Source: Spirochaetaceae bacterium 4572_59
GTDB taxonomy: Bacteria > Spirochaetota > Spirochaetia > DSM-2461
Direction: 5' to 3'
NCBI GenBank assembly: GCA_002084805.1
Contig: NBMC01000001.1
Location: 62,001 to 126,000, forward strand
Length of the DNA: 64,000 bases
Shown: positions 1-64,000 of the stretch, one piece after another
Layout: the number at the start of each line of letters is the position of its first letter
How positions within the stretch are numbered: the stretch's first letter is position 1
Notes under the pieces: model-generated
What the model was told of the DNA's origin: nothing
Seen by the model: the letters and a program-made list of their open reading frames with translations, nothing else
Database searches by the model: none
Translations under genes and position numbers: made by a program

Positions 1-1227
1 ATAAAAATTCTCCCAGACAAGAACGTCCTCTCTGAAGCTGAGAAATACAGATCTGTCTCCCACAGGAATCTGGATCAGTACAACAGTAAAACCCAGACCT
101 GGTCAGTGGATCTGCAGACCGTTAAAACTGCTCTGGCTGAGGGACTGCCTGTTGTAGGCGGTTTTCAGGTCTATAAAAACTTTTATGACTATAAAGGTGG
201 TATCTACAATCGGGTAGAAGGATCTGCCTCGGGCGGCCATGCCATGTGTATCGTCGGCTACGACGACAGGAAAGGCGCTCTGTTAATCGTTAACTCCTGG
301 GGAACATGGTGGGGGGAAGACGGATTCATGTGGATGGATTACGACCTTTTCGAACCATTGTGTACCTATAACTGTGCGCTAATGTACGACTCTATTGATT
401 CTGTTCCCGAGCTGATTTCAGCCCCTTTGGATCTGAGTGGAACAAAGGGGGTCTATAAGGACAGGATTGATCTTTCCTGGAGCGCCGTGGAAGATGCGGA
501 TGCCTACATTATTTACAAAGTGAATAACAAAGAGGGGGTACTCAAGGAAGTAGCCAAAACGGAAGAGCCTGTCTATCTCGATGAGGAACTCCCCCCTGGT
601 GTTAGCTATGTCTATGCTGTTAAGAGTGTGAACCGGAAGAAGACAGGCTCCCTGGAGAGTGATTTCAGCGAGATTGTTGAGGGATGGACTGCCGAAGTAA
701 AGATGCCTCCAGGTATTCCTGCAAACCTGGATTTTGCATTTTACAGGAAAAATCCCGTACTGGTCTGGGAGCCGGTGGAAGAGGCGGAGGGATACAATGT
801 CTACAGATGGTCTGCCGAAAAGGAGTCCTTTCTTCAGATCGGAAGTTCTGCAGATTCCGCCTATATGGATGTCTCTTTCAGTGATATTCCCGATGCGGGG
901 ATAATCTACTATATAGTTCAGGCCTACAACGGCTACGGTGAGGGCTATGCCACGGACAATCTAGCCATACTGAAAGAGCTGGAGACTGTGGAAGAGGCCG
1001 TTGTTATTGGTGTAAAAGAAACCCGGGACGACGTGGCGCTTGCCGCTTCTGAGCAGGAACCTTTTGACGGTGAGTATCACCGGACGGACTACTTTGATTA
1101 CGAGTATACCATGGCCCAGTTCAAAGAGTTCTACAAGAAGGAGATGGAAGCCTTTCGTGATTTTCAGAAAGAGGAAAAAGACGATTTGGAGGCCTGGAAG
1201 AAGGCCAATGACTGGCGGGGGAATTGA
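1..1227 (+). CDS. Papain-like (C1) cysteine protease with fibronectin-type domains, 5' partial
   Basis: The reading frame is open from base 1, so the gene enters from outside the window; a GTG at 106 is inside the protease domain and is not a believable start. The papain active-site histidine is visible in GGHAMCIVGYDD and the asparagine in IVNSWG followed by WWGEDGF; the catalytic cysteine must lie upstream. After the protease domain come two fibronectin-III-like modules, each with a DLSWSAVEDADAY / VLVWEPVEEAEGY type repeat (about bases 415-690 and 700-970), then a charged, Lys/Glu-rich tail of about 60 residues. Such architecture suits a secreted or surface protease, but the signal peptide would be off the left edge. 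Product family is clear; substrate and location are inferred. Confidence 0.85.
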   Translation: MKILPDKNVLSEAEKYRSVSHRNLDQYNSKTQTWSVDLQTVKTALAEGLPVVGGFQVYKNFYDYKGGIYNRVEGSASGGHAMCIVGYDDRKGALLIVNSWGTWWGEDGFMWMDYDLFEPLCTYNCALMYDSIDSVPELISAPLDLSGTKGVYKDRIDLSWSAVEDADAYIIYKVNNKEGVLKEVAKTEEPVYLDEELPPGVSYVYAVKSVNRKKTGSLESDFSEIVEGWTAEVKMPPGIPANLDFAFYRKNPVLVWEPVEEAEGYNVYRWSAEKESFLQIGSSADSAYMDVSFSDIPDAGIIYYIVQAYNGYGEGYATDNLAILKELETVEEAVVIGVKETRDDVALAASEQEPFDGEYHRTDYFDYEYTMAQFKEFYKKEMEAFRDFQKEEKDDLEAWKKANDWRGN

Positions 1228-1322
1228 TCCTCCCGGATTATCTCCAGAGCTCTGGATTCAATAATCAGGGGTGGTGTATAAACTTAAATATTTCGAAAAT
1301 GGGTTTGTTCATAACAAAAAAA

Positions 1323-1342
1323 CCGCCGGATCACTCCGGCGG
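1323..1342 (-). terminator. Rho-independent terminator of the LPP20 lipoprotein gene
   Basis: A perfect 8-bp stem (CCGCCGGA / TCCGGCGG) with a 4-base loop is followed on the minus strand by a run of T (A-run at 1315-1322 on the plus strand). It sits 27 bases past the stop of the minus-strand lipoprotein gene. The upstream protease gene ends on the other side, so read-through from the left could also meet the stem, but the T-run only serves the minus strand. Confidence 0.85.
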
Positions 1343-1368
1343 CTTAATTCTTCTAACAAGGAATATGC

Positions 1369-1935
1369 TTAGTTTCCAGCTTCTTCAGATTTCAGAGGAT
1401 CATTAGCTATGCTCTCTTCGAGCATTTTCAGAGCCTGATCAGATTTGAACTCAGCGAAAGCGGCTTCTTCATTTCTTACGAAGATATCTTCAACTGCATC
1501 TGTGATTTCTGTTTTGGGGTAGGAAACCATTGCATACCAGTTACCGTCAACGGCTGCATAAACTTTTTCAGTTACCGCACCCTTCAGTTCTACATCTGAA
1601 ATCTGTTTGGTAATAGTTTCAACCATGCTGATGAACTGGGCGTTCTCCCCTTCTCCAGCCTGCTGTGCATAGTCTGTCATGACATTCTGTACACGGGTGT
1701 TAACCTGTTTTGCAATGTCGGTTCTAGCACGGGAAATAGCTGTATCTCTGGACAGACTGTCTGTAGACATCTTTGCCTGGCCAAGTCCATAGATGACATC
1801 TTCTGCTACGGGAGGATTCAGGTACCATTCGGGAAGATCTCTTCTCTGTTCGGGCTCGGAAGCTGTTGAAGCACAGCCGGCCATCATTGCAAAAATCATT
1901 AGAAGAGATCCAATGATAATTAAATTTCTTTTCAT
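1369..1935 (-). CDS. LPP20-family lipoprotein
   Basis: 188 residues. The N-terminus is a lipoprotein signal peptide with a hydrophobic core and lipobox MAGC at about residues 18-21, so the mature protein is probably lipid-anchored. The remainder matches the LPP20-type pattern: a DLPEWYLNPP opening, an IYGLGQAKM strand, then a helix rich in alternating charges (AISRARTDIAKQVNTRV) and a WYAMVSYPK strand. LPP20-like proteins occur in several outer-membrane bacteria, with no settled biochemical role. A good ribosome site (AAGGAG) precedes the ATG at 1935. It stands alone, ended by the hairpin at 1323-1342. Confidence 0.8.
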   Translation of the reverse strand: MKRNLIIIGSLLMIFAMMAGCASTASEPEQRRDLPEWYLNPPVAEDVIYGLGQAKMSTDSLSRDTAISRARTDIAKQVNTRVQNVMTDYAQQAGEGENAQFISMVETITKQISDVELKGAVTEKVYAAVDGNWYAMVSYPKTEITDAVEDIFVRNEEAAFAEFKSDQALKMLEESIANDPLKSEEAGN

Positions 1936-2052
1936 GTGTTTATCTCCTTAAAGTTTTACCTGTTGTAATAACATGGCAAAAAGTCATTTTAGTTCCTTTT
2001 TATTATATTCTCTATTGGTCGGGATATCCAGATTAGGGAGAAAGTTTTAAAT

Positions 2053-2748
2053 TTAATTACTTTTATGAAGAAATGCTTTGAAAGAATCAAAATTAGCATG
2101 GGGCAGGTCGATAGTAAAGCTTCTCTGCCCCACATTTTCAGGATAATGGGCATCCGAACCGGTAATCTCAGGATAGCCGAAGCTGTTGAGAGAGCAGGGG
2201 GAATGCATTACTTCCACAGCATCATAGCTGTTTGCAGGAAGAAATCCAAGCTGGCTGGAGATACTGAAGGCCGGACGGTCGATATGGGCCGGGATAAACA
2301 GACCGCCTCTTTCGTGGACCATGGGAATCAGCTCTTCCATGGCGTAATCCACAGCACCGCCGGCAAGAAATTTCTCCAGCTCTCCCAGAATATTTTCATC
2401 CTCATCCACAATAATCTGATCTCCCATTTTTTCCGGATCATTGATCACGCTGCTTAGGTTTTCATATATCTCATATCCGAATTTCATGGCTGTTTTCAGC
2501 TCTCCAAACAGGCAGAGCAGGTGAGCTTCCTCTCGTCCGGTGACTTCCAGGCCGAAGACTGGGCATATTCCGGCCCGTTCACAGCAGATCTTAAAGGCGG
2601 GAAGATTATCCACGGCGTTATGGTCCGTGAGAGCCAGTATATTGATATTTTTTTTGTAGGCCTCTCGCACAAGGCGGGAAGGTGACATTTCAAGGCTAGC
2701 GCAGGGACTGAGGCAGGAATGATTATGCAGATCAATACGACAGGTCAT
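2053..2748 (-). CDS. PHP-domain metal-dependent phosphoesterase
   Basis: 231 residues. The PHP signature is complete enough to assign the fold: HNH at residues 8-10 (metal ligands), TDHN at 41-44, a middle HERGG/PAHIDRP segment, and a C-terminal GSDAHYPENVG with the last metal ligands. PHP proteins hydrolyse phosphate esters; the substrate here is unknown. The start overlaps the stop of the DRTGG gene by four bases, and that gene in turn overlaps the CBS-HATPase gene, so the three are one transcription unit. The cluster lies beside rex and faces the hydrogenase operon, which suggests a regulatory rather than a biosynthetic job (inference). Confidence 0.85.
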   Translation of the reverse strand: MTCRIDLHNHSCLSPCASLEMSPSRLVREAYKKNINILALTDHNAVDNLPAFKICCERAGICPVFGLEVTGREEAHLLCLFGELKTAMKFGYEIYENLSSVINDPEKMGDQIIVDEDENILGELEKFLAGGAVDYAMEELIPMVHERGGLFIPAHIDRPAFSISSQLGFLPANSYDAVEVMHSPCSLNSFGYPEITGSDAHYPENVGQRSFTIDLPHANFDSFKAFLHKSN

Positions 2749-3074
2749 GCCAGATGAGCGTGAACCTTCCAGGAAGCGGTGAACTGGTTGTCTTTGGTGC
2801 GGAAAACAGATATCTCTTCATCCGTAGCTGAGCTGAGCATGCCTTCAGGGGCTGGTCTGTTGTTGCAGATCAGAATAGCCTTTATTCCCGCAAGGGATGC
2901 AACAGCAACCGTATTCTTATGAGCCTGAATCGTTATCAGGACAGAATCTTCAGGAGCATTCCCCATTACATCGCTGAGCAGATCAGAACAGTAACCCTCT
3001 GAAATCTCCTCGTTATTGCTTTCGGATACCAGGCACTCATATCCCAGTTTATCGGATAAGTCCTTAACCTTCAT
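2745..3074 (-). CDS. Small DRTGG-domain protein
   Basis: 109 residues, a stand-alone DRTGG-type domain: an N-terminal MKVKDLSDKLGYECL segment, a GYCSDLLSDVMGNAPEDSVLITIQ core and a VAVASLAGIKAILICNNRPAPEGM stretch in which A-G-I-K-A is the typical alternating strand. Such domains are found in phosphotransacetylase, HPr kinase relatives and small stand-alone proteins; the function of the small ones is not known. It overlaps both neighbours by four bases, so it is translationally coupled to the CBS-HATPase and PHP proteins. Confidence 0.75.
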   Translation of the reverse strand: MKVKDLSDKLGYECLVSESNNEEISEGYCSDLLSDVMGNAPEDSVLITIQAHKNTVAVASLAGIKAILICNNRPAPEGMLSSATDEEISVFRTKDNQFTASWKVHAHLA

Positions 3075-4006
3075 TCTTTCTCTCCTTTCTCTTTTTCCGG
3101 ATGGGTATAGATCAGGCAGGACACAACGGTTCCTTCCCCGGCTATCGATTCGATATTAAATTCATCAGAGACTCTCATTACGTTGGGAAGGCCCATGCCT
3201 GCGCCGAATCCGAGAGAGCGGATCCAGTCGTTGGCAGTAGAAAACCCTTCCGTAAGGGCTTTCTCAACATTTTCAATACCGGGTCCATTATCTGCCGCGG
3301 TAATTTTTACACTATCACTATTCAGATCAAACTTCATTCGTCCACCCTTGGAGTGAACCACCTGGTTTATTTCCAGCTCATAGGAGGCTACGGCAATACG
3401 GCGGATGATTTTCCGGTCAATCTGCCGCTTTTTAAGAGCCTTTTTTATTTCGGTTGATGCTCTACCGGCATTCTCAAAGTCAAAGCGGTGGCACATAAAA
3501 TTCATTTTCACCGGGCCATCGTTTTCCGCCTTTGTTTTCGGGATCAGCTCTTCCAGACGGGTCATTTCCGTGTTCATTTCAAGAAGCAGATGGTTAACGA
3601 TATCCCGGCTGGTTATAATCCCGACAAGTTTTTTGTGAATATTAAGAACGGGAAAGCGACCGTAATGATACTTATCCATATAATTGATAGCAAAGGAGAG
3701 GGGCATGTCCTCTTCCAGGACGATAACATTCCTAGTCATATTATGCCGGGCGCTTTCTTCAATCTTTCCCTGCTCCATGGCAGAAAGAAGATCCTCCATG
3801 CTGACAATTCCCATCAGTCTGGAACCTTCCACAATGGGAACTCCGGTGATTCGCTCCTGTTTCATAATTTCCTGGATATGTCGCATGGAACTGTTTCTTT
3901 CGGCGGTCTTAACATCTTTGGTCATGACATTTTTTATCTTCAGACGGAAAATCATTTCAAGGATGACAGAGGGTGAATTATCTGTGTTGAGAGGTATGAC
4001 GTGCAT
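3071..4006 (-). CDS. CBS-pair protein with HATPase_c (anti-sigma-factor-like) domain
   Basis: 311 residues. Two CBS domains (about 22-80 and 85-143; VMTKDVKTAERN and NMTRNVIVLEED openings, GIVSMEDLL and GIITSRDIV closings) should bind an adenine nucleotide. They are joined to a GHKL ATPase (about 170-300) with N-box E212/N214, G1 box DNGPGI (239-244) and G2 box GFGAGMGLPN (266-275), as in RsbW/SpoIIAB kinases. There is no dimerisation/phospho-histidine domain, so this is a serine-kinase-like or ATP-binding switch, not a sensor kinase. The ATG at 4006 may be early; residue 19-20 onward is the first conserved part. It heads the DRTGG-PHP unit next to rex. A role in sensing energy charge for the hydrogenase region is inference. 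Confidence 0.8.
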   Translation of the reverse strand: MHVIPLNTDNSPSVILEMIFRLKIKNVMTKDVKTAERNSSMRHIQEIMKQERITGVPIVEGSRLMGIVSMEDLLSAMEQGKIEESARHNMTRNVIVLEEDMPLSFAINYMDKYHYGRFPVLNIHKKLVGIITSRDIVNHLLLEMNTEMTRLEELIPKTKAENDGPVKMNFMCHRFDFENAGRASTEIKKALKKRQIDRKIIRRIAVASYELEINQVVHSKGGRMKFDLNSDSVKITAADNGPGIENVEKALTEGFSTANDWIRSLGFGAGMGLPNVMRVSDEFNIESIAGEGTVVSCLIYTHPEKEKGEKE

Positions 4007-4027
4007 ATAACTATCTTACATCTTTTT

Positions 4028-4303
4028 TTGTGTAAGTAAAAGCATCAATGTTCTGAAAGCAGGCGCGCTGGCTCAGACCTTTATCAATGAGGGTTTTTAC
4101 ATTTTGGCCGGTTCCTCACAGCAGGGCCTGGTTAATATGACAGTGGCCAGAAATAAAATTCATGATATATTCAGAAAGTACGGTCTGGTGGTTGATCGGG
4201 TGCCTATGTCATGGCTATTCTTGTTCTGGTCTTTGTCCGGAAGAATTTGCAGATGGAACCGGCTGTTCTCGGCAAACCCTTCGATAGGGAAAATCGTCTT
4301 TAG
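4028..4303 (+). pseudogene. Possible decayed coding remnant between rex and the CBS gene
   Basis: This stretch lies between two minus-strand genes. The plus strand reads, without a start codon, a protein-like segment (SINVLKAGALAQTF, then GFYILAGSSQQGLVNMTVARN, then KIHDIFRKYGLVVDRVP) up to about 4210. After a shift of frame it continues as MAILVLVFVRKNLQ... to a TAG at 4301-4303. The first part continues open into the antisense of rex, which is not meaningful. I do not recognise the family. Codon use is like the neighbouring genes, which is why I record it as a likely broken gene rather than as spacer. There is no other gene in 4007-4319. Confidence 0.35.
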
Positions 4304-4319
4304 TCAATCTAAGGTCGTT

Positions 4320-4943
4320 CTATACTGTCCCCTCTTCGCTGATCTGGAAAAAAAGGTTTTCAATTTCCAGACAGATGTTTACATTCTGTATCCGGCAGGT
4401 TTCTGTATTTTTCAGCTCAACCGGAGAGAAATTCAGGATACCCTGAATTCTGGCTTCCAGCAAAAGGTCTCTTGCACGGGATGCTGCCTCTGCGGGAACG
4501 CAGAGGATAGCAACTCTGATTTCATGCTGGGTCAGGTAGTTGTTTAAAACTTCCATGGGATAGATGGGAATTCTATTTATTTCAGCTTCCCGGGGGGTTA
4601 TATCAAATCCTGCGGTTATATTAATCCCTTCTTTATGAAAGGCTTCATGCTTGATCAAGGCTTTTCCCAGGTTTCCGCAACCCACCACGACAACATCCTG
4701 CAGTTCGCTGCTTCCGAGGATCTGATTGAAGGATTCAATTAGATCATTGATATTGTAACCGCCCTTTTTGTTTCCCAGAGACAGACTCATCTTGGACAAA
4801 TCTTTTCGCACCATGGCTGGGGAAACACCTACAGCATCGCCTAAATTATTGGAGAAAACTTTTTCCAATCCCAAAGATTTTAATTGAATTAAAATCCTCT
4901 TATATTTGATTAATCGCGTTGTGTACTCTGTATTTGGTCTCAT
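4320..4943 (-). CDS. rex: Redox-sensing transcriptional repressor Rex
   Basis: 207 residues from the ATG at 4943; the longer frame to 4991 would read through the operator and adds a cysteine-rich sequence foreign to Rex. Winged-helix DNA-binding domain at about 8-60 (YKRILIQLKSLG, then SPAMVRKDLSKM) and a Rossmann NADH-binding domain from about 82 with VVGCGNLGKAL. Later motifs GFDITP and AILCVPA are also typical. Rex senses the NADH/NAD+ ratio and leaves DNA when NADH is high; fermentation and hydrogenase genes are common targets. It diverges from hydCBA, and a match to the Rex operator lies just upstream of its own start, pointing to autoregulation. Confidence 0.93.
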   Translation of the reverse strand: MRPNTEYTTRLIKYKRILIQLKSLGLEKVFSNNLGDAVGVSPAMVRKDLSKMSLSLGNKKGGYNINDLIESFNQILGSSELQDVVVVGCGNLGKALIKHEAFHKEGINITAGFDITPREAEINRIPIYPMEVLNNYLTQHEIRVAILCVPAEAASRARDLLLEARIQGILNFSPVELKNTETCRIQNVNICLEIENLFFQISEEGTV

Positions 4944-4953
4944 AACCCTTATA

Positions 4954-4971
4954 TTGTAACGCAATTCACAA
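4954..4971 (-). promoter_or_regulatory. Rex operator (ROP site)
   Basis: Plus-strand TTGTAACGCAATTCACAA; on the minus strand TTGTGAATTGCGTTACAA. Compared with the known Rex palindrome TTGTGAA-N4-TTCACAA, the first half is perfect and the second matches five of seven. It begins 11 bases upstream of the rex ATG, where bound Rex would block rex transcription. It is about 58 bases upstream of the -35 of the hydC promoter. Confidence 0.7.
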
Positions 4972-5028
4972 CAAATGTAAATTAGTCTCACCTAAGAGTT
5001 TTTAATCACAAAACACAGTCAAAAATCA

Positions 5029-5057
5029 TTGAATTTTTCAGAAAGAAACCTTATACT
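5029..5057 (+). promoter_or_regulatory. Sigma-70 type promoter of the hydrogenase operon
   Basis: TTGAAT (5029-5034), 17-base spacer, TATACT (5052-5057). Transcription would start near 5064, 35 bases before the hydC ATG at 5099, which has a GGAGG ribosome site. Confidence 0.65.
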
Positions 5058-5098
5058 AGATTAATCAATATTTTTATATAGATTTTAGTGGAGGTTCC

Positions 5099-5575
5099 AT
5101 GCCTGTTGAAACAAAAGAATTGAAAATGAGTGAAGGGCTTCTCAGTTTTATTACTGAGTGGAAGAAAAAGCCCGGTAACTTGATTATGATCCTGCATCGG
5201 GTTCAGGGAGAGTTCGGTTATATCCCTAAGGGAATAGCTGAAGAATTGGGGAAGATGCTGGATGTACCCCTGGCAAAAATTTACGGTGTCATTACGTTTT
5301 ACCATTTTTTCAAACTGGAAAAACCGGGAAAACACACGATCTCTGTCTGTATGGGTACAGCTTGTTACCTGAAGGGTGGACAGGATCTGGTTGGCGAGCT
5401 TGAACAGCTTCTCGGTGTCGGCTGCGGTGGTACGACCGATGATGGTCAGTTTACACTGGAAGCAGTTCGATGTATCGGCTGTTGCGGTTTGGCCCCTGTG
5501 CTTACCGTTGGTCAGGAAGTCTTCGGAAAGCTTACAACTGATAAGCTTCCTGAGATCATTGCAAAGTTCAAGTAG
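5099..5575 (+). CDS. hydC: Electron-bifurcating [FeFe]-hydrogenase subunit HydC (NuoE-like)
   Basis: 158 residues, the NuoE-like thioredoxin-fold [2Fe-2S] subunit. An N-terminal helical bundle contains the family pattern LIMILHRVQGEFGYIP and KIYGVITFYHFF. Cluster ligands are C84 and C89 (CMGTAC) with C125 and C129 (CIGCC). It passes electrons within the HydABC complex, which in characterised anaerobes couples NADH and reduced ferredoxin oxidation to H2. First gene of a five-gene operon with hydB and hydA; spacing to the next gene is 12 bases. Confidence 0.92.
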   Translation: MPVETKELKMSEGLLSFITEWKKKPGNLIMILHRVQGEFGYIPKGIAEELGKMLDVPLAKIYGVITFYHFFKLEKPGKHTISVCMGTACYLKGGQDLVGELEQLLGVGCGGTTDDGQFTLEAVRCIGCCGLAPVLTVGQEVFGKLTTDKLPEIIAKFK

Positions 5576-5587
5576 TACAAAGAGCAG

Positions 5588-6163
5588 ATGCACTATTCAT
5601 TGAGTGACATGATTCTGGATCTGATCCAGAACTCCATAGAGGCGAAAGCCGAAAGAATTACCCTTGATCTGATCCGATCCGATAATTATCTGACTGTCCG
5701 CCTGTGCGATAACGGCTGCGGGATGACAGAAGGAGAGCTGAAAAAAGTGAGTGATCCGTTCTATACGGACGGGATCAAGCACAGCCAAAGGAAGATCGGT
5801 CTTGGAATCCCCTTTCTGATACAGACGGTAGAACAGACGGATGGACGTTTTGAGATACATTCTGAGAAGAACATGGGAACCTCTTTAGACATACAGTTCA
5901 ACCTGGGGAATGTTGATACACCCCCGGAGGGAGACTGGCCTGGCTTGTTCAGGCAGGCCTTCTGTTTTGAAGGGGATTACGAACTGGTTATTAATCGAAA
6001 ACTGGTCAGTGATGATAAAAGGGAGACCGGATACACCCTCAGCCGTATTGAGCTGAAGGAAGTATTGGGAGATTTCAATGATTCTGCTGCTATGATCCTT
6101 TTAAGGGATTATATGCGCTCTCAGGAAGAAGATTTGTTAAGCCAATTGAAGGAGATACATTAA
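5588..6163 (+). CDS. Stand-alone HATPase_c protein of the hydrogenase operon
   Basis: 191 residues. A GHKL ATPase domain fills residues 5-105: N-box DLIQNSIEAKA, G1 box DNGCGM, G2-like KIGLGIPFL, then GTSLDIQF. There is no histidine phosphorylation domain, sensor or membrane segment. The C-terminal third is a small unknown domain. Proteins of this kind are known next to hydABC in Thermotoga and Clostridia, apparently regulatory, with no proven substrate. The stop is directly followed by the ATG of the next gene (6164), so they are co-translated. Confidence 0.8.
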   Translation: MHYSLSDMILDLIQNSIEAKAERITLDLIRSDNYLTVRLCDNGCGMTEGELKKVSDPFYTDGIKHSQRKIGLGIPFLIQTVEQTDGRFEIHSEKNMGTSLDIQFNLGNVDTPPEGDWPGLFRQAFCFEGDYELVINRKLVSDDKRETGYTLSRIELKEVLGDFNDSAAMILLRDYMRSQEEDLLSQLKEIH

Positions 6164-6553
6164 ATGGCAAAAATGACCCTCGAAGAACTGCGTAAACTGA
6201 GATCAAGTCAGAAATCAGAGATGAGCCGCAGAGACGTTGACGGAAAAGAGATACATATTATTGTTGGAATGGGAACCTGTGGAATAGCCGCCGGAGCAAA
6301 AGACGCTCTGGATAGTTTTCTCGAGACAATTGAAAAAAATAATTTGAATAATATCGTTGTAAAACAAACCGGTTGTATGGGCCTCTGTTATGCCGAACCC
6401 ACGGTTGATGTAAAAGTCCCCGGTATGCCCGATACAATTTACGGTCATGTGGATGCTGCGGTTGCAAAAGAGATAGTCGAGTCTCATGTTATGAAAAAAA
6501 ATCTGGTGGATAATCACATTGTTGATAAACCCGCCGGAGACATAATTAAATAG
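6164..6553 (+). CDS. Thioredoxin-like [2Fe-2S] ferredoxin, hydrogenase operon
   Basis: 129 residues. After a basic N-terminus the NuoE C-terminal-like fold has VGMGTCGIAAGA (C39) and TGCMGLC (C71, C75). Only three cysteines are seen at the cluster positions; where HydB's N-terminal copy has VCGGTAC, this protein has VGMGTC, so the first ligand is replaced by glycine. I recall this VGMGTCGIAAGA form as common in the small operon-encoded members, so it is probably normal for the family. Likely an electron carrier or accessory of HydABC. It is 15 bases from hydB. Confidence 0.82.
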   Translation: MAKMTLEELRKLRSSQKSEMSRRDVDGKEIHIIVGMGTCGIAAGAKDALDSFLETIEKNNLNNIVVKQTGCMGLCYAEPTVDVKVPGMPDTIYGHVDAAVAKEIVESHVMKKNLVDNHIVDKPAGDIIK

Positions 6554-6568
6554 GAAAGAGAGGAAAAC

Positions 6569-8362
6569 ATGGCAGTAAAGAATTATATACTGGTTTGTGG
6601 TGGTACCGCCTGTGAATCCGCAGGAGGAGGTGATATCTATAAATCTCTCCTCTCTGAAGCAGAGGCTCAGGGTGTCGCCGAAGATGTACAGATCGTAAAA
6701 ACCGGATGTTTCGGGTTTTGTGAAAAAGGACCTATTGTAAAAGTTCTTCCTGAACAGGCTTTCTATGTTGAAGTTAAACCCGAAGATTCAAAAGAAATAA
6801 TAGCTGAAACCATCGTCAAAGGAAGAATTATTGATCGTCTTCAGTATAAGAGTGATCAGGGTGCCAAGGGTGAAGCCTTTGATATCGAGAATATTGAGTT
6901 CTACCAGAAACAGTACCGTATCGTTCTGAGAAACTGTGGTCTTATCGACCCTGAAAAAATTGATGAATATATTGCCCGTGACGGTTATGCCGCTCTGGAA
7001 AAATGTCTGTTTGAAATGAAACCCGAAGGTATCATTGATGAACTGAAAATAGCCGGACTCCGCGGACGCGGTGGTGCGGGATTCCCCACCTGGATGAAAT
7101 GGAATTTTACCAAACAGGTTCAGGATGAACAGAAGTATGTAGTCTGTAATGCTGATGAGGGAGATCCCGGTGCCTATATGGACCGTTCCACCTTGGAAGG
7201 TGATCCCCACTCGGTATTGGAAGCAATGACTATTGCGGCTTACTGTGTCGGTGCCAATAAAGGTGCCATCTATATCAGAGCGGAATATCCTCTGGCTATT
7301 GAAAGACTGGAAACAGCAATGAAACAGGCCCGTGAATACGGACTTCTGGGAGATGATATTCTGGGATCCGGTTTCAACTTTGATCTTGAAGTAAGATTGG
7401 GTGCAGGAGCCTTTGTATGTGGTGAAGAAACGGCTCTTTTGGCTTCCATTGAAGGAAACCGGGGTATGCCCACACCCAAACCACCCTTCCCCGCTGTAAA
7501 AGGTATGTTTCAGAAACCTACGGTAATCAATAATGTAGAAACATTTGCCAATATCCCCGTTATTATTAATAAGGGCGGAGAATGGTTCTCCAAGATCGGT
7601 ACCGAAAAATCTAAGGGAACCAAGGTGTTTGCCCTGACAGGTAAAATCAAGAACTCCGGTCTTGTGGAAGTTCCTATGGGAACAACCCTCCGGGAAATCG
7701 TATTTGATGTGGGTGGTGGAATTCCCAGCGGTAAAAAGTTTAAGGCTGCTCAGACAGGTGGACCTTCCGGTGGTGTTATTACCGAAAAAGATCTGGATAC
7801 CCCCATCGACTTTGATAACCTTATCGCAATCGGTTCCATGATGGGGTCCGGTGGTCTTATCGTAATGGACGAAGATGACTGCATTGTTGATGTTACAAAG
7901 TTTTATCTGGATTTTTCTGTAGAAGAATCTTGTGGAAAGTGTGCTCCCTGTAGAATCGGAACCAAGAAACTCTATGAATACCTTGATAAAATTACCAAGG
8001 GCAAGGGTGAGATGGAAGATCTTGAGAAGATGAAAGACATCGGAAGTGCTATGAAAAAGGCCTCGCTCTGTGGTTTGGGACAGACCGCACCCAACCCCAT
8101 CCTTTCAACTATTGAAAACTTTTACGAAGAGTACAGAGAACATATTGAGGACGGTAAGTGCCGAGCCGGTAAGTGTAAGGATCTGGTCCACTACGAAATT
8201 ATTGCTGATAAGTGTATCGGTTGTACCGTTTGTGCCAGAAAGTGTCCTGTAAATTGTATCAGTGGAGAGCGGAAGAAACCCCATGTGATCGACCAGGATA
8301 AGTGTATCAAGTGTGGCGCCTGTTATGAAGGCTGTAAGTTCGACGCTATTACAGTATCTTAA
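6569..8362 (+). CDS. hydB: Electron-bifurcating [FeFe]-hydrogenase subunit HydB (NuoF-like, FMN/NADH site)
   Basis: 597 residues, full length. Order: N-terminal thioredoxin-like [2Fe-2S] domain (C10, C15, C47, C51); NuoF core with the glycine-rich FMN/NADH region GLRGRGGAGFPTW (about 163-175) and ADEGDPGAY; a [4Fe-4S] site ESCGKCAPCR with a later CGLGQ; and a C-terminal two-cluster ferredoxin (CIGCTVCARKC, CIKCGACYEGC). This is the NAD(H)-reactive flavoprotein where bifurcation is thought to occur. AGAGAGG ribosome site before the ATG; 21 bases to hydA. Confidence 0.95.
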   Translation: MAVKNYILVCGGTACESAGGGDIYKSLLSEAEAQGVAEDVQIVKTGCFGFCEKGPIVKVLPEQAFYVEVKPEDSKEIIAETIVKGRIIDRLQYKSDQGAKGEAFDIENIEFYQKQYRIVLRNCGLIDPEKIDEYIARDGYAALEKCLFEMKPEGIIDELKIAGLRGRGGAGFPTWMKWNFTKQVQDEQKYVVCNADEGDPGAYMDRSTLEGDPHSVLEAMTIAAYCVGANKGAIYIRAEYPLAIERLETAMKQAREYGLLGDDILGSGFNFDLEVRLGAGAFVCGEETALLASIEGNRGMPTPKPPFPAVKGMFQKPTVINNVETFANIPVIINKGGEWFSKIGTEKSKGTKVFALTGKIKNSGLVEVPMGTTLREIVFDVGGGIPSGKKFKAAQTGGPSGGVITEKDLDTPIDFDNLIAIGSMMGSGGLIVMDEDDCIVDVTKFYLDFSVEESCGKCAPCRIGTKKLYEYLDKITKGKGEMEDLEKMKDIGSAMKKASLCGLGQTAPNPILSTIENFYEEYREHIEDGKCRAGKCKDLVHYEIIADKCIGCTVCARKCPVNCISGERKKPHVIDQDKCIKCGACYEGCKFDAITVS

Positions 8363-8383
8363 TAGTAAGCAAGGAGTAAATCA

Positions 8384-10135
8384 GTGGAAACTGTAGAAAT
8401 AAAGATCAATGGTCAGCCTGTAGAGGTTGATAAAGATACAACCATTTTAAAAGCGGCAAAAACGGTCGGAGTTAAAATCCCGTCCCTTTGTACCCACTCC
8501 GACCTGGAGCCCTGGGCCGCCTGTGGTATCTGTGTTGTTAAAGTAGAAGGTTCTCCTAAAATGGTCAGAGCCTGTGCTACAAAAGTTGTGGCTGGACAGA
8601 ACTATATCACCCATGATCCGGAGATTCAGAAAACCCGGAAAACCGTTGTTGAGTTGATACTGTCAAATCATCCCAAAGATTGTTTGATCTGTGCCAGAAA
8701 TGGAACCTGTGAACTTCAGGAACTGGCCGCTGACTTCAGTATCCGGGAAATCCCCTTCCATATGGATATTCCCGATCTTCCAAAGGATGAGTCTACCGCC
8801 TCTCTGGTATTTGATCCTTCCAAATGTATTCAGTGCGGACGCTGTGCGCAGGTTTGTCAGCAGTTACAGGATGTATGGGCTCTGGAATTCCTTCATAGAG
8901 GACACGAAACAAGAATCGCTCCCGCAGCAGGTGTTCTTCTGAATGAGAGTCCCTGTATCAAATGTGGTCAGTGTTCGGCTCACTGTCCTGTCGGAGCCAT
9001 TCATGAAAAAGACCAGACAAGTGAATGGTGTAATGCAGTGGAGGATGAAAGTACGCACTTAGCCGTCCAGATTGCTCCTGCAGTTCGTGTCGCCCTAGGT
9101 GAAGCTTTTGGAATGGAACCCGGTGAAATTTCAACAGGTAAAATCTATTCTGCTCTGAGAAGACTGGGCGCCGATGCCGTATTTGATACCAATTTTGCAG
9201 CTGATCTTACCATTATGGAAGAGGGAACAGAACTGGTTCAGAGAATCACAAAGGGTAGGGGAATTCTGCCTCAGATTACCTCCTGTTGTCCCGCGTGGAC
9301 CGATTATATGGAGAAATACTACCCCGATATGATTCCTCACTTCTCTACCGCAAAATCTCCCATGATGATGCAGGGTGCTGTTACCAAAACCTACTACGCC
9401 GAAAAGGCTAAGATAAAAAAGGAAAATATCTTTTCTGTAGCGATCATGCCCTGTACCGCCAAGAAGTATGAAATTGGACGTGATGATAATATGCAGGCCT
9501 CAGGTGTTAACGATGTTGACCTGGTTCTGACAACAAGAGAGCTGGCCCGTATGATTAAAACTGCCGGTATCGATTTTGCCAATCTGCAGGATGAAGACGC
9601 TGACAGCCCCATCGGAGATTACTCCGGTGCGGGAACCATCTTTGGTGTTACCGGTGGAGTTATGGAAGCGGCCGTCAGAACCGCTTACAAATTGGTAACC
9701 GATAAGGACCTGGCTGATGTCAATGTGAACGATGTTCGTGGAATGGAAGGTGTAAAAGCCGGTTCGGTTGACTTTGCCGGAAAGGAGATCAAGGTCGCTG
9801 TTGCTCATGGTATGGCCAATGTTAAATCTCTTATGGAGGAGATCAGAGCTGCCCGTGATAAAGGTGAAGAGCCTCCCTACCACTTTATTGAGGTAATGGC
9901 CTGTCGTGGTGGTTGTATCGCCGGTGGTGGACAGCCCTATGGTACGGAAGATAATATTCGTGAGAAGAGGATTGCCGGTATCTACAAGGATGATGAGAAC
10001 TCTGTTGTGAGAAGTTCTTATGAAAACCCTGAAATTATTAAGATCTACAAGGACTATCTTGGTGAACCCCTCAGTGAAAAGGCGCATCAGCTGCTTCATA
10101 CCACTTACCAGAAAAGACCACTTTACCAGAAATAA
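8384..10135 (+). CDS. hydA: [FeFe]-hydrogenase catalytic subunit HydA
   Basis: 583 residues from a GTG start with an AAGGAG site. Domains: [2Fe-2S] plant-ferredoxin type (C36, C47, C50, C64); His-Cys3 [4Fe-4S] (H96, C100, C103, C109); two [4Fe-4S] clusters (C148/151/154/158 and C191/194/197/201); then the H-cluster domain. All three H-cluster signatures are intact: TSCCPAW (C301, with proton-relay C302), MPCTAKKYE (C357) and MACRGGCIAGGGQP (C506, C510), followed by the small C-terminal domain. It reduces protons to H2, or the reverse, in the cytoplasm. Maturases HydE/F/G are not in the window and must be elsewhere. Confidence 0.96.
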   Translation: METVEIKINGQPVEVDKDTTILKAAKTVGVKIPSLCTHSDLEPWAACGICVVKVEGSPKMVRACATKVVAGQNYITHDPEIQKTRKTVVELILSNHPKDCLICARNGTCELQELAADFSIREIPFHMDIPDLPKDESTASLVFDPSKCIQCGRCAQVCQQLQDVWALEFLHRGHETRIAPAAGVLLNESPCIKCGQCSAHCPVGAIHEKDQTSEWCNAVEDESTHLAVQIAPAVRVALGEAFGMEPGEISTGKIYSALRRLGADAVFDTNFAADLTIMEEGTELVQRITKGRGILPQITSCCPAWTDYMEKYYPDMIPHFSTAKSPMMMQGAVTKTYYAEKAKIKKENIFSVAIMPCTAKKYEIGRDDNMQASGVNDVDLVLTTRELARMIKTAGIDFANLQDEDADSPIGDYSGAGTIFGVTGGVMEAAVRTAYKLVTDKDLADVNVNDVRGMEGVKAGSVDFAGKEIKVAVAHGMANVKSLMEEIRAARDKGEEPPYHFIEVMACRGGCIAGGGQPYGTEDNIREKRIAGIYKDDENSVVRSSYENPEIIKIYKDYLGEPLSEKAHQLLHTTYQKRPLYQK

Positions 10136-10187
10136 TCCTGATAATCTGCGTTTCCCCCGGGAAGCTGCAGCTGAAAAATGAATTAGC

Positions 10188-10221
10188 GAGGACTTCCCGT
10201 TGTGGAGGTCCTCCTTTTTTT
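10188..10221 (+). terminator. Terminator after hydA
   Basis: GAGGAC (10188-10193) pairs with GTCCTC (10208-10213) and is followed by a run of seven T. It lies 52 bases past the hydA stop and closes the operon. Confidence 0.8.
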
Positions 10222-10225
10222 ATAA

Positions 10226-10668
10226 ACTGACGTTAATCTTATATCCGGGAGTCATCTGCGTAACGTTTCCATTAAAACAAAACTGGTCTACTCTCATATC
10301 CTTCTGGCTCTGGGAGCTATTATCCTGATGGGAACTCTTTCCCTAATCATCTCATTCCGTATTTTTAACAACAGGGAAAAGAATTATTTGAACAGGATTG
10401 CCCGTTCTATTGAGACCGATCTAGGCCAGTTTTATCAGGAGAACCCTACTCCTAATCCCGTTCTCTCAAAAGAGAGAATGAAAATCCCGATCCGGAAGAT
10501 CTGAATTCGTTGAAGACCCTTGTACAGAGAAAGCTTAGTCTTCGTCCTTTGAAGAACTATAGCCTTGAAGTTCTGCGTTACGATCAATATTTCTTTCATC
10601 CCATCTCGCTGCTTGTGGAAGGAATGCTCCGTTCTACAATGGCTGCTACTGTAGCGGCAATCCTCTGA
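10226..10668 (+). pseudogene. Frameshifted, truncated sensor-protein remnant
   Basis: No intact gene fits 10222-10697. The plus strand reads a typical sensor N-terminus: SIKTKLVYSHILLALGAII, a membrane helix, then IARSIETDLGQFYQ. This ends at TGA after about 10500. Moving one frame at the AGAGAGA tract (10471-10477) restores a continuous protein (NPDPEDLNSLKTLVQRK, then YSLEVLRYDQYFF) to a TGA at 10666-10668. No start codon is evident and nothing like a kinase core follows, so the gene has lost its start, suffered a one-base slip in the GA repeat and lost its 3' part. It resembles the periplasmic sensor half of a histidine kinase; that assignment is by style only. Confidence 0.6.
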
Positions 10669-10724
10669 ATCGCTTAGCTGTAAAGACATGATAAATTTTG
10701 ACTTCTGTGGTAAAATACATTTCT

Positions 10725-11327
10725 ATGAGCCAGAAGAAAGACCACGAAAGCAGTTCCAAAAAAATAATGCAGGCTGCTTTAAATGTAATAGCCCGTGAAA
10801 AAATTAGTGGAACCAGGATGAGGCATATAGCCGAAGAAGCCGGGATGAGTCAGGGAATCCTTCACTATTATTTTCATACCAAAAAAGAACTTCTTTCAAA
10901 ACTACTGGATTATATTCTTTTGCTTTTCAGACAGGAACGTCACTGTGATTTTGCTGATTCTGACGGGAGCTCCTCTAGTAAAATGCATGCTTTTTTTGAA
11001 GAGAAAAAGCGGTCTATAAAGAAGAGGGAAGTGGAATATATACAGTTTGATTTCTGGGTACAGGGAACAACTGATCCCGAATTAAGGGAAAAAATTCAGA
11101 AATCATATGACAATTGGCGATATAATTTATATGAGGTAATTGAAGAAGGTGTAAAAAAAGGTGAATTCAGAGCCGACCGGGTAGATCAGGTTCCGGCTAT
11201 GACTGTTTCGCTGTTGATGGGTGCTTCCGTACAGTACCTGATCGATGAGTCTGCATTCCTTCTCGATGCCTATCTGGTCGCGGCAGAAGAGATGATTCTG
11301 GTTTACCTGAAAGATAACTGCGGTTGA
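10725..11327 (+). CDS. TetR-family transcriptional regulator
   Basis: 200 residues from the ATG at 10725 (an upstream TTG at 10698 would add nine residues). N-terminal TetR helix-turn-helix: KIMQAALNVIAREKISGTRMRHIAEEAGMSQGILHYYFHTKKELL, shown here only to name its landmarks IAEEAGMS and LHYYF. The C-terminal ligand domain resembles the BetI/TetR_C_6 type (YIQFDFWVQG, EGVKKGEF). It is followed 21 bases later by the glycosidase-like gene, so it may control that gene; the ligand is unknown. Confidence 0.88.
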   Translation: MSQKKDHESSSKKIMQAALNVIAREKISGTRMRHIAEEAGMSQGILHYYFHTKKELLSKLLDYILLLFRQERHCDFADSDGSSSSKMHAFFEEKKRSIKKREVEYIQFDFWVQGTTDPELREKIQKSYDNWRYNLYEVIEEGVKKGEFRADRVDQVPAMTVSLLMGASVQYLIDESAFLLDAYLVAAEEMILVYLKDNCG

Positions 11328-11348
11328 CCCTTAAAAGGGGAGGCTATA

Positions 11349-12809
11349 TTGAGTAATGATTCTGTCATCTATAACACAGCGGAACTTTCCTGTCGGCTTC
11401 ATATTGACGGCCCTATGGAAACAACCCGGTCCGGACCTCTCTATATCTTCAGAATACTGTCGGGAAATACTATTTCAACTTTAAAACTCGAAATCAATAT
11501 TGAAAAAGAGAACAGCGGATGGTTCTGGTGGCCCAATAATGAAGGAGAACGGGGTTCTCTGTCGGATATTCATGGCATACTGGAAGATCACGAAAGCCAA
11601 AGCAAGGGATTCTCTGTTCTCTATCCTATTTCGGCCTCCTGTCGTACTGTTATTATCGGGGACAGTGAAGGTGGTATTATACTGAGTGCTATGCCGGATG
11701 AAAAAGGCCGGGTCTCCCGCATCAATGTAAAAGCACCCCTTAACAATAAAGTTTTCTTTACGGCGAAAAGCGGTCGGTCCTGCTGGATTGTAACCCGTTT
11801 TACAGGCAGCCCGGAAGATGCTCTGGACTGGCTGGGAAGAATTATACATAAGGTAAAATGGCCTCTCCCTGAAGAGGCTGTCAAGAATGGGAATAACCTG
11901 CTTCAGGTCGGACTGATCGGTCCTGATTATGACTGTATGGTTCCAAGTGATAAGGGGTTTATGGTTCTGGGGGATATTGCCGCTGTTATGAAGAAATGGT
12001 TGGGTTCTGATAACTGGCTGCATATTTTCGGTTACGCCCATGGGCATGATCTTCTGTATCCTGACTATAAACCTTCCGCTTTCCTGGGCGGTGAAGAACG
12101 GCTGAAAGAAGCTATCCGGGAGGTTCACAGAAAGGGACAGAAAGTTAGTTTCTATATGAATATAAGAATTGCCGATAAGAATCTTGTTGATAATGATTTT
12201 AAACTTAAAGAGTCCGTTTTTAAGGATCCTATTGGGAAATCCATCATAGAAAAATCCTATGAAAGAGCCTTCTATATTATGGATCCTCATTCGAAATCCT
12301 GGCAGGATCGTCTGTTTAAAGAAGCTGAAAGACTTGTTTCTCTGGGGGCTGATGCTCTGGAGCTTGGTCATATGGGGAAGCAGACAATGCTTGTTTCTCT
12401 GGGGGAACAGTGGGGGGACGGGATACTTGCTCTTATGAAGCGGATTCATGGCCTTGGTGTTAAAATTTGGTATCGTGGTGGAAATGATCTTTATCCCGCT
12501 GACTGGCTTGAGATCGGCAGGGAGGAGATTGATATCTCCTCGGAAGGCGTCATCCGATCCGGTTGTCTCCTGGGGGAATACGATCCCCGTCTTTTTATGA
12601 CTCTGGTTCCGGAACGCTATTTCATGATTCCTCTTTCCCGGATGAACACTGTTCCTCGGTTTCCAAAGGACCGGATTCTCCGGGATCTGGAGAATATTAT
12701 GGGTGGTCTGTTTCTCTATAATGAGGAATATATGGAGCGAATAGATATGATCCTGAAACATGTTGTAGATGAAGCCGTCAGGGCGGATAGTTCCAATTCA
12801 GAATCCTGA
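11349..12809 (+). CDS. TIM-barrel glycoside-hydrolase-like protein (DUF6259/alpha-galactosidase-like)
   Basis: 486 residues from a TTG with an AGGGGAGG site seven bases upstream. N-terminal beta-rich part (1-170) includes WFWWPNNEGERG and a SWIVTRF-type strand; from about 175 a TIM-barrel pattern: LLQVGLIGPDYD, WLHIFGYAHGHD, a helix AIREVHRKGQKVSFYMNIRI, YIMDPHSKSWQDRLFKEAERLVSLGADALELGHMG in outline, and a late KIWYRGGNDLYPADW. This is how alpha-galactosidase-like and DUF6259 barrels look, but I cannot name the catalytic acids with confidence. No signal peptide, so probably cytoplasmic. It overlaps the end of the DUF4340 gene tail to tail by 12 bases. Confidence 0.55.
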   Translation: MSNDSVIYNTAELSCRLHIDGPMETTRSGPLYIFRILSGNTISTLKLEINIEKENSGWFWWPNNEGERGSLSDIHGILEDHESQSKGFSVLYPISASCRTVIIGDSEGGIILSAMPDEKGRVSRINVKAPLNNKVFFTAKSGRSCWIVTRFTGSPEDALDWLGRIIHKVKWPLPEEAVKNGNNLLQVGLIGPDYDCMVPSDKGFMVLGDIAAVMKKWLGSDNWLHIFGYAHGHDLLYPDYKPSAFLGGEERLKEAIREVHRKGQKVSFYMNIRIADKNLVDNDFKLKESVFKDPIGKSIIEKSYERAFYIMDPHSKSWQDRLFKEAERLVSLGADALELGHMGKQTMLVSLGEQWGDGILALMKRIHGLGVKIWYRGGNDLYPADWLEIGREEIDISSEGVIRSGCLLGEYDPRLFMTLVPERYFMIPLSRMNTVPRFPKDRILRDLENIMGGLFLYNEEYMERIDMILKHVVDEAVRADSSNSES

Positions 12810-13709
12810 CAGATTTTTCAGAAAATCTCCGTCATAGCGGGATATGAGAAAAGCATCAGCCTGCTCTTCTGTTCCGGCGCTATAGTTCCCGTTATTTTCT
12901 TTTAGAATCTTCAGCTCCCAAGAGGCTCTTTCGGATTTTAAAAGCAGAGAGATCAGGGGCTCATTCTGTGATTTCAGCTTTAATGATTCTTCCTCTTCCA
13001 GGTAGGATAGGCACTTAAGCTGACTCAGTCTTGATACATAGCTATTCAGTTCTGCCGATTCTGCTATTATACCATTACTGTCCCACCACTCATCTCTGTT
13101 GCGAAAAATAACTTTTGAGTCCCCTTTTCTGCTGAGAATAAGAGATTTTATATCAGCTGCTTTGAAAGAAAGAACCTGTCTGTTCCGATAGAATGAGGCC
13201 TTTTCTGAGAGGCTCTTATGAAGTTTTCCTCTGACAGTATAGACGGCCGGATCATTTTCAAAGCGGATATAGTTGTAATTTCCTGATGGTGTTGCTGATC
13301 CTATCAGCAGAACTTCTCTTTTGTTTTCTGTTTTTAATATTACTTTAATCTGCAGCTTTTCATTCAATCCGAAACGCTCATAAGGGCCTTCCTCAGCAAT
13401 TAGCTCAACAGGCTGAAGAGAAGACAGTTGTGTTTTAAGAACCTTTAATTCCTTTTCTCCCGCAGGCCGATTCAGGGGCTGAATCACCCATCTGTCCTTA
13501 TCCCTTTCCAATTCAAAAATTTTTTCTCCTTGAACCTCCTGTGATCTTTCAACACGGATAAGGGTCAAATTGTCCCAATCCGGAAGGATGCGGACAGGAA
13601 GGCTGTCATTTCTCCCGGGACTCTCCACTATAATAAGTGTTATTCCGGCGGATAATATCAAAAAAATAAGAATTAATATTTCCAGGATTTGAGGGTTATA
13701 CTTTTTCAT
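12798..13709 (-). CDS. DUF4340 membrane-anchored protein
   Basis: 303 residues with one N-terminal membrane helix (about 8-28), the rest predicted outside the cytoplasm. It shows the DUF4340 pattern: IRVERSQEVQGEKIFELERDKDRWVI near residues 52-76, a RFGLNEKLQIKVILKTE strand block, then SFYRNRQVLSF and a repeat of the fold. DUF4340 proteins typically accompany gliding-type ABC exporters, as here: it overlaps the GldF-GldG fusion by four bases and is the last gene of the operon. Confidence 0.8.
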   Translation of the reverse strand: MKKYNPQILEILILIFLILSAGITLIIVESPGRNDSLPVRILPDWDNLTLIRVERSQEVQGEKIFELERDKDRWVIQPLNRPAGEKELKVLKTQLSSLQPVELIAEEGPYERFGLNEKLQIKVILKTENKREVLLIGSATPSGNYNYIRFENDPAVYTVRGKLHKSLSEKASFYRNRQVLSFKAADIKSLILSRKGDSKVIFRNRDEWWDSNGIIAESAELNSYVSRLSQLKCLSYLEEEESLKLKSQNEPLISLLLKSERASWELKILKENNGNYSAGTEEQADAFLISRYDGDFLKNLSGF

Positions 13710-16288
13710 AGCTTTTGCTCATTCATAAAGAATTCCTGAATTCTATTTTGTCGTTTCCTATAACGGAAATAAATGGGTATTCCCATCAGGACAGCCAGAA
13801 GGGGAAGTAATGCCATATTAAAAACCTTTATACGATTCCGCCTTGCCTGAGTTGTGGGTTCCAGAGGATTATAGCTCTGTCCCTTGGATCTCAGCAGAGC
13901 CATTTCGGGGCGGTCGTCAAGCACATCCAGTATGTTGAGAACCAGCATGGCATTGGGGGTTTCTCCCTGCTGGTCTATGAGAATGTCTTCCAGATAGGAT
14001 GAAGATCCAGCCAGGAATATTCTTCCTCCGCTTTTCAGGTTTTCGCTGACCGCTGCCAGGGGAAAGCTATTTCTCGCTTCTTCTTCAGGAGGAAAGATGG
14101 CAAGAGGATTGTATAGGTTTATATCTTTATCCATAAGCCAAGAGCTTCCGGATGAGCTGAACAGGGTGGTTATCCTGTAGAAACTCCCCTCGGACTCGCT
14201 TCTTACGGGAGAACTGTTCAGGGCAATCAGACCGTTGAGGTTTCCCATGGCCGGGTAGTTCCTGTTAATCCCGTTTTTATCGATTTCCGGGGCATAGTAG
14301 ATGGGAATCTCAGTCAGGCTACCGTCATCCTCCTGGAGCTGTTCAATAAAACAGTGTGTATCCAGTACGTAGGCTGTTTCCAGAGTTAGACCGTAGGATT
14401 TCAGAAGTCCCTTCAGACCGGTTCTGTCGGGAATATATTCAGGGAGTTTTCCATTGCTGATCTCTTCCTGGCTGGGGATTATTTCCCGATAACTATCATG
14501 GAAGAGAGCCAGAGAGCCTCCTCCATCCAGGAAATCTTTCAATCGGGCCAGTTCTGACGGTGAGAAGGGATCAACAGCTCCTGCAATAAGCAGTAAAGAA
14601 AGATTTTCGGGCAAAGCATCTTTGAGAGAGAGGGGCCGGATCTCATAATTTTCAGAGACAAGACGACTGAAATTGTTCAATCCCCCCTGACCATAGAGAG
14701 CTTTTGTGCCATGGCTTGTCAGATAGCCAAGGCTGCCCGCGCTGCCCAAGAGCAGGGGGACCGCATCTTCTATAAGGGAAAGCATGTCCTGGGGCGAGTA
14801 AATCTGCAGTCCCTCCCTGCTATCCTTCAGAAGGGTTTTTTCATAGGATCTTCCGTTGCCATTTATGGTCAGAACTGCACGGAGAGACGTATCTTTTGTC
14901 GTAAGAGAATTGAACTCTAGTTTTCCGTAGTACTGAGGATTTATTTCCTCAATGGATTTTTGCAATAAAAGGGGATAGGACTTCAGTTCTTCAAATCTGT
15001 TCAACAGGCTGGATGAAAGCGTAAGGCTTATGCTGATATCCTCTTCCAGGTTTAATAACTGTCCGGACTGGCGGGTTAGTTTCAGGAGGGCGGAACTGAT
15101 TTTGTATTCCAGATTGCTTTTCGGATCCAGAATCGGCAGGATTTGCTGTCTGTCTCCCTGTATGATAACGAGCCCCATCCAAGCATTAACAAGTTTTACT
15201 TCATCATTGTCAATATCCTGAATAGGAAAAGCCTGGATTCCATATCCTTCAGCCATCTTGATATCCTCATCCCCCCCTCCGGAAATCATGTGAATCCTGT
15301 ATCTGAAATGTCTGTTGCCCACCAGGCTATAGCTCTTCATCAGGTCACCCAGGCTTTTTTCCAGATTGTCATAGGGTTGTGGCAGATTTTCAGACAGATA
15401 AATTCCTATGCTTACAGGTTCTTCCAGTTCTTGCAGGATCTGTCGGCTTACATCGGAAATGGTATGGATCTGATTGGATGTCAGGTCCATACGGAGAGGA
15501 AGATCCCCGGCAATCCGGTTTAACATCAGGATCAGGATACAGCTAAGAAGGACCTGTACACGTCTAAGACTTCTCCATCCCTGCTGACGGAATGTGGATT
15601 TGGCTAGCAGCATAAGACAGATAGCGTCAATGGACAGAAAATATAGAAGGTCCCGGAGGTCTATCAGACCGCCCGTAAAGCTCTGAAAGTGAGACCCGAT
15701 ACTAAAAAGTGTCAGAAAGCCCCGAAATCTTCCGGGGATGAAAAGCAGCAGATCATCCAGCAGCGCCGAGAAGAGACAGATCCCTGATGAAAGCAGAAAA
15801 GCTACAACCTGCCGTTTTGTCAGGGACGAGCAGAGGAGTCCCACCGCACTGTAAGTGCTTCCCAGGAGGAGCGCTCCCGCATATCCTCCCAGAACGGGTC
15901 CCCAGTCAAGATCTCCAGTGGCAGAAATAAAAAATCCATAGGATAGTGTGGGCAGTAGCAGTATCCCTGTAAAAGCAGTGACTGCCAGGAACTTGCCCCA
16001 TAATATCTGCCTTGAGGAAAGGGGCAGTGTTCCCAGAATCTCATCGTGACCACTGCTTAACTCCCCTGAATAGAGTCCCATGGTCAGGGCAGGTATCAGT
16101 ATGGCGAGAATCAGAGGTAGCAGGGAGAAAAAATCCCGCATATCTGCACGGCCTGCCAGAAAAAAGGGTGAAACAAAAAGCCATCCCTCCAGGATCAGGA
16201 AGACAAAAATCACCATATAAGCTGTAGGGGAGTTGAAGAATGAACGGATCTCTCTTCGCAGAATGGATCTGACGGGACTCGGCTTCAT
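13706..16288 (-). CDS. Fused ABC-2 permease and GldG-like protein
   Basis: 860 residues. The first 250 or so carry six membrane helices of an ABC-2 type permease (GldF-like; MVIFVFLILEGWLFV, LPLILAILIPALTMGL, GELSSGHDEILGTLPLS). After a further helix near 245-260, residues 265-820 form the GldG-like extracytoplasmic part (LTSNQIHTISDVSRQIL, VSIGIYLSENLPQPY, TSHGTKALYGQGGLNNF, LLLIAGAVDPFSPSEL, GGSLALFHDS) and a last helix near 833-850 anchors the C-terminus. In Bacteroidetes GldF and GldG are separate; fused or adjacent forms occur in spirochaetes. Substrate unknown. Overlaps both neighbours by four bases. Confidence 0.82.
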   Translation of the reverse strand: MKPSPVRSILRREIRSFFNSPTAYMVIFVFLILEGWLFVSPFFLAGRADMRDFFSLLPLILAILIPALTMGLYSGELSSGHDEILGTLPLSSRQILWGKFLAVTAFTGILLLPTLSYGFFISATGDLDWGPVLGGYAGALLLGSTYSAVGLLCSSLTKRQVVAFLLSSGICLFSALLDDLLLFIPGRFRGFLTLFSIGSHFQSFTGGLIDLRDLLYFLSIDAICLMLLAKSTFRQQGWRSLRRVQVLLSCILILMLNRIAGDLPLRMDLTSNQIHTISDVSRQILQELEEPVSIGIYLSENLPQPYDNLEKSLGDLMKSYSLVGNRHFRYRIHMISGGGDEDIKMAEGYGIQAFPIQDIDNDEVKLVNAWMGLVIIQGDRQQILPILDPKSNLEYKISSALLKLTRQSGQLLNLEEDISISLTLSSSLLNRFEELKSYPLLLQKSIEEINPQYYGKLEFNSLTTKDTSLRAVLTINGNGRSYEKTLLKDSREGLQIYSPQDMLSLIEDAVPLLLGSAGSLGYLTSHGTKALYGQGGLNNFSRLVSENYEIRPLSLKDALPENLSLLLIAGAVDPFSPSELARLKDFLDGGGSLALFHDSYREIIPSQEEISNGKLPEYIPDRTGLKGLLKSYGLTLETAYVLDTHCFIEQLQEDDGSLTEIPIYYAPEIDKNGINRNYPAMGNLNGLIALNSSPVRSESEGSFYRITTLFSSSGSSWLMDKDINLYNPLAIFPPEEEARNSFPLAAVSENLKSGGRIFLAGSSSYLEDILIDQQGETPNAMLVLNILDVLDDRPEMALLRSKGQSYNPLEPTTQARRNRIKVFNMALLPLLAVLMGIPIYFRYRKRQNRIQEFFMNEQKL

Positions 16289-17232
16289 TCTTTGCTTCCC
16301 TTTGTCTGATCCAATGTGAGCTCCTGGAAAATATGTTCTAGGGTTTTCTGCTGTCGGGACATTTCAAGAAGAGTCCAGTTTTTACGTTTAACAGCAGTAA
16401 AGATTTCTTCTCTGAGATCACCCTGTGTCCGGAGCTGTAATACGGATCCAGCACCTTTCTTTTGGTTATTCACTTCCAGGCTGTTAATTTTATCAAGGCT
16501 TAACAACTCTGTACGGTATTCCTCAATGGTCCCTCCCTTCAGTTCTAGCTGCAGAGTTTGTCCAGAGGCCTGTTCTCTGAGCATCTGTGTTGTTCCCTCT
16601 GCGGCTAGCTGACCATGCTTGATTATGACAACGCGGTCGCAGACAGCTTCGGCTTCACTGAGAATATGAGTGGAGAGAATGACAGTTTTATCCTGTCCGA
16701 TCAGTCTTATCAGTTTTCGTATCTCTCTGATCTGGTTCGGATCCAGACCCGAAGCCGGTTCATCCAGGATGAGAATCTTTGGATCTCCCATGAGTGCGGA
16801 GCAAAGGCCGACTCTCTGCCTGAAGCCCTTGGAGAGACTTCGTATGGGTCTGTGCATAACGCTACGGATGCCGCATTGGCTGCTCAGTTTCTGAATACGT
16901 GAGGATACAGTCTTTTTATTGAGCTTTCGAATCTCCCCTATATACTGAAGGTAATCAAGAGAGAGCATTTCTCCGGCAAGGGGTGCTGATTCCGGAAGGT
17001 AAGCCAGCAGGCTTTTTGCCTGAAGTGGATCGTCTTCAATATTGATACCCTCGACCAAGACCCTTCCTGAAGATGGTTTCAGATAGCCTGCGATGATACG
17101 GAGAGTCGTTGTCTTTCCAGCTCCGTTGGGACCAAGCAGACCCAGAACTTCTCCTCTACGGGCCTCCAGGTTTAAATCCTGTACAGCTTGAATGCTGCCG
17201 TAATTCTTATATAGCTGTTCTACCCTAATCAT
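16285..17232 (-). CDS. ABC transporter ATPase (GldA-like)
   Basis: 315 residues. Walker A GPNGAGKTT (34-42), Q-loop region LAYLPESAPL, signature LSKGFRQRVG, Walker B ILILDEPASGLD, switch histidine in STHILSEAE. The last 90 residues form the extra C-terminal domain usual for the DrrA/GldA group. It starts the operon with the fused permease and DUF4340; all joints overlap by four bases. Confidence 0.92.
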   Translation of the reverse strand: MIRVEQLYKNYGSIQAVQDLNLEARRGEVLGLLGPNGAGKTTTLRIIAGYLKPSSGRVLVEGINIEDDPLQAKSLLAYLPESAPLAGEMLSLDYLQYIGEIRKLNKKTVSSRIQKLSSQCGIRSVMHRPIRSLSKGFRQRVGLCSALMGDPKILILDEPASGLDPNQIREIRKLIRLIGQDKTVILSTHILSEAEAVCDRVVIIKHGQLAAEGTTQMLREQASGQTLQLELKGGTIEEYRTELLSLDKINSLEVNNQKKGAGSVLQLRTQGDLREEIFTAVKRKNWTLLEMSRQQKTLEHIFQELTLDQTKGSKE

Positions 17233-17285
17233 GAAAGAAGACTTCCTCCTGTGAACCTAACTTTGAAAATACCTTTCTCGGGAAG

Positions 17286-17319
17286 AAGTTACAATGAGAA
17301 AAACATGAAGATGTAACTT
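17286..17319. promoter_or_regulatory. Inverted repeat between the GldA and thioredoxin-like genes
   Basis: AAGTTACA (17286-17293) and TGTAACTT (17312-17319) are perfect inverted copies 18 bases apart in the divergent intergenic region. It could be a regulator site for one or both genes. The T-run after the second arm also allows a weak terminator-like reading, but no transcript would be expected there. Confidence 0.3.
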
Positions 17320-17388
17320 TTTCTGGAATGATGAGCAAATATATAGTATATTCCCATATATGATAAAATGAATATTTGGAGTGTATTG

Positions 17389-17913
17389 ATGAAAATAAGA
17401 AATATAATTGCCGCGCTTATGATTCTCTACTCAGGGTTGTTTCTTTCCGCTGAAGCTTATCCGCCGGAAGGATGGTCCAGTGATCTATTGAGTGCTATCC
17501 GGGAATCAGAAGAAAGCGGAAAGGATATTTTGCTGAATTTCACCGGATCTGACTGGTGTGTATGGTGTCACCGCCTGATGGATGAAATTTTTGAAACAGA
17601 AGAGTTCCTCTCCTATGCGGAAGAAAACCTGATACTGGTTTTCTTGGACTATCCTAAGGGTATAAAACTGAGTGAAGAAACGCAGAAGCAGAACCAGCTA
17701 ATGATGTCTCTCTTTGGAGTACAGGGCTTTCCCTCCATCTGGCTGATGGATTCAGAACAGGTTCCTGTACTGCAGACTGGTTATCAGCAGGGGGGGGCCA
17801 GTGCCTTTATTCAGACACTGGAACAGAAGCGGATTGTTCTGGATGAGTCTAAAAGAAAGGAGTTTCAGTCCATAGTCCGAAATGGTATTAAAGACAATCT
17901 CGGAAGCTGGTAG
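17389..17913 (+). CDS. Exported thioredoxin-family protein
   Basis: 174 residues from the ATG at 17389 (the upstream ATG at 17368 has no better context). A signal peptide ends near SAEA. The thioredoxin-fold active site is WCVWCHRLMDE, a C-x-x-C with two residues between, followed by a GVQGFPSIWLMD strand with the cis-proline. This is the Thioredoxin_7-like subgroup with a CxxC next to a KWCxxC context. Probably a periplasmic thiol-disulfide protein; partner unknown. Confidence 0.82.
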   Translation: MKIRNIIAALMILYSGLFLSAEAYPPEGWSSDLLSAIRESEESGKDILLNFTGSDWCVWCHRLMDEIFETEEFLSYAEENLILVFLDYPKGIKLSEETQKQNQLMMSLFGVQGFPSIWLMDSEQVPVLQTGYQQGGASAFIQTLEQKRIVLDESKRKEFQSIVRNGIKDNLGSW

Positions 17914-17942
17914 TTTCTGATAGAAATTCCTTCTCCTTTTTT

Positions 17943-18389
17943 CTACTCTTTGGTCGGCAGAAATTCTTCAATAGAGGCTTTCCATGCTTTTAGCATAGGG
18001 CTGGGCCGTCCTGTTTGAAGAGAGACACTGCCGGCTTTCACTTTCAATTCGGCTAAACAGTCATCTCCCCTCATAATTCTCTGAATAAACTGGATAGTAA
18101 AAGTTTCGCAGCGTATGACCTGTGATTCTACTCGCAGGAGATCATCCAAAACTGCCGGTTGGTTGTAGTTGATGCTTAAAGAGCGGATTACAAAGGCAAT
18201 TTTGTCTTCTTTCATAGCCTGACCCTGATGTCCTCCCATATGGCGGAGCATCTCACTGCGTCCATGTTCGGCCATATCGATATAACGGCTGTGATAAACA
18301 ATTCCGCTCGCATCGGTATCGCTGTAATAGACCCTAACAGGGAGACAGTGAGTTTTTTCTTTAAATTTTCCGGACAGATTGTTATCCAT
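17943..18389 (-). CDS. YbgC-type hot-dog acyl-CoA thioesterase
   Basis: 148 residues, single hot-dog domain. The 4-hydroxybenzoyl-CoA thioesterase/YbgC motif is present: YYSDTDASGIVYHSRYID, with catalytic Asp26 and the following helix MAEHGRSEML. Later SLSINYNQPAVLDD and a VIRCETFTIQF strand fit the fold. It hydrolyses short acyl-CoA or a related thioester in the cytoplasm; the actual substrate cannot be read. Starts back to back with the next gene. Confidence 0.87.
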   Translation of the reverse strand: MDNNLSGKFKEKTHCLPVRVYYSDTDASGIVYHSRYIDMAEHGRSEMLRHMGGHQGQAMKEDKIAFVIRSLSINYNQPAVLDDLLRVESQVIRCETFTIQFIQRIMRGDDCLAELKVKAGSVSLQTGRPSPMLKAWKASIEEFLPTKE

Positions 18390-18448
18390 TGATATATCCT
18401 TGCTTCAGAACTGTTGAACGAGCCCTGAATTTTATTTATTATGATCCT

Positions 18449-19093
18449 ATGATTCTTACACTTAAAAAGTTTTTTGTAAATAAAGACAATGATTACAGTG
18501 ATATGTCGGAACGGGTGGGTGCCCGCAGAATATTTCTGGATAATGTCCTTGCCGGAAAAGTTCCCAATGATGACTACGGGGTGGAGAAATTGATTGTATA
18601 CTGTCAGTCTCTCATCGATGGTCAGAGAAAGGCTGTTCCCGGTCTTAACGACGGCTCCTGGAGTATTTCTCCCGATCCTTCAGAAGTTTCTGAAGAGGAT
18701 CTGATGGATTATCACTACTTTCCCACTTTTATTGCCATTGCCATGCTGACAGCCTGTGCCAGGAAATTTCCCGAAGAGATCGGCAGCCTGACAGGATTGG
18801 ATGAGGCTATTGTACAGGGATATAAATTTGCCATAGGCTGTAATCTGGAAGGCTATGGTTTTAACAGTCTTTTTCAACAGTTGGAGTCAGTTTTGATTAT
18901 GGGAAGCGGCGGGTGCATCAGCTGGCTGGTTAATCATCCCGATGCCTGTCCCGGGATTGTTAAAAGATTGCGGGAGATTGCTGCGGATTATCAGTCACAT
19001 CTTGATAAGGGAGATACTGTGCTCTCCTTTGGTGGTGACTATAAACGACAGTATACACTGGCTGTCACATATTTGGAGCCTTTGCTTGGCTGA
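18449..19093 (+). CDS. Hypothetical protein, unrecognised
   Basis: 214 residues from the ATG at 18449; a TTG at 18389 would overlap the thioesterase start and adds a sequence of poor quality. No signal peptide. The sequence is helical with a mid hydrophobic stretch (YFPTFIAIAMLTACARKF), a GLDEAIVQGYKFAIGCNLEGYG segment and a well-behaved C-terminus ending YLEPLLG. I do not recognise the family. Codon use matches the neighbours, so it is a real gene. Lies divergent from the thioesterase. Confidence 0.7.
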   Translation: MILTLKKFFVNKDNDYSDMSERVGARRIFLDNVLAGKVPNDDYGVEKLIVYCQSLIDGQRKAVPGLNDGSWSISPDPSEVSEEDLMDYHYFPTFIAIAMLTACARKFPEEIGSLTGLDEAIVQGYKFAIGCNLEGYGFNSLFQQLESVLIMGSGGCISWLVNHPDACPGIVKRLREIAADYQSHLDKGDTVLSFGGDYKRQYTLAVTYLEPLLG

Positions 19094-19127
19094 TCAGCCT
19101 GTTCCGGATAATTTAAAAAATAAATAA

Positions 19128-19157
19128 TTGATTTCTTATTTCTTCTGGGAACATAAT
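19128..19157 (+). promoter_or_regulatory. Candidate promoter of the DUF4230 operon
   Basis: TTGATT (19128-19133), 18-base spacer, CATAAT (19152-19157). The start site would fall near 19164, the A of the ATG, implying a leaderless message; no Shine-Dalgarno sequence is visible there. Confidence 0.35.
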
Positions 19158-19163
19158 TGATGT

Positions 19164-19757
19164 ATGTCCCCCAAGAGAAAAAAAACACGCCGTTCAGTCC
19201 GTCTCTCTGTCCTGTTGGCGGGAATCGTCTTCTGTCTGCTTATTGTCGCTGCCGGATTTTGTGGCAGATACAGGCAGATTCGTCTCCGAGAACAAGAGCT
19301 GTATGATGAGCTGGTTCAAATCAGGGAGCTTGTCACAAACCGGCAGATATACAGAAGTGTTTTTTATTCCAGGGTAAAGGAGAATTTTATTCAGGAGCGA
19401 TCACTTCTTTTTACCGCAGAGTTTCATGTTTCTGCGGGTATCGACCTTTCCAGTGGTTTTTCTCTGAATACCAGTGGACGTTCAGCTTTTCTGATTCTTC
19501 CTCCCGGAGAAATCCTTAATATCGATGCTGATGACAGCTCTTTGGAGCAGGTTGTTATAAAAGAACGTTTTTCTTCGATAACAACCGGAGATTTTCTTCC
19601 CCTTCTGACAAAGGAAAAAGAGAATATCCGGGAGCAGGCTGTGCAGCAGGGGCTTGAAAATGATGCGGAAGCCCGGGCACGGCAGATCTTTTATGGGATG
19701 CTGCGTATGGCAGGTTATGAAAATATCCATATCTCATTCAGGAGGGAGCTGTTATGA
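19164..19757 (+). CDS. DUF4230-domain membrane protein
   Basis: 197 residues. A basic N-terminus (KRKKTRR) precedes one membrane helix (about 14-34); the rest is outside the membrane. A DUF4230-like pattern follows: ELVQIRELVTNRQIYRSVFYS, then LLFTAEFHVSAGIDLSSGF, ILNIDADDSSL and a C-terminal helix that ends in GYENIHISF. No ribosome site is visible upstream. The gene overlaps the next by four bases. Confidence 0.75.
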   Translation: MSPKRKKTRRSVRLSVLLAGIVFCLLIVAAGFCGRYRQIRLREQELYDELVQIRELVTNRQIYRSVFYSRVKENFIQERSLLFTAEFHVSAGIDLSSGFSLNTSGRSAFLILPPGEILNIDADDSSLEQVVIKERFSSITTGDFLPLLTKEKENIREQAVQQGLENDAEARARQIFYGMLRMAGYENIHISFRRELL

Positions 19758-20512
19758 AGATCCGTTCTCTTCTGGCAGTTCTGTTGATCCTGTCCATGGC
19801 TCCGGCAAGCCTTATAATTGTTTCTCAACTCTCTCTGCAGCTCCCGTGGGAACCCTCACGCATGACGACTGTTTATACCTCCTTGGTGGATTCATCCCAG
19901 AGCTCTCTTATTAATACAGCGGAGTACTCCCTTAAAATCCTTTTCCCCTATGATTTTATCGAGGAGGGAGATGAAGTTCCCTGGAAGCAACTTCAGAGAC
20001 TTTATAAATACAGGAGAGAGGACTATCTCCTGAATGAGTCTCCTGAAATGTATGCGGACCGGAAAATTCCTGAACTCTGGAAATATGCTGGTTTATACCG
20101 GATTTGCCGGGAAAGCGGGTTGGATCCTGCCAATGATTCTCTGTCCTTTGTTGTGATCGAAGCTGGCCTGAAGGCCGGTGTGCGTCTACCTCCGGGGGGG
20201 CCTGAGCAGGAGGGGCGAGATTTATTGAGCATCCATGGTCCCAAGGGAGAAAATATCAGCCTGAACTTACCGGCTGCCAATATTACTGATATAATTATTA
20301 TAGACAGACCTTTAGAGGGACAGGGCTACCCCGAGCTGAAGATGACACCTGATCAGTGGAGCCTCCTGATTGAAAGGATGACTCCCCGAATTGAAGGTCT
20401 GGCTGTGGATAAAGGACTTCTCCGTGAGGCTGAAAGGGGTGCTGTTCAGCTGATAACAGATCTGTTTGAAGGAGCGGGCTTTGAAGTTGATGAGATCCGG
20501 TTTATACCATAA
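19754..20512 (+). CDS. DUF4230-like partner protein
   Basis: 252 residues with an N-terminal membrane helix or signal anchor (about 4-25). Its C-terminus (helix, then GAGFEVDEIRFIP) parallels the ending of the preceding protein (AGYENIHISF), and an LNLPAANITDIIIIDRP strand matches its LPPGEILNIDA. I read it as a diverged paralogue of the preceding DUF4230 protein with an inserted segment. Function unknown. GGAGGGAG ribosome site before the ATG. Confidence 0.65.
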   Translation: MKIRSLLAVLLILSMAPASLIIVSQLSLQLPWEPSRMTTVYTSLVDSSQSSLINTAEYSLKILFPYDFIEEGDEVPWKQLQRLYKYRREDYLLNESPEMYADRKIPELWKYAGLYRICRESGLDPANDSLSFVVIEAGLKAGVRLPPGGPEQEGRDLLSIHGPKGENISLNLPAANITDIIIIDRPLEGQGYPELKMTPDQWSLLIERMTPRIEGLAVDKGLLREAERGAVQLITDLFEGAGFEVDEIRFIP

Positions 20513-21104
20513 AAGGCTGAATACGTTTTTCGGTCTGATTTTCATACTTCTCAGTGTTGTCCCTCTATTGGCGGAACAGCGATTTCCCCTTGAAAAATCC
20601 GTTACGATCTATGATGATTATGATGACGGCCGTTTCGGGCGATCCGAATTCAGGAGTGTTATGAGAACCGTAAAGCTGGATGCTTTCAGCCGGTCTGAAA
20701 CACTGCCTGTCTATTCTTCGGCCCTGGAGGAGGACAGCTTTTTGACAGCTGTTGTTCTTTCATCCCAACGCTATGATCAGCTCATTCCCCGGATGGACAG
20801 CCGGGGAATTATTCGCTTTGAAAAAGAGGGAATCCTATTTTCTTTCTCTCTTGAAAAACCGGGGGAGGAGTTGTTGTCAATTCTTGATGAATATTACCAG
20901 GGCCCTTGGAGGAAATGGAGGGATCCCGTCCGGAATCATTATCTGAATAACTATGTGATACGGATCCATTCGGCCGAGAATGTTTTTGAACCATGGAATG
21001 ATACTGTCTCTTATTCAGAAGCCATGTTGATGGCGACTCTTATTGGAGATAAGGATCAGTGCTTGTGGGGAATCCATGACGGTTTGAACCTGATATTTCC
21101 CTGA
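20490..21104 (+). CDS. Hypothetical exported protein of the DUF4230 operon
   Basis: 204 residues from the ATG at 20490, overlapping the previous stop by 23 bases (an earlier ATG at 20466 is also in frame). Signal peptide (FFGLIFILLSVVPLLAEQ) then a beta-rich mature part with an acidic YDDYDDGRFGRSEF patch. I know no family. The overlap puts it in the same operon as the DUF4230 pair, so it may work with them at the cell envelope. Confidence 0.65.
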   Translation: MRSGLYHKRLNTFFGLIFILLSVVPLLAEQRFPLEKSVTIYDDYDDGRFGRSEFRSVMRTVKLDAFSRSETLPVYSSALEEDSFLTAVVLSSQRYDQLIPRMDSRGIIRFEKEGILFSFSLEKPGEELLSILDEYYQGPWRKWRDPVRNHYLNNYVIRIHSAENVFEPWNDTVSYSEAMLMATLIGDKDQCLWGIHDGLNLIFP

Positions 21105-21120
21105 TTTGCGATTAATCAGG

Positions 21121-21149
21121 TTGTCATTTTTTCCATGAAACGGTATATT
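21121..21149 (+). promoter_or_regulatory. Promoter of the 109-residue protein gene
   Basis: TTGTCA (21121-21126), 17-base spacer, TATATT (21144-21149), 29 bases before the ATG at 21178. Confidence 0.6.
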
Positions 21150-21177
21150 CTAACCGGTTTTGCAGTGAGGGTAGTAT

Positions 21178-21507
21178 ATGAAAAGTACAGACATTGCCAG
21201 AAAAGACCGGGAATTAAGAAAATCACGAAAGAAAGAAGAAGTCCTGGTCAGAAAAGGTGTTAAGGACGCGCGTAGCGTTGGGGATTATATAAACGAATTG
21301 GCAGATCTATTCTTCCATGACGGAAATAAAATCTACAACATTGAGAGCAGCGAAGAAATCCTTTTGCTCCTAGAAGAGATGAAAGAAGAAATCCCTGAAA
21401 AACAGTGGAATAATGCTCTTCGTAAGGCAATTAAAAAAACAAAAGTCTCTGAGAAAGATTCAGCACTGGAAGAGCTGAGAAGTATGGGTGAAATCAGTTC
21501 AGACTGA
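21178..21507 (+). CDS. Small charged protein, unrecognised
   Basis: 109 residues, no signal or membrane segment. Very basic N-terminus (RKDRELRKSRKKEEVLVRKG) and a helical acidic/basic remainder. It has its own promoter and terminator, so it is a single-gene unit. Composition would suit a nucleic-acid-associated or ribosome-associated protein, but that is only a guess. Confidence 0.65.
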   Translation: MKSTDIARKDRELRKSRKKEEVLVRKGVKDARSVGDYINELADLFFHDGNKIYNIESSEEILLLLEEMKEEIPEKQWNNALRKAIKKTKVSEKDSALEELRSMGEISSD

Positions 21508-21655
21508 TTTCGGAATGGAGTTCAACTCTTTTACTTCAGGTACAGCTTTTTCCGAAACAAACAAACCGCAGTAGCACTGATAAAATTCTCCTACATACGG
21601 TTTACAGAAATCACAGGGACATGTAATGTCCCTGTGATTTTTTTTATCATCCCAT
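21499..21655 (-). pseudogene. 3' remnant of a ferredoxin-thioredoxin reductase catalytic-chain gene
   Basis: The minus strand encodes HRDITCPCDFCKPYV then GEFYQCYCGLFVSEK and ends at a TGA (21499-21501). This is the C-terminal half of the FTR-catalytic-type protein, with its CPC and CYC motifs. The N-terminal half with the first CPC is absent, no start codon is present, and the frame is closed by a stop just upstream (near 21656). The coding is good up to the break, so the loss seems recent. Its end overlaps the plus-strand gene end by nine bases. Confidence 0.6.
21611..21645 (+). terminator. Strong rho-independent terminator
   Basis: A perfect 12-bp stem (TCACAGGGACAT / ATGTCCCTGTGA) with loop GTA and eight T after it. 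It serves the plus-strand 109-residue gene. The same bases are codons of the FTR remnant on the other strand. Confidence 0.85.
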
Positions 21656-21692
21656 GCCTACGAGTTTGTTTCAGTTTGTTGCGAGTCCTTTC

Positions 21693-22062
21693 TCAGGGAA
21701 ACAGAAAGCGCCTGAACTCTACCACCGAGCGGAAATAGGCCAGACAGTTTTTTCCCATATACTCCTGAATGATCCCTATGCTGTGTCCCCATCCTGCTCC
21801 GGCAATGGCAACAGCGCTTCGGCGGCTCATCTCCACGGCGGGTTTCAGGTCATCAACGATCAGGGCCTCCTCCCTGGATAATCCGTAGGCTGACAGTATC
21901 TGTTCTACCGGGTATGGGTGGGGCTTCCTTTTTTGTTTCGTCCATGTCCCAGCCGAAAACCAGTTCCGGAAGATGGGCGGCCCCGGCTGCCAGATAGTGT
22001 ATTTCAGGCGTACTCTGTACGGATGTATCGTCGTGATCCAGGATCAGGCAGCGGTATTTCAA
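21693..22062 (-). pseudogene. HAD-family phosphatase pseudogene (internal deletion plus frameshift)
   Basis: From a TTG at 22062, which overlaps the MORN stop, the frame reads LILDHDDTSVQSTPEIHY, the first HAD motif (DHDDT) in the normal place. It then reaches WDMDETKK after only about 45 residues, where over 100 are usual. A shift of frame there gives HPYPVEQILSAYGL, EEALIVDDLKPAVEM and AGAGWGHS, i.e. the HAD lysine (motif III) and acidic motif IV, ending at a TGA (21693-21695). So the cap region is deleted and the frame broken at the A-rich/CCC tract near 21920-21935. The gene once followed the MORN gene in an operon. Confidence 0.7.
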
Positions 22063-23204
22063 ATCATTTCCTCCAGGTCTGATGCATATTCCAGCAGCCC
22101 CTGTTCGGTTGTGCGGTTTTTGTCAAACAGTCCCGTGAAGCGGCTTCCGTCTGGCCAGGTAAAAACCCCTATCCCGTGCATCTGACCTTTCTTGAAGCTT
22201 CCCCTGTAGTGACTGCCGTCAGGCCAGAGACATTCCCCGTCTCCATGAGGAGTATTTTCAGAGAACTCTCCCCTGTAGTGACGTCCATCGGCTGTTATCA
22301 GGTCTCCCTGTCCGGACATAAGGCCCTCTTTAAACTGGCCTTTATACTGAGAACCATCCTTCCCTTTGAACTCTCCAGACTTGTGGGGTTTATCATCATG
22401 GTTGAGGAATCCCATATAAGTCCCGTTCTGGAATTCTCGGCACTCTTCTTGAATGTCCGATTCTTCGGGAGTAGGGACGTTTGGGGTAATTCCGGTCGCT
22501 TCATGAGAAAGAGAGACCCCGTGTGGTGCCCCCGGCAACGATTCGGAAAGGCCTCCCGGCAGGGAGATCCCCCGGTATACCGCTTCTATGGGAACTCGTT
22601 CCTCCCATACTTCTCCCCGGCTGCAAATTCTCTTCAGCCAGTTCTCCTGATGAAAAACAGGATATTCAAAGAAGTTGTGTTCCAGAATAATATTATCCTG
22701 ATTAATAATTATCTCTTCGGAGATAAGCCCTTTTTCATTTCTACTGTATTGGTAGCTCCGGAGTGGGCGACCCCCGGGGTCCAGTATTTCCATTTTAATG
22801 AGCCGATTCCAATCATCATAGTTGTAGGTGGAGATGCTTTCCTGGATGCCATTTAAAAAGCTGGTGGAATAATCCATCTGACCATTGTTGTTGTAATGAA
22901 ATGTTTTCTTTTCACCGCCCGACTCTTCGGAAAGTTTGTGATCAAGATTGTAGAGAATCCGGGTTTCTTTCTGAATCTGTCCATCTCCGCTGAGAATACG
23001 TTCCTTTACACAGAGGCCCTGATCGTTATATTCGTAGAGAGTAGAATTGGTCCTCTCCTGTTTTCTGATAATGAGGCCATCTTCGTTGTAAAAGGCCTGA
23101 GCCATAAGGAGCCGCTGTTCTTCTTCTCCGGGCAGTATCGTGTCCAGACGAACCGATTCCAGAGAGAGTGCGCGGATTCTTCCTAAAAAAGAGTACTCTT
23201 CCAT
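22059..23204 (-). CDS. MORN-repeat protein with RHS/YD-like N-terminal repeats
   Basis: 381 residues, no signal peptide. Residues about 30-200 hold short beta repeats of the YD/RHS style (YEYNDQGLCVKE, FHYNNNGQMDYS, YNYDDWNRLIKME, YQYSRNEKGLISEE). A linker follows to about 260. The C-terminal third has four or five MORN repeats (YKGQFKEGLMSGQG, YRGEFSENTPHGDG, YRGSFKKGQMHGIG, FTGLFDKNRTTEQG). Both parts form beta-hairpin repeat structures used as binding scaffolds. It has no obvious enzyme domain. Confidence 0.78.
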   Translation of the reverse strand: MEEYSFLGRIRALSLESVRLDTILPGEEEQRLLMAQAFYNEDGLIIRKQERTNSTLYEYNDQGLCVKERILSGDGQIQKETRILYNLDHKLSEESGGEKKTFHYNNNGQMDYSTSFLNGIQESISTYNYDDWNRLIKMEILDPGGRPLRSYQYSRNEKGLISEEIIINQDNIILEHNFFEYPVFHQENWLKRICSRGEVWEERVPIEAVYRGISLPGGLSESLPGAPHGVSLSHEATGITPNVPTPEESDIQEECREFQNGTYMGFLNHDDKPHKSGEFKGKDGSQYKGQFKEGLMSGQGDLITADGRHYRGEFSENTPHGDGECLWPDGSHYRGSFKKGQMHGIGVFTWPDGSRFTGLFDKNRTTEQGLLEYASDLEEMI

Positions 23205-23302
23205 GTGCGAATTATGGATGGAATGTGTAAAAGATGCAATCTTTCTAGAGATTCAGCCGATATTGTGTTATAAAGTAAATAATACTATGCAAAGGTTCCT
23301 CA

Positions 23303-24559
23303 ATGAAAAAAGTTCTTGTCATAGATGATTCTCCCATGTATCGGGATTTTATGCTGAAACAGCTGGATACATATGGATTTGAAGTCTCTTCCGCCATTAA
23401 TGGCCTGGACGGTATTGCAAAAATCCGAGGGGTACTCCCGGATGTTATCATTATGGATTATATGCTCTCTCGTAAGAGCAGTATGGATGTGCTCAAGGAT
23501 AAGCAGAAAGATCCTAATGCCAGGGATATTCCCGTTATTATGGCTTCGTCCAATGTGGACCGTCAGAAAATTGTGGAAGTAGCCCCTTTTGGTATTCGTA
23601 AATTTCTGAACAAACCCATTAAGATTGATGCTCTTCTGTCTGCGCTCTCTGAGCTGCTGGGTGTTGAAATCAAGGTGGATGAAACCCCCTGTTTGCTTGA
23701 TGCCCATCTGAATGATCAGATTCTATTTGTAGAGATTGCCCGAGGATTTAATAAAGAAAAGATCAACCTGTTACAGTATAAAATAGCTGAACTTCTGAAA
23801 CTCTATAAGGTTCAGCATCCTCGGATTCTGATCCTGATGACAGATATCTCTCTCCGTTCCGAGGATGAGCCGAAACTGGAACGCCTGCTGGAAGAGGTTG
23901 AGAAATTTGTCAGCCATCTGAACCTGGTTAAGATCCTCACCCTGGATGACAATATTAAAAACTATGTGAAATACCACCCTGTGTATAAAGCTGTCGAAAT
24001 TGCAAAATCCCTGGATAAAGCGGTCAGTGGACTCCTTGGAATAAAAGGTCTAGAATCGATGACCTCCGAACAGAATAATATTCAGGATTCACTCCTGTCT
24101 TCTAAAAGTGATTTGAGAGACAGTGAAGTTTTTCAGCTGAATTTTCAGGATGAGAGTGTTAATATGAAAAGTGGTCTTATGGCAAGATCTATAAATGTTG
24201 CTGTTGTTGATGATGATTTTATTGTTCATAAAATCATCGCTAAGGCCGTTGAAAAAACCAAGTGGCAGCTGGATTATTACTCAGATGGCTCCAGCTTTCT
24301 GGAGGCTCTTGCTGAGAAGCAGTATGATATGTTGTTTCTGGATCTGATGATGCCGGGAATAGACGGTTTTCAGGTTCTTGAGAGGCTGAGAGAACAGGAA
24401 GTTACATTTCCTGTTATTATCTTTTCCGCCATGTCAAAAAAAGAGAGCGTAATGAAGGCGAAAGAGCTTGGTGTAGACAGCTATATGATCAAACCTTTGA
24501 AGCCGGAAGGTATTATTGCCAAAGTATTGGACGTTATGCTCAGGAAATTGTCGGAGTAG
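23303..24559 (+). CDS. Response regulator with two receiver domains
   Basis: 418 residues. Receiver 1 (1-122) has the acidic pair D8/D9, phospho-acceptor D52 (IIMDYML) and lysine in FLNKPIK. Residues 130-290 are a domain I do not recognise, including a FVEIARGFNKEKINLLQYK helix and an LILMTDISLR strand. Receiver 2 (about 295-415) has VAVVDDDF, LFLDLMMPGIDG and MIKPLKP. There is no DNA-binding or cyclase domain. It is four bases from the hybrid kinase gene, which is its probable partner. Confidence 0.88.
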   Translation: MKKVLVIDDSPMYRDFMLKQLDTYGFEVSSAINGLDGIAKIRGVLPDVIIMDYMLSRKSSMDVLKDKQKDPNARDIPVIMASSNVDRQKIVEVAPFGIRKFLNKPIKIDALLSALSELLGVEIKVDETPCLLDAHLNDQILFVEIARGFNKEKINLLQYKIAELLKLYKVQHPRILILMTDISLRSEDEPKLERLLEEVEKFVSHLNLVKILTLDDNIKNYVKYHPVYKAVEIAKSLDKAVSGLLGIKGLESMTSEQNNIQDSLLSSKSDLRDSEVFQLNFQDESVNMKSGLMARSINVAVVDDDFIVHKIIAKAVEKTKWQLDYYSDGSSFLEALAEKQYDMLFLDLMMPGIDGFQVLERLREQEVTFPVIIFSAMSKKESVMKAKELGVDSYMIKPLKPEGIIAKVLDVMLRKLSE

Positions 24560-24565
24560 TAAGTG

Positions 24566-27001
24566 ATGCCCGCAGAACAGATGAATCTTGACTGGATTGA
24601 GCTATTTAATGAGTTCCCCCGTGGGGTTGCACTCCTGGATAAGGATGGTCATCCCCTCTATGTAAACAGCCGTATTAAGGGTCTTTTTCAGATCAGACGG
24701 GATACTCTTGAAATCCGTTATATCGCTGCTCAGGGAAAATGGACTCACTTCTTAGATGCTTTTCTGAAAAAGAACAGCCGGCAGGAAGAGATTGTTATCG
24801 CAGTCCCCCTGAAACATGGAGGACAAAAATGGTTTGCCATCCGCCTGATAAGAAATAATAAAGATTCCCATATCTTTCTTATGGAAGATGATATCTCTGA
24901 TCAACATATGAGGGAGGAGCAGCTCCGCTCCTCCCGGGATGATGCGGAAAAAGCTACCAAAACCAAGTCTGACTTTCTGGCGAATATGAGTCATGAAATC
25001 AGAACTCCTATCCATACAATTATCGGAATGGCCGAGCTGATGGATACAACAGAACTGGATCAGGAACAGGATGAATACAGTTCCCAAATCAGGTTTAGTG
25101 CAGATGTTCTACTCTCCCTTATCAATGATATTCTGGATTTTTCAAAAATAGAGGCCGGCCAGCTTGAACTTGACTGTACAGAATGCAATCTTCAGGTACT
25201 TGTAGAGGATTCTATCGATATTGTTGCCCTGGAGGCCCATAATAAGGGCGTTGAACTTGGTTTTTATGCGGATCCTACTCTGGATCTGTTTATTGAAGCT
25301 GATCCTACCAGACTCCGTCAGATTATTATGAACCTTGTCAATAATGCTGTGAAATTCACCACAGAAGGTCAGGTTATGATCTATCTGAAAAAGCTAGATC
25401 AGAATGAGCAGAATACGACCATAAAGTTTGTTGTGGAAGACAGTGGTATCGGAATTCCCGAAGAGAAACAGAAGAAACTTTTTGAAGCGTTTACACAGGC
25501 AGACTCCTCCACAACCCGTCGCTTTGGTGGAACAGGTCTGGGACTGACTATCTGTAAAAATCTGGTTCAGAAAATGGGTGGAAGCCTGGAGATCCAGAGC
25601 TCTGAGGGGATCGGATCTGAATTTTTTTTTACTTTGAGTTTTCCCCGCCTGAATCCGGGGGTCACAATCCTTGATAAGGATTGCTTTGGACAGGATTTGA
25701 ATAGAATTTCTATTCTTTTAGTGGATGATAACTGGAAGATCCGGGAAGTCCTGGTTAATTATCTTTCAAGTTGGGGCTGCCGAGTGGAAGAGGCTGGTAG
25801 CGGCCGGGAAGCCTTTCAGAAGATGAAATGGAAGGTTAAAGAGGAGGGTACCCCCTATGATATCTGCATCACAGATCAACTGATGCCGGATATAGACGGC
25901 TGGCAGCTTGCCAGTCAGGTACGGGCTCACCATACACTGACACAGACCGCTCTGATATTGATGTCTCTTAAGGCTAAGGGAACTGAAGAAGCTAAGATGA
26001 AACTGCTGGGCTGGTTTTCAGCCTATGTGAATAAACCTATCCGGAAACGGGACCTCTGGGACAAGTGTATTCAGGCACTTTTTCCGGAAAGATCAGAACC
26101 GGGAGAGCTTGAAGAACTGGAAGAACTGGACCGGGTCGACCAGGTCTATCATCCGGAATATTCCCTGTCTATCCGGCAGAGCAAAGTGACAGGTAAAGTT
26201 TTGATTGCCGAAGATCATCCTGTTAACAGGAAATTGTTTGAGGCTATCCTTTTAAAACAGGGGCTTGAAGTTGTTTTGGCTGAAAATGGAAAAATAGCTC
26301 TTGAAAAAGCAGAAACCGAACTACCTGATCTTATCTTTATGGACTGTCAGATGCCAGTGATGAACGGTTATGAATCGACCCGTCAAATAAGGGAAATAGG
26401 AATCCATACTCCGATTATTGCGGTTACCGCCAATGCTTTGAAGGGTGAAAGAGAAAAATGCCTGGAGTGCGGGATGAATGATTTTCTTCCGAAACCTTTT
26501 AAAAACAAGGATATTCAACCAATTCTGCAGAAATGGCTGAACCGTGAAGAGAGAGTGGAAGAACTGAACCTTCTGAACGACGAACTTCCAGAAGAGGAGG
26601 GAGCTCTTGAGGAGCTTCATGATTTAGAGATGCTGGAAGATATTGAGGCTGGAACAGCTTCTCTTGCTGTTTTTGATTTCTCCCAGGCTCTGGATACTTT
26701 TATGGGTGATATGGAACTGCTTATTTCTCTGTTAAAACCCTTTAAGGAACAGATGGATCTCTATATCAGTCAGTTGGAAGACCCCGAAGTTTTTGCTGAT
26801 ATGGAAGAAGTTCGTTCTCTTGGACATGCCATTAAAGGTAGTTCACGCAACCTTTCAATGGATGTTCTCGGAATGGCCGCAGAAGCGCTGGAATTTGCCG
26901 GCCGAGACGGCCGGAGGGAAGATGCCGCCCTGGCATACAAAAATGTCAGGACAGCTTATTTACAGGTTCTAAAGAGCTTAGAACCCTATCTTGAGCCATA
27001 A
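24566..27001 (+). CDS. Cytoplasmic hybrid histidine kinase (PAS-HisKA-HATPase-REC-REC-Hpt)
   Basis: 811 residues from ATG 24566 (a GTG precedes it). No membrane helices. A PAS-like sensor lies at about 10-115. The HisKA motif FLANMSHEIRTPIHTIIGM carries the phospho-histidine near 143. HATPase motifs are NLVNNAVKF, DSGIGIP and GGTGLGL. Receiver 1 starts at ISILLVDDNWK with ITDQLMPDIDG. Receiver 2 has VLIAEDHPVNRK and FMDCQMPVMNG. The Hpt histidine is in HAIKGSSRN near residue 754. This is a complete phosphorelay; the final acceptor could be the upstream double-receiver protein. Its last 56 bases overlap the thrH 3' end on the other strand. Confidence 0.92.
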   Translation: MPAEQMNLDWIELFNEFPRGVALLDKDGHPLYVNSRIKGLFQIRRDTLEIRYIAAQGKWTHFLDAFLKKNSRQEEIVIAVPLKHGGQKWFAIRLIRNNKDSHIFLMEDDISDQHMREEQLRSSRDDAEKATKTKSDFLANMSHEIRTPIHTIIGMAELMDTTELDQEQDEYSSQIRFSADVLLSLINDILDFSKIEAGQLELDCTECNLQVLVEDSIDIVALEAHNKGVELGFYADPTLDLFIEADPTRLRQIIMNLVNNAVKFTTEGQVMIYLKKLDQNEQNTTIKFVVEDSGIGIPEEKQKKLFEAFTQADSSTTRRFGGTGLGLTICKNLVQKMGGSLEIQSSEGIGSEFFFTLSFPRLNPGVTILDKDCFGQDLNRISILLVDDNWKIREVLVNYLSSWGCRVEEAGSGREAFQKMKWKVKEEGTPYDICITDQLMPDIDGWQLASQVRAHHTLTQTALILMSLKAKGTEEAKMKLLGWFSAYVNKPIRKRDLWDKCIQALFPERSEPGELEELEELDRVDQVYHPEYSLSIRQSKVTGKVLIAEDHPVNRKLFEAILLKQGLEVVLAENGKIALEKAETELPDLIFMDCQMPVMNGYESTRQIREIGIHTPIIAVTANALKGEREKCLECGMNDFLPKPFKNKDIQPILQKWLNREERVEELNLLNDELPEEEGALEELHDLEMLEDIEAGTASLAVFDFSQALDTFMGDMELLISLLKPFKEQMDLYISQLEDPEVFADMEEVRSLGHAIKGSSRNLSMDVLGMAAEALEFAGRDGRREDAALAYKNVRTAYLQVLKSLEPYLEP

Positions 27002-27593
27002 ACTCATCTACCGCGTATAATAGATCATTATATTCTGTGACCGTTGGGTACTGAGGATATTCCTTGGAGATGGAATCGGGAGCCCGGAAGAACATCCCTT
27101 TATCTGCATTCTGAATCATGGTCAGATCATTATAGGAGTCTCCCGAAGCCATTACACGGCAGCCCAGGGATTGAAAAGCATTTACAGCTTTCTTCTTCCC
27201 GTCTTTCTGACGGAGAGTGTAGCCGCTTATACGATTGGTCTCATCCACTACAAGAGTATTGCAGAACAGGGTTGGCCAATCCAGTTTTTTCATGAGAGGA
27301 GCGGCAAACTGGTCAAAGGTATCCGACAGGATGATCAGCTGTGTTCGTTCTCTCAGGTTCTGTAGAAAGTCGTATGCTCCGGGAAGAGGATCCATGGATG
27401 CGATCACTTTCTGAATATCCTTCAGTTTAAGATTGTTTTCATCCAGGATAGCCAGGCGTTTATTCATAAGGACATCGTAATCGGGAATATCCCTTGTTGT
27501 CAGTTTAAGTTCTTCTATACCGGTTTTCAGGGCAAAGTTGATCCATATTTCAGGTACCAGAACTCCTTCCAGATCCAGACATACTAAATTCAT
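26946..27593 (-). CDS. thrH: ThrH: phosphoserine phosphatase / homoserine phosphotransferase
   Basis: 215 residues, HAD superfamily. Motif I is CLDLEGVLVPEIW, with the ThrH-type D-L-E in place of the usual D-x-D; motif II is ILSDTFDQF; motif III/IV is MASGDSYNDLTM. In characterised ThrH the enzyme hydrolyses phosphoserine and can move its phosphate to homoserine. Length is normal; AGGA site before the ATG. The C-terminal 19 codons lie antisense to the hybrid kinase C-terminus. Confidence 0.87.
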   Translation of the reverse strand: MNLVCLDLEGVLVPEIWINFALKTGIEELKLTTRDIPDYDVLMNKRLAILDENNLKLKDIQKVIASMDPLPGAYDFLQNLRERTQLIILSDTFDQFAAPLMKKLDWPTLFCNTLVVDETNRISGYTLRQKDGKKKAVNAFQSLGCRVMASGDSYNDLTMIQNADKGMFFRAPDSISKEYPQYPTVTEYNDLLYAVDEFMAQDRVLSSLEPVNKLS

Positions 27594-27814
27594 TTCATTA
27601 TCCTCCAGAGAAATAGCGGTCCTATACAGGGATCAGTCAGTCTACCATAGTAGCGATTCTATCCATCTCAAGCAAGTAGAATCCTTTTTAAATATGTCTG
27701 ACAAGTCCTTGACCGACATATTAAAGACATGATAAAAAATGACTTATGAAGGTACACCGAAAAAAGTTGAAACTATATTATTCGCTGTCCTGTTTTATAA
27801 ATACGGTATTATTA

Positions 27815-27848
27815 CCCCGATATGAATTCCATATCGGGGATTTTTTTT
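27815..27848 (+). terminator. Hairpin with T-run in the uracil-permease leader (possible attenuator)
   Basis: A perfect 10-bp stem (CCCCGATATG / CATATCGGGG), loop AATTC, followed by A and eight T. It ends only 22 bases before the permease ATG at 27871, so transcription from any promoter to its left must pass it. No PyrR-type antiterminator or known riboswitch motif was seen upstream. Confidence 0.75.
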
Positions 27849-27870
27849 GCCAAAAATTTCTGGAGGTATT

Positions 27871-29199
27871 ATGTCTGAAGTTCAAATTGATGTTCATGTG
27901 AAACCCGAGCTGAAACTGTGGATTCCCCTGAGCATCCAGCATGTTTTCGCCATGTTCGGCGCTACCATTCTTGTTCCGATCCTCACCGGTCTGAGTCCCT
28001 CAACAGCACTGTTCACCTCAGGTGTCGGTACATTGTTGTACATCCTTATCACAAAAGGCAAGGTCCCAGCTTATCTTGGATCCTCCTTTGCTTTTATCGC
28101 TCCCATTATTGCTATCAGTTCATCAGCAGATTTCGGTGTTGCTTATGCTCTGGGAGGAGCGTTTTGTGTCGGTCTGTTTTACTGCATGATATCCTTTATC
28201 ATAAGTCGTTTTGGTATCGTCTGGATGGACCGTCTCCTGCCACCTGTTGTTATTGGTTCTATTATTATGGTCATCGGTTTGAAACTGGCTCCGGTTGCTA
28301 TGGATATGGCCATGACCGGCGGTACCGGGACCTATCATCTGGCTTTCTTCAGTATTGCTGCTGTAACCCTGGGCATTGCGGTGGTTTCTTCTATCGTGCT
28401 GAAAGGATTTTTCAATGTGATTCCCATTTTGATCGGTATTATTGGCGGGTACTTTTTTACCCTGATTATGGGAGCCTTTTTCCCTGCCTATAACCTCATT
28501 GACTTTTCTGGAGTGAAAGAGGCTGTCTGGTTTGGACTAACCAAGCCTGTTATCCCTAAATTTCACTGGATACCCATACTGACATTCCTGATTGTGTCTC
28601 TAGCAACTATTGCTGAGCATCTGGGAGATACCCTTGTTCTCAGTAAGGTTGTAGGAAGGGATTTCTATAAAGATCCCGGACTTCACAGAACCCTGGCGGG
28701 GGACGGTATTGCGACCTCTTTTGCCGCTCTGTTCGGCGGACCTCCCAATACGACCTACGGCGAAAATATCGGAGTAATGGCTATCACCCGAGTCTATAGT
28801 ATCTGGGTAATCGGAGGAGCTGCAGTTCTGGCTCTTGTTCTTTCTTTTATCACAAAATTCGGTGCCCTGATTCAGACTATTCCCATTCCTGTTATGGGAG
28901 GTGTCAGTATGATGCTCTTCGGTATTATTGCCAGTGCGGGTATCCGGACAGTTGTGGAAAGTGGTGTAAATTATGGAGAGAAACGGCATCTGACTATCTC
29001 TTCTGTTATCCTTGTTCTGGGTATCGGCGGCGGAATAATCAGGTTTCCCATTGCTGATGGATTAAATTTCGAGTTGGGTGGTGTTGCATTGGCAGCCCTG
29101 GTCGGTATTATTCTGAATCTGGTTCTACCCCGTTCTCTGGATGATACCCCGGAAGAAAGCGCTGAAGAGATGATTCAGGATGGACTGAGTAAATTATAA
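27871..29199 (+). CDS. uraA: NCS2-family nucleobase permease (uracil permease UraA-like)
   Basis: 442 residues from the ATG at 27871 with a GGAGG site. About 14 membrane segments. The N-terminus has the family entry LWIPLSIQHVFAMFGATILVP, the TM3 region AYLGSSFAF, and the ligand-site TM8 pattern ATIAEHLGDTL with its glutamate. The GPPNTTYGENIGVMA motif is the uracil/NCS2 signature of TM10. It imports uracil with protons. There is a terminator-like hairpin in the leader. Confidence 0.9.
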   Translation: MSEVQIDVHVKPELKLWIPLSIQHVFAMFGATILVPILTGLSPSTALFTSGVGTLLYILITKGKVPAYLGSSFAFIAPIIAISSSADFGVAYALGGAFCVGLFYCMISFIISRFGIVWMDRLLPPVVIGSIIMVIGLKLAPVAMDMAMTGGTGTYHLAFFSIAAVTLGIAVVSSIVLKGFFNVIPILIGIIGGYFFTLIMGAFFPAYNLIDFSGVKEAVWFGLTKPVIPKFHWIPILTFLIVSLATIAEHLGDTLVLSKVVGRDFYKDPGLHRTLAGDGIATSFAALFGGPPNTTYGENIGVMAITRVYSIWVIGGAAVLALVLSFITKFGALIQTIPIPVMGGVSMMLFGIIASAGIRTVVESGVNYGEKRHLTISSVILVLGIGGGIIRFPIADGLNFELGGVALAALVGIILNLVLPRSLDDTPEESAEEMIQDGLSKL

Positions 29200-29224
29200 T
29201 TAACTAAACTAAATAAATTAGGCA

Positions 29225-29254
29225 TTGTCTCTGTCAAACTTTTGAGAGAGACAA
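29225..29254. terminator. Stem-loop after the permease gene
   Basis: TTGTCTCT pairs with AGAGACAA (8 bp), with an inner CAAA/TTTG pairing in the loop. It lacks a following T-run, so it is at best a weak terminator or an mRNA-end stabiliser. Confidence 0.4.
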
Positions 29255-29375
29255 CGTCATATCTTTTCATATAAACAATGAAAAAAAAACAGTTTTATTC
29301 GTTTTTTTTCTTTCAATATTAGTAATTCTCCCGTATATTAAAAAAAGGATATACGATTTTTTTCAGGAGAGTTGA

Positions 29376-29681
29376 ATGGCCAGAGCAAAGAAAACAGATG
29401 CATATAAGTACGTTTATGAAAATCTATCATATGAGGATAAAGTGATTCTGCGAACTGAATTGGAATATGCCATTAAAGCAGATGAAAGAGATTTCGCAAA
29501 GCTGAATCAGAAAGAAAATGCCAGAAAAGTTCGAGATAAATTGAAGATTCACGATAAGATAAAATACCTCTTTAAAAAAGAGGAATTGCTTGGAGAAATC
29601 ATTGCCATTACGGTTGATAAGGTCCAGGTCATAAGCGGAGAAACAAAACGATCCGTATCCTATAATAAAATTATCCTCTAA
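29376..29681 (+). CDS. Small basic protein, unrecognised
   Basis: 101 residues, mostly helical and lysine-rich to about 70 (ELEYAIKADERDFAKLNQKEN), then a small beta end (GEIIAITVDKVQVISGETKRSVSYNKIIL in outline). AGGAG site before the ATG, own terminator after. I know no family. It is not secreted. Confidence 0.65.
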   Translation: MARAKKTDAYKYVYENLSYEDKVILRTELEYAIKADERDFAKLNQKENARKVRDKLKIHDKIKYLFKKEELLGEIIAITVDKVQVISGETKRSVSYNKIIL

Positions 29682-29692
29682 TTTATCCTTTA

Positions 29693-29737
29693 AATCCTTC
29701 CTGAAGATCCTCTGAACTTCAGGAAGGATTGATTTTT
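29693..29737 (+). terminator. Terminator between convergent genes
   Basis: A perfect 14-bp stem (AATCCTTCCTGAAG / CTTCAGGAAGGATT) with a 10-base loop, then GATTTTT. It ends the small basic gene and could act in the reverse direction for the sigma-54 regulator operon as well. Confidence 0.8.
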
Positions 29738-29741
29738 AGGG

Positions 29742-31052
29742 CTATTCCAAATTGAATTCCTTAATTTTATTAAGAATAGTTCTCCGTGAAATGCCAAGTT
29801 CTTTAGCAGCTTTCGTCCTGTTCCCTTCCCATTTATGAAGAGCTTTCTTTGTCATCTTTACTTCCATTTCCTGAATTGTACCCCTTTCAATTTTATCAAC
29901 ACTGCGATTAAAATTTCCTGGAAGATCAAGATCCTTCAGGACGAATTCTGTTCCGCCCGAAAAAATACAGGCTCTTTCCAGAATATTTTCTAGCTCCCGG
30001 ATATTACCTGGAAAATCATAGCTTTCCAGCCACTCAATGGCCTGATCTGAGATTGTGCGGATATTGGAACCCATTTTTTTATTAAGTTTTTTCAGCAGAC
30101 TGATACTGATAGCTAGTATATCCTCTTTTCGCTCCCGGAGGGGCATCAGTTCAATCCTGGCAACATTGAGTCTGTAAAAAAGATCTTCCCGGAAAGTCTG
30201 TTTTTTGACTTCCTCTTCAAGGTTTTTGTTCGTGGCTGATATGATACGGGCATTGATGGGAATGTCTGAAATTCCTCCCAGTCTTCTGATTGTTTTATCC
30301 TGAAAGACTCTCAGAAGTTTCACTTGAAGACTGCTTGGCATTTCTCCTATTTCGTCCAAGAAGAGCGTCCCTCCTGCCGCTGTCTCGAACAGGCCTATCT
30401 TTCTTTTCTCCGCACCTGTAAAGGCCCCTTTTTCATAACCAAAGAGTTCGCTTTCAAGCAGGTTTTCAGGTATTCCTCCAATATTGATACTTATAAATGG
30501 TCCATTCGAGACCTGAGAGTTCTTATGTATAAAGCGGGCGCTAACTTCCTTTCCACTACCGCTTTCTCCTGTTATCAGGACCATTGAGGGGGTCGGTGCC
30601 ACTCTCAGCATCCTTTCTTTCAGTTTCAGCATTCCCGGGGAGTGGGTGATGTAAGAATCATCCTTCAATTTTTCGTCGAGCTGCAGTTCCATCATTTTGC
30701 TTTTATAGGCCGTACGGATCCGGTGCAACATTTCTTCAGGAGCAAAAGGCTTTACAATATAGTCAAAAGCGCCCTGTTTTAAGGCCCTTACCGCATCTTC
30801 CGCCTGCCCGAAGGCCGACATCATAATCACAGGAATATTCAGACCTTCCTTTCCTATCCATTCAAGGAGTTCCTGTCCGCTCATGCCGGGCATCTTCAAA
30901 TCACTGACTACAATATCGAAGGATTTCTCCTGTAGCATCCTTTGAGCGGATAATCCGTTTTCTGCTCCGGCGCAATTAATATTTTCAAGTTTCAGGACTT
31001 TTATCATGATCTCGCGGATATTTTTTTCATCATCTACTACTAATACATTCAC
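29742..31052 (-). CDS. NtrC-family sigma-54-dependent response regulator
   Basis: 436 residues. Receiver domain 1-118 (D8, phospho-acceptor D51 in VSDLKMPG, K101). Sigma-54 activator AAA+ domain about 138-370: Walker A GESGSGKE (162-169), sigma-54 contact loop GAFTGA (209-214), Walker B GGTLFLDEIGE, and the R-finger region PGNIRELEN. Fis-type helix-turn-helix at the C-terminus (KAAKELGISRRTILNKI). Four-base overlap with its kinase. A sigma-54 promoter with paired upstream repeats faces away from this operon at 32388-32606. Confidence 0.93.
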   Translation of the reverse strand: MNVLVVDDEKNIREIMIKVLKLENINCAGAENGLSAQRMLQEKSFDIVVSDLKMPGMSGQELLEWIGKEGLNIPVIMMSAFGQAEDAVRALKQGAFDYIVKPFAPEEMLHRIRTAYKSKMMELQLDEKLKDDSYITHSPGMLKLKERMLRVAPTPSMVLITGESGSGKEVSARFIHKNSQVSNGPFISINIGGIPENLLESELFGYEKGAFTGAEKRKIGLFETAAGGTLFLDEIGEMPSSLQVKLLRVFQDKTIRRLGGISDIPINARIISATNKNLEEEVKKQTFREDLFYRLNVARIELMPLRERKEDILAISISLLKKLNKKMGSNIRTISDQAIEWLESYDFPGNIRELENILERACIFSGGTEFVLKDLDLPGNFNRSVDKIERGTIQEMEVKMTKKALHKWEGNRTKAAKELGISRRTILNKIKEFNLE

Positions 31053-32317
31053 TGATTTTTGCCTTTATTGTTTGTAGGAACCCAAAATAATACCTCTGTC
31101 ATTTTTCCCTCTGTTGACTCTATCTCTAAATTCCCGCCTACAGCCTCTAGAAAGCGTTTGCTTATCATCAATCCCACTCCGCTACCTCTGGATTTTGTTG
31201 TGAAAAATGGATCAAAAATCCTTTCTTTTATATCCTCAGGGATACCCGATCCTTCATCCCTTACACTGATATAGATCCATTTCTTTACCTTGTTTATTTC
31301 CACTGTGATTTTGTCAGGTTCTGATCCGCTTTCCATCGCATTATTTAAGAGATTTTCCAAGATAGACCGGAACTTATCCGGATCAATTGTGATGCTGTAT
31401 TTTTCCTCCGGGATTATCCATTTGATCACACTGGGGTATAGTTTACGAATCTTATGCAGAAAAGAGCTAGGGTCAATACTTTCTTGATTGCCCACAGGGT
31501 TTTTTAAATAGTCTCTTACGGTTCCCATCAGATGGGATAATCGTTCAACTTCACAGTTTATAACGTATGTTTCTTCCTTAAGATCTTCGGGATACAACCT
31601 GTTTATAAAACCGGATTGAAGTCTGATAGCTGCCAGAGGATTTTTCATTTCATGGGTAAGTGTTCTAAGAGCTGAACCCAGAATAACTAGATTTTCCTGG
31701 GATTTTAATTGCTCCCGCATGCTGCTGCTTTTTTGGTAAAATCGATGGGCCTGCATAAAGATAAGCAATGTAATAAGGTGGATGATTATCTGTATATATA
31801 TAAGCTTTCTAATATCATGGAAAAATCTCTGATTTTTCTCTTCAATATGGAAAATAATATCATTACCAATATATTTATTATCCAGGAATCGCGTTCTTTC
31901 CGGTGGGAAATCCCTTTGCATGTTTATGACTGAGTTCGATAATAGCAGGCTTCTTTTTGAATCTGTATTGATAATATTGAGTTCATCGTAGTTATAAATC
32001 CGGGGGTCCCTTATTATTTCCCCATATGAAAACAGGGTGGTCCCATCAGCTTCATAAATGACAATCCCTTCAATCTCAGGGGCCCTTGTTAGAAACATAT
32101 CTGTTGTATCTGTCAGGAAGGCAGACAGCAGCTTCATGGTACTCTGATCCATATGCATCTTTGCTAGAATTTTTTTCTCATGAAGGTTAAATCTGATGAG
32201 TAGAACCGTTAAAAGGGTGATGCTCAAAAATGATAGTATTTGGGCCAAATAGTATATTTTTACAGGGAGATTGGAGGCGGATTTTTTTCTGCTGAATTTG
32301 TGCTGATGCTTTTTCAT
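31049..32317 (-). CDS. Membrane sensor histidine kinase paired with the NtrC-type regulator
   Basis: 422 residues. Two membrane helices (about 22-42 and 172-190) frame a 130-residue extracytoplasmic sensor. HisKA motif LTHEMKNPLAAIRL (His222), ATPase boxes NLLNNAMES, DEGSGIP and GSGVGLMIS. Similar to AtoS/ZraS-type kinases. The start is at 32317; no separate PAS domain is evident. The signal is unknown. Confidence 0.9.
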   Translation of the reverse strand: MKKHQHKFSRKKSASNLPVKIYYLAQILSFLSITLLTVLLIRFNLHEKKILAKMHMDQSTMKLLSAFLTDTTDMFLTRAPEIEGIVIYEADGTTLFSYGEIIRDPRIYNYDELNIINTDSKRSLLLSNSVINMQRDFPPERTRFLDNKYIGNDIIFHIEEKNQRFFHDIRKLIYIQIIIHLITLLIFMQAHRFYQKSSSMREQLKSQENLVILGSALRTLTHEMKNPLAAIRLQSGFINRLYPEDLKEETYVINCEVERLSHLMGTVRDYLKNPVGNQESIDPSSFLHKIRKLYPSVIKWIIPEEKYSITIDPDKFRSILENLLNNAMESGSEPDKITVEINKVKKWIYISVRDEGSGIPEDIKERIFDPFFTTKSRGSGVGLMISKRFLEAVGGNLEIESTEGKMTEVLFWVPTNNKGKNQ

Positions 32318-32387
32318 CTAAATACCTATACAATTATTGTGCCATCTCTATTTAATAGGCCTATATTGCCTTTAAGCTCTGAGGAGA

Positions 32388-32432
32388 TGTGAAAATTTTA
32401 CACACTATAGCTGTTTGTGAATAAAGTGCACA
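32388..32432 (+). promoter_or_regulatory. Two tandem TGTGAA-N7-CACA sites (likely activator sites)
   Basis: TGTGAAAATTTTACACA (32388-32404) and TGTGAATAAAGTGCACA (32416-32432) share TGTGAA, seven variable bases, CACA, starting 28 bases apart. They lie about 160-200 bases upstream of the sigma-54 promoter, the usual place for an enhancer bound by an NtrC-type dimer pair. Confidence 0.6.
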
Positions 32433-32590
32433 GCCCCCGGAATAATGGGCGATTTTGCCCCCTTCTGTATCTCTGTAATTTTTTTTTACATGTTAAAAAT
32501 CTGTTTTGAATCATATAATATTTTTATTTAATAATTAAAACTATGTAGTTGAAGGAATTAACTGGTTGAGTCTCCTCTTCTTTGTATTTT

Positions 32591-32606
32591 TGGCACAGTC
32601 ATTGCA
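32591..32606 (+). promoter_or_regulatory. Sigma-54 promoter
   Basis: TGGCACAGTCATTGCA matches the consensus TGGCAC-N5-TTGCA, with the GG at 32592-32593 and GC at 32604-32605 separated by exactly ten bases. It is 51 bases upstream of the DUF2807 gene ATG. Confidence 0.85.
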
Positions 32607-32656
32607 TTAACAGATTGTAACGGTATAAACCGAAACGACAAACAGGAGGACCTGAA

Positions 32657-33514
32657 ATGAAAGGTTCAATTACATTAAGAAAAGTTATGGCTACTGCGCT
32701 GCTCAGCATCAGTATGGTATTTTCTCTTGCGGCAAGTGGACAGCAGGAAAGTAATGTTACTGCCAGCGGTACAGATACGGTTGTGAATAAAGAGTTCTCT
32801 TCAATCAATGAAATCTCCTTGGTGGGTATTTCTGACTTTACAGTAGAAGAAGGAGAAAACTGTACTCTTCAGCTGAAGGGTGATCAGGCTTATGTTGAAG
32901 CTGTTTCTCTGAATAACGACAACGGTTTTCTGGAAATTCAATCCGATTCTGATATGCCAGTTACTGTCAATATTACGGTACCCTCTCTGGTCTCTCTTTT
33001 TCTGTCTGAAGGCACTTCCGGAACCTTTGCCATGGGAGATATGGAAGACTCTTTTACATTGTATGTGATAAAAGATAGTTCTCTTGCCATCGAAAGTGAC
33101 CTGAATGCTCCAGAACTGATGTTTTATGTCTCAGAATCTCATGTAGACGGCGTGATAAATACAAATGTGATGAAAATTAAGGGGCTCAGCGCTGCCAATA
33201 TTGATCTGACCGGTTATTCCCATGATTTGGAATTTGAACTGTTCACAGACAGTGTTGCTCTGCTGGATGGATTGAATGTTGATACGGCGAAAATAAATAC
33301 TAGTCAGAGTGCAGTTCTTGAAGCAGACTTTCCCGGAATGAGTAAAGTCGATGTGGAAACTCACGGTAGCAGCTCTGTAATTCTATCTATGAATGGAATC
33401 CTTAGCGCTGATGTTCTGGCAGACAGTTCTCTGGTTTACAGCGGGGATGTCAACTGGGTTGGAAAGCATGTTGCTGATGGTGAAGATGATGATGCCTTTA
33501 TCTCCAGAAAATAA
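32657..33514 (+). CDS. DUF2807 (GIN-domain) secreted protein
   Basis: 285 residues with a signal peptide (KVMATALLSISMVFSLAAS). The mature part is a repetitive beta-helix-like chain with the DUF2807 pattern: INEISLVGISDFTVEEGE, VTVNITVPSLVSLFLSEGTSG, and VETHGSSSVILSMNGI near the end. Residues late in the chain (S and V-rich) suit an extracellular or periplasmic solenoid. It sits behind a sigma-54 promoter opposite an NtrC/HK pair, so its expression is probably signal-dependent. AGGAGG site before the ATG. Confidence 0.82.
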   Translation: MKGSITLRKVMATALLSISMVFSLAASGQQESNVTASGTDTVVNKEFSSINEISLVGISDFTVEEGENCTLQLKGDQAYVEAVSLNNDNGFLEIQSDSDMPVTVNITVPSLVSLFLSEGTSGTFAMGDMEDSFTLYVIKDSSLAIESDLNAPELMFYVSESHVDGVINTNVMKIKGLSAANIDLTGYSHDLEFELFTDSVALLDGLNVDTAKINTSQSAVLEADFPGMSKVDVETHGSSSVILSMNGILSADVLADSSLVYSGDVNWVGKHVADGEDDDAFISRK

Positions 33515-33538
33515 GTCTTAGTACCAGAAAATATAAAA

Positions 33539-33562
33539 GCTGCTCTCGGGGGCAGTTTTTTT
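33539..33562 (+). terminator. Terminator after the DUF2807 gene
   Basis: A short GC stem (CTGC / GCAG, extended by A/T pairing) followed by seven T, 26 bases after the stop. Confidence 0.6.
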
Positions 33563-33593
33563 ACATTATCAGTTGCCCCGGAAGGGGCTATCA

Positions 33594-35918
33594 TCAGGTT
33601 TTCGGGAAGTTAAATTTCTTAAAAGCTTCCTGAATCTTCATACCTATGGCAGATTTTGTATAGGGTTTACTGATGAAACCGGAGATCCCCATTTTTTTGA
33701 CTTCCTTTAAATCCTCTTCCTGGCTAAAACCAGAAGAGAGAATGACTGGCATTTCCGGAGCTATCTTCCTTATACCAGTCAGACAGTCCCTACCGCCCAT
33801 ATTGGGCATAATCATATCAAGAATGACCAGATCGATGTGTTCAGATTCTGCTCTGAGAACCTCCAAGCCCTGGTAACCATCCTCTGACATGACAACCTCG
33901 TACCCCAGCTCTTCCAGGATTACTTTTGCAGTAATGCGAACAACCTCTTCATCGTCTATAAGCAGTATTTTTCCGCTACCCTCTGCAATCTGAGAATTCT
34001 CTGGTTTCATAGAGACTCTGTCGATTGTAATCGGTAACAGTATAAAGAAACTCGTTCCTCTGCCCTGTATGCTGCTGACGGTAATAGAACCCTTATGCTG
34101 TGTAGCTGTTCCAAAGGCTGTTGATAAGCCGAGACCCGTACCCTTTCCCTGTTTTTTCGTAGTAAAGAAAGGATCAAATATCTTATCAAGGTTTTCAGGT
34201 GCAATACCTTTACCGCTGTCTCTGATCTCAATCTGGATGTACCGCCCCGGTTCAATATCAAAGGCGGAAGCATTACAGAAATCTTCATCCAAGTCCAGAT
34301 TTGATGATATGAAAGAAATTATACCGTCCCCAGTTATGGCATGGCTGGCATTGATTCCAAGATTCAGAAACAGACTCTGCAACAGGGATGGATCCCCTGT
34401 TACTGTACTTGTACCTGCCTGAAACGAAGAGTATATCTGAATCCTCAGATCAATTGTGCTTTTCAAAATCTCAGAGGTCTCCCGTAGGATTTCATGTATA
34501 TCGATAATTGTTGAGCAGGGAAACTGCTTTCTGGAAAAACTCAATAATTTCTGAGTTAACAGTGATGCCCTTTCCGCGGACTGCATTATCATTCTGTGAA
34601 ACTTTTCTGCACTAGGGTTCCCTGAAATATAGGGTAGCAGGATTTCTGCTCCGCCTAGAATCCCGACCAGAGCATTATTGAAATCATGTGCGACTCCGCC
34701 AGCCAGCTGGCCGATAGCATCCATTTTCTGGCTATGCCGCAGTTGCTCTTCCAGTTCAAACTCTTTAGTGACATTGTCTAGTCGGATTACAGCGCCGGAA
34801 ATCCCATTGGCAATCAGAGGATAAATGATCAGGTTATGGTACTCGATCCCATCATTCAGCTGTATTTTTCTATATTGTTCCCGAATGATCTCCTTATTGT
34901 CGAGACTTCTGGCAATGTTCTGTAAATCCGGTTTTAAAAGAGGAAACAGATCCGGCAGATAACAGCCCCGGGAGATCTCCCCGGGAGATCTGCTGTATTT
35001 TTCAGCTGAGACATTCCATTGGGTAATTTTATATTCGGGGTCAACACCGATAATCACCGAGGGCATTGAATCAATAATATTGGAAAGATAATTCTGCAAA
35101 ACCCGAGCTCTATCGTTTGCCTCTTCCTTTTCCTCAATGGAATCGTTTAAATTTCCTATCATACTATTAAAGGAATCTTTCAACAATTTCAGCTCATTTT
35201 CTCCCCCTGTTTCTACCTGGATTCGAAAGGATTTCAAGTTATTCAATGAGATCTTGCTGGTGGCAGTGGTAAATTCATATAATGGTTTTTTCAAGAAATT
35301 ATTGAATAACCAGTGAGAAACAAGCCACATCAAAATAATTTTTATCGTGGTAGCAGTGATGATAAGCAGGAATCGTGACTGCATTTCATGCAGTGTAATC
35401 GACATATCAGAATAGAGGATGACCTGTCCCAGGTTTTTATTGAAATCTTTGTTTTGATAATGCAAGGGAAAGCTATGAGAAAAAGCACCATAGTGATTCC
35501 GGGATATTCTGTGCAGCTCATAATCTTTTTTCTCCACTCCCAGAATCTGGATGTGGGGCTCCGTTTCAGTCAGTACCTCATCAATCTGAACCAATCCGCT
35601 ATGAACAATGATTATACCGTCTTCATTGATAATTTTAATTCCGGAGACGACAGGAAGCTTCCGGATTCCTTCAATGGTTGATATAAACGACTCAGAATTC
35701 AGATGCCAGAGATCAATAGCTAACTCAGCCTCAAAGACCCTCTGGATATTCTTTAATTCGAGTTGATTCTTTTGTCTCTGCATCCTGTACGAGACCGTCA
35801 TCTGGATCACTGTTAGAAAAATAGTTATAAACAGATAGAAAATAATGAATATTCTGAAGAGCCTGCCGGCAATTGAGGGGCTTGAAGAGGGCTTGATAAA
35901 GGAGAGTAGAGGCTTCAT
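33594..35918 (-). CDS. Membrane hybrid histidine kinase (HAMP-PAS-HisKA-HATPase-REC)
   Basis: 774 residues. Helices near 17-42 and 182-200 surround an extracytoplasmic sensor (45-180). A HAMP-like region follows ([19 protein letters not shown]), then a PAS domain (about 275-395; [15 protein letters not shown]). His[22 protein letters not shown], the complex-kinase form. ATPase: [15 protein letters not shown] and [13 protein letters not shown]-terminal receiver has [23 protein letters not shown] and FISKPYT. It overlaps the upstream binding-protein gene by four bases, so the two form a sensing pair. Confidence 0.9.
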
Positions 35919-37099
35919 GGTTCTCTTCCTGCTTTAATCGCCTCTTCCCAAAGCAGCTTTAACCCGTTTCGATCTCTCTCTGTAATGGTGCTTTGAAGAA
36001 TATGAGAATCAAAAAACGCCTCTGTTTCCATAGAGAAAAAACGATCTGTCTCCTCTTCGCTTAAGAGAGCTGTCAGATTGGTTATCACCGGATATGTTCC
36101 GACTGTTCGTGCAATATTTTCAAGCTGATATTCCTGAGAAAGAGCCTTATTGATCCACTCTTCTGCTAATTGCTTTTTTAACGGATTCGTTTCAACAGCT
36201 TTTGTCAGAGCAAAATCATCTATCCACCAGAGGCAGCCCTCTTCCGGAAAACCCATTCTCCACTCTTCCCCCCTCTCTTTCAATCCGGAGAATGAATCTC
36301 CCCATGCGGTGGCAATACTGTGACCATACAGAGCCTCCGCTGTATCAACACCCTCCCAGAATGAGTGGGCATTCCCTGTCAGCTCACTGAGTTTCTTCTT
36401 AAAATTCGGGTTATTCAACAGGTCATAACTGCTGATCTCTTCCTGCGCATATCCCATTGCCAGAGCCGTGATATTAATGTTGTAGAGATACTCATATCTT
36501 GAGAGTACATAGCTTTTCCGATAGGCCGGATCCCAGAAAATTTGCCAGCTTTTTGGAGGATTTTCAAATTTCAGGGTATTGTATGCCAATCCATAAGGAC
36601 CATTCGCAACAGGAATCCCATAAAGGGTATCACCAATACGATGATAATCTGCATTCAGAAGTTCAGGAGCCAGATGTTCTGCATTGGGAATATTCTTTAG
36701 ATTAATGGGAGACAATAAGCCTTTTGTAATGTAATTAAAACGTTCATCTTTGAAGATGTGATGACTCAGTACTACTATATCAGTACTGCCTGAGCGGATG
36801 GGATCGTAATAATCATCATGGTTGTTGATGAAATCTATTTTTATTTCAACAGGAATACCATATTTATCGCTCATGGATTTCTCAAAAGCTGCAACATATT
36901 TCTCTGGTGCATAGGCACTGAAAATCATTATCCTCAGCAGTATTCCTTCGTCCTCTTTTTTCTCAGAGACTGATAGAGTTTCCTTTTTATCAGATTGAAC
37001 TGTATCCTTTTCTGTACAGGAGTTTAACAAAAGCGGAAAGAGAGTAATGAAAAGAAGAATGATGCGGGTAAGTCGGATTCTATTCATTAAAAACTCCAT
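35915..37099 (-). CDS. Extracellular solute-binding lipoprotein (polyamine/iron-type)
   Basis: 394 residues. A lipoprotein signal ends with LLNSC near residue 28. The mature protein has the periplasmic-binding fold of the PotD/spermidine family: RIMIFSAYAPEKYVAAFEKS, STDIVVLSHHIF, TLYGIPVANGPYGLAYNT, YRKSYVLSRYEYLYNINITALAMGY in outline, and SIATAWGDSF. No permease or ATPase genes accompany it; instead it is coupled to a hybrid kinase. It may therefore present the ligand to the kinase rather than to a transporter. Good promoter upstream. Confidence 0.82.
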   Translation of the reverse strand: MEFLMNRIRLTRIILLFITLFPLLLNSCTEKDTVQSDKKETLSVSEKKEDEGILLRIMIFSAYAPEKYVAAFEKSMSDKYGIPVEIKIDFINNHDDYYDPIRSGSTDIVVLSHHIFKDERFNYITKGLLSPINLKNIPNAEHLAPELLNADYHRIGDTLYGIPVANGPYGLAYNTLKFENPPKSWQIFWDPAYRKSYVLSRYEYLYNINITALAMGYAQEEISSYDLLNNPNFKKKLSELTGNAHSFWEGVDTAEALYGHSIATAWGDSFSGLKERGEEWRMGFPEEGCLWWIDDFALTKAVETNPLKKQLAEEWINKALSQEYQLENIARTVGTYPVITNLTALLSEEETDRFFSMETEAFFDSHILQSTITERDRNGLKLLWEEAIKAGREP

Positions 37100-37156
37100 G
37101 GCAAAAAAAATCCTGCTTTATGTGAGGCCGGCTGAATTCTAACAGTTCATCCATGA

Positions 37157-37184
37157 ATTATAATGTATTTCTAGCAGAGGTCAA
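37157..37184 (-). promoter_or_regulatory. Promoter of the binding-protein/hybrid-kinase operon
   Basis: On the minus strand TTGACC, 16-base spacer, TATAAT (the -10 occupies 37157-37162, the -35 37179-37184). It is 57 bases upstream of the ATG at 37099. Confidence 0.65.
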
Positions 37185-37280
37185 TTTTTTTTGGCCACTA
37201 TGATTCATTCATCCTCCTGTCAGAACGGGAGCCAGGAACTATCGCTGTCCCGTCTGTTCAGGAGTATCTGCGGGAGGGGG

Positions 37281-37790
37281 TTATCTGGATAATTTATCCT
37301 GCATGTCAGTATCTTCCGCATCCCAGGGGTAGCAGATCCACTCATCCTGAAGATTCTCACCAATAAAGTAGTGATTTATCCAGTCGGGAATCTCATGCTT
37401 CTTCTTTTTTTTCTTATTGTGAATAACACAGATGGCAATTTCAGCAGGTTCATGCTTTTTCAATTCATCAAGGCAGAAGCCTATGGTCGCCCTGGTATCA
37501 TCCACTTCATCCACCAGAAGAACCTTCTTTCCACGGATCTGCTTATCAGGCTGATCCATCCATTGGGTAATAGTAGGTTTTTCTGTGGGATTATCATCCA
37601 GATCGTAGTAGGCAATCCCGACAGTCAGAATTGGTATATTTAAAAAGGTTTTTGCCATCCTGGCAGGAATAAATCCTCCCGTGCCGATGGCAACCATCAG
37701 ATCTGGATTAAACCCTGAGGCTTTAACCTGTTCAGATAGGTCTTTCATTGTGTTGTGTATTTGGTTGTAAGTAATGTAGATTTTTTCCAT
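37281..37790 (-). CDS. Purine-type phosphoribosyltransferase
   Basis: 169 residues. The type I PRTase PRPP loop is VLLVDEVDDTRATI (90-103). Earlier IGTGGFIPARM supplies the PPi loop. A C-terminal tail (WICYPWD) closes the purine site, as in hypoxanthine/xanthine/guanine enzymes. It converts a purine base and PRPP to the nucleotide; which base cannot be read. A lysine run (NKKKKKKH) follows in the middle. Confidence 0.83.
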   Translation of the reverse strand: MEKIYITYNQIHNTMKDLSEQVKASGFNPDLMVAIGTGGFIPARMAKTFLNIPILTVGIAYYDLDDNPTEKPTITQWMDQPDKQIRGKKVLLVDEVDDTRATIGFCLDELKKHEPAEIAICVIHNKKKKKKHEIPDWINHYFIGENLQDEWICYPWDAEDTDMQDKLSR

Positions 37791-37864
37791 AGGATAGAAT
37801 AAAACGTATCAGCCCTTTTTGACAAGGGCTTGATCTGTTCCTTTATCCTGCCGACACTAAAAGT

Positions 37865-38278
37865 ATGTTGAAATACTTAAAGATTTTACTGCCTCTGATG
37901 GCTCTAGTTCTAACAATATCATCCTGTTCCAAAGGCTTAGCGGAAGTTTCCTATTATAAAAACCTTCCTGAAATCTCCGGAACGACCAATGATGAAAACC
38001 CTTTATTCTTTATTATAAAAGTAGAATTGGCTTATGCCTGGGGAGACAAGAAGACTCAGTACAGCCTTGCAGAGCTGCATCCTGTTTTGCAGGATGCTCT
38101 CCGAAACCTTTTTTGCAGGAAAAAAGCTGTGGAACTATCATCGCCTAATGAAGATCAGCTGAAGGAAGAAATTGTGGAGCTGGTTAATAATCAACTCCAC
38201 CGCTATGAGAAATACAAAAATGTTCCTGGAATCGTAACCGTAGCCCTGGTTAAAGTCCAGGTTTTCGAATTCAAATAG
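37865..38278 (+). CDS. Small lipoprotein, FliL-like
   Basis: 137 residues; signal peptide with lipobox ISSC at about residue 21. The mature part (FFIIKVELAYAW, ELHPVLQDALRNLFCRKKAVEL, EEIVELVNNQLHRYE, then VTVALVKVQVFEFK) follows the FliL plan of strand, helix, helix, strand. FliL supports flagellar stator function; a lipoprotein form would be unusual, so the likeness is only suggestive. Overlaps the oppA-type gene end on the other strand by eight bases. Confidence 0.55.
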   Translation: MLKYLKILLPLMALVLTISSCSKGLAEVSYYKNLPEISGTTNDENPLFFIIKVELAYAWGDKKTQYSLAELHPVLQDALRNLFCRKKAVELSSPNEDQLKEEIVELVNNQLHRYEKYKNVPGIVTVALVKVQVFEFK

Positions 38279-39818
38279 TACCGGGAATGACAAACTCGTT
38301 CAGGAAGCCCATATACTTGAAAGGATGAATATCCAGTACATTGTGATACCAGCCTGAGAGAAAACGCAGATCCAGTAGGTTCAGCGCCGGGGAGTGTCCC
38401 ATGGGCAGTACCTGTGCAGATTCCAATAGAAGTTTTTCCGCTTCGCCCATTTTTTCCAGCCTGTTTTCATCAACCGCTTCATTCAAGAGTCGATTGTACT
38501 CTTCGCTATAGAATCCTGCATCGTTCAAACTGCTGCCTTCTTCCCACATCTGCAGGAATGTCATGGGATCAGCATAGTCTCCAATCCACGTTATCTGTCC
38601 CAGAGCATAATCATCCTCTTTCAGAGACTGAAAGTAGTCGGGGAAGGGGACTTCCTCCAGAATAACTTTGGTATCCAGGTAGTTTTCCCAAGTCTCTTTT
38701 ATCAGTTTAAGGGCCTCACTGTCAGCATAGGGAACCCTCAGACGTATTTCGGGCAGTCCCCTACCTTCGGGGTATCCGGCTTCTTTCAGCAGAGTCAGTC
38801 CCTGTTCTGCAGAAGCGGCTTCGATTCCCTTAATCTTGGGATAGCCCGGGATAGAGGGGATGAGTCTGCTGGTAGGCAGAAATTCCTGAGCCCTGATTTT
38901 GTCCCAGGGGAGCAAGAGGGAAAGGCCCCTTCTTACCTTGGGATTATCCCAGGGAACCTGATTGTTATTAAAGTAATAATAGGAGGTGGCAAACAGTGGA
39001 TTGATCTCCAGTTTCTGAGGATCGGGGGAAACTCCGTTCCAGCCTGAAACAATCCAGTCCACTTCATAGAGTCTGAACTGATCCATTAATTCTTCCGGAT
39101 ATTTACTGAACTGCAGATTTAAGCTGGTAAACTTTACGGAATCACGATCCCAGTATTCCTTGTTCTTTCTGAGGATAATCCGGTTCTTTTTTGTCTCGCC
39201 CGTATAGGCAAATGGCCCATTTGTGGGAATGTTTTCAGAGGTCCACCAGTTTTCCAGGTTTAATAGACTCGGATGAAGGGGGACGAAACTGTAGTGACAG
39301 AGTATTTGCAGAAAATAGGGAAGCTTCCGGTCAAGATGAACTATAAATGTCCTGTCGTCTACGGCTTCAATGGCAACCGCTTCCGCTTTGCCCTGTCCCG
39401 TTCTGTAGGCATGGGCCCCCGGGATATCATCCAGTAAAGATGCATAATCTGCGGAAACAGAGGGAGAAAGAAGTTTCAGCCAGGACATTTTAATCTGCTC
39501 GGCAGTAAGGGCATCTCCGTTGCTCCATTTCAGATTATCTCTCAGGTGAAAGGTATAAATCCTGCCGTCTTCACTGATCTCCCAGGATTCGGCAAGGCCC
39601 GGTTCAGGTAAAAGAGTCGCCGGATGATATGTGACCAGTCCCTCATAAAGGGCTGTAAAGATCTGAGCTTCCGAAGTGGTGAACCCATACTGAGGATTCA
39701 GTGAAAAATCAGAGGGGGCAAAATTTACGGTAAAAGAAATATCCTCTTCCGCAACTGCGGATGTTATCAGAAGAATAGAGAGAATCAGAAATAATCCTGT
39801 TTTTTTTAGGACAATCAT
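38271..39818 (-). CDS. Oligopeptide-binding protein (OppA/family 5)
   Basis: 515 residues. Signal peptide (LFLILSILLITSAVAEE). SBP family 5 landmarks: GLVTYHPATLLPEPGLAESWEISEDGRIYTFHLRDN in outline, WSNGDALTAEQI, VRRGLSLLLPWDKI, and WIGDYADPMTFLQMWEEGSS. It captures peptides outside the cytoplasmic membrane for an Opp-type ABC transporter. No permease genes are next to it. Three bases separate it from the receiver gene upstream. Confidence 0.9.
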   Translation of the reverse strand: MIVLKKTGLFLILSILLITSAVAEEDISFTVNFAPSDFSLNPQYGFTTSEAQIFTALYEGLVTYHPATLLPEPGLAESWEISEDGRIYTFHLRDNLKWSNGDALTAEQIKMSWLKLLSPSVSADYASLLDDIPGAHAYRTGQGKAEAVAIEAVDDRTFIVHLDRKLPYFLQILCHYSFVPLHPSLLNLENWWTSENIPTNGPFAYTGETKKNRIILRKNKEYWDRDSVKFTSLNLQFSKYPEELMDQFRLYEVDWIVSGWNGVSPDPQKLEINPLFATSYYYFNNNQVPWDNPKVRRGLSLLLPWDKIRAQEFLPTSRLIPSIPGYPKIKGIEAASAEQGLTLLKEAGYPEGRGLPEIRLRVPYADSEALKLIKETWENYLDTKVILEEVPFPDYFQSLKEDDYALGQITWIGDYADPMTFLQMWEEGSSLNDAGFYSEEYNRLLNEAVDENRLEKMGEAEKLLLESAQVLPMGHSPALNLLDLRFLSGWYHNVLDIHPFKYMGFLNEFVIPGTI

Positions 39819-39821
39819 ATA

Positions 39822-40172
39822 TTACTCCAGGTATGTATTGAGCAAAGATTCATAATCTCGGCTTTTTACCGGCTTTACCAGTACACGATTAAAACCGGAC
39901 TTCTCGAGGAGGGTTACAGCTTCGTCATCACTTGTAATCGCAATCATGGGAATTTGATCATTTTCTCTTCTGATTTTTTCGGCTACGATATCACCGTTAA
40001 AACCAGGCATGTACTGATCAAGGATTACAAGATCGGGAATTTCCTTACGGAAAAGCTCTAATGCCTGCAGACCATCTTCGGCAAGAATACAGATAATATT
40101 CAGTTTTCGGCATACCATCTCGACAATTTTCCTGTTCGTAAACTCATCTTCCGCGTAAAGTATTTTTTTCAC
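39822..40172 (-). CDS. Single-domain response regulator
   Basis: 116 residues, one receiver only (ILYAEDEFTN, phospho-acceptor in LVILDQYMPGFNG, lysine in VLVKPVKS). No output domain; it probably relays phosphate or acts by protein binding, in the manner of CheY. Which kinase feeds it is not evident. Confidence 0.88.
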   Translation of the reverse strand: MKKILYAEDEFTNRKIVEMVCRKLNIICILAEDGLQALELFRKEIPDLVILDQYMPGFNGDIVAEKIRRENDQIPMIAITSDDEAVTLLEKSGFNRVLVKPVKSRDYESLLNTYLE

Positions 40173-40219
40173 AATTGTTTCACCTTGGTTCCTATTCTCC
40201 CATATTTATATTGTATATA

Positions 40220-41179
40220 TCAACTTTTATGATCAAACATATTTTCAGCATCAGGGATAAAACTGTTTACCTTTAATCGGCAGTTCTGCAAAACCTGACG
40301 GATTTCTTCCGGAAGAGGTCCGCCGGGCAGGTTAAAATTACTTTCTGCCTGCGTACGGTTTCTTACCCCCAGAAGAACAGAGGGAGATACTGTCTGTTCA
40401 ATTGTATAGGCTGTCACACAATTCTCCACAGACCAGCCTCTCCGGGAACAGACATCTTTTATCTGTTTTAGTAGCGGTAGGAGTTGCGCATGCATCTCTT
40501 GCCGGTAGAGAATCATCTTATGACGGAATCCCTTATGGGTCTGCTGTAGCTTTTCTATTCCCCTTTCAGTGAGAATCCCCTGGGCCAGTACTCCGTAAGG
40601 GATAAACTCAATATTCTGATCCCGGCAGAAGGGAAGAATCTTTTCTTCCAGACGGGGCCATAAGATATTGTAGCCCCCCTGATAGATATCCACTGTTCCG
40701 GCTTCCTGAACCATACGGATCTGATTGAGCGAAAAGTTACTGACACCGATAGACCTGATCCGGCCCTGGGTTCTCAGTTTTTCCAGTACTTCCATTCCCG
40801 GACGCATATCCCTGCCACTCAGAGGCCAGTGAATATAAAAAATATCTATATAATCTGTTAAGAGTCTTTTCAGGCTTGTTTCAAAGCTCTTCTGAAGCGT
40901 TTCAGGATCTGTATAAAAGGCCTTAGTGGCAATCAGACAGTGTTCTCTGACTTTTTTCAGCTGCTGTCCTATAAGCTGTTCCGAACGGCCTTTTCCATAG
41001 ACAGGGGCAGTATCAAAATGGTTCACTCCCAGCTTGAGAGCCATATGGATTGCCCGGACAGAATCCTTGTGTTCCTGAGGACCCCAATATTCCCCGCCAA
41101 TGGCCCATCCACCAAAGGCCGTTCTGGAAACAGTTTCTCCCTGAGATGTTAAAAAGTTTTTGTTTCTATTCATTTTCAA
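40220..41179 (-). CDS. Aldo/keto reductase
   Basis: 319 residues. The catalytic set is visible: D and Y in FDTAPVYGKGRSE, K in CLIATKAF, H in IFYIHWPLSGRD. NADP-binding end VLLGVRNRTQAESN. A cytoplasmic NAD(P)H oxidoreductase of the large AKR group; the substrate is not determined. Confidence 0.9.
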   Translation of the reverse strand: MKMNRNKNFLTSQGETVSRTAFGGWAIGGEYWGPQEHKDSVRAIHMALKLGVNHFDTAPVYGKGRSEQLIGQQLKKVREHCLIATKAFYTDPETLQKSFETSLKRLLTDYIDIFYIHWPLSGRDMRPGMEVLEKLRTQGRIRSIGVSNFSLNQIRMVQEAGTVDIYQGGYNILWPRLEEKILPFCRDQNIEFIPYGVLAQGILTERGIEKLQQTHKGFRHKMILYRQEMHAQLLPLLKQIKDVCSRRGWSVENCVTAYTIEQTVSPSVLLGVRNRTQAESNFNLPGGPLPEEIRQVLQNCRLKVNSFIPDAENMFDHKS

Positions 41180-41316
41180 GTATTCTATATCACTTTAATC
41201 GGCGGAAAACCAGAAAAATCACACAAAAATCATCAAATAGCTGATTTGTTCTCTTGAGTAAGGGCTTTTATTTCAGGATGATTCTGCTGAATAATTTTAT
41301 ATTTGTTGGGAATTTA

Positions 41317-42000
41317 ATGAAATTTTTAAAACTAATTGCCTTAGGATGCCTGAGCCTTCTTTTCTCAAGCTGTCTAGCACAACCTACTCTGAAATCCGCT
41401 TCGCCCGAGTTGGCTGAGCGTGATACATATGAATCTCTGTTAAGGGATATAGTATACCGGAATCCTTCGGCTGACGAAAGTGATCAGCTTGAATATTACA
41501 GCATTGTTACGGGAGACCGGGATCTGGCTGAACTGATAATAAAAGAATCTGAGAAAAACGGGATTCAGCCGGCTCTGGCTTTTGCTTTGGCCTATGCGGA
41601 AAGTAGCTTTAATATACGTGCTGTTAATCGTAACAGCAACTCTGTGGACAGGGGTGTTTTTCAGTTGAACTCAAGGTCTTTTCCTGACTTGGAAGAGGAT
41701 GAATTTTTTGATCCTTCTATCAATGTTTCACTGGGTGTTGCCTACCTGCGCTACTGTCTGGATACGGGGGTGAACGAAGTAACGGCTCTGGCTATGTATA
41801 ATGCCGGTCCCTACCGTGTAAAATCCAGCCGGACCCCTATGATGACTCTCCACTATGTTGATAAAGTTCTGGCCTTACGGGACGACTTGGCTCAGGGGAA
41901 TATTCCTGAGGAGATTCAGCCTTCAGAAATAGAGTTTCCAGTTATGAAATCCGTCAAGAACGTAACTCTCCTTATGGAACAAACGGAGGAAATAAACTAA
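41317..42000 (+). CDS. Lytic transglycosylase-type lipoprotein (SLT domain)
   Basis: 227 residues from the ATG at 41317 (a TTG at 41254 would add 21 residues before the signal peptide). Lipobox FSSC at residue 19. The SLT domain carries the catalytic glutamate in FALAYAESSFNIRAVN (Glu95), then GVFQLNSRSF and YNAGPYRV. It cleaves peptidoglycan glycan chains at the envelope. Next gene is ten bases downstream. Confidence 0.85.
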   Translation: MKFLKLIALGCLSLLFSSCLAQPTLKSASPELAERDTYESLLRDIVYRNPSADESDQLEYYSIVTGDRDLAELIIKESEKNGIQPALAFALAYAESSFNIRAVNRNSNSVDRGVFQLNSRSFPDLEEDEFFDPSINVSLGVAYLRYCLDTGVNEVTALAMYNAGPYRVKSSRTPMMTLHYVDKVLALRDDLAQGNIPEEIQPSEIEFPVMKSVKNVTLLMEQTEEIN

Positions 42001-42009
42001 GCTGACAGA

Positions 42010-43917
42010 ATGATTATAGTTCTACATAATACGGTTAAAGTCTCTGAGAAAGAGCATATTGTCGAGTACTTGAAATCAAAAGGGCTTACCGTCCGTGAGA
42101 TTGTGGGTGAGAAAGAAACGGTCCTTGGAGCCGTTGGCAGCATTGCCATGGATTCAAGACAGATTGAACTTTTGCCGGGGGTCGCTCAGGTTATTCCCAT
42201 AACCCAGCCTTATAAGCTGGCTTCCAGAGAATTAAAGAAAGACGATACTGTATTTAATGTGGGTCCTGTAAAAATTGGGGGCCCCAGGGTTTGTGTTATT
42301 GCAGGGCCCTGTGCCGTTGAATCCCGTGAACAGATTATTACATCTGCCATTGCTGTTAAAAAAGCCGGTGCGGTAATGCTCCGCGGCGGGGCTTTTAAGC
42401 CGCGTACTTCCCCTTATGCATTTCAGGGGCTGGGTGAAGAAGGCTGTAAATATCTGAAAGAAGCTGGAGAACTGACCGGTCTTCCCGTTGTCACTGAAAT
42501 AGTATCTCCCTCTGACGCTGAAATGATGAGGGACTATATAGATGTCTTCCAGATCGGTGCCCGGAATATGCAGAACTTCGAACTTCTCAAGAAGGTCGGA
42601 TCCATGGATATGCCGGTTATCCTGAAAAGGGGACTCTCTGCCACCATTCAGGAGTGGCTTATGGCTGCGGAATATCTGCTTTCCGCCGGTACAGACAAGG
42701 TAATCCTTTGTGAGAGAGGAATCCGAACCTTTGAAACCATGACCAGAAATACCCTGGACCTTTCCGCTATTCCGGTTGTTCAGAAATTGAGTCACCTGCC
42801 GGTTATTGTGGATCCTTCCCATGGAACAGGTTTGAGAAATAAGGTTCTGCCCATGGCTCTTGCGGGAGTTGCCGCCGGTGCAAACGGGCTGATTATCGAA
42901 GTCCATCCAGACCCCGATAATGCGACTTCCGATGGCCCTCAGTCCCTGTACCCCGAACAATTTGAAAAACTGATGTGTGATATCGAAGCGCTCTCACCGG
43001 TTGTGGGAAAAGAGATTACCCGTATACCCGATCTCCGTCACCAGGCTATGGCCGCTTCGGTGCATGATTCAAAAATCTCCCTGAAGGACAGTAAGCCCCG
43101 AGCCGTATTCCAGGGGACCAAAGGTGCCTACAGTGAGCTGGCTGCCAATACATTTTTTCAGGGTACTGATGTGGAAGCCGTTCCGGTTTCGAAATTCAAG
43201 GATATCTTCAAAGAGGTCCTTAGTGGTAAATCCGACTGGGGAATCGTTCCTCTGGAAAACTCGGTAGCCGGTTCCATTCTTGAAAATTATGACCTTCTCT
43301 ACCTCTATCCCGACTTACGGATTATCGGAGAAATCAAGGTCCGTATCCGTCATAATCTACTGGCTAGGAAAGGCGCTTCTGCGGAGGAAATCAAGAAGGT
43401 TTACTCTCATCCCCAGGCGCTCTCGCAGTGTACGGAGTATCTTGAGAAAAATGGTATCGAAGCTGTTTCCTTCTTTGATACAGCCGGGGCCGCTTCCTAT
43501 GTTTCCCAACAGGATGATTTGACAATCGCAGCAATTGCTGGTGTGGATGCTGCAGACTATTACGGATTGGATATACTGGCGGAAGGACTTGAAAGCAATC
43601 CTCATAATTATACGCGTTTTGCTATCATTGCGAGAGAGGATATGGCTCGTAGCATTGACGACTGTGACAAGGTATCAGTTGTCTTTTCTACTCCTGATAA
43701 AGCGGGAGCTCTTAGTGGCTGTCTCTCTGTGTTTTCCGAATACGGTCTGAATATGACCAAGCTGGAATCCCGGCCTATTCATGGAAAACCCTGGTCTTAT
43801 ATGTTTTATGTAGATCTTGAGCTACCAGAAGACAGAAGTATTTTTGATAAGGCTGTAGATAAAATCAGCAATATGGCAGAAGATTTCAGAATAATGGGAC
43901 TGTATCAGTCAAAATAG
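42010..43917 (+). CDS. Fused DAHP synthase - prephenate dehydratase with ACT domain
   Basis: 635 residues. N-terminal part (1-345) is a type-I-beta DAHP synthase of the AroF/AroG_Bsub kind with a ferredoxin-like leader: [59 protein letters not shown]. From about 362 comes prephenate dehydratase: [26 protein letters not shown], the HPQALSQC helix, and the NYTRFAII motif. The ACT regulatory domain ([37 protein letters not shown]) ends the protein. It would make the first shikimate intermediate and the last step to phenylpyruvate in one chain; phenylalanine feedback is expected through ACT. Confidence 0.92.
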
Positions 43918-43918
43918 A

Positions 43919-45349
43919 TTATTCGGCATTGGGGTCTATTCCCAGATTTTTCAGCTGATCCATCTCTTCCTGGCGGGCCTGATAATCTTTCAGGCCTGCT
44001 ATGACTTTTGTGATCACACCCTTTAACTGCTTTATTTCCAATTTATATCCTTTCACTCTTTTCTTGATCTCACCTTCGGTGGCTTCTTTAAAAAAAGTTT
44101 CCAGAGTTGATACTTTGTTCAGAATACGTTTCAGTTCCTGCTGGTTTTTTGTCAGGAATTCCTCCAGCGCCACTGTGGATGATTCCGATGCCCTGATATA
44201 AGTCTGGCTTGTGGGTACATTAAGAGACTTATAGAAGTTCGCCTTCATTCTGAGCCAGTTGATATAGCTGGTAAAGTTAAGGTGTTCACGATTTTTACCC
44301 TTCCCGAGCTGTTCCTCCTGGATATCATAAAAGACTTCGATTCTCTTTAACATGACACGGGTAATCCATCGGCTTAGTTTCTGGGAGAAGGAACTCGGAT
44401 TTTCATCCATTAAACGGCTATTTCCATCCATTCGAGTAATAATGGTTTCAAGAGGAAGGTAGGCTTTTGCCAGTTCTCCCACTAGCCCCATCAATTCTTC
44501 TTTCAGTTCTTTGTCCAGGTTTCTTGTTTTTTTCTCTACGGTCTTTTGTTTTACTTCAAGAGATTCCAGAATTCTCTCTCGGAGAGACTCTTTCATATTT
44601 CCGAAATCTTCCTCCAGAATTTCCTCTATCAGTTCTCTGTAGAATGGGGCTCCCTGCCATTTAACGGGGAACTCGAACTTGATAGCCTGCATGGTTCCAC
44701 TATGATCGGAAAGAATCCTCTTGGGATCCAGGGTCATTTTGGATAGCACATTAACTCTAGCCTGCAGTTTATAGTTTTGTTTGGCATAAATGGATATTTT
44801 TTTCAGCAGTATTTTTATCTGTTTCTGCTGTCCCTGAAGAACTTTTATCGAATTGGCCAGAATGCTGATGGCCATGGTATCGCCGGTTTGTTTGATTTTT
44901 TCCACATAGAGGGTCAGGTTCCGGGTCATCATATGGGAGGATGTAGGGGACAGATCCTTCCAGTGGATATAATTCGTCAGCCCAAGAATACTTCTTATTG
45001 TTTTCAGGTTCATTGTTTCGGGGCTGAAAAAGAAAAAATTATTCAGAAAGTCAAGCTGAGCCTGCAAAACGCTCAAACGCTGATTCATCTGAATAAAAGT
45101 ATCAGATTCCGGGAAAGGATCGGAGGGCGGTGGTTTCAAGTCTGAAATTTTCTGTTCATAGTCGTACTGATCTTCCTGTATAAGAGCCTTTTCCAGAAAT
45201 ACCTTGTAAATTCCGGTACAGGCAGCCTCATAGGTCCGGCAGGCTTCTTTTAGTGCAGGAATATCATCTTTCCCCAAAACCATGGCCCTTCTGGTGAGTG
45301 CTTCATCCAAGCGGGCTTCAAACATTTCATTATGACTCATACTGGCCAT
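43919..45349 (-). CDS. Helical coiled-coil protein, unrecognised
   Basis: About 477 residues from the ATG at 45349 (another at 45340). The open frame continues to 45526 but that part is the antisense of the next gene and is serine/leucine-rich, so I do not use it. Mostly alpha-helical with long charged stretches (KQKTVEKKTRNLDKELKEEL, EEFLTKNQQELKRILNKV). No membrane segment or known motif. Looks like a lineage-specific cytoplasmic protein. Its end abuts the aroF-pheA fusion stop tail to tail. Confidence 0.7.
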   Translation of the reverse strand: MASMSHNEMFEARLDEALTRRAMVLGKDDIPALKEACRTYEAACTGIYKVFLEKALIQEDQYDYEQKISDLKPPPSDPFPESDTFIQMNQRLSVLQAQLDFLNNFFFFSPETMNLKTIRSILGLTNYIHWKDLSPTSSHMMTRNLTLYVEKIKQTGDTMAISILANSIKVLQGQQKQIKILLKKISIYAKQNYKLQARVNVLSKMTLDPKRILSDHSGTMQAIKFEFPVKWQGAPFYRELIEEILEEDFGNMKESLRERILESLEVKQKTVEKKTRNLDKELKEELMGLVGELAKAYLPLETIITRMDGNSRLMDENPSSFSQKLSRWITRVMLKRIEVFYDIQEEQLGKGKNREHLNFTSYINWLRMKANFYKSLNVPTSQTYIRASESSTVALEEFLTKNQQELKRILNKVSTLETFFKEATEGEIKKRVKGYKLEIKQLKGVITKVIAGLKDYQARQEEMDQLKNLGIDPNAE

Positions 45350-45383
45350 TATTGTCGAATATGAGTAAAGTAACAACAATAGA

Positions 45384-45947
45384 ATGGATGAATTTAATGA
45401 AGAAGGAATAGATATGGGTGAACTTTCAATTTTTGAAAAAGAGAAACTGCTTGTGGGTGTTTTGATCTCACGCATAGAGGTTCTTCCTGAATTGGAAGAT
45501 CGTCTGATCCATTGCTGGGGTGACATTGATTTGAAGTCGGAACCTGTCCTCTTTGAATATACCGACTACTATAATAGAGAGATGGGATCTTCTATCTACC
45601 GTTGCTTTTTCTCCTTTAAGGAGCTGGTTGCCCCTGAGGATCTTCCAGCCATCAAGATCCGGACAAATGAGATCGAACTGGACTATGCTGAGGGAGCGGA
45701 CCGTAAGGTTAACCTGGATCCAGGTATCCTCTCTCTGAGTAAGTTTATACTGGCAACTACCAAAAATAATGTTCACCGTATTCCCATGAACCGCGGGATC
45801 TATGGCGAGTTGACCCTTCAGTTCAAGGATCGGGATTTTCACCCTCTGGAGTGGACCTATCCGGACTTTGCCGGGCGGGAAAACCGGGATCTGCTGATCC
45901 GTATCCGGGATATCTATAAAAAACAGAGGAAAGCTCTAAAGAACTGA
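45384..45947 (+). CDS. DUF4416-family protein
   Basis: 187 residues. Family pattern: KLLVGVLISR, FEYTDYYNREMG, FFSFKELVAPEDLPAIKIRTNEIE in outline, VNLDPGILSLSKFILATTKNNVHRI, and a final PLEWTYPDFA. Widespread in spirochaetes and some other anaerobes, of unknown activity. The start lies in a region that is antisense to a spurious extension of the coiled-coil gene. It is followed 33 bases later by a lipoprotein gene. Confidence 0.8.
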   Translation: MDEFNEEGIDMGELSIFEKEKLLVGVLISRIEVLPELEDRLIHCWGDIDLKSEPVLFEYTDYYNREMGSSIYRCFFSFKELVAPEDLPAIKIRTNEIELDYAEGADRKVNLDPGILSLSKFILATTKNNVHRIPMNRGIYGELTLQFKDRDFHPLEWTYPDFAGRENRDLLIRIRDIYKKQRKALKN

Positions 45948-45979
45948 AGTAAGAGGAGAGACTGGTCAGTAAAGAGAGT

Positions 45980-46744
45980 ATGATCCTGCCCTTTTTACTT
46001 CTTTCATTTCTCTTCTGGAGCTGCAGGCCTCTGAGCGAGGAAACCATTCAGATCAATCTGCCAGCTTATCCTCAGCATCTTCCTGTCTTTCCGGAAGAGG
46101 CCCTCTGGACCCTTGAGGCCTACTCTGAGGGGAATCAGATCAAAATGCTGGAACTTCCCTACAGGGGTGAGGCTTCTCTCTCTCTGCATATCACCAAAGA
46201 GACTCCGCTTCTCTGCCTGCTTTATCCCCCCTTTATGAATAATTACTATGCTCCCTGTCCGGCAGGAGGCTTGCATGAGTCGGGCGAGTCCTCTGTTTTG
46301 AATCTCAGCTGGCCCGGAGGTGCGGGAGTATCATTTCTGATTGATGTGGCTAAAGCTGGAATGCCACTTTCCACCATCAATCTTCGCAGACTTTCTGATA
46401 CAATCCGGGAGAAGGGGGATCCCAACCCCTGGATTTTGGACTGGGATCTTCTTGGCCGTCAGATGGTAGCAAGGGAAATGCGCAGCTGGTACATACGGAA
46501 GAAGTATCTCTATGCCCTGGATATTCTTTTTCCTGCCGGTTGCTGGCTTCCAGGGGCTGCATGGCTTGACCCCCTTGTGCTTGATGTCTCCGAAACCCTG
46601 AAACTTGAACTCTGTGAGGGAATCCACTCCTATCTGAATCTGAATTCAGGAGATGTCTTTATTATTGCCGTTGATGATAGGGGCGAGGTCTTTACTCTGC
46701 TTCATCCTCAGAAGAAGGGGGCTACCATCCAGGATCGCGGATGA
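45980..46744 (+). CDS. Hypothetical lipoprotein
   Basis: 254 residues with a short lipoprotein signal (LLLSFLFWSC, cysteine at about 14). The mature protein is beta-rich (IQINLPAYPQHLPVFPEEAL, LSLHITKETPLLCLLYPPF), with a WPGGAGVSFLID centre and a YLNLNSGDVFIIAVDD strand at the end. No family recognised. Probably co-transcribed with the DUF4416 gene. A TTG-started minor gene follows. Confidence 0.65.
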   Translation: MILPFLLLSFLFWSCRPLSEETIQINLPAYPQHLPVFPEEALWTLEAYSEGNQIKMLELPYRGEASLSLHITKETPLLCLLYPPFMNNYYAPCPAGGLHESGESSVLNLSWPGGAGVSFLIDVAKAGMPLSTINLRRLSDTIREKGDPNPWILDWDLLGRQMVAREMRSWYIRKKYLYALDILFPAGCWLPGAAWLDPLVLDVSETLKLELCEGIHSYLNLNSGDVFIIAVDDRGEVFTLLHPQKKGATIQDRG

Positions 46745-46819
46745 TTATGAAGAACCGGAAGAGGGAGGCAGAAGAACTATACTACTTACGGATCTATAGT
46801 AATAATTGTAAGAAACTTA

Positions 46820-47302
46820 TTGGAGGATGGAACTTTTTTTGTCAGTGCCAGCGGGAGCTTCGGCACAATCAGGCTGGTCTTTACCCTGAGCGGTGTCCTT
46901 AAAAACGGTACCGTAACAAAAGCAGAAATTATACTGACAATCTATGAAAATAATGAAGATTCTGAAGGTATCGGGTGGTGGATCGAATCAGGTACTCTGC
47001 TGATTTCCGAGAAAAAATCGGATACAGAATGGTATCTTGTGAAAGTCATAATGCCTGATTCAGATCATATGATAATGCAGATTGATGAATATTCTGAGGA
47101 TAAGCTTTACTGTTTGACAAACTATAATCTTGACGATTTTATTGATGATCCTTATACGAGTCCTGGAGATTATCATTATGAATCTATAGAATTTGATGAG
47201 ACAACAGATGACATTACATGCTCCATCGTAACCGAATCTGATTTAATCACTGTTATCGATGGATTCAGTGATGATAATGCAAGCTCCATGGTCCGTGAAT
47301 AG
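46820..47302 (+). CDS. Hypothetical protein, possibly 5'-truncated
   Basis: 160 residues from a TTG; the frame is open back to 46751 without an ATG. Beta-rich sequence (TFFVSASGSFGTIRLVFTL, ESGTLLISEKKSD) with an acidic C-terminal half. A secretion signal would be expected before such a sequence and is missing, which suggests lost 5' coding. No family recognised. Confidence 0.45.
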   Translation: MEDGTFFVSASGSFGTIRLVFTLSGVLKNGTVTKAEIILTIYENNEDSEGIGWWIESGTLLISEKKSDTEWYLVKVIMPDSDHMIMQIDEYSEDKLYCLTNYNLDDFIDDPYTSPGDYHYESIEFDETTDDITCSIVTESDLITVIDGFSDDNASSMVRE

Positions 47303-47395
47303 CCTACTGATCTGAAGTACTTATTCAAAGGCACAGAGGCAGATTTCAATAGAAAGCTGCCTGATTATTTTTCAGCTGAATAAGGTAGCCTTAAT

Positions 47396-48091
47396 CTATA
47401 ACTTTGCGACTTCCGGTAGTTTCCATTTAATGGGGGCCTGCCCCGTTTCTTCCAGATAAGTGTTGGATAGGCTGAAGGGCCGGCTACCAAAAAATCCCCT
47501 GTAGGAAGAGAGAGGAGAGGGATGGGGACTCTCAATGACAAGGTGTTTTTTTCTATCGATAAAGTTACCTTTTTTGCGGGCATATCCGCCCCATAGGATA
47601 AATACAAGGTTTTCACGGTGGCTTTCCAGCTCCCTGATTACCCGGTCAGTAAACTTTTCCCAGCCCCGTCCCCGGTGGGATCCTGCCTTATGGGCTTCAA
47701 CCGTCAGAACAGAGTTTAGCATCAGAACACCCTGATCAGCCCAGCTGGAAAGGCAACCATGGGAGGGAGGAACCAGCCCCAAGTCTGTTTCCATCTCTTT
47801 ATATATATTGAGGAGGGACGGAGGTGCTGCCACAGTGGGCTGAACAGAAAAGCAGAGTCCATGGGCCTGTCCGCCACCGTGATAGGGGTCCTGTCCGAGG
47901 ATAACCACCTTTACTTTATTAAAGGGAGTGCGGTTCAGGGCATAGAAAATCTGGTTTCCAGGAGGAAAGAGGGTTTTTCCATTCTTTTTTTCTGTTACAA
48001 GAAACTGCCGGAGCTTTGTCATGTAGGGTTTTTCGAACTCGTCTCCCATAATATTCAGCCAGCTTGCACTCAGGTTAATTTGTCTGTTCAT
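47396..48091 (-). CDS. ung: Uracil-DNA glycosylase, family 1
   Basis: About 231 residues from the ATG at 48091 (the frame runs to 48139). All UNG signatures are present: VILGQDPYHGGGQAHGL with the catalytic Asp, PPSLLNIYKE, LMLNSVLTVEAHKAGSH, LWGGYARKK, and the HPSPLSSYRGFFG loop with the DNA-minor-groove histidine. It removes uracil from DNA for base excision repair. Confidence 0.93.
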   Translation of the reverse strand: MNRQINLSASWLNIMGDEFEKPYMTKLRQFLVTEKKNGKTLFPPGNQIFYALNRTPFNKVKVVILGQDPYHGGGQAHGLCFSVQPTVAAPPSLLNIYKEMETDLGLVPPSHGCLSSWADQGVLMLNSVLTVEAHKAGSHRGRGWEKFTDRVIRELESHRENLVFILWGGYARKKGNFIDRKKHLVIESPHPSPLSSYRGFFGSRPFSLSNTYLEETGQAPIKWKLPEVAKL

Positions 48092-48189
48092 TCCTACTAG
48101 GGTCCTTCCTTTATTCATTCTGATTTGTAAATATTGCATATTATTTCTGAATAACAGTCATGAGATGTCTCAATCGAACAGAATTTTTT

Positions 48190-48552
48190 CTAATTATCAG
48201 GATAGTGTAATTCCGGAATAACCAGATATAAGTAGTTATCCGGAGGGTCCAGAAGGTCATGAATCTTCTCACGAATAAATTTTATACCGCTAAATGGGTA
48301 TTCTCCACTTTCCTGACATAATCCGGCTTTTACAGGATTCAAAGATATATAGTTAAAAGTCTGGAGGAACTGTCTGAAATCCTGAATAATTTTGCTTTTA
48401 AAACGATCATACCAGACATGCCCGATTTGTTTAAACATCCTGTTAAACCGTTGGGCAAAGACAGCTAAAAGAATTAACCTCCGTCCCCATTTCCCCACCG
48501 CATTCCCCAAAAAAAATCCCCCTGACCATAGTCCGGGGAATAAAAGCAGCAA
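48190..48552 (-). pseudogene. Truncated REP-associated tyrosine transposase (IS200/Y1-type)
   Basis: The C-terminal half of a Y1 transposase relative is clear: RFNRMFKQIGHVWYDRFKSKI then FLQTFNYISLNPVKAGLCQ and a PPDNYLYLVIPEL end. The first 25 residues are junk-like (GGFFLGNAVGKWG). The HUH metal-binding motif and most of the catalytic N-terminus are absent, so it cannot be active. No inverted repeats of an insertion sequence were seen. Confidence 0.7.
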
Positions 48553-48566
48553 ACTGCTTGGAATAC

Positions 48567-51074
48567 TTACTTTACAACAATATTAACCAGTTTATCCGGA
48601 ATGACAATCTCTTTAATAATCGTTTTGCCTTCAGTGAGGGCTTTCACTTTATCCTGAGCGTGAGCCGCAGCCTTCATCTCATCAGGAGAGGTTCCTGCCG
48701 CCATAATAATCTTGCAGCGGACCTTACCGTTGATCTGTACAACGATCTCTTTTTCGTCATCCTTTGTGAACTCTTCAATCCAAACAGGCCATGATTCGTA
48801 GGCCAGGGTGTTGTCCTTCCCCAGTTTTGTCCACATCTCTTCACAGATATGAGGCGCATAGGGAGCCAGCATCAGAACAAAGGGTTCCCAGAGCTTTCTG
48901 TAGCACTTCTTCAGCTTGTAAGCCTCGTTGATGAAGATCATCATCTGGGCAATACCGGTGTTGAACTCCAGATCTCTAGTATCATCACTTACCTTTTTGA
49001 TGGTCTTATGCAGAACCTTGAGCATATCCTTGGAGGGCTCTTCCTCTGTAATTTCTCTTTCTGCAATATCCCACACACGGTTCAAAAAACGGTTTACACC
49101 AGCCAGTCCCTTGGTCTGCCAAGGTTTTGAAACCTGCAGGGGGCCCATAAACATCTCGTACATTCTCATGGAGTCCGCCCCAAAATCTCTTATGATATCA
49201 TCGGGATTGATAACATTTTTCAGAGACTTACTCATCTTGGCGATAACCTGTGATACCTCTTCACCGGTGGATGCTTCAACATACTTGCCGTCTCTTTCTT
49301 CCACCAGGTCGGTAGCTACCAGAGATTTATCCTTTCGTTGATAGGCGAAGGAGGTGATCATTCCCTGGTTGATCAATCTCTGGAAGGGTTCTTTATCCTT
49401 AACCAGACCCAGATCGAAAAGCACTTTGTGCCAGAAACGGGAGTAGAGCAGATGGAGAACTGCATGTTCCGCACCACCCACGTAAAGATCTACAGGCATC
49501 CAGTAGTTTTCAGCCTCTTTGCTTACCATGGCAGTGGCATTTTTCGGATCGATATAACGAAGGAAATACCAGCAGCTACCAGCCCACTGAGGCATGGTAT
49601 TGGTCTCTCTTTTTGCAGGACCACCACATGTTGGACAGCTGCAATTTACCCAGTCTGTTATATTGGCCAGAGGTGATTCCCCTGTTCCGGAAGGTTCAAA
49701 ATTTTCTGTGGGAGGCAGAACTAGAGGAAGCTGATCCTCGGGAACCGGAACAGTTCCGCATTTCTCGCAGTGTACCAGGGGAATCGGTTCTCCCCAGTAT
49801 CTCTGACGGCTGAAAATCCAGTCACGTAGCTTGTAGTTAACAGCCCCCGTACCGATTTTCTGCTCTTCCAGCCAGGAAATAACCTTTCTGATTGCTTCTT
49901 CTTTTCCAAGACCATCCAGGAACCCTGAGTTTATATGACCTCCGTCCCCTGTAAAGGCTTCCTCTTCTACGTTTCCGCCTTCCAGAACCTCGATAATAGG
50001 CAGATTGAATTTTTTAGCAAACTCCCAGTCTCTCCCGTCATGAGCTGGAACGGCCATAATGGCACCGGAACCATAGGAAATCAGAACATAGTCGGCCACC
50101 CATACGGGGATCTTCTCATTGTTTAAGGGATTGATGGCGTAGGAACCGGTAAACACACCGGATTTCTCCTTGGCCAGTTCGGTTCTCTCCAGATCTGACT
50201 TCAGATTGGCCTGACGCACATAGGCATCAACCTCATCTTTCTGTTCAGGAGTGGTAAGTTTCTCTACCAGCTTATGCTCGGGAGCTAGAACCATATAAGT
50301 GGCACCGAAGAGAGTATCGGGCCGGGTGGTATAAACTTCGATGGTATCATCGGTCTTCTCAGTCTTGAAAACAACATTAGCACCCTCGGAGCGTCCAATC
50401 CAGTTGCGCTGCATGGCCTTAACAGAGTCGGGCCAGTCCAAAGTATCCAGATCTTCCAGTAGCTTATCGGCATACTCGGTAATCTTGAAAACCCACTGAC
50501 GCAGGTTCTTTCTCTCTACCTGATGACCACAGCGTTCACATCTACCGTCCAGAACTTCTTCATTGGCCAGACCGGTTTTACAGTCGGGACACCAGTTAAT
50601 GGGCATCTCTGACTCGTAAGCCAGACCTGCCTTATAAAGTTGAAGGAAAATCCACTGAGTCCAGTGATAGTATTCTGATGTATGGGTTGAAACCTGACGG
50701 TCCCAGTCATATGAAAATCCCAGAGCCTTAATCTGCTTCAGGAAATTATTAATATTAGCTTCGGTTGTAATTGTGGGATGGGTACCCGTCTTGATTGCGT
50801 AGTTTTCCGCAGGGAGACCAAAAGAGTCGAAACCCATGGGATGAAGAACATTATAACCGTTCATTCTCATATAACGACAGTAAATATCCGTCGCCGTATA
50901 TCCTTCGGGGTGACCAACATGCAGTCCCGCACCAGAGGGGTAGGGAAACATATCCAGAACGTAGGCTCTCTTGTCCCGGGGAAAGGCCGGATCTTCAGAG
51001 ACCTTGAAAGTCTTATTGTCTTTCCAGTATTTTTGCCATCGGGCTTCTATTTCTTTAAAAGGGTATTTGCTCAT
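48567..51074 (-). CDS. leuS: Leucyl-tRNA synthetase
   Basis: 835 residues from the ATG at 51074 (longer frame to 51170 adds non-conserved sequence). Class I signatures: [15 protein letters not shown] (HIGH box) and [16 protein letters not shown] (KMSKS). Zinc-type insertion with [22 protein letters not shown], editing domain with [19 protein letters not shown], and the C-terminal [11 protein letters not shown]. It charges tRNA-Leu. Full length and intact. Confidence 0.97.
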
Positions 51075-51170
51075 AATGGCAAAATAATACCAGAACCAGT
51101 CTCTTCTGTCTAACCCCGGATACAGGCCGCAAGGAAAAGGGGGAGGGAAAAGGGGGAGAGAGGTCACCAT

Positions 51171-51370
51171 CGCTAAGACAGGATCAGTTGGGGAAGCATC
51201 TATCTGGTGGATATTCTTGAATTCGGTCCGCTCCCTGAGAAGTTTGAAATAGAAGAGATTGATGAACTGCTCTCATGCGATACGAGCAGGGTTCGGAGCT
51301 TGTGAAGTGGAGCCGTGTAGCAGGCAACTGGGGAGTCCCTCTCTTTTCGGTAAAGGATAGACAGGCTTAA
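51171..51370 (+). pseudogene. Decayed gene remnant upstream of the WYL regulator
   Basis: A plus-strand stretch reads [27 protein letters not shown] without a start codon, then hits a stop. One frame over it continues as MRYEQGSELVKWSRVAGNWGVPLF to a TAA at 51368-51370. This looks like the end of a gene broken by one frameshift. The family is unknown to me. The rest of 51371-51614 shows no gene. Confidence 0.4.
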
Positions 51371-51614
51371 GAACTGTCCGGATTCTCTATGGATCTCCAT
51401 TATTAAAAATTCCACAAAAAGTGATTTAGAGAAAATGCTCCGCGGGAAAAAACATATCGCCTTGTTCGGAGGGTATGACTTTGGGGATTATCTGACATTC
51501 AGACCATAATAAGTAAACACAATTATGAGCATATGCTAGAAGAAGTTTAAAAAGTATTTTCAATATAGTCTCATGAGGATATACTGATCAAACACAGGGA
51601 GTGCATCTCATCAT

Positions 51615-52385
51615 ATGGGAAAAAATCAGCTGGAACGTATCTTAGGCATAGACCGCATTATCCGTGACCGAGGTGGTTGCACAAAAGAAGAGCTTCTGGT
51701 GCTTTTTGAAGTCAGCGGCAAATCGGTGGAGCGGGACTTTGCCTATATGCGTGACCGCCTCCATGCCCCTCTGGATTATAACCGTCACAATGAGCTCTAC
51801 ACTTACAGCGATAGCTCCTACTTTCTCCCTTCCGTCAGTCTCTCCGAGGGTGAGGTTATGGCCCTGGCTCTTTCAAGTGAAATCTTAAACCACTTTAATT
51901 ATGTAGACGATTTTAATGAACTGCGGGACTCCCTGGGGCGGATGACCTCCTATCTGCTGGCTTTCAGGGGTAGCTGGTATATCGTTGCACGCGATCCGAG
52001 TCGGGGGAATATAAGAACCTATGCTCTGGGCCGTATGCAAAAGCCTTATAAAACTAATACCACCTTTACCATCCCCGCGGATTTTCGTCTGGAGGATTAT
52101 GTAGATCCTGAGTGGGGTATTTACAGCCGGAGGGAGAAGTATGATTTTGTTCTGACTTTCACTCCTCGGGTGGCGGATCTTATCCGTGAGAAGATCTGGC
52201 ACAGGGATCAGAAGCTGGAAGAGCTGGCGGATGGTTCGGTGGTTTTGAGCTTTTCTTCGGGGCAGATTGAGACGATCGGTCAGTGGGTTCTGGGCTGGGG
52301 GGCGGATGTGCATGTGGCCTCTCCTGTGGACTTGATTGAGAGGATTAAGGAGACGGCTTCTCGGCTGGGAAATATGTATGGTTGA
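51615..52385 (+). CDS. WYL-domain transcriptional regulator, short form
   Basis: 256 residues, against about 310-330 for most. N-terminal HTH (GIDRIIRDRGGCTKEELLVLFEVSGKSVERDFAYMRDRL in outline). The WYL core is recognised by YLLAFRGSWYIVARDPSRGNIRTYALGRM landmarks, and the WCX C-terminus by VLTFTPRVADLIREKIWHRDQ. The part between, normally 60 or more residues, is nearly missing after FNELRDSLGRMTS. Either an in-frame deletion or a natural short form. WYL regulators often sit beside defence systems, as here. Confidence 0.8.
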   Translation: MGKNQLERILGIDRIIRDRGGCTKEELLVLFEVSGKSVERDFAYMRDRLHAPLDYNRHNELYTYSDSSYFLPSVSLSEGEVMALALSSEILNHFNYVDDFNELRDSLGRMTSYLLAFRGSWYIVARDPSRGNIRTYALGRMQKPYKTNTTFTIPADFRLEDYVDPEWGIYSRREKYDFVLTFTPRVADLIREKIWHRDQKLEELADGSVVLSFSSGQIETIGQWVLGWGADVHVASPVDLIERIKETASRLGNMYG

Positions 52386-52405
52386 ACTCTCTTAATTAAG
52401 ATTTT

Positions 52406-52498
52406 GGGCGTCTCCCTGGCTGCGCCAGGGGCAGGCTCTTCAGGGGTTTCGTCCCTGCGGCACCGCCGTTGGCGCCCTTGCGATCCTTGACGCTAGGG
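52406..52498. repeat. GC-rich palindromic element
   Basis: About 93 bases of strongly GC-rich sequence in an AT-rich spacer. Internal hairpins: CCCTGGC / GCCAGGG (7 bp, loop TGC, 52414-52430), CAGGG / CCCTG (52441-52457), and outer GGGCG (52406) against CGCCC (52473). It resembles repeat elements I have seen between genes in treponeme-like genomes, but a copy count cannot be made here. No gene in 52386-52703. Confidence 0.45.
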
Positions 52499-52703
52499 TG
52501 TGTGGGTGATCAAATTGTTATAGGAATTGTGCTTAATTTATTAGGAGTTTGGTTTGAGTGAAATCAATGGTTTGGCATAAATGCAGCTAAAAGCAATACC
52601 GCGCCAAAAATGTTTGAAATATGATAGTATTGGCTGTGAAAACATAAAATCCACGTGCCCTAAGAAGCACAGCATCCGTACCGGGCTAAGAGAAGAGGAA
52701 TAA

Positions 52704-54725
52704 ATGATAACACAAGAAACACTAAATAATTTAACAAACGAAATCTGGAAGTCAGCAGAACGGCTTCGGGGTAAATTTAAAGCATATGAATACCAAAGCG
52801 TTATTCTTCCAATCATCGTGATCCGGCGTATTGAATGTGTCCTTATTGAAATGCGAGAAGCAACAAGAAGTGAAATCCAATCTAAACGCCCTGATATTGC
52901 AGCTAAGAATTTGGAGGAAATGGTAAAAAAGATGGAATTATCCACATACCATTTTTTCAATTCAACAAACTGGTCTCTGGATGCCATCTATCAGGAAGAT
53001 CACACCATCATGGAAAAAAACTTCCGGGATTATATAAATGGATTCTCCGAAAACATTCAGGAAATTATTGACCATTTTAATTACCGAGCTGTTATTGGAC
53101 AAATGAAAAAGAATGGCCGACTTGCACCAATCATCAATCAATATAGAAATCAAGATTTAAACCCCAATAGAATCAGTAATATAGAAATGGGTTATATCTA
53201 TGAAGAATTGTTACGACGCTTTTCTGAGCAAAGTGGAGAAGAAGCCGGAGAACACTTTACTCCCAGAGAAGTAATCCGTTTGATGGTTGAATTACTTGAT
53301 ATTGCTGTGAAGGATAAACATGTTTCCATATATGACCCGGCCTGTGGAACTGGCGGAATGCTATCTGTCGCTAAAGCTCATGTGTTGGACAGAGTAAAGG
53401 ATGAAAATCAGAAATCAAAGATGGAAACCTTGATTACTCTTCACGGCCATGAAATACAACCACAAAACTATGCAATTTGCAAAGCAGATATGCTTATTAA
53501 AAATGATGCCAATGCCTATATTTATTACGGGAATTCTCTAGTACCCCATGATCCCGAGAGTGATGATCCCGGTGATCAGCTTGCCGGTAATTCCGATAAA
53601 TTTGACTATATGCTGTCAAATCCTCCTTTCGGAGTAACCTGGGGCGGAGAAGACGGGTATGAGAAAGAAGCCAGAAAGTTGGAAAAATCACGGTATAAAG
53701 CAGGGATGCCACGAACAAATGACGGAGCATTGCTTTTTCTCCAGACTATTATTTCAAAAATGAAACAGGTAAATGAAGGCGGTAGCAAAGTTGCCATTAT
53801 TTTTAATGGTTCTCCCTTAAGTAATGGTGACTGCGGATCAGGAGAAAGTGAGATTCGCCGCTGGATTCTGGAAAACGACTTGTTGGATGCCATTGTTATG
53901 CTGCCGGACCAGTTATTTTACAATACAGGTATATTCACCTACATTTGGCTGTTATCTAACAAGAAACTTAGTGAGCATAAAGAGAACGTAATGATTATCG
54001 ATGCCCGCAATCAATTTGAAAAGGAACCGAAGTCCTTTGGACACAAGCGAAACAGGATTACAGATGAGCATAGATCCTGGATAGAAAAACAGTACAAGCA
54101 GGGTTGGAAAAACGGGTATGAGAATGAAAATGTAAAAATATTCAGCAATAAGGATTTTGCATTTCATAAAGTAGCTGTAACATTCTGGCAGACCGATGAA
54201 AAGGACCAGCCCATGATGGTTACAGAAGGTTTTGATGTTCAGTTGTCAAATTCGAATGTGAAGAAAAAATTCGACCTGTATGGTGATCTGGATTTTTTAG
54301 TTTCCCTTGTTTCTCCCGAGGATGAAAAGAAGGAATATGCGTTAAAGATAAATGCTGATTCAAAATCCTTTGAAGTACAGCTTACAGCTTTAGCTCTAAC
54401 AGATTTTCCGGTTTTGAAGAAAGAGAAAACTACCGCTAAGATCTTTAAAGCTTTAAAAACATGGGAGCTTTCAGCGAAATACACCCACAAGCATTACATT
54501 CAGGATGATGAATATATACCCAATGGTGAAGATATAGAAGCTTTTCTGGAAAGGGAGATTGCCAAACCTATCATCAAATGGGAAGACCGTCCCCAGCTAG
54601 GTTATGAAATACTGCCTAATAAATATTTCTATAAATATGAGCCTCCAAAGCCTGCAGATGAAATACTAAATGAGTTCTGGAAGCTGGAAAAAGAAGCGGA
54701 AGAGATTCTCAAGGGGCTGAAGTGA
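52704..54725 (+). CDS. hsdM: Type I restriction-modification DNA methyltransferase, HsdM
   Basis: 673 residues. N-terminal HsdM helical domain, then the adenine N6-methylase motifs: SAM-binding YDPACGTGGML (DPACGTGG at 211-218) and catalytic NPPFG (306-310), with FTPREVIRLMV before them. C-terminal coiled region (KLEKEAEEILKG). Somewhat longer than usual. GTG of hsdS overlaps its stop. With HsdS it methylates host sites; with HsdR added it restricts foreign DNA. Confidence 0.95.
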   Translation: MITQETLNNLTNEIWKSAERLRGKFKAYEYQSVILPIIVIRRIECVLIEMREATRSEIQSKRPDIAAKNLEEMVKKMELSTYHFFNSTNWSLDAIYQEDHTIMEKNFRDYINGFSENIQEIIDHFNYRAVIGQMKKNGRLAPIINQYRNQDLNPNRISNIEMGYIYEELLRRFSEQSGEEAGEHFTPREVIRLMVELLDIAVKDKHVSIYDPACGTGGMLSVAKAHVLDRVKDENQKSKMETLITLHGHEIQPQNYAICKADMLIKNDANAYIYYGNSLVPHDPESDDPGDQLAGNSDKFDYMLSNPPFGVTWGGEDGYEKEARKLEKSRYKAGMPRTNDGALLFLQTIISKMKQVNEGGSKVAIIFNGSPLSNGDCGSGESEIRRWILENDLLDAIVMLPDQLFYNTGIFTYIWLLSNKKLSEHKENVMIIDARNQFEKEPKSFGHKRNRITDEHRSWIEKQYKQGWKNGYENENVKIFSNKDFAFHKVAVTFWQTDEKDQPMMVTEGFDVQLSNSNVKKKFDLYGDLDFLVSLVSPEDEKKEYALKINADSKSFEVQLTALALTDFPVLKKEKTTAKIFKALKTWELSAKYTHKHYIQDDEYIPNGEDIEAFLEREIAKPIIKWEDRPQLGYEILPNKYFYKYEPPKPADEILNEFWKLEKEAEEILKGLK

Positions 54726-56071
54726 TAAATGTTGATCTGAAAGATTCTGGTATAGAATGGATTGGAAAGATTCCGAAAGATTGGGGTGTTAGAACTCTGA
54801 AACGCACTGCATTTATTCATGGGCGTATCGGTTGGCAAGGTTTGACTTCAGAAGAATATTTAGATGAAGGGAATTATTATTTAGTAACGGGTACAGAATT
54901 TGAAGATGGAAAAGTTAACTGGAATGATTGTCATTATGTAGAAAGGGATAGGTTCCAACAAGATATTAAAATTCAATTAAAGTCTGACGATGTTTTGATA
55001 ACAAAAGATGGAACAATCGGTAAAATCGCTTTAATAGATTCCTTACCTAAACCAGCTACACTAAATAGTGGGGTTTTTGTTACTCGTGTAAGGAATAAAG
55101 AGTTTATCCCAATTTTTTTTTATTGGATATTGATTTCAGACTTATTTCCTCAGTTTATTGAATACTCAAAAGTTGGAACTACTATTAATCATTTATATCA
55201 AAAAACGTTTGAATGTTTTATTTACCCTCTCCCTTCGCTTTACGAACAAAAACTTATTTCCGCCTACCTTGATAAAATTACCGCCATCATCGATAAAGCA
55301 GTTTCCGTGAAAAAGAAACAGCTGGAAAAGTTGGAAGAGTTAAAGAAATCCATTATCTACAAAGCTGTTACAAAAGGCCTGGATGATTCGGTGGAAATGA
55401 AAGATTCAAGTATTGAATGGATTGGTGAAATACCAAAGGGTTGGGAAATAAAAAAACTAAAATATTATATTGAGATCAAAGATGGTACTCATGATACGCC
55501 AACATATGAGGAAACTTCTGTAGGGAATTATCCCTTTGTAACTTCCAAAGATATTACAAATAATGAAATAGATTTTTCTGCTGTAAAATATATTAACTCT
55601 GATTATCATGATAATTATTATAAAAGGTCTAATGTTATGAAAGATGATATTATCATGCCTATGATTGGTACTATTGGCAACTCTGCTATAGTTAAGAAAG
55701 AAGAACCATTTTCTATAAAGAATGTGGCCTTATTTAAAACGTCTAAAAATGAATTTACTAGTACGAAGTATCTTTTTTATTTTTTAGAAAGTGAATTAAA
55801 TAAGACACAATTTGAGATAATTTCCAAGGGGGGTGTTCAGGAATTTGTATCTCTTACTATTCTTCGAAATCTATATTTTTTAAAACCTAAAATAAAAGAA
55901 CAAAAACTCATCGTTGCCTATCTCGATCAAAAAACCTCCGAAATCGACTCTGTTTTTGAAAAAATAACCCTCCAAATAGAAAAACTGAAGGACTACAAAA
56001 AATCCCTAATCCACGAATGTGTTACCGGTAAACGTCGTATAACAGAAACTGAGATTCCGGAGGCTGTGTAA
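54722..56071 (+). CDS. hsdS: Type I restriction-modification specificity subunit HsdS
   Basis: 449 residues from a GTG overlapping the hsdM stop by four bases. Two target-recognition domains, each opened by the same phrase: DSGIEWIGKIPKDW (about 8-21) and DSSIEWIGEIPKGW (about 228-241). Each is followed by a conserved coiled-coil spacer (AYLDKITAIIDKAVS...KLEELKKS; AYLDQKTSEIDSV...KLKDYKKS). The TRDs are AT-rich and differ from each other, so the DNA target is bipartite. It overlaps the next ATG by one base. Confidence 0.93.
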   Translation: MINVDLKDSGIEWIGKIPKDWGVRTLKRTAFIHGRIGWQGLTSEEYLDEGNYYLVTGTEFEDGKVNWNDCHYVERDRFQQDIKIQLKSDDVLITKDGTIGKIALIDSLPKPATLNSGVFVTRVRNKEFIPIFFYWILISDLFPQFIEYSKVGTTINHLYQKTFECFIYPLPSLYEQKLISAYLDKITAIIDKAVSVKKKQLEKLEELKKSIIYKAVTKGLDDSVEMKDSSIEWIGEIPKGWEIKKLKYYIEIKDGTHDTPTYEETSVGNYPFVTSKDITNNEIDFSAVKYINSDYHDNYYKRSNVMKDDIIMPMIGTIGNSAIVKKEEPFSIKNVALFKTSKNEFTSTKYLFYFLESELNKTQFEIISKGGVQEFVSLTILRNLYFLKPKIKEQKLIVAYLDQKTSEIDSVFEKITLQIEKLKDYKKSLIHECVTGKRRITETEIPEAV

Positions 56072-57096
56072 TGGCAAAAGACTTGACCGTATCTGGAGTA
56101 GAACGGCAGAACATTCTCAATAATCCCTATGCTCTGGAAGAAATCCGAAGCAATATAGGAATTCACACTATCAGCTATAAGGGAGACGCTGTCCTGACGA
56201 AAGAGCAGGTTGCTGATTTCTTTGAAATAAGCCCCAGAACCATTGATAATTATCTTGCCCAAAACGAAGAGGAACTTAAGAAAAACGGTTACGAAGTTTT
56301 ACGAGGTAAATCCTTGAAGAATTTAAAATTAGCCATATCAGAGTCGGATGTCGACGAAATGTATTTCGTTAACATCAAAAAGGCTCCCAGCCTGGGTATC
56401 TTTGATTTCCGCTCTTTTTTAGACCTGGGAATGCTGATTACAGAGAGCGAGAAAGCTAAAATTCTACGGAAGATGATACTGGATATTGTCATTGATACAA
56501 TAAACAAGCAAACCGGCGGCTCAACTAAATATATAAATCAGCGGGATGAAGATTTTATAATTTCCTATTTTCAAGAGGAGAACTACCGAAGGGAATTCAC
56601 TGATTCTTTGAAAAACTACCTGGATATGGGAAAATTCAAATATCCTCTATATACCGACAAAATATATGTAAGCATTTTTAAAGAAAATTCTCGAGGATAC
56701 AGAAAAATATTAAAACTCCATGAGAAAGATAAGGTTCGGAACACTTTCTATTCAGAAATTCTTGATTTAATAGCCTCATATGAATACGGCTTTGCCAAAA
56801 CCCTTGAGGAAGCATATAAACAGAAAGGCTCTATGCTTTCTAGTCTCGAAGCTGATGCTTTATTTTCCGAGTTTGAAAAACAACCCCATTGGAAACCACT
56901 TGTAGAACGGGCTAGGAATAAAATGGCCAGCAGAGATTTGGCTTTTCGCGATGCTTTGCATATGCAGCTTAAAGAGTATATCTCACCGGTACAGGCTGAT
57001 GAATTTGAACGGTTCATCGGCCAGAAAAGCAAGGAGCTGGCAGATCGTATGGAAGAAGCAAAGGATGTTTTTAAACGCCTAAAGGAGAGGGATTGA
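56071..57096 (+). CDS. RhuM-like DNA-binding protein, putative Doc antitoxin
   Basis: 341 residues. N-terminal helix-turn-helix: LTKEQVADFFEISPRTIDNYL. A middle segment (GIFDFRSFLDLGMLITESEKAKILRKMILDI in outline) resembles the RhuM/ORF6N type found in type I RM loci. The C-terminus is helical. It precedes a Doc toxin gene by a four-base overlap, so it may be the cognate antitoxin, or a modulator of the RM system. The family name is by style; I am not certain. Confidence 0.5.
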   Translation: MAKDLTVSGVERQNILNNPYALEEIRSNIGIHTISYKGDAVLTKEQVADFFEISPRTIDNYLAQNEEELKKNGYEVLRGKSLKNLKLAISESDVDEMYFVNIKKAPSLGIFDFRSFLDLGMLITESEKAKILRKMILDIVIDTINKQTGGSTKYINQRDEDFIISYFQEENYRREFTDSLKNYLDMGKFKYPLYTDKIYVSIFKENSRGYRKILKLHEKDKVRNTFYSEILDLIASYEYGFAKTLEEAYKQKGSMLSSLEADALFSEFEKQPHWKPLVERARNKMASRDLAFRDALHMQLKEYISPVQADEFERFIGQKSKELADRMEEAKDVFKRLKERD

Positions 57097-57536
57097 GCCA
57101 TACTGTTTATATCACCATTGAAAACGCCCTCGAAGTATATCATAAAACTATAGCTGTCAGCGGCGGCGGTTCTGACGGAGTTATGGACTTAGGTAGGCTG
57201 GAAAGCGTATTAACTCATATTCAAAATGATCTTTATTACCCTGAGTTTGTGGATAAATTAACTCACCTTTTTTTCTGTGCGAATAAATTTCATTGTTTTG
57301 AAGATGGAAATAAACGAATTGCAATATCCCTCGGCGCTCAGTTTTTGCTTCTTAATGGATATGTTTTCATAGTTTCACGCTTTATCCGTGAAATGGAAAA
57401 TATAAGTTATCATCTGGCAGCAGGAAAAATTGAGAAGGATCTACTACGGGATATTATACAGGCTGTACTTGATGACAATATGGATAATGAAGAAATAAAA
57501 CTTAGTATATTTGAAGCAATTAGCAGGGAAGAATAA
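57093..57536 (+). CDS. Doc/Fic-family death-on-curing toxin
   Basis: 147 residues from a TTG overlapping the previous stop. The Fic/Doc motif is intact: HCFEDGNKR (67-75), i.e. H-x-F-x-D-G-N-K-R, preceded by LTHLFFCANKF and followed by FLLLNGY. In P1 Doc this motif phosphorylates EF-Tu. Inserted in an hsd operon between hsdS and hsdR; its stop overlaps the hsdR ATG by one base, so it is co-expressed with the RM system. Confidence 0.87.
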   Translation: MSHTVYITIENALEVYHKTIAVSGGGSDGVMDLGRLESVLTHIQNDLYYPEFVDKLTHLFFCANKFHCFEDGNKRIAISLGAQFLLLNGYVFIVSRFIREMENISYHLAAGKIEKDLLRDIIQAVLDDNMDNEEIKLSIFEAISREE

Positions 57537-60445
57537 TGGGAACAGAACTGGATTTTCAGAGGCACTTTGAGAATGCACTATCTAATATTCATGGATATAA
57601 AAAATATACAAATTCTAATCTTACAGATAAAGAATGGTATCTAATTGAAGATGATTTAATCGCATATTTAAAGAAGACACAGCTCTATCGATATGCCGAG
57701 CTAGAGCATAATTATGGAACTGATACTAATGATGAAATCATTAGGGCTATAAAGGAAGAAACAAAACATAAACCTTTGTGGATTATTTTCCGTAACGGAT
57801 TAAACGTTCGAGGAATCCATTTTAAGCTTTTTGACCGTATTCCTCGATCACAGGAATCATCAGAAATTCCTGAAAACAATACAATTGCATTTATCCCTCA
57901 GCTTGAGATAGATGAAGAGAAACGTCCTGATATTGTTCTTTTTCTTAATGGCTTGCCTATAATCGTTATAGAATTGAAACATGAGAAAAATCAAAATGTA
58001 CATGATGCTGTTACTCAATTTGTTGGTCGAAATCATACAGATAAGATCTTTAATTTACCATTTCTCTATATTGCTTCTGATACCAGTGAAGTTAAAGCAG
58101 CAACCAATCCCTCCCGTGAAGAAAATTTCCGGTGGTATAATTCCGGTCTCGTTAATCAACCTGAAAACCAGAATGAGTATTCCGTTGAATATCTGTACCG
58201 TTATGTACTAAGCAGGGATTCTATACTGGAAATGCTTAGCTTTTTCCTGATTTATGTTCCTAAAACTTCTGCATCAGAAGGCGTGCCGGGGAAAAACGCT
58301 TTTACTATTTTCCCGCGTTACCACCAATCACGTGTGGTTACCTCCTTATCGCAGAATCTGATAAGTTTTTTTGTTGAAAATGGAAATTGTGGTAAGCGGT
58401 ATTTGATCAATCATTCTGCAGGTTCTGGTAAAACTCTGACCATTTCCTGGTTAGCTGATCGCTTAAACAGTCTTTATGTTCCTGGAACAAGTAAAAAAAT
58501 AATAGATATAGTATTTATCCTCACAGATAGAAAAGTTTTGGATAAAAATGTTCGTGATGAATTGGATAACTTCACTCATTTAAATAACAAAATGAAATTC
58601 GCTAAAAAGGCAGATTATTTACCTCGTTTTATTAAAAATCGAGAACAAATCATTGTTACAACTCAGCAAAAGATTAACTGGATTATTGAAAAACTGAAAA
58701 ATGATCCAGAGCTAAAATCCTTAAGAATCGCTTTATTAATCGATGAGGCTCACAGATCTCAAGAAGGTAAATCTGGGACTAATATCCGTAATTTATTTAA
58801 AAAAGAGGATACTATTGCTGTAGAGGAACTCTCCGATGACGAGGATACTATAAACGATGAATTACAGAAGGCTGAATTTCCCAATTTGTTGACAGTGGCG
58901 TTTACAGCAACTCCGAGTCAATCAACAGTACAGTTGTTTGGCGCACCTTTTGATATATATTCAGAGTCAGAAGCAATTCAGGAAGGTTATATCATTGATG
59001 TTGCCTCAAGTATAATCTCATATAAAACTCTTTATAATCTGGAAAGCCGGATTATCCCATTCAGTGATGAGAAGACTTTTCCTCCAGGAATTATCAGTAA
59101 AATGTTGAAAAACATCGCTTATCAGGATAAAGGACTTATTCAATATAAAGCTGAACTAATGCTCCGAATATTTGAAGAGAATATTTCAGATTTGATAAAC
59201 TGTAAAGCGAAAGCTATGATAGTAACAGCATCGAGAATTGCAGGCTTAGAGTACTATAAAGTTTTAAAAGAAAAATTAAAAGAAAAAAGAAAAGTAGATT
59301 CTGAAGAGTATGATTATCATGTTCTCTATGCATTTTCTGATTTTACTAATCCAGAAACAGGAAAAGACATTACAGAACAACAAGTTAATGGTCTAAGTAA
59401 TGGCGAGCTCATTGAGGATTTATTTGATACAGATAAATATCGTCTTCTTATCGTTGCTAATAAATTTCAAACAGGCTTTGATCAACCTTTATTAGCGGGA
59501 ATGTTTCTTGATAAACCCGTTAGTGATCGGAATGCGGTCCAGACAGTATCACGTCTTAATCGTTGCCATGAGAATAAAGACAGAGTTGTAGTTGTAGATT
59601 TCACTAATAATGCGGATGAGATAATTAATGCCTTCAAAAAATATCGCGATGGAACGCCCTTTGAGCCTATTGAGCCGGATATCAAAAAGCTTGAGAGCCT
59701 ATATAATGAAATTCTCTCGTGGAATATCTATAACCTATCTACTGCAAAAGAAACAGTTGAAATTATTAGCGCAGGTTCAGATACAAATCTACAGACTCAA
59801 GCGAATAGATTAAGAATCCTGTTTAAAGACAAAACAAATGATATTGAGCAACAAAAAGAATATATCAGACTTTTATCAAAATATAGTTCAACCTGCATTT
59901 TTATGAGTAATTTCTTCGAAATAAAAGAGGATTTTATGATATTTGGGATTTTTACAGAATTTATCGTGCCGCAGATGATAAAAGAAGGTTCTGACTCGGA
60001 GTTAAAAAGAATAATGCAAGGAATCTATGTAACCAAAGCTGCGGTCTCTTATGTTGGAGAAAAGAAACTGGAAGGTAAATATACGAAAAAAAATGGGAAT
60101 GCTGGTACTGGAAATAGAAAGCCCCAAAAAGTAACTGTTAAAGAAGTTCTCGATAGCATTCGTGAAAAATATAAAATAACCGAAGAGGAAGCACTTGTAA
60201 TTAAAGATGTTTGTGAAGAAAAAATGGATGATGAATCGATAAGTAGCATTATCACGATCCATATTGATGATATGGATTACCTGGATAATGTCTACAAAAA
60301 GGAGATTAGAAAATCTATCGAGAATAGTTATACCAAAAGATCATTGTATGAGTGTCTTACTGATGAAAAATATATAGATCCGGGCTCTATATTTGACATC
60401 ATGTCACATACTGTTCTACATGTCACGATTGATAAATGTGCTTAG
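57536..60445 (+). CDS. hsdR: Type I restriction endonuclease subunit HsdR
   Basis: 969 residues. N-terminal PD-(D/E)xK nuclease: RPDIVLFLNGLPIIVIELKHEK with D132 and E146-x-K148. Helicase: Walker A AGSGKT (296-301), DEAH box LLIDEAHRSQ (404-407), VAFTATPSQ, and motif VI QTVSRLNRCH. C-terminal part binds the methylase. It translocates DNA and cuts at a distance. Ends the five-gene operon; the attC-like site follows 68 bases after its stop. Confidence 0.95.
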   Translation: MGTELDFQRHFENALSNIHGYKKYTNSNLTDKEWYLIEDDLIAYLKKTQLYRYAELEHNYGTDTNDEIIRAIKEETKHKPLWIIFRNGLNVRGIHFKLFDRIPRSQESSEIPENNTIAFIPQLEIDEEKRPDIVLFLNGLPIIVIELKHEKNQNVHDAVTQFVGRNHTDKIFNLPFLYIASDTSEVKAATNPSREENFRWYNSGLVNQPENQNEYSVEYLYRYVLSRDSILEMLSFFLIYVPKTSASEGVPGKNAFTIFPRYHQSRVVTSLSQNLISFFVENGNCGKRYLINHSAGSGKTLTISWLADRLNSLYVPGTSKKIIDIVFILTDRKVLDKNVRDELDNFTHLNNKMKFAKKADYLPRFIKNREQIIVTTQQKINWIIEKLKNDPELKSLRIALLIDEAHRSQEGKSGTNIRNLFKKEDTIAVEELSDDEDTINDELQKAEFPNLLTVAFTATPSQSTVQLFGAPFDIYSESEAIQEGYIIDVASSIISYKTLYNLESRIIPFSDEKTFPPGIISKMLKNIAYQDKGLIQYKAELMLRIFEENISDLINCKAKAMIVTASRIAGLEYYKVLKEKLKEKRKVDSEEYDYHVLYAFSDFTNPETGKDITEQQVNGLSNGELIEDLFDTDKYRLLIVANKFQTGFDQPLLAGMFLDKPVSDRNAVQTVSRLNRCHENKDRVVVVDFTNNADEIINAFKKYRDGTPFEPIEPDIKKLESLYNEILSWNIYNLSTAKETVEIISAGSDTNLQTQANRLRILFKDKTNDIEQQKEYIRLLSKYSSTCIFMSNFFEIKEDFMIFGIFTEFIVPQMIKEGSDSELKRIMQGIYVTKAAVSYVGEKKLEGKYTKKNGNAGTGNRKPQKVTVKEVLDSIREKYKITEEEALVIKDVCEEKMDDESISSIITIHIDDMDYLDNVYKKEIRKSIENSYTKRSLYECLTDEKYIDPGSIFDIMSHTVLHVTIDKCA

Positions 60446-60513
60446 TATTAACAATTAATAGGTAGAAACCGGCTCTCCCTTTCCTGTGCTCTGGCGCTTG
60501 GAAACGGTACTGC

Positions 60514-60612
60514 CTATAACAAGGAATATGAGGTTCCGCCTTCGGCTTTACCCAAATTGCCTCTGGTCGCGAGCGCCCGGCGATAAGTTCTCATATTCCT
60601 GGAACGTTATGA
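60514..60612. repeat. attC-like integron recombination site
   Basis: About 99 bases. Left end CTATAACAAGGAATATGAG, right end CTCATATTCCT then GGAACGTTATGA. AGGAATATGAG (60521-60531) is an exact inverted copy of CTCATATTCCT (60590-60600). The outer AAC pairs with the GTT of GTTATGA, as in an attC R''/R' pair, and the size is in the attC range. The core has small hairpins (CCGCCTTCGG). No integrase gene is in the window. Confidence 0.55.
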
Positions 60613-60775
60613 AATAATAATTCAGGGTCCAGAATGCGGATTTGACCTTATACCGCTAGTACCGGTCTGAACACAGACTTAATTTCTTCTCTTTCCAAAT
60701 AAACCCTCACTATATGTCCCTCCGTCTCTGTAACGTAGAAATGATATAAAACTTAAACAATCTGCAGGAACATAA

Positions 60776-61384
60776 ATGGACAAAACAATAAGCCTTAAGA
60801 TCAACGACCAGGACTACAATATAGATTATTCCGGATTAAATAGTCGGGATGGGGCTATCCGGTATTTTGAACCGGCACTCAAACGGGAAATAACCGCCCA
60901 TCTTTCCCATATCCCATACTTTGTAGCAGGCCGCGTTCATCTTCGGGATGGAGTCATTACAGAAGAAGCCATCCTAAAATGCCGTGCTCTGATTCCTCAT
61001 ACCACTCGGTTCTATAAAGCCATGGCCGGGATAGATTCTGAGAAGTTCTACACTACTTTCTGGAACAGATTCGGCAGGAAGAAACTGAGTCGATATTCCT
61101 CCTTGCAGACTCATCTTAATGAAGTTTCCGGAATCAGAAAGAAATTGAAGAGATCCTTAAAAAAGGAATCCCTATTGGATAATAGGGAGAAATCACTTCT
61201 TTTCGGCCTATTGAAGAAGGGGGAGAAAGATATCCAGGATCAAATTCTCCGACAGCGTATGGTGATTGATGACTCTCTGAGGGATGATTTTCTGGAACGG
61301 ACAGGGATCGATTTTATAGGCAATTTAGAGATTGAGGTACTCTCTGATTACTTTCAGATTTTCAGGGAGGTCCCGATAATTTAA
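60776..61384 (+). CDS. Hypothetical protein between the RM and Wadjet systems
   Basis: 202 residues, no signal or membrane segment. N-terminal beta strand pair (ISLKINDQDYNIDYSGLN), then a mixed domain with AGRVHLRDGVITEEAILKC and a basic middle (RKKLKRSLKKESL). C-terminal GIDFIGNLEIEVLSDYF. I do not recognise it. It stands alone with its own ribosome site (CAGGA). Its location between two defence systems makes a defence or regulatory role possible, not shown. Confidence 0.7.
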   Translation: MDKTISLKINDQDYNIDYSGLNSRDGAIRYFEPALKREITAHLSHIPYFVAGRVHLRDGVITEEAILKCRALIPHTTRFYKAMAGIDSEKFYTTFWNRFGRKKLSRYSSLQTHLNEVSGIRKKLKRSLKKESLLDNREKSLLFGLLKKGEKDIQDQILRQRMVIDDSLRDDFLERTGIDFIGNLEIEVLSDYFQIFREVPII

Positions 61385-61733
61385 GAACCCCGTCCTTCCT
61401 CAAAAGAAGGTGGAAAGTATGGGCCGTATCAAAAAGAAGCTTGTCTGGAATATGCTGCAAAAGGGCAGAGCAGATCAAACCATCCCAGCCCTCACCAATA
61501 TTGAAACTAAGGGGTATTGCCGCGGGAATGCTGCCTCTCTGTATTCTGCTCCCTTCAGGGAAGATCCGGGAATCCTGACAAGTGAAAAAACAGGATTTCT
61601 TTCAGGAAGAAACGATCTCTTTAGCTAAGGTCATAATGGAACTTGACTTGTGATTTCTATCTAATCTTCTTGTCCTAGCATAAGTCCTCCTTATATACTG
61701 ATACTACCGGTATTCCGGACGGAGACAGAATAC
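61385..61733 (+). other. Spacer with a doubtful small frame and the Wadjet promoter
   Basis: No solid gene. A 72-codon frame (61410-61628; MGRIKKKLVWNML... then TEKTGFLSGRNDLFS) is present but its composition is not convincing and I see no homology signal. The Wadjet promoter lies at the right end. Confidence 0.5.
61670..61699 (+). promoter_or_regulatory. Candidate promoter of the Wadjet operon
   Basis: TTGTCC (61670-61675), 18-base spacer, TATACT (61694-61699), 34 bases before the jetA ATG, which has a GGAGA site. Confidence 0.5.
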
Positions 61734-63152
61734 ATGCCCCTGGATTATTTTGAACTGAAGAGCCCCCTTATCGCAGGATTCCTTGACCGTGTCTTTTCAG
61801 ATGTGGCGGTCAGGCAGATTCGCGAATCAGAGATTATCATGCGACTGGAAGACTACCTTTTCTCCCTGCGGGAATTGGAATCGGAGGACCGTTTTCCCCG
61901 CAGTGCGGCAGATTATCTGAACGAATGGAGCCGGAACGACAAGGGCTGGCTGCGAAAATTCTATCCTCCGGGGATCGACGAACCCCATTTTGATCTGACC
62001 CCGGCCAGTGAAAAATCTCTTCAGTGGATGCGTGAGCTTTTCGAGCGTTCCTTTATCGGAACAGAAAGCCGCCTCTATTCCAGCATCGAGCTGCTGAAGC
62101 AGATTGTCCATGGGATGGAGGAGGATGAGGATGCCAGAATCGCCCGTCTGGAGGAAGAGAAGGTCAGGATCGACCGTGAGATCAAGAGGGTCCGGGAGGG
62201 CGATGTCCCTCTGCTGAGTGACCGCGAAGTAAGAGAGCGATTTCTTCAGTTTGAACGGCAGTCCGGTGAACTATTAAGCGATTTCAGAGCGGTGGAGCAG
62301 AACTTCCGTGATCTAGACCGTGAAACCCGTGAAAAAATCGCTTCATGGACCGGGGAGAAGAGTGGTCTCCTTAAAACCCTGCTGGGGGAACGGGACGCCA
62401 TCTCCGGATCTGACGAAGGTCAGAGCTTTTCAGCCTTCTGGGATTTCTTGATGTCCTCCGCCAGTCAGGAGGAACTTTCTGATCTACTGGATACTGTTTG
62501 CTCCCTGGAGCCGGTAAAAGGGTTGGAGGATTTTTCCCGTTACAGGCGCATACACTTTGACTGGATGCGTGCGGGAGAGCAGACCCAGCGCACCGTAGCC
62601 CGGCTGAGTCAACAGCTGCGCCGTTTTCTGGACGATAAAAGCTTTTATGAGAACCGGAGGATCAGCCGGCTCCTGGACAGTATTGAACAACAGGCTCTCA
62701 AAATCCGGGGAGACACTCCCGAGGGGATCTTTATGGAGTTGGGCGGATTTAAGCCGGATGTTCGGATGCCCATGGAGCACCCTCTGTTTTCTCCACCGCT
62801 TACACAGGATCTGCAGGCCTCCATGGATGAGATCGATCTGAGTGATCTGGATGACAAAGCATTATTCAAGCAGACCTTTGTGGATAAGAAGAGACTGAAC
62901 GGGAATATCAGACGGTTTTTGCAGAAAGTGGATCAGGCCACACTGGGACAGATTCTGCAGGAGCATCCCCTGGAGGAAGGCTTGGCCGAACTCCTTACCT
63001 ATCTGCATATTGCAGAGGAACAGCTATCTGCCTTGGTGGATGATAAAGAGAAGGAACTTGTAGTGTGGACCGATCATGTCGGCATTCAAAGGCAGGCAAA
63101 GATACCCAGAATACTATTTAACAGGACAGGCTATGAACGAAACAAAGGGTGA
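61734..63152 (+). CDS. jetA: Wadjet defence protein JetA (DUF3375, kleisin-like)
   Basis: 472 residues, the DUF3375 family: SPLIAGFLDRVF opening, NEWSRNDKGWLRKFYPPGIDEPHFDLTPASEKSLQWMRE landmarks, a long charged coiled coil (about 125-230), and a DQATLGQILQEHPLEEGLAELLTYLHIAE end. JetA is the MukF/kleisin-like part of a condensin-type complex that binds and cuts circular plasmid DNA. It overlaps jetB by 20 bases. Confidence 0.93.
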   Translation: MPLDYFELKSPLIAGFLDRVFSDVAVRQIRESEIIMRLEDYLFSLRELESEDRFPRSAADYLNEWSRNDKGWLRKFYPPGIDEPHFDLTPASEKSLQWMRELFERSFIGTESRLYSSIELLKQIVHGMEEDEDARIARLEEEKVRIDREIKRVREGDVPLLSDREVRERFLQFERQSGELLSDFRAVEQNFRDLDRETREKIASWTGEKSGLLKTLLGERDAISGSDEGQSFSAFWDFLMSSASQEELSDLLDTVCSLEPVKGLEDFSRYRRIHFDWMRAGEQTQRTVARLSQQLRRFLDDKSFYENRRISRLLDSIEQQALKIRGDTPEGIFMELGGFKPDVRMPMEHPLFSPPLTQDLQASMDEIDLSDLDDKALFKQTFVDKKRLNGNIRRFLQKVDQATLGQILQEHPLEEGLAELLTYLHIAEEQLSALVDDKEKELVVWTDHVGIQRQAKIPRILFNRTGYERNKG

Positions 63153-63726
63153 AAGCGAATTTTCAATACTGCTGGTTTCACTGATGAAATCGGTGATGAA
63201 CCGGGAGGATAATCCCTCCCGCTGGCAGCAGCTCCTCAACAGTCAGAGCGAACTGCGGGAATATCTTTCCCGTATGGCTTTGGATCTTGTCATCGACGAA
63301 GAGGAGGGATTTGCCTATCTGAGGAACCTGGATCTGCAGGAGGAGTCCGTCCCCCGCTTGATCAGTCGCAGGCCTCTCTCCTATCCCGTCAGTCTGCTTC
63401 TCGCTCTCTTGAGGAGAAAAATGTCCGAGCATGATGCGGGCAGTGGCGAAGTGAGGATTATTCTGGATAAACAGGATGTTCTGGATATGCTGGCGGTCTA
63501 TTTTCCTGTGGGGATGAACGAGGTTCAATTTGTACGCAGGGCCGAGGGATATATGAAAAGGGCTGCTGAAATGGGATTTATCCGTTATCTGGGAGAGGAT
63601 AAGCAAAAACTGGAGATAAAGAGGATCCTCAAAGCATTTGTGGACGCCCAGTGGCTAAATGAACTTGATCTGAAACTTAATGAGTATAAGAGGCATGGCG
63701 GACTGGATGAGGGGGATGAGCTATGA
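63133..63726 (+). CDS. jetB: Wadjet defence protein JetB (DUF4194)
   Basis: 197 residues from the ATG at 63133 (an in-frame start at 63076 is inside jetA). The DUF4194 pattern, a MukE-like winged-helix protein: [33 protein letters not shown] in outline, [48 protein letters not shown]. It bridges JetA and the ATPase. Stop overlaps the jetC ATG by four bases. Confidence 0.92.
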
Positions 63727-64000
63727 CTGGCGGCGATGGCTTTCTCGAATTCTCCGAAGACGATGGTTTGGCGGGATTCCGGCTGGAACGGATGGAACTC
63801 TTTAACTGGGGAACATTTCATAATGCAGTGTGGGAGTTTCCCCTGGCTGGTAAAAACGGTCTGCTGACGGGGGATATCGGTTCGGGTAAGTCCACTCTGG
63901 TGGATGCGGTGACCACCCTCTTGGTACCGCCGGGGAAAATTCGCTACAACAAGGCTGCCGGTGCGGAGAAAAAGGAGCGCTCCCTGCGGTCCTACGTTTT
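63723..64000 (+). CDS. jetC: Wadjet SMC-like ATPase JetC, 3' partial
   Basis: First 92 codons only; the gene runs off the window. The start shows the MukB/SbcC-like opening: [15 protein letters not shown], then Walker [16 protein letters not shown] (GDIGSGKST at 50-58), and [18 protein letters not shown], the expected JetC signature. It is the SMC motor of the Wadjet complex. jetD, a topoisomerase-VI-A-like nuclease, would be expected further right. Confidence 0.92.

Follow-up and report, generated by a model that had tools for sequence, protein, structure and literature searches.

The attC-like site that follows hsdR in the stretch of DNA analysed here (the window: 64,000 nucleotides of Spirochaetaceae bacterium 4572_59) probably closes a lone, very large type I restriction-modification cassette (52518-60606), one that would belong to a branch of integrons with a tyrosine recombinase lacking the I2 insert as its integrase. 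Comparison of sequences points to this reading through the conserved structure of the site, cassette starts that match their own R' box, the link between such sites and I2-less recombinases together with the insertion points beside them, and the lack of any integrase found in this genome. We found no account of such an I2-less integron branch in print in the open-licence literature.

The site itself is made up of the following parts, given with strand and, in brackets, the basis for each:

60512..60614, +, attC of the R1/R2 family, whole model match (copies, covariation, covariance-model match)
60513..60520, +, R' box CCTATAAC (sequence and alignment)
60522..60532, +, left arm of the 11-bp stem, without a bulge, AGGAATATGAG (sequence and alignment)
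60538..60546, +, side hairpin GCCTTCGGC within the left half (alignment, consensus fold)
60590..60600, +, right arm of the 11-bp stem, CTCATATTCCT, with the 5-nt spacer GGAAC after it (sequence and alignment)
60606..60614, +, R'' box GTTATGAAA, including GTTATGA at 60606-60612 (sequence, cassette-start rule)
after G60606, +, predicted exchange point and cassette end (analogy with the G^TT of attC)

The exact 11-bp inverted repeat formed by AGGAATATGAG and CTCATATTCCT and enclosed by CCTATAAC and GTTATGA had been noticed, with its AAC and GTT ends, in the first-pass annotation, and its coordinates as well as the GTTATGA were confirmed. The further claim that the site follows the attC plan stood in part: it is attC-like and has a conserved paired structure, but it is not of the canonical kind, having an unbulged stem and a 1/5-nt spacer. 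The AAC ... GTT triplets in complementary R boxes are present, and the outer letters of the strict RYYYAAC/GTTRRRY pattern are matched in part. Folded alone, the window copy is mildly better than its shuffles (z -1.84 for the bottom strand, -0.97 for the top strand), and the bottom strand of a circle made from the predicted cassette folds at -20.1 kcal/mol vs -16.1 for the linear site. A search of 59000-62000 gave no match to any known Rfam family up to E 1, which ruled out a known Rfam element as the identity of the site. By eye, the stretch directly 5' of the attC (60460-60512) resembles those preceding the attC sites at L010, L019, L024 and L026 (GGAAACGGTACTGCC / GGTGCGGTACAGCC); it is perhaps one more conserved element at cassette ends.

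Judged by its copies, the window site is a member of a structurally conserved attC family and more than a chance repeat. A DNA search found a second copy in its own genome at 83% identity and copies in 10 of 41 genomes, its own counted. From 11 copies found by BLAST, the window site among them, we built covariance model R1, which has a single match in the window (107.9 bits); a second model, R2, was built partly from sites beside I2-less recombinase loci and is therefore not independent, whereas R1 contains only BLAST copies of the window site. Matches to sites of this family, hereafter R-type sites, occur in 39 of the 148 genomes of the class; none was found by DNA similarity in plasmid and phage collections. 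Seventeen copies share a common plan, namely TAAC, one base, an 11-bp unbulged stem, a left side hairpin, an inner stem AAATTGCC/GGCAACTT, the second arm of the stem, roughly five bases and GTTA. Across these 17 sequences the letters of the 11-bp stem vary widely and its pairing in the consensus fold is kept: 95.7% of the cells in this helix (helix 2) are paired, with two-sided change in 8 of its 11 pairs, and the AAC/GTT columns are paired in nearly all sequences. Over the whole structure, 56 cells carry two-sided changes vs 21.1 +/- 4.0 in shuffled alignments, and at most 12 do so when partners are slid by 1-3 columns. A left-strand bulge is absent from 66 of 79 R-type sites, the window site falling in that class, while all 12 canonical sites have at least two bulges; most R-type sites also have the unequal 1/5-nt spacer.

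In relatives, R-type sites form arrays of tandem copies with small genes between them, and these arrays supply a rule for finding where a cassette begins: in attC arrays, each cassette opens with a sequence complementary to the R' box at its far end. For 46 cassettes shorter than 2.5 kb, the start agrees with the cassette's own R' box at a mean of 7.83 of 9 positions vs 5.68 for the boxes of others, and none of 5000 shuffles was as good; the array of G029 is a poorer case, several of its starts matching their own R' box badly. A cassette array in G012 is interrupted (L146:4660-6795), by eye, by an apparent IS3-type transposase pair and a reverse-transcriptase-like protein.

The G029 array leads to the enzyme, ending as it does beside a 271-aa tyrosine recombinase. 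This protein scores 196.6 bits against the integron integrase model (TIGR02249, cut-off 265) and 192.7 against XerA, under both cut-offs, and its structural model ties between IntI4 (2a3v: Z 21.8, rmsd 11.0, 265 aligned) and XerA (5hxy: Z 21.0, rmsd 13.2, 257 aligned). Relatives of it are present in 26 of the 148 genomes, and canonical IntI exceeds the cut-off in 41 of the 148, including all five other genomes of the same genus. R1 matches accompany 11 of 31 I2-less loci vs 0 of 38 IntI loci, with the same result from R2; since L137, a recombinase located beside an R-type array, served as a seed for the I2-less set, the corresponding figure with L137 set aside is 10 of 30. Adding a G008 locus, which is one of the 31 and has its sites in the next stretch, and two of six further loci brings the count to 14 of 37 vs 0 of 38 (Fisher p 1e-5). 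Restricting the count to loci flanked by 3 kb or more on each side gives 7 of 9 vs 0 of 14. The remaining 23 of the 37 I2-less loci are without an R-type site, L202 and L213 among them despite having more than 3 kb on both sides, and many of the site-less loci are cut off by a contig border on the side where an array would lie. All 14 linked loci have sites oriented away from the recombinase, in a divergent layout (L137, L191, L192, L196, L205, L216, L264) or on the same strand (G008 three times, L207, L211, L219, L263). Canonical IntI as the neighbour of R-type sites was rejected on its 0 of 38 contexts.

The recombinases linked to sites also differ in kind from IntI. Across the 41 columns of the IntI-specific insert I2, the 12 site-linked recombinases fill 0-3, while all 38 IntI fill 41; the catalytic motifs of tyrosine recombinases are kept in 11 of the 12. 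The exception, L205 in G059, is without the LGH and tyrosine motifs and is therefore probably a broken gene, to judge from its residues. In a tree in which the Xer and phage rows are long branches, IntI form one clade (100/100) and the I2-less enzymes fall into several lineages, not one clade; the sister group of IntI (98/86) is one of these lineages and contains five site-linked enzymes. A separate observation concerns IntI proteins of this class (L140 of G003, L139 of G012): about 92-96 extra N-terminal residues precede the part that matches TIGR02249, and several of these IntI show no R-type array.

The place at which cassettes would enter can be seen next to several of the I2-less genes. 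At five divergent loci, the first cassette's own start (8-9/9) lies 74-102 bp from the recombinase gene, and in three of these five it follows a common TTGTATAATGCGG stretch containing TATAAT. Two loci of G008 encode near-identical recombinases, and the regions that follow share every base over 170 bp as far as CCTAACC^GTTAT and diverge beyond it; by this comparison, we read them as one insertion point that received a different first cassette in each case. At the third locus of G008, the recombinase is followed by about 117 bp, G^TTATGTGC (9/9), a 4.9-kb first cassette and an R-type attC. This methylase/helicase cassette, which encodes two methylases (MmeI-like and Eco57I-type) and a T5orf172-ResIII protein, is the nearest parallel to the cargo in the window, and by DNA the locus is the nearest relative of the window site. 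The insertion point is weak or was not found at L207, L211, L216, L219, L263 and L264.

The leading alternative is that R-type attC sites are moved by canonical IntI acting in trans, with some other role for the I2-less recombinases that lie near other copies. We consider this rather unlikely, given that R-type sites are found in none of the IntI contexts and that the insertion points adjoin I2-less genes; furthermore, I2 is described in PMC7790495 as reading extrahelical bases, and R-type sites mostly have none. The chance that it nevertheless has is due to the wide presence of IntI over the cut-off in the class and in every other genome of the genus, and to IntI-only genomes being somewhat richer in R-type sites, with 7 of 25 holding them vs 11 of 92 genomes with neither recombinase (p 0.06), in a hand tally that counted G028, G045, G050, G107 and G136 as I2-less from incomplete matches and G034 and G047 as IntI-less though they hold broken IntI pieces. 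At the level of genomes, both kinds of recombinase are enriched with R-type sites, and co-occurrence alone does not separate the two.

Returning to an R-type cassette served by an I2-less enzyme, the boundaries predicted in the window and the genes inside and around them are these:

51615..52385, +, WYL/WCX regulator, left flank, common to genus relatives G002-G005
52517..52525, +, cassette start (predicted), G^TTATAGGA; 8/9 of its bases complement the R' box of the attC at 60512-60614
52518..60606, +, predicted cassette of 8,089 bp (start match and own-start rule)
52704..54725, +, hsdM (HsdM_N, N6_Mtase)
54722..56071, +, hsdS (two Methylase_S stretches)
56071..57096, +, 341-aa protein, PADLOC candidate PDC-M59A
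57093..57536, +, Fic/Doc-type protein, PADLOC candidate PDC-M59B
57536..60445, +, hsdR
61734-63152 and 63076-63726, +, JetA and JetB, Wadjet-type, right neighbours

With hsdM, hsdS and hsdR present together, the genes make up a type I restriction-modification system, and the five-gene operon before the site, with its complete restriction-modification system, is most likely the cassette of that site. The start expected for it is GTTATAGGC, and 52517-52525 reads GTTATAGGA, an 8/9 agreement and the sole match with at most one difference in the 16.5 kb between 44001 and 60512; it is this match that gives the predicted cassette of 52518-60606. It falls in the 318-bp gap separating the WYL gene from hsdM, where about 0.025 chance 8/9 matches are expected from a plus-strand density of 5 in 64 kb. 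The suggestion made from the sequence at first sight, that the preceding genes might have been brought in as a cassette, thus gains from a matching start just upstream of hsdM. The remark that an 8-kb cassette would be unusual was a fair one: among 58 distances from one site to the next, just two exceed it, at 8.7 and 11.3 kb, and the start matches of both are poor; for spacings with a 9/9 start the maximum is 4.4 kb, to which the 4.9-kb first cassette in G008 can be added.

These sizes bear on another possibility, namely that the attC is real but the restriction operon came by another route and lies upstream of it by chance, the true cassette being shorter or lost. A length of 8 kb, far above the usual site spacing, speaks for this, as do the lack of an empty site in the relatives searched and the fact that the nearest relative of HsdR (69% identity, L088) is without a site. 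Indeed, no R-type site was found at L088 or at the other 22 loci with HsdR relatives, so such an operon is not always a cassette. We think such a coincidence quite unlikely, however, as the only 8/9 start in 16.5 kb is in the gap before hsdM, and the same rule finds the starts of a second cassette in this genome and of the restriction-type cassette in G008. That the site is a dispersed hairpin repeat (a MITE, a terminator or a REP-like element) with no part in cassette movement is very improbable, since the scatter of copies through several genomes and the mild folding of the window copy on its own are set against tandem arrays with small genes, cassette-start pairing and junctions beside recombinases.

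To the left of the proposed cassette, similarity between the window and both G003 and G005 continues beyond the WYL gene and across a GC-rich repeat. It stops at about 52493, which is 24 bases before the predicted junction, and other genes come next. This GC-rich element (GGGCGTCTCCCTGGC...CGATCCTTGACGC, 52405-52500 in the window) lies after the WYL gene in the same place in G003 and G005; a second, incomplete copy opens L131, and the window's genome has the element once. The WYL regulator is shorter in the window (256 aa) than in genus relatives (about 319-334 aa), the middle of the WYL domain being missing. Among the genus relatives that share the WYL flank the downstream genes differ and none holds an empty site, and the 202-aa gene on the right flank has no relatives elsewhere, the only one of the 148 genomes with a match being its own. 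Relatives yielded an empty site for neither the window cassette nor the second cassette. In G003, the place after the WYL gene is taken by a GmrSD-type restriction gene (L131:2673-4495), with a GTTATACGG start before it that agrees at 8/9 with the end box and an attC-like hairpin (GGTATAAC...GCGTTAAAC) after it which is not an R-type match. This suggests that defence cassettes may have landed repeatedly at the position following the WYL gene. Because jetA and jetB of a Wadjet-type system adjoin the cassette, the region has the look of a defence island governed by a WYL regulator.

Elsewhere in the genome, R1 finds two further sites and R2 repeats the result, so that the search for other copies proposed at the outset was answered both here and, as described above, in relatives. 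The first, on C78, has two small genes of toxin-antitoxin look upstream in a 637-bp cassette, and the start of this second cassette, GTTAAGTGA (8/9), is the only match in 2.3 kb upstream; its left-flank gene has relatives, in which the right flank does not follow. The other, on C15, is weak, with a degenerate R' box and no cassette start found. The genome thus appears to carry isolated cassettes at scattered places, with no array. The first-pass annotation had suggested a lone attC with no integrase nearby, and this extends to the whole genome, where nothing exceeds the TIGR02249 cut-off for a canonical integron integrase and no relative of the I2-less recombinase appears at 1e-35. As the assembly is 93.5% complete and in 93 contigs, loss of an integrase and a gap in the assembly look the same.

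How the cassette might have arrived can be pictured from these elements. It may once have been a circle whose site folded, on one strand, into a hairpin; an I2-less integrase would then have inserted it into a G^TT site on the downstream side of the WYL regulator. That integrase may have acted from elsewhere, been lost later or sit in an assembly gap, which would leave the cassette stranded today. In place of extrahelical bases, the side hairpin and the 1/5-nt spacer, with its unequal lengths, would determine the choice of strand. The pairing between cassette starts and their own R' boxes suggests that an R-type site works as a folded strand, because double-stranded exchange would not need such pairing. 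An I2-less enzyme and sites without extrahelical bases would fit one another as a matched pair. The weakest points of this account are the missing empty site, the 8/9 start and, for the window's genome, the prospect of canonical IntI acting in trans.

Among known systems, the chromosomal integrons of Treponema, with canonical IntI and attC, likewise have a spirochaete host and cassettes read away from the integrase, and attC remnants without intI are reported for T. phagedenis in PMC3607928. A canonical spirochaete array is found in our own set in G048 (L221), where attCs of about 63 bases with two extrahelical bases lie beside an IntI with I2; the R family has neither. Also among the nearest systems is the taxon-specific attC class that Ghaly et al. 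2021 modelled for Spirochaetes (PMC8352920). The window corresponds to a CALIN, or lone attC in the sense of IntegronFinder, in having an attC without an integrase found in the genome, but R-type arrays in relatives do have a neighbouring recombinase, one without the IntI-specific domain. The I2-less fold is shared with Xer and XerA, whereas the I2-less recombinases considered here adjoin attC arrays and insertion points. Finally, the integration of CTXphi by XerCD, as presented in PMC4792948, also combines a hairpin site without extrahelical bases with I2-less recombinases, but CTXphi borrows the host Xer at dif, while here the recombinases come with cassette arrays of their own.

These comparisons bear on the origin of integrons. 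In PMC7790495 and PMC4792948, I2 is described as docking the extrahelical bases and as needed for cassette capture, and how attC sites and the I2 domain arose together is treated there as unsettled. We see about an even chance that I2-less tyrosine recombinases recombine folded attC hairpins without extrahelical bases in a second, perhaps older, integron mode. Since one I2-less clade is sister to all canonical IntI, it may preserve the state before I2 was gained, and it would move whole multi-gene defence operons as single cassettes. A natural I2-less integrase with attC sites lacking extrahelical bases would offer a living comparison for the origin of I2 and its sites, and one that is directly testable. 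The integron search described in PMC9668308 requires the IntI-specific domain, and scans that require an I2 profile would count such integrons as integrase-less clusters. If the boundaries proposed here hold, a single cassette can consist of a whole type I restriction-modification operon.

Follow-up and report, generated by a model that had tools for sequence, protein, structure and literature searches.

A type I Wadjet operon, probably a relic inactivated recently by short deletions, in Spirochaetaceae bacterium 4572_59

Genes at the locus

The window analysed here is a stretch of 64,000 nucleotides (positions 62001–126000 of contig C1) from the draft genome of Spirochaetaceae bacterium 4572_59, which consists of 93 contigs at a completeness of 93.5 percent. 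A jet operon begins close to the downstream edge of the window. The contig continues for 7.4 kb past that edge and ends at position 133414; genes beyond the edge are given in the coordinates of segment L002 (C1:122001–133414), in which a position equals the window position minus 60000. Profile searches with the PADLOC type 1 families and Pfam domains were used to call the Wadjet genes.

Window 61734–63152, forward strand: jetA (kleisin, DUF3375), 472 amino acids; matches DUF3375 and JetA1
Window 63133–63726, forward strand: jetB (MukE/MksE-like KITE subunit, DUF4194), intact; matches DUF4194, MksE and JetB1
Window 63723–64000, forward strand: 5' end of jetC with Walker A, first 92 residues; matches AAA_29 and JetC1
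L002 3723–6605, forward strand: N-terminal part of jetC, 960 amino acids, closed by an early stop after a deletion of ~67 bp
L002 6602–7045, forward strand: C-terminal part of jetC in another frame, with the signature motif and Walker B
L002 7041–8063, forward strand: jetD remnant (DUF3322 and JetD_C), lacking its first ~53 residues and a start codon

JetA matches Pfam DUF3375 with E=1.6e-132 and PADLOC JetA1 with E=1.6e-181; JetB matches DUF4194 (2e-40), MksE (2.5e-15) and JetB1 (7.7e-67), and the JetC 5' end, from 63723, matches AAA_29 (1.4e-25) and JetC1 (8e-47). Across the whole operon JetA1, JetB1, JetC1 (in two pieces) and JetD1 are all matched, in the order jetABCD. These PADLOC type I and Pfam matches confirm what a sequence-only reading of the window had proposed, namely DUF3375, DUF4194 and an SMC-type ATPase with Walker A in the order jetA-jetB-jetC. 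The tight overlap of the genes that it described was also found: the longest jetB open reading frame spans 63076–63726, the start at 63133 is more likely, and with this start jetA and jetB overlap by 20 bp, while jetB and jetC overlap by 4 bp. The jetD that it had proposed to look for past position 64000 is present: a gene with DUF3322 and JetD_C follows jetC, although its 5' end is deleted. The genome is spirochaete-like, as had been thought, since the nearest named loci to this jet operon are those of Spirochaetaceae and Spirochaetales MAGs. NCBIfam gave zero matches for any Jet protein, including the intact JetD of the congener G002.

A MksBEF or MukBEF condensin, a nuclease-free set of JetABC-like genes without jetD, was considered and is ruled out by the jetD remnant within the operon. 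The type I Wadjet systems of E. coli GF4-3 and P. aeruginosa PA14 (PDB 8q72, 8as8, 8dk1–8dk3, 7til) likewise carry jetA to jetD in this order, and the JetA of 4572_59 and the JetC and JetD of G002 match solved Wadjet chains from this set. Unlike these systems, 4572_59 has a frameshifted jetC, a JetD without its N-terminus and a JetA that lacks 16 residues.

Neighbourhood of the operon

The surrounding region encodes further genes of a defence type.

Window 51615–52385, forward strand: WYL-domain regulator, beside leuS, between leuS and the restriction-modification operon
Window 52704–60445, forward strand: type I restriction-modification (RM) operon (HsdM, HsdS, PDC-M59A, the Fic-like PDC-M59B, HsdR), apparently intact; not part of Wadjet
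L002 8080–8420: fic remnant, deleted, downstream of the jetD remnant

Between the end of HsdR at 60445 and jetA there is 1.3 kb, the distance at which the type I RM operon had been placed before. The WYL regulator is missing about 60 internal residues relative to congeners, owing to an in-frame deletion. Together, the RM operon and the fic and WYL remnants support a defence-type island that is partly decayed; the defence island suggested earlier thus stands, but not as an undamaged one. PDC-M59A and PDC-M59B are candidate defence genes (window 56071–57536, forward strand) between hsdS and hsdR. A 202-residue open reading frame between hsdR and jetA (window 60776–61384, forward strand) matched no family, and a comparison with 61 genomes found no relative. 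Also past the window edge are a ferredoxin-nitroreductase gene and a gene for an Ig-like (Big_2) protein.

Breaks in jetA, jetC and jetD

The Jet proteins were aligned with those of five relatives, G002 and G003 among them. The operon of 4572_59 has three deletions, and none of similar size occurs in the Jet proteins of the five relatives. The first is an in-frame deletion of 48 bp near window position 61760. It leaves the JetA frame open but takes out 16 residues, about HMRKSHPAWRLMAAEN, that would follow residue 9. The stretch is kept in all five aligned relatives and covered by every other complete JetA examined; this gap in the N-terminal region had been overlooked when the three visible genes were correctly named.

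The second deletion, of ~67 bp near L002 position 6521, shifts the frame of jetC and leads to a stop that cuts the C-terminal ATPase half off the main chain. The two pieces match profile positions 7–932 (N-terminal part) and 982–1118 (C-terminal part) of 1123, and relative to the same-genus G002 residues 935–953 (about 20) are lost and the frame is changed. JetC is therefore not one chain: Walker A is separated from the signature motif and Walker B, which are in a different frame, and the last 26 or so residues of the N-terminal part are out of frame. The third deletion, of ~135 bp near L002 position 7015, lies where jetC meets jetD. It costs JetD its start codon and ~53 residues from the N-terminus, so that conservation with the relatives begins at residue 54 of G002 JetD (numbered from stop to stop). 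The Toprim part is retained, with VEND and DLDSHG, but the nuclease is incomplete.

jetB is undamaged in alignment with the relatives. The jet genes contain no single-base nonsense mutations; their remaining coding sequence is well conserved and its catalytic motifs are intact. Neither the missing piece of jetC nor a second Wadjet copy was found elsewhere in the 4572_59 genome.

These breaks bear directly on whether the operon could still work. The sequence-only reading implied a working anti-plasmid system, and the gene order and families do fit one. It had also named a jetC broken by stops as a reason to give up this view, and the frameshifted, stop-terminated jetC past position 64000, with the jetD that lacks its 5' end, makes a working Wadjet very unlikely; the deletions in jetC, jetD and jetA leave the family assignment standing, not the activity. 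A variant would have JetC made as two polypeptides from coupled open reading frames, forming one head that still acts on DNA with the shortened JetA and JetD. Both parts of JetC keep ATPase motifs, and the second open reading frame has a possible overlapping GTG start (a GTGA stop/start overlap at L002 6602–6605). However, no Shine-Dalgarno sequence precedes this GTG, about 20 residues are missing at the break, the N-terminal part carries its out-of-frame tail of about 26 residues, no relative has the same split, and JetD has no start; we regard such an arrangement as scarcely credible. No slippery heptamer that would indicate programmed frameshifting of jetC was found in the overlap of the two frames.

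Related loci and origin of the operon

Five related jet loci are intact, with jetC as one full-length open reading frame in each (G002, G003, G005, G007 and G010). In a survey of about 40 loci in which jetC is not cut by a contig end, jetC was spread over more than one frame in five (4572_59, G087, G071, G069 and L041); the split jetC of G021 was left out of this count, as contig ends fall inside the gene. None of the other four shares the break of 4572_59. The jetC genes of G071 (locus L062) and G087 (L061), which are of the same class, contain an in-frame stop codon, TAG or TAA, that interrupts them.

One of the intact operons, that of G002 (L056), adjoins leuS as in 4572_59. Its JetA, JetB, JetC and JetD are 77, 72, 74 and 56 percent identical to those of 4572_59 over aligned residues; it differs in being intact and in that leuS and jetA are not separated by a type I RM operon. 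Since G002 has a complete jetABCD at this site, the operon of 4572_59 was probably inherited there. The jet operon of G003 (L057, 1–19001) is away from leuS and has short transposase-like open reading frames upstream.

In a relative-rate test the Jet proteins had 140 replacements on the 4572_59 side versus 150 (p=0.6), i.e. no excess. Constraint on the operon thus lasted until recently, and its loss is recent.

Other damaged genes in the genome

The possibility that breaks are confined to the Jet locus was rejected. Nearly all comparable genes of the window, set against five congeners, have no 4572_59-specific gap of 10 or more residues; the exceptions, besides the Jet genes, are the WYL regulator and the two genes below, and fic is broken as well.

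Window 10244–10665, forward strand: sensor histidine kinase remnant that has an in-frame stop and lacks the HAMP and kinase domains; full length in congeners
Window 21699–22077, reverse strand: HAD-like hydrolase remnant with about 95 residues deleted and a frameshift

These four genes look dispensable, while housekeeping genes compared with congeners are intact. The genome, at 3.29 Mb, is small for a genus that ranges from 4.0 to 5.9 Mb. Its size and the similarly broken dispensable genes suggest that it is eroding, with such genes lost through short deletions.

The same genes help to judge whether the strain carries an intact Wadjet whose missing stretches were lost in assembly. The genome is a draft in 93 contigs, several short gaps lie close together, and the deletions come without an excess of point changes, all of which would fit an assembly error. 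On the other hand, comparable housekeeping genes lack such gaps, the other broken genes add a stop or frameshift to their deletion, and the sequence common to the two sides of a junction seems shorter than about 10 bases, too short for the usual collapse of repeats. We consider an assembly error unlikely.

Predicted loss of function

We conclude, with a probability of about 0.8, that the locus is a relic of a type I Wadjet operon (jetABCD) which short deletions have recently inactivated. The assembly shows the deletions and the frame break, and relatives show the intact state; from these we infer that the cell carries the breaks and that function was lost. Against decay, the sequence evidence comes from a single assembly, jetB is intact and catalytic motifs are conserved.

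In an intact Wadjet, JetABC extrudes DNA loops with ATP and recognises small closed circles, which the Toprim nuclease JetD then cuts. In 4572_59 the jetC frameshift would leave the main JetC chain without the C-terminal ATPase half-head, which holds the signature motif and Walker B. JetD would have neither its N-terminus nor a start codon, and JetA would be incomplete in its N-terminal region. Because of this damage neither ATP-driven sensing nor controlled cleavage is expected. Published work reports that Wadjet needs each of its four subunits and a functional JetC ATPase (PMC10586767). The losses in JetC and JetD, as predicted from the genes, should abolish plasmid restriction.

Gene-by-gene searches call a Wadjet system here; the breaks correct what is likely a false annotation, as the system is very probably dead. 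The locus is a small example of recent loss of a defence system. When Wadjet is lost, plasmid uptake can increase strongly, by about five orders of magnitude in Clostridium cellulovorans (PMC12287153), so that Wadjet relics mark lineages that may have become open to plasmids. No relaxase, a sign of resident plasmids, was found, but for a draft genome this says little either way. The kind of locus is already known, since the PADLOC paper shows a Wadjet example with a frameshifted jetC (PMC9252829). Both loci have a jetC pseudogene within a recognisable type I operon, but that of 4572_59 has more than one deletion, jetD included.
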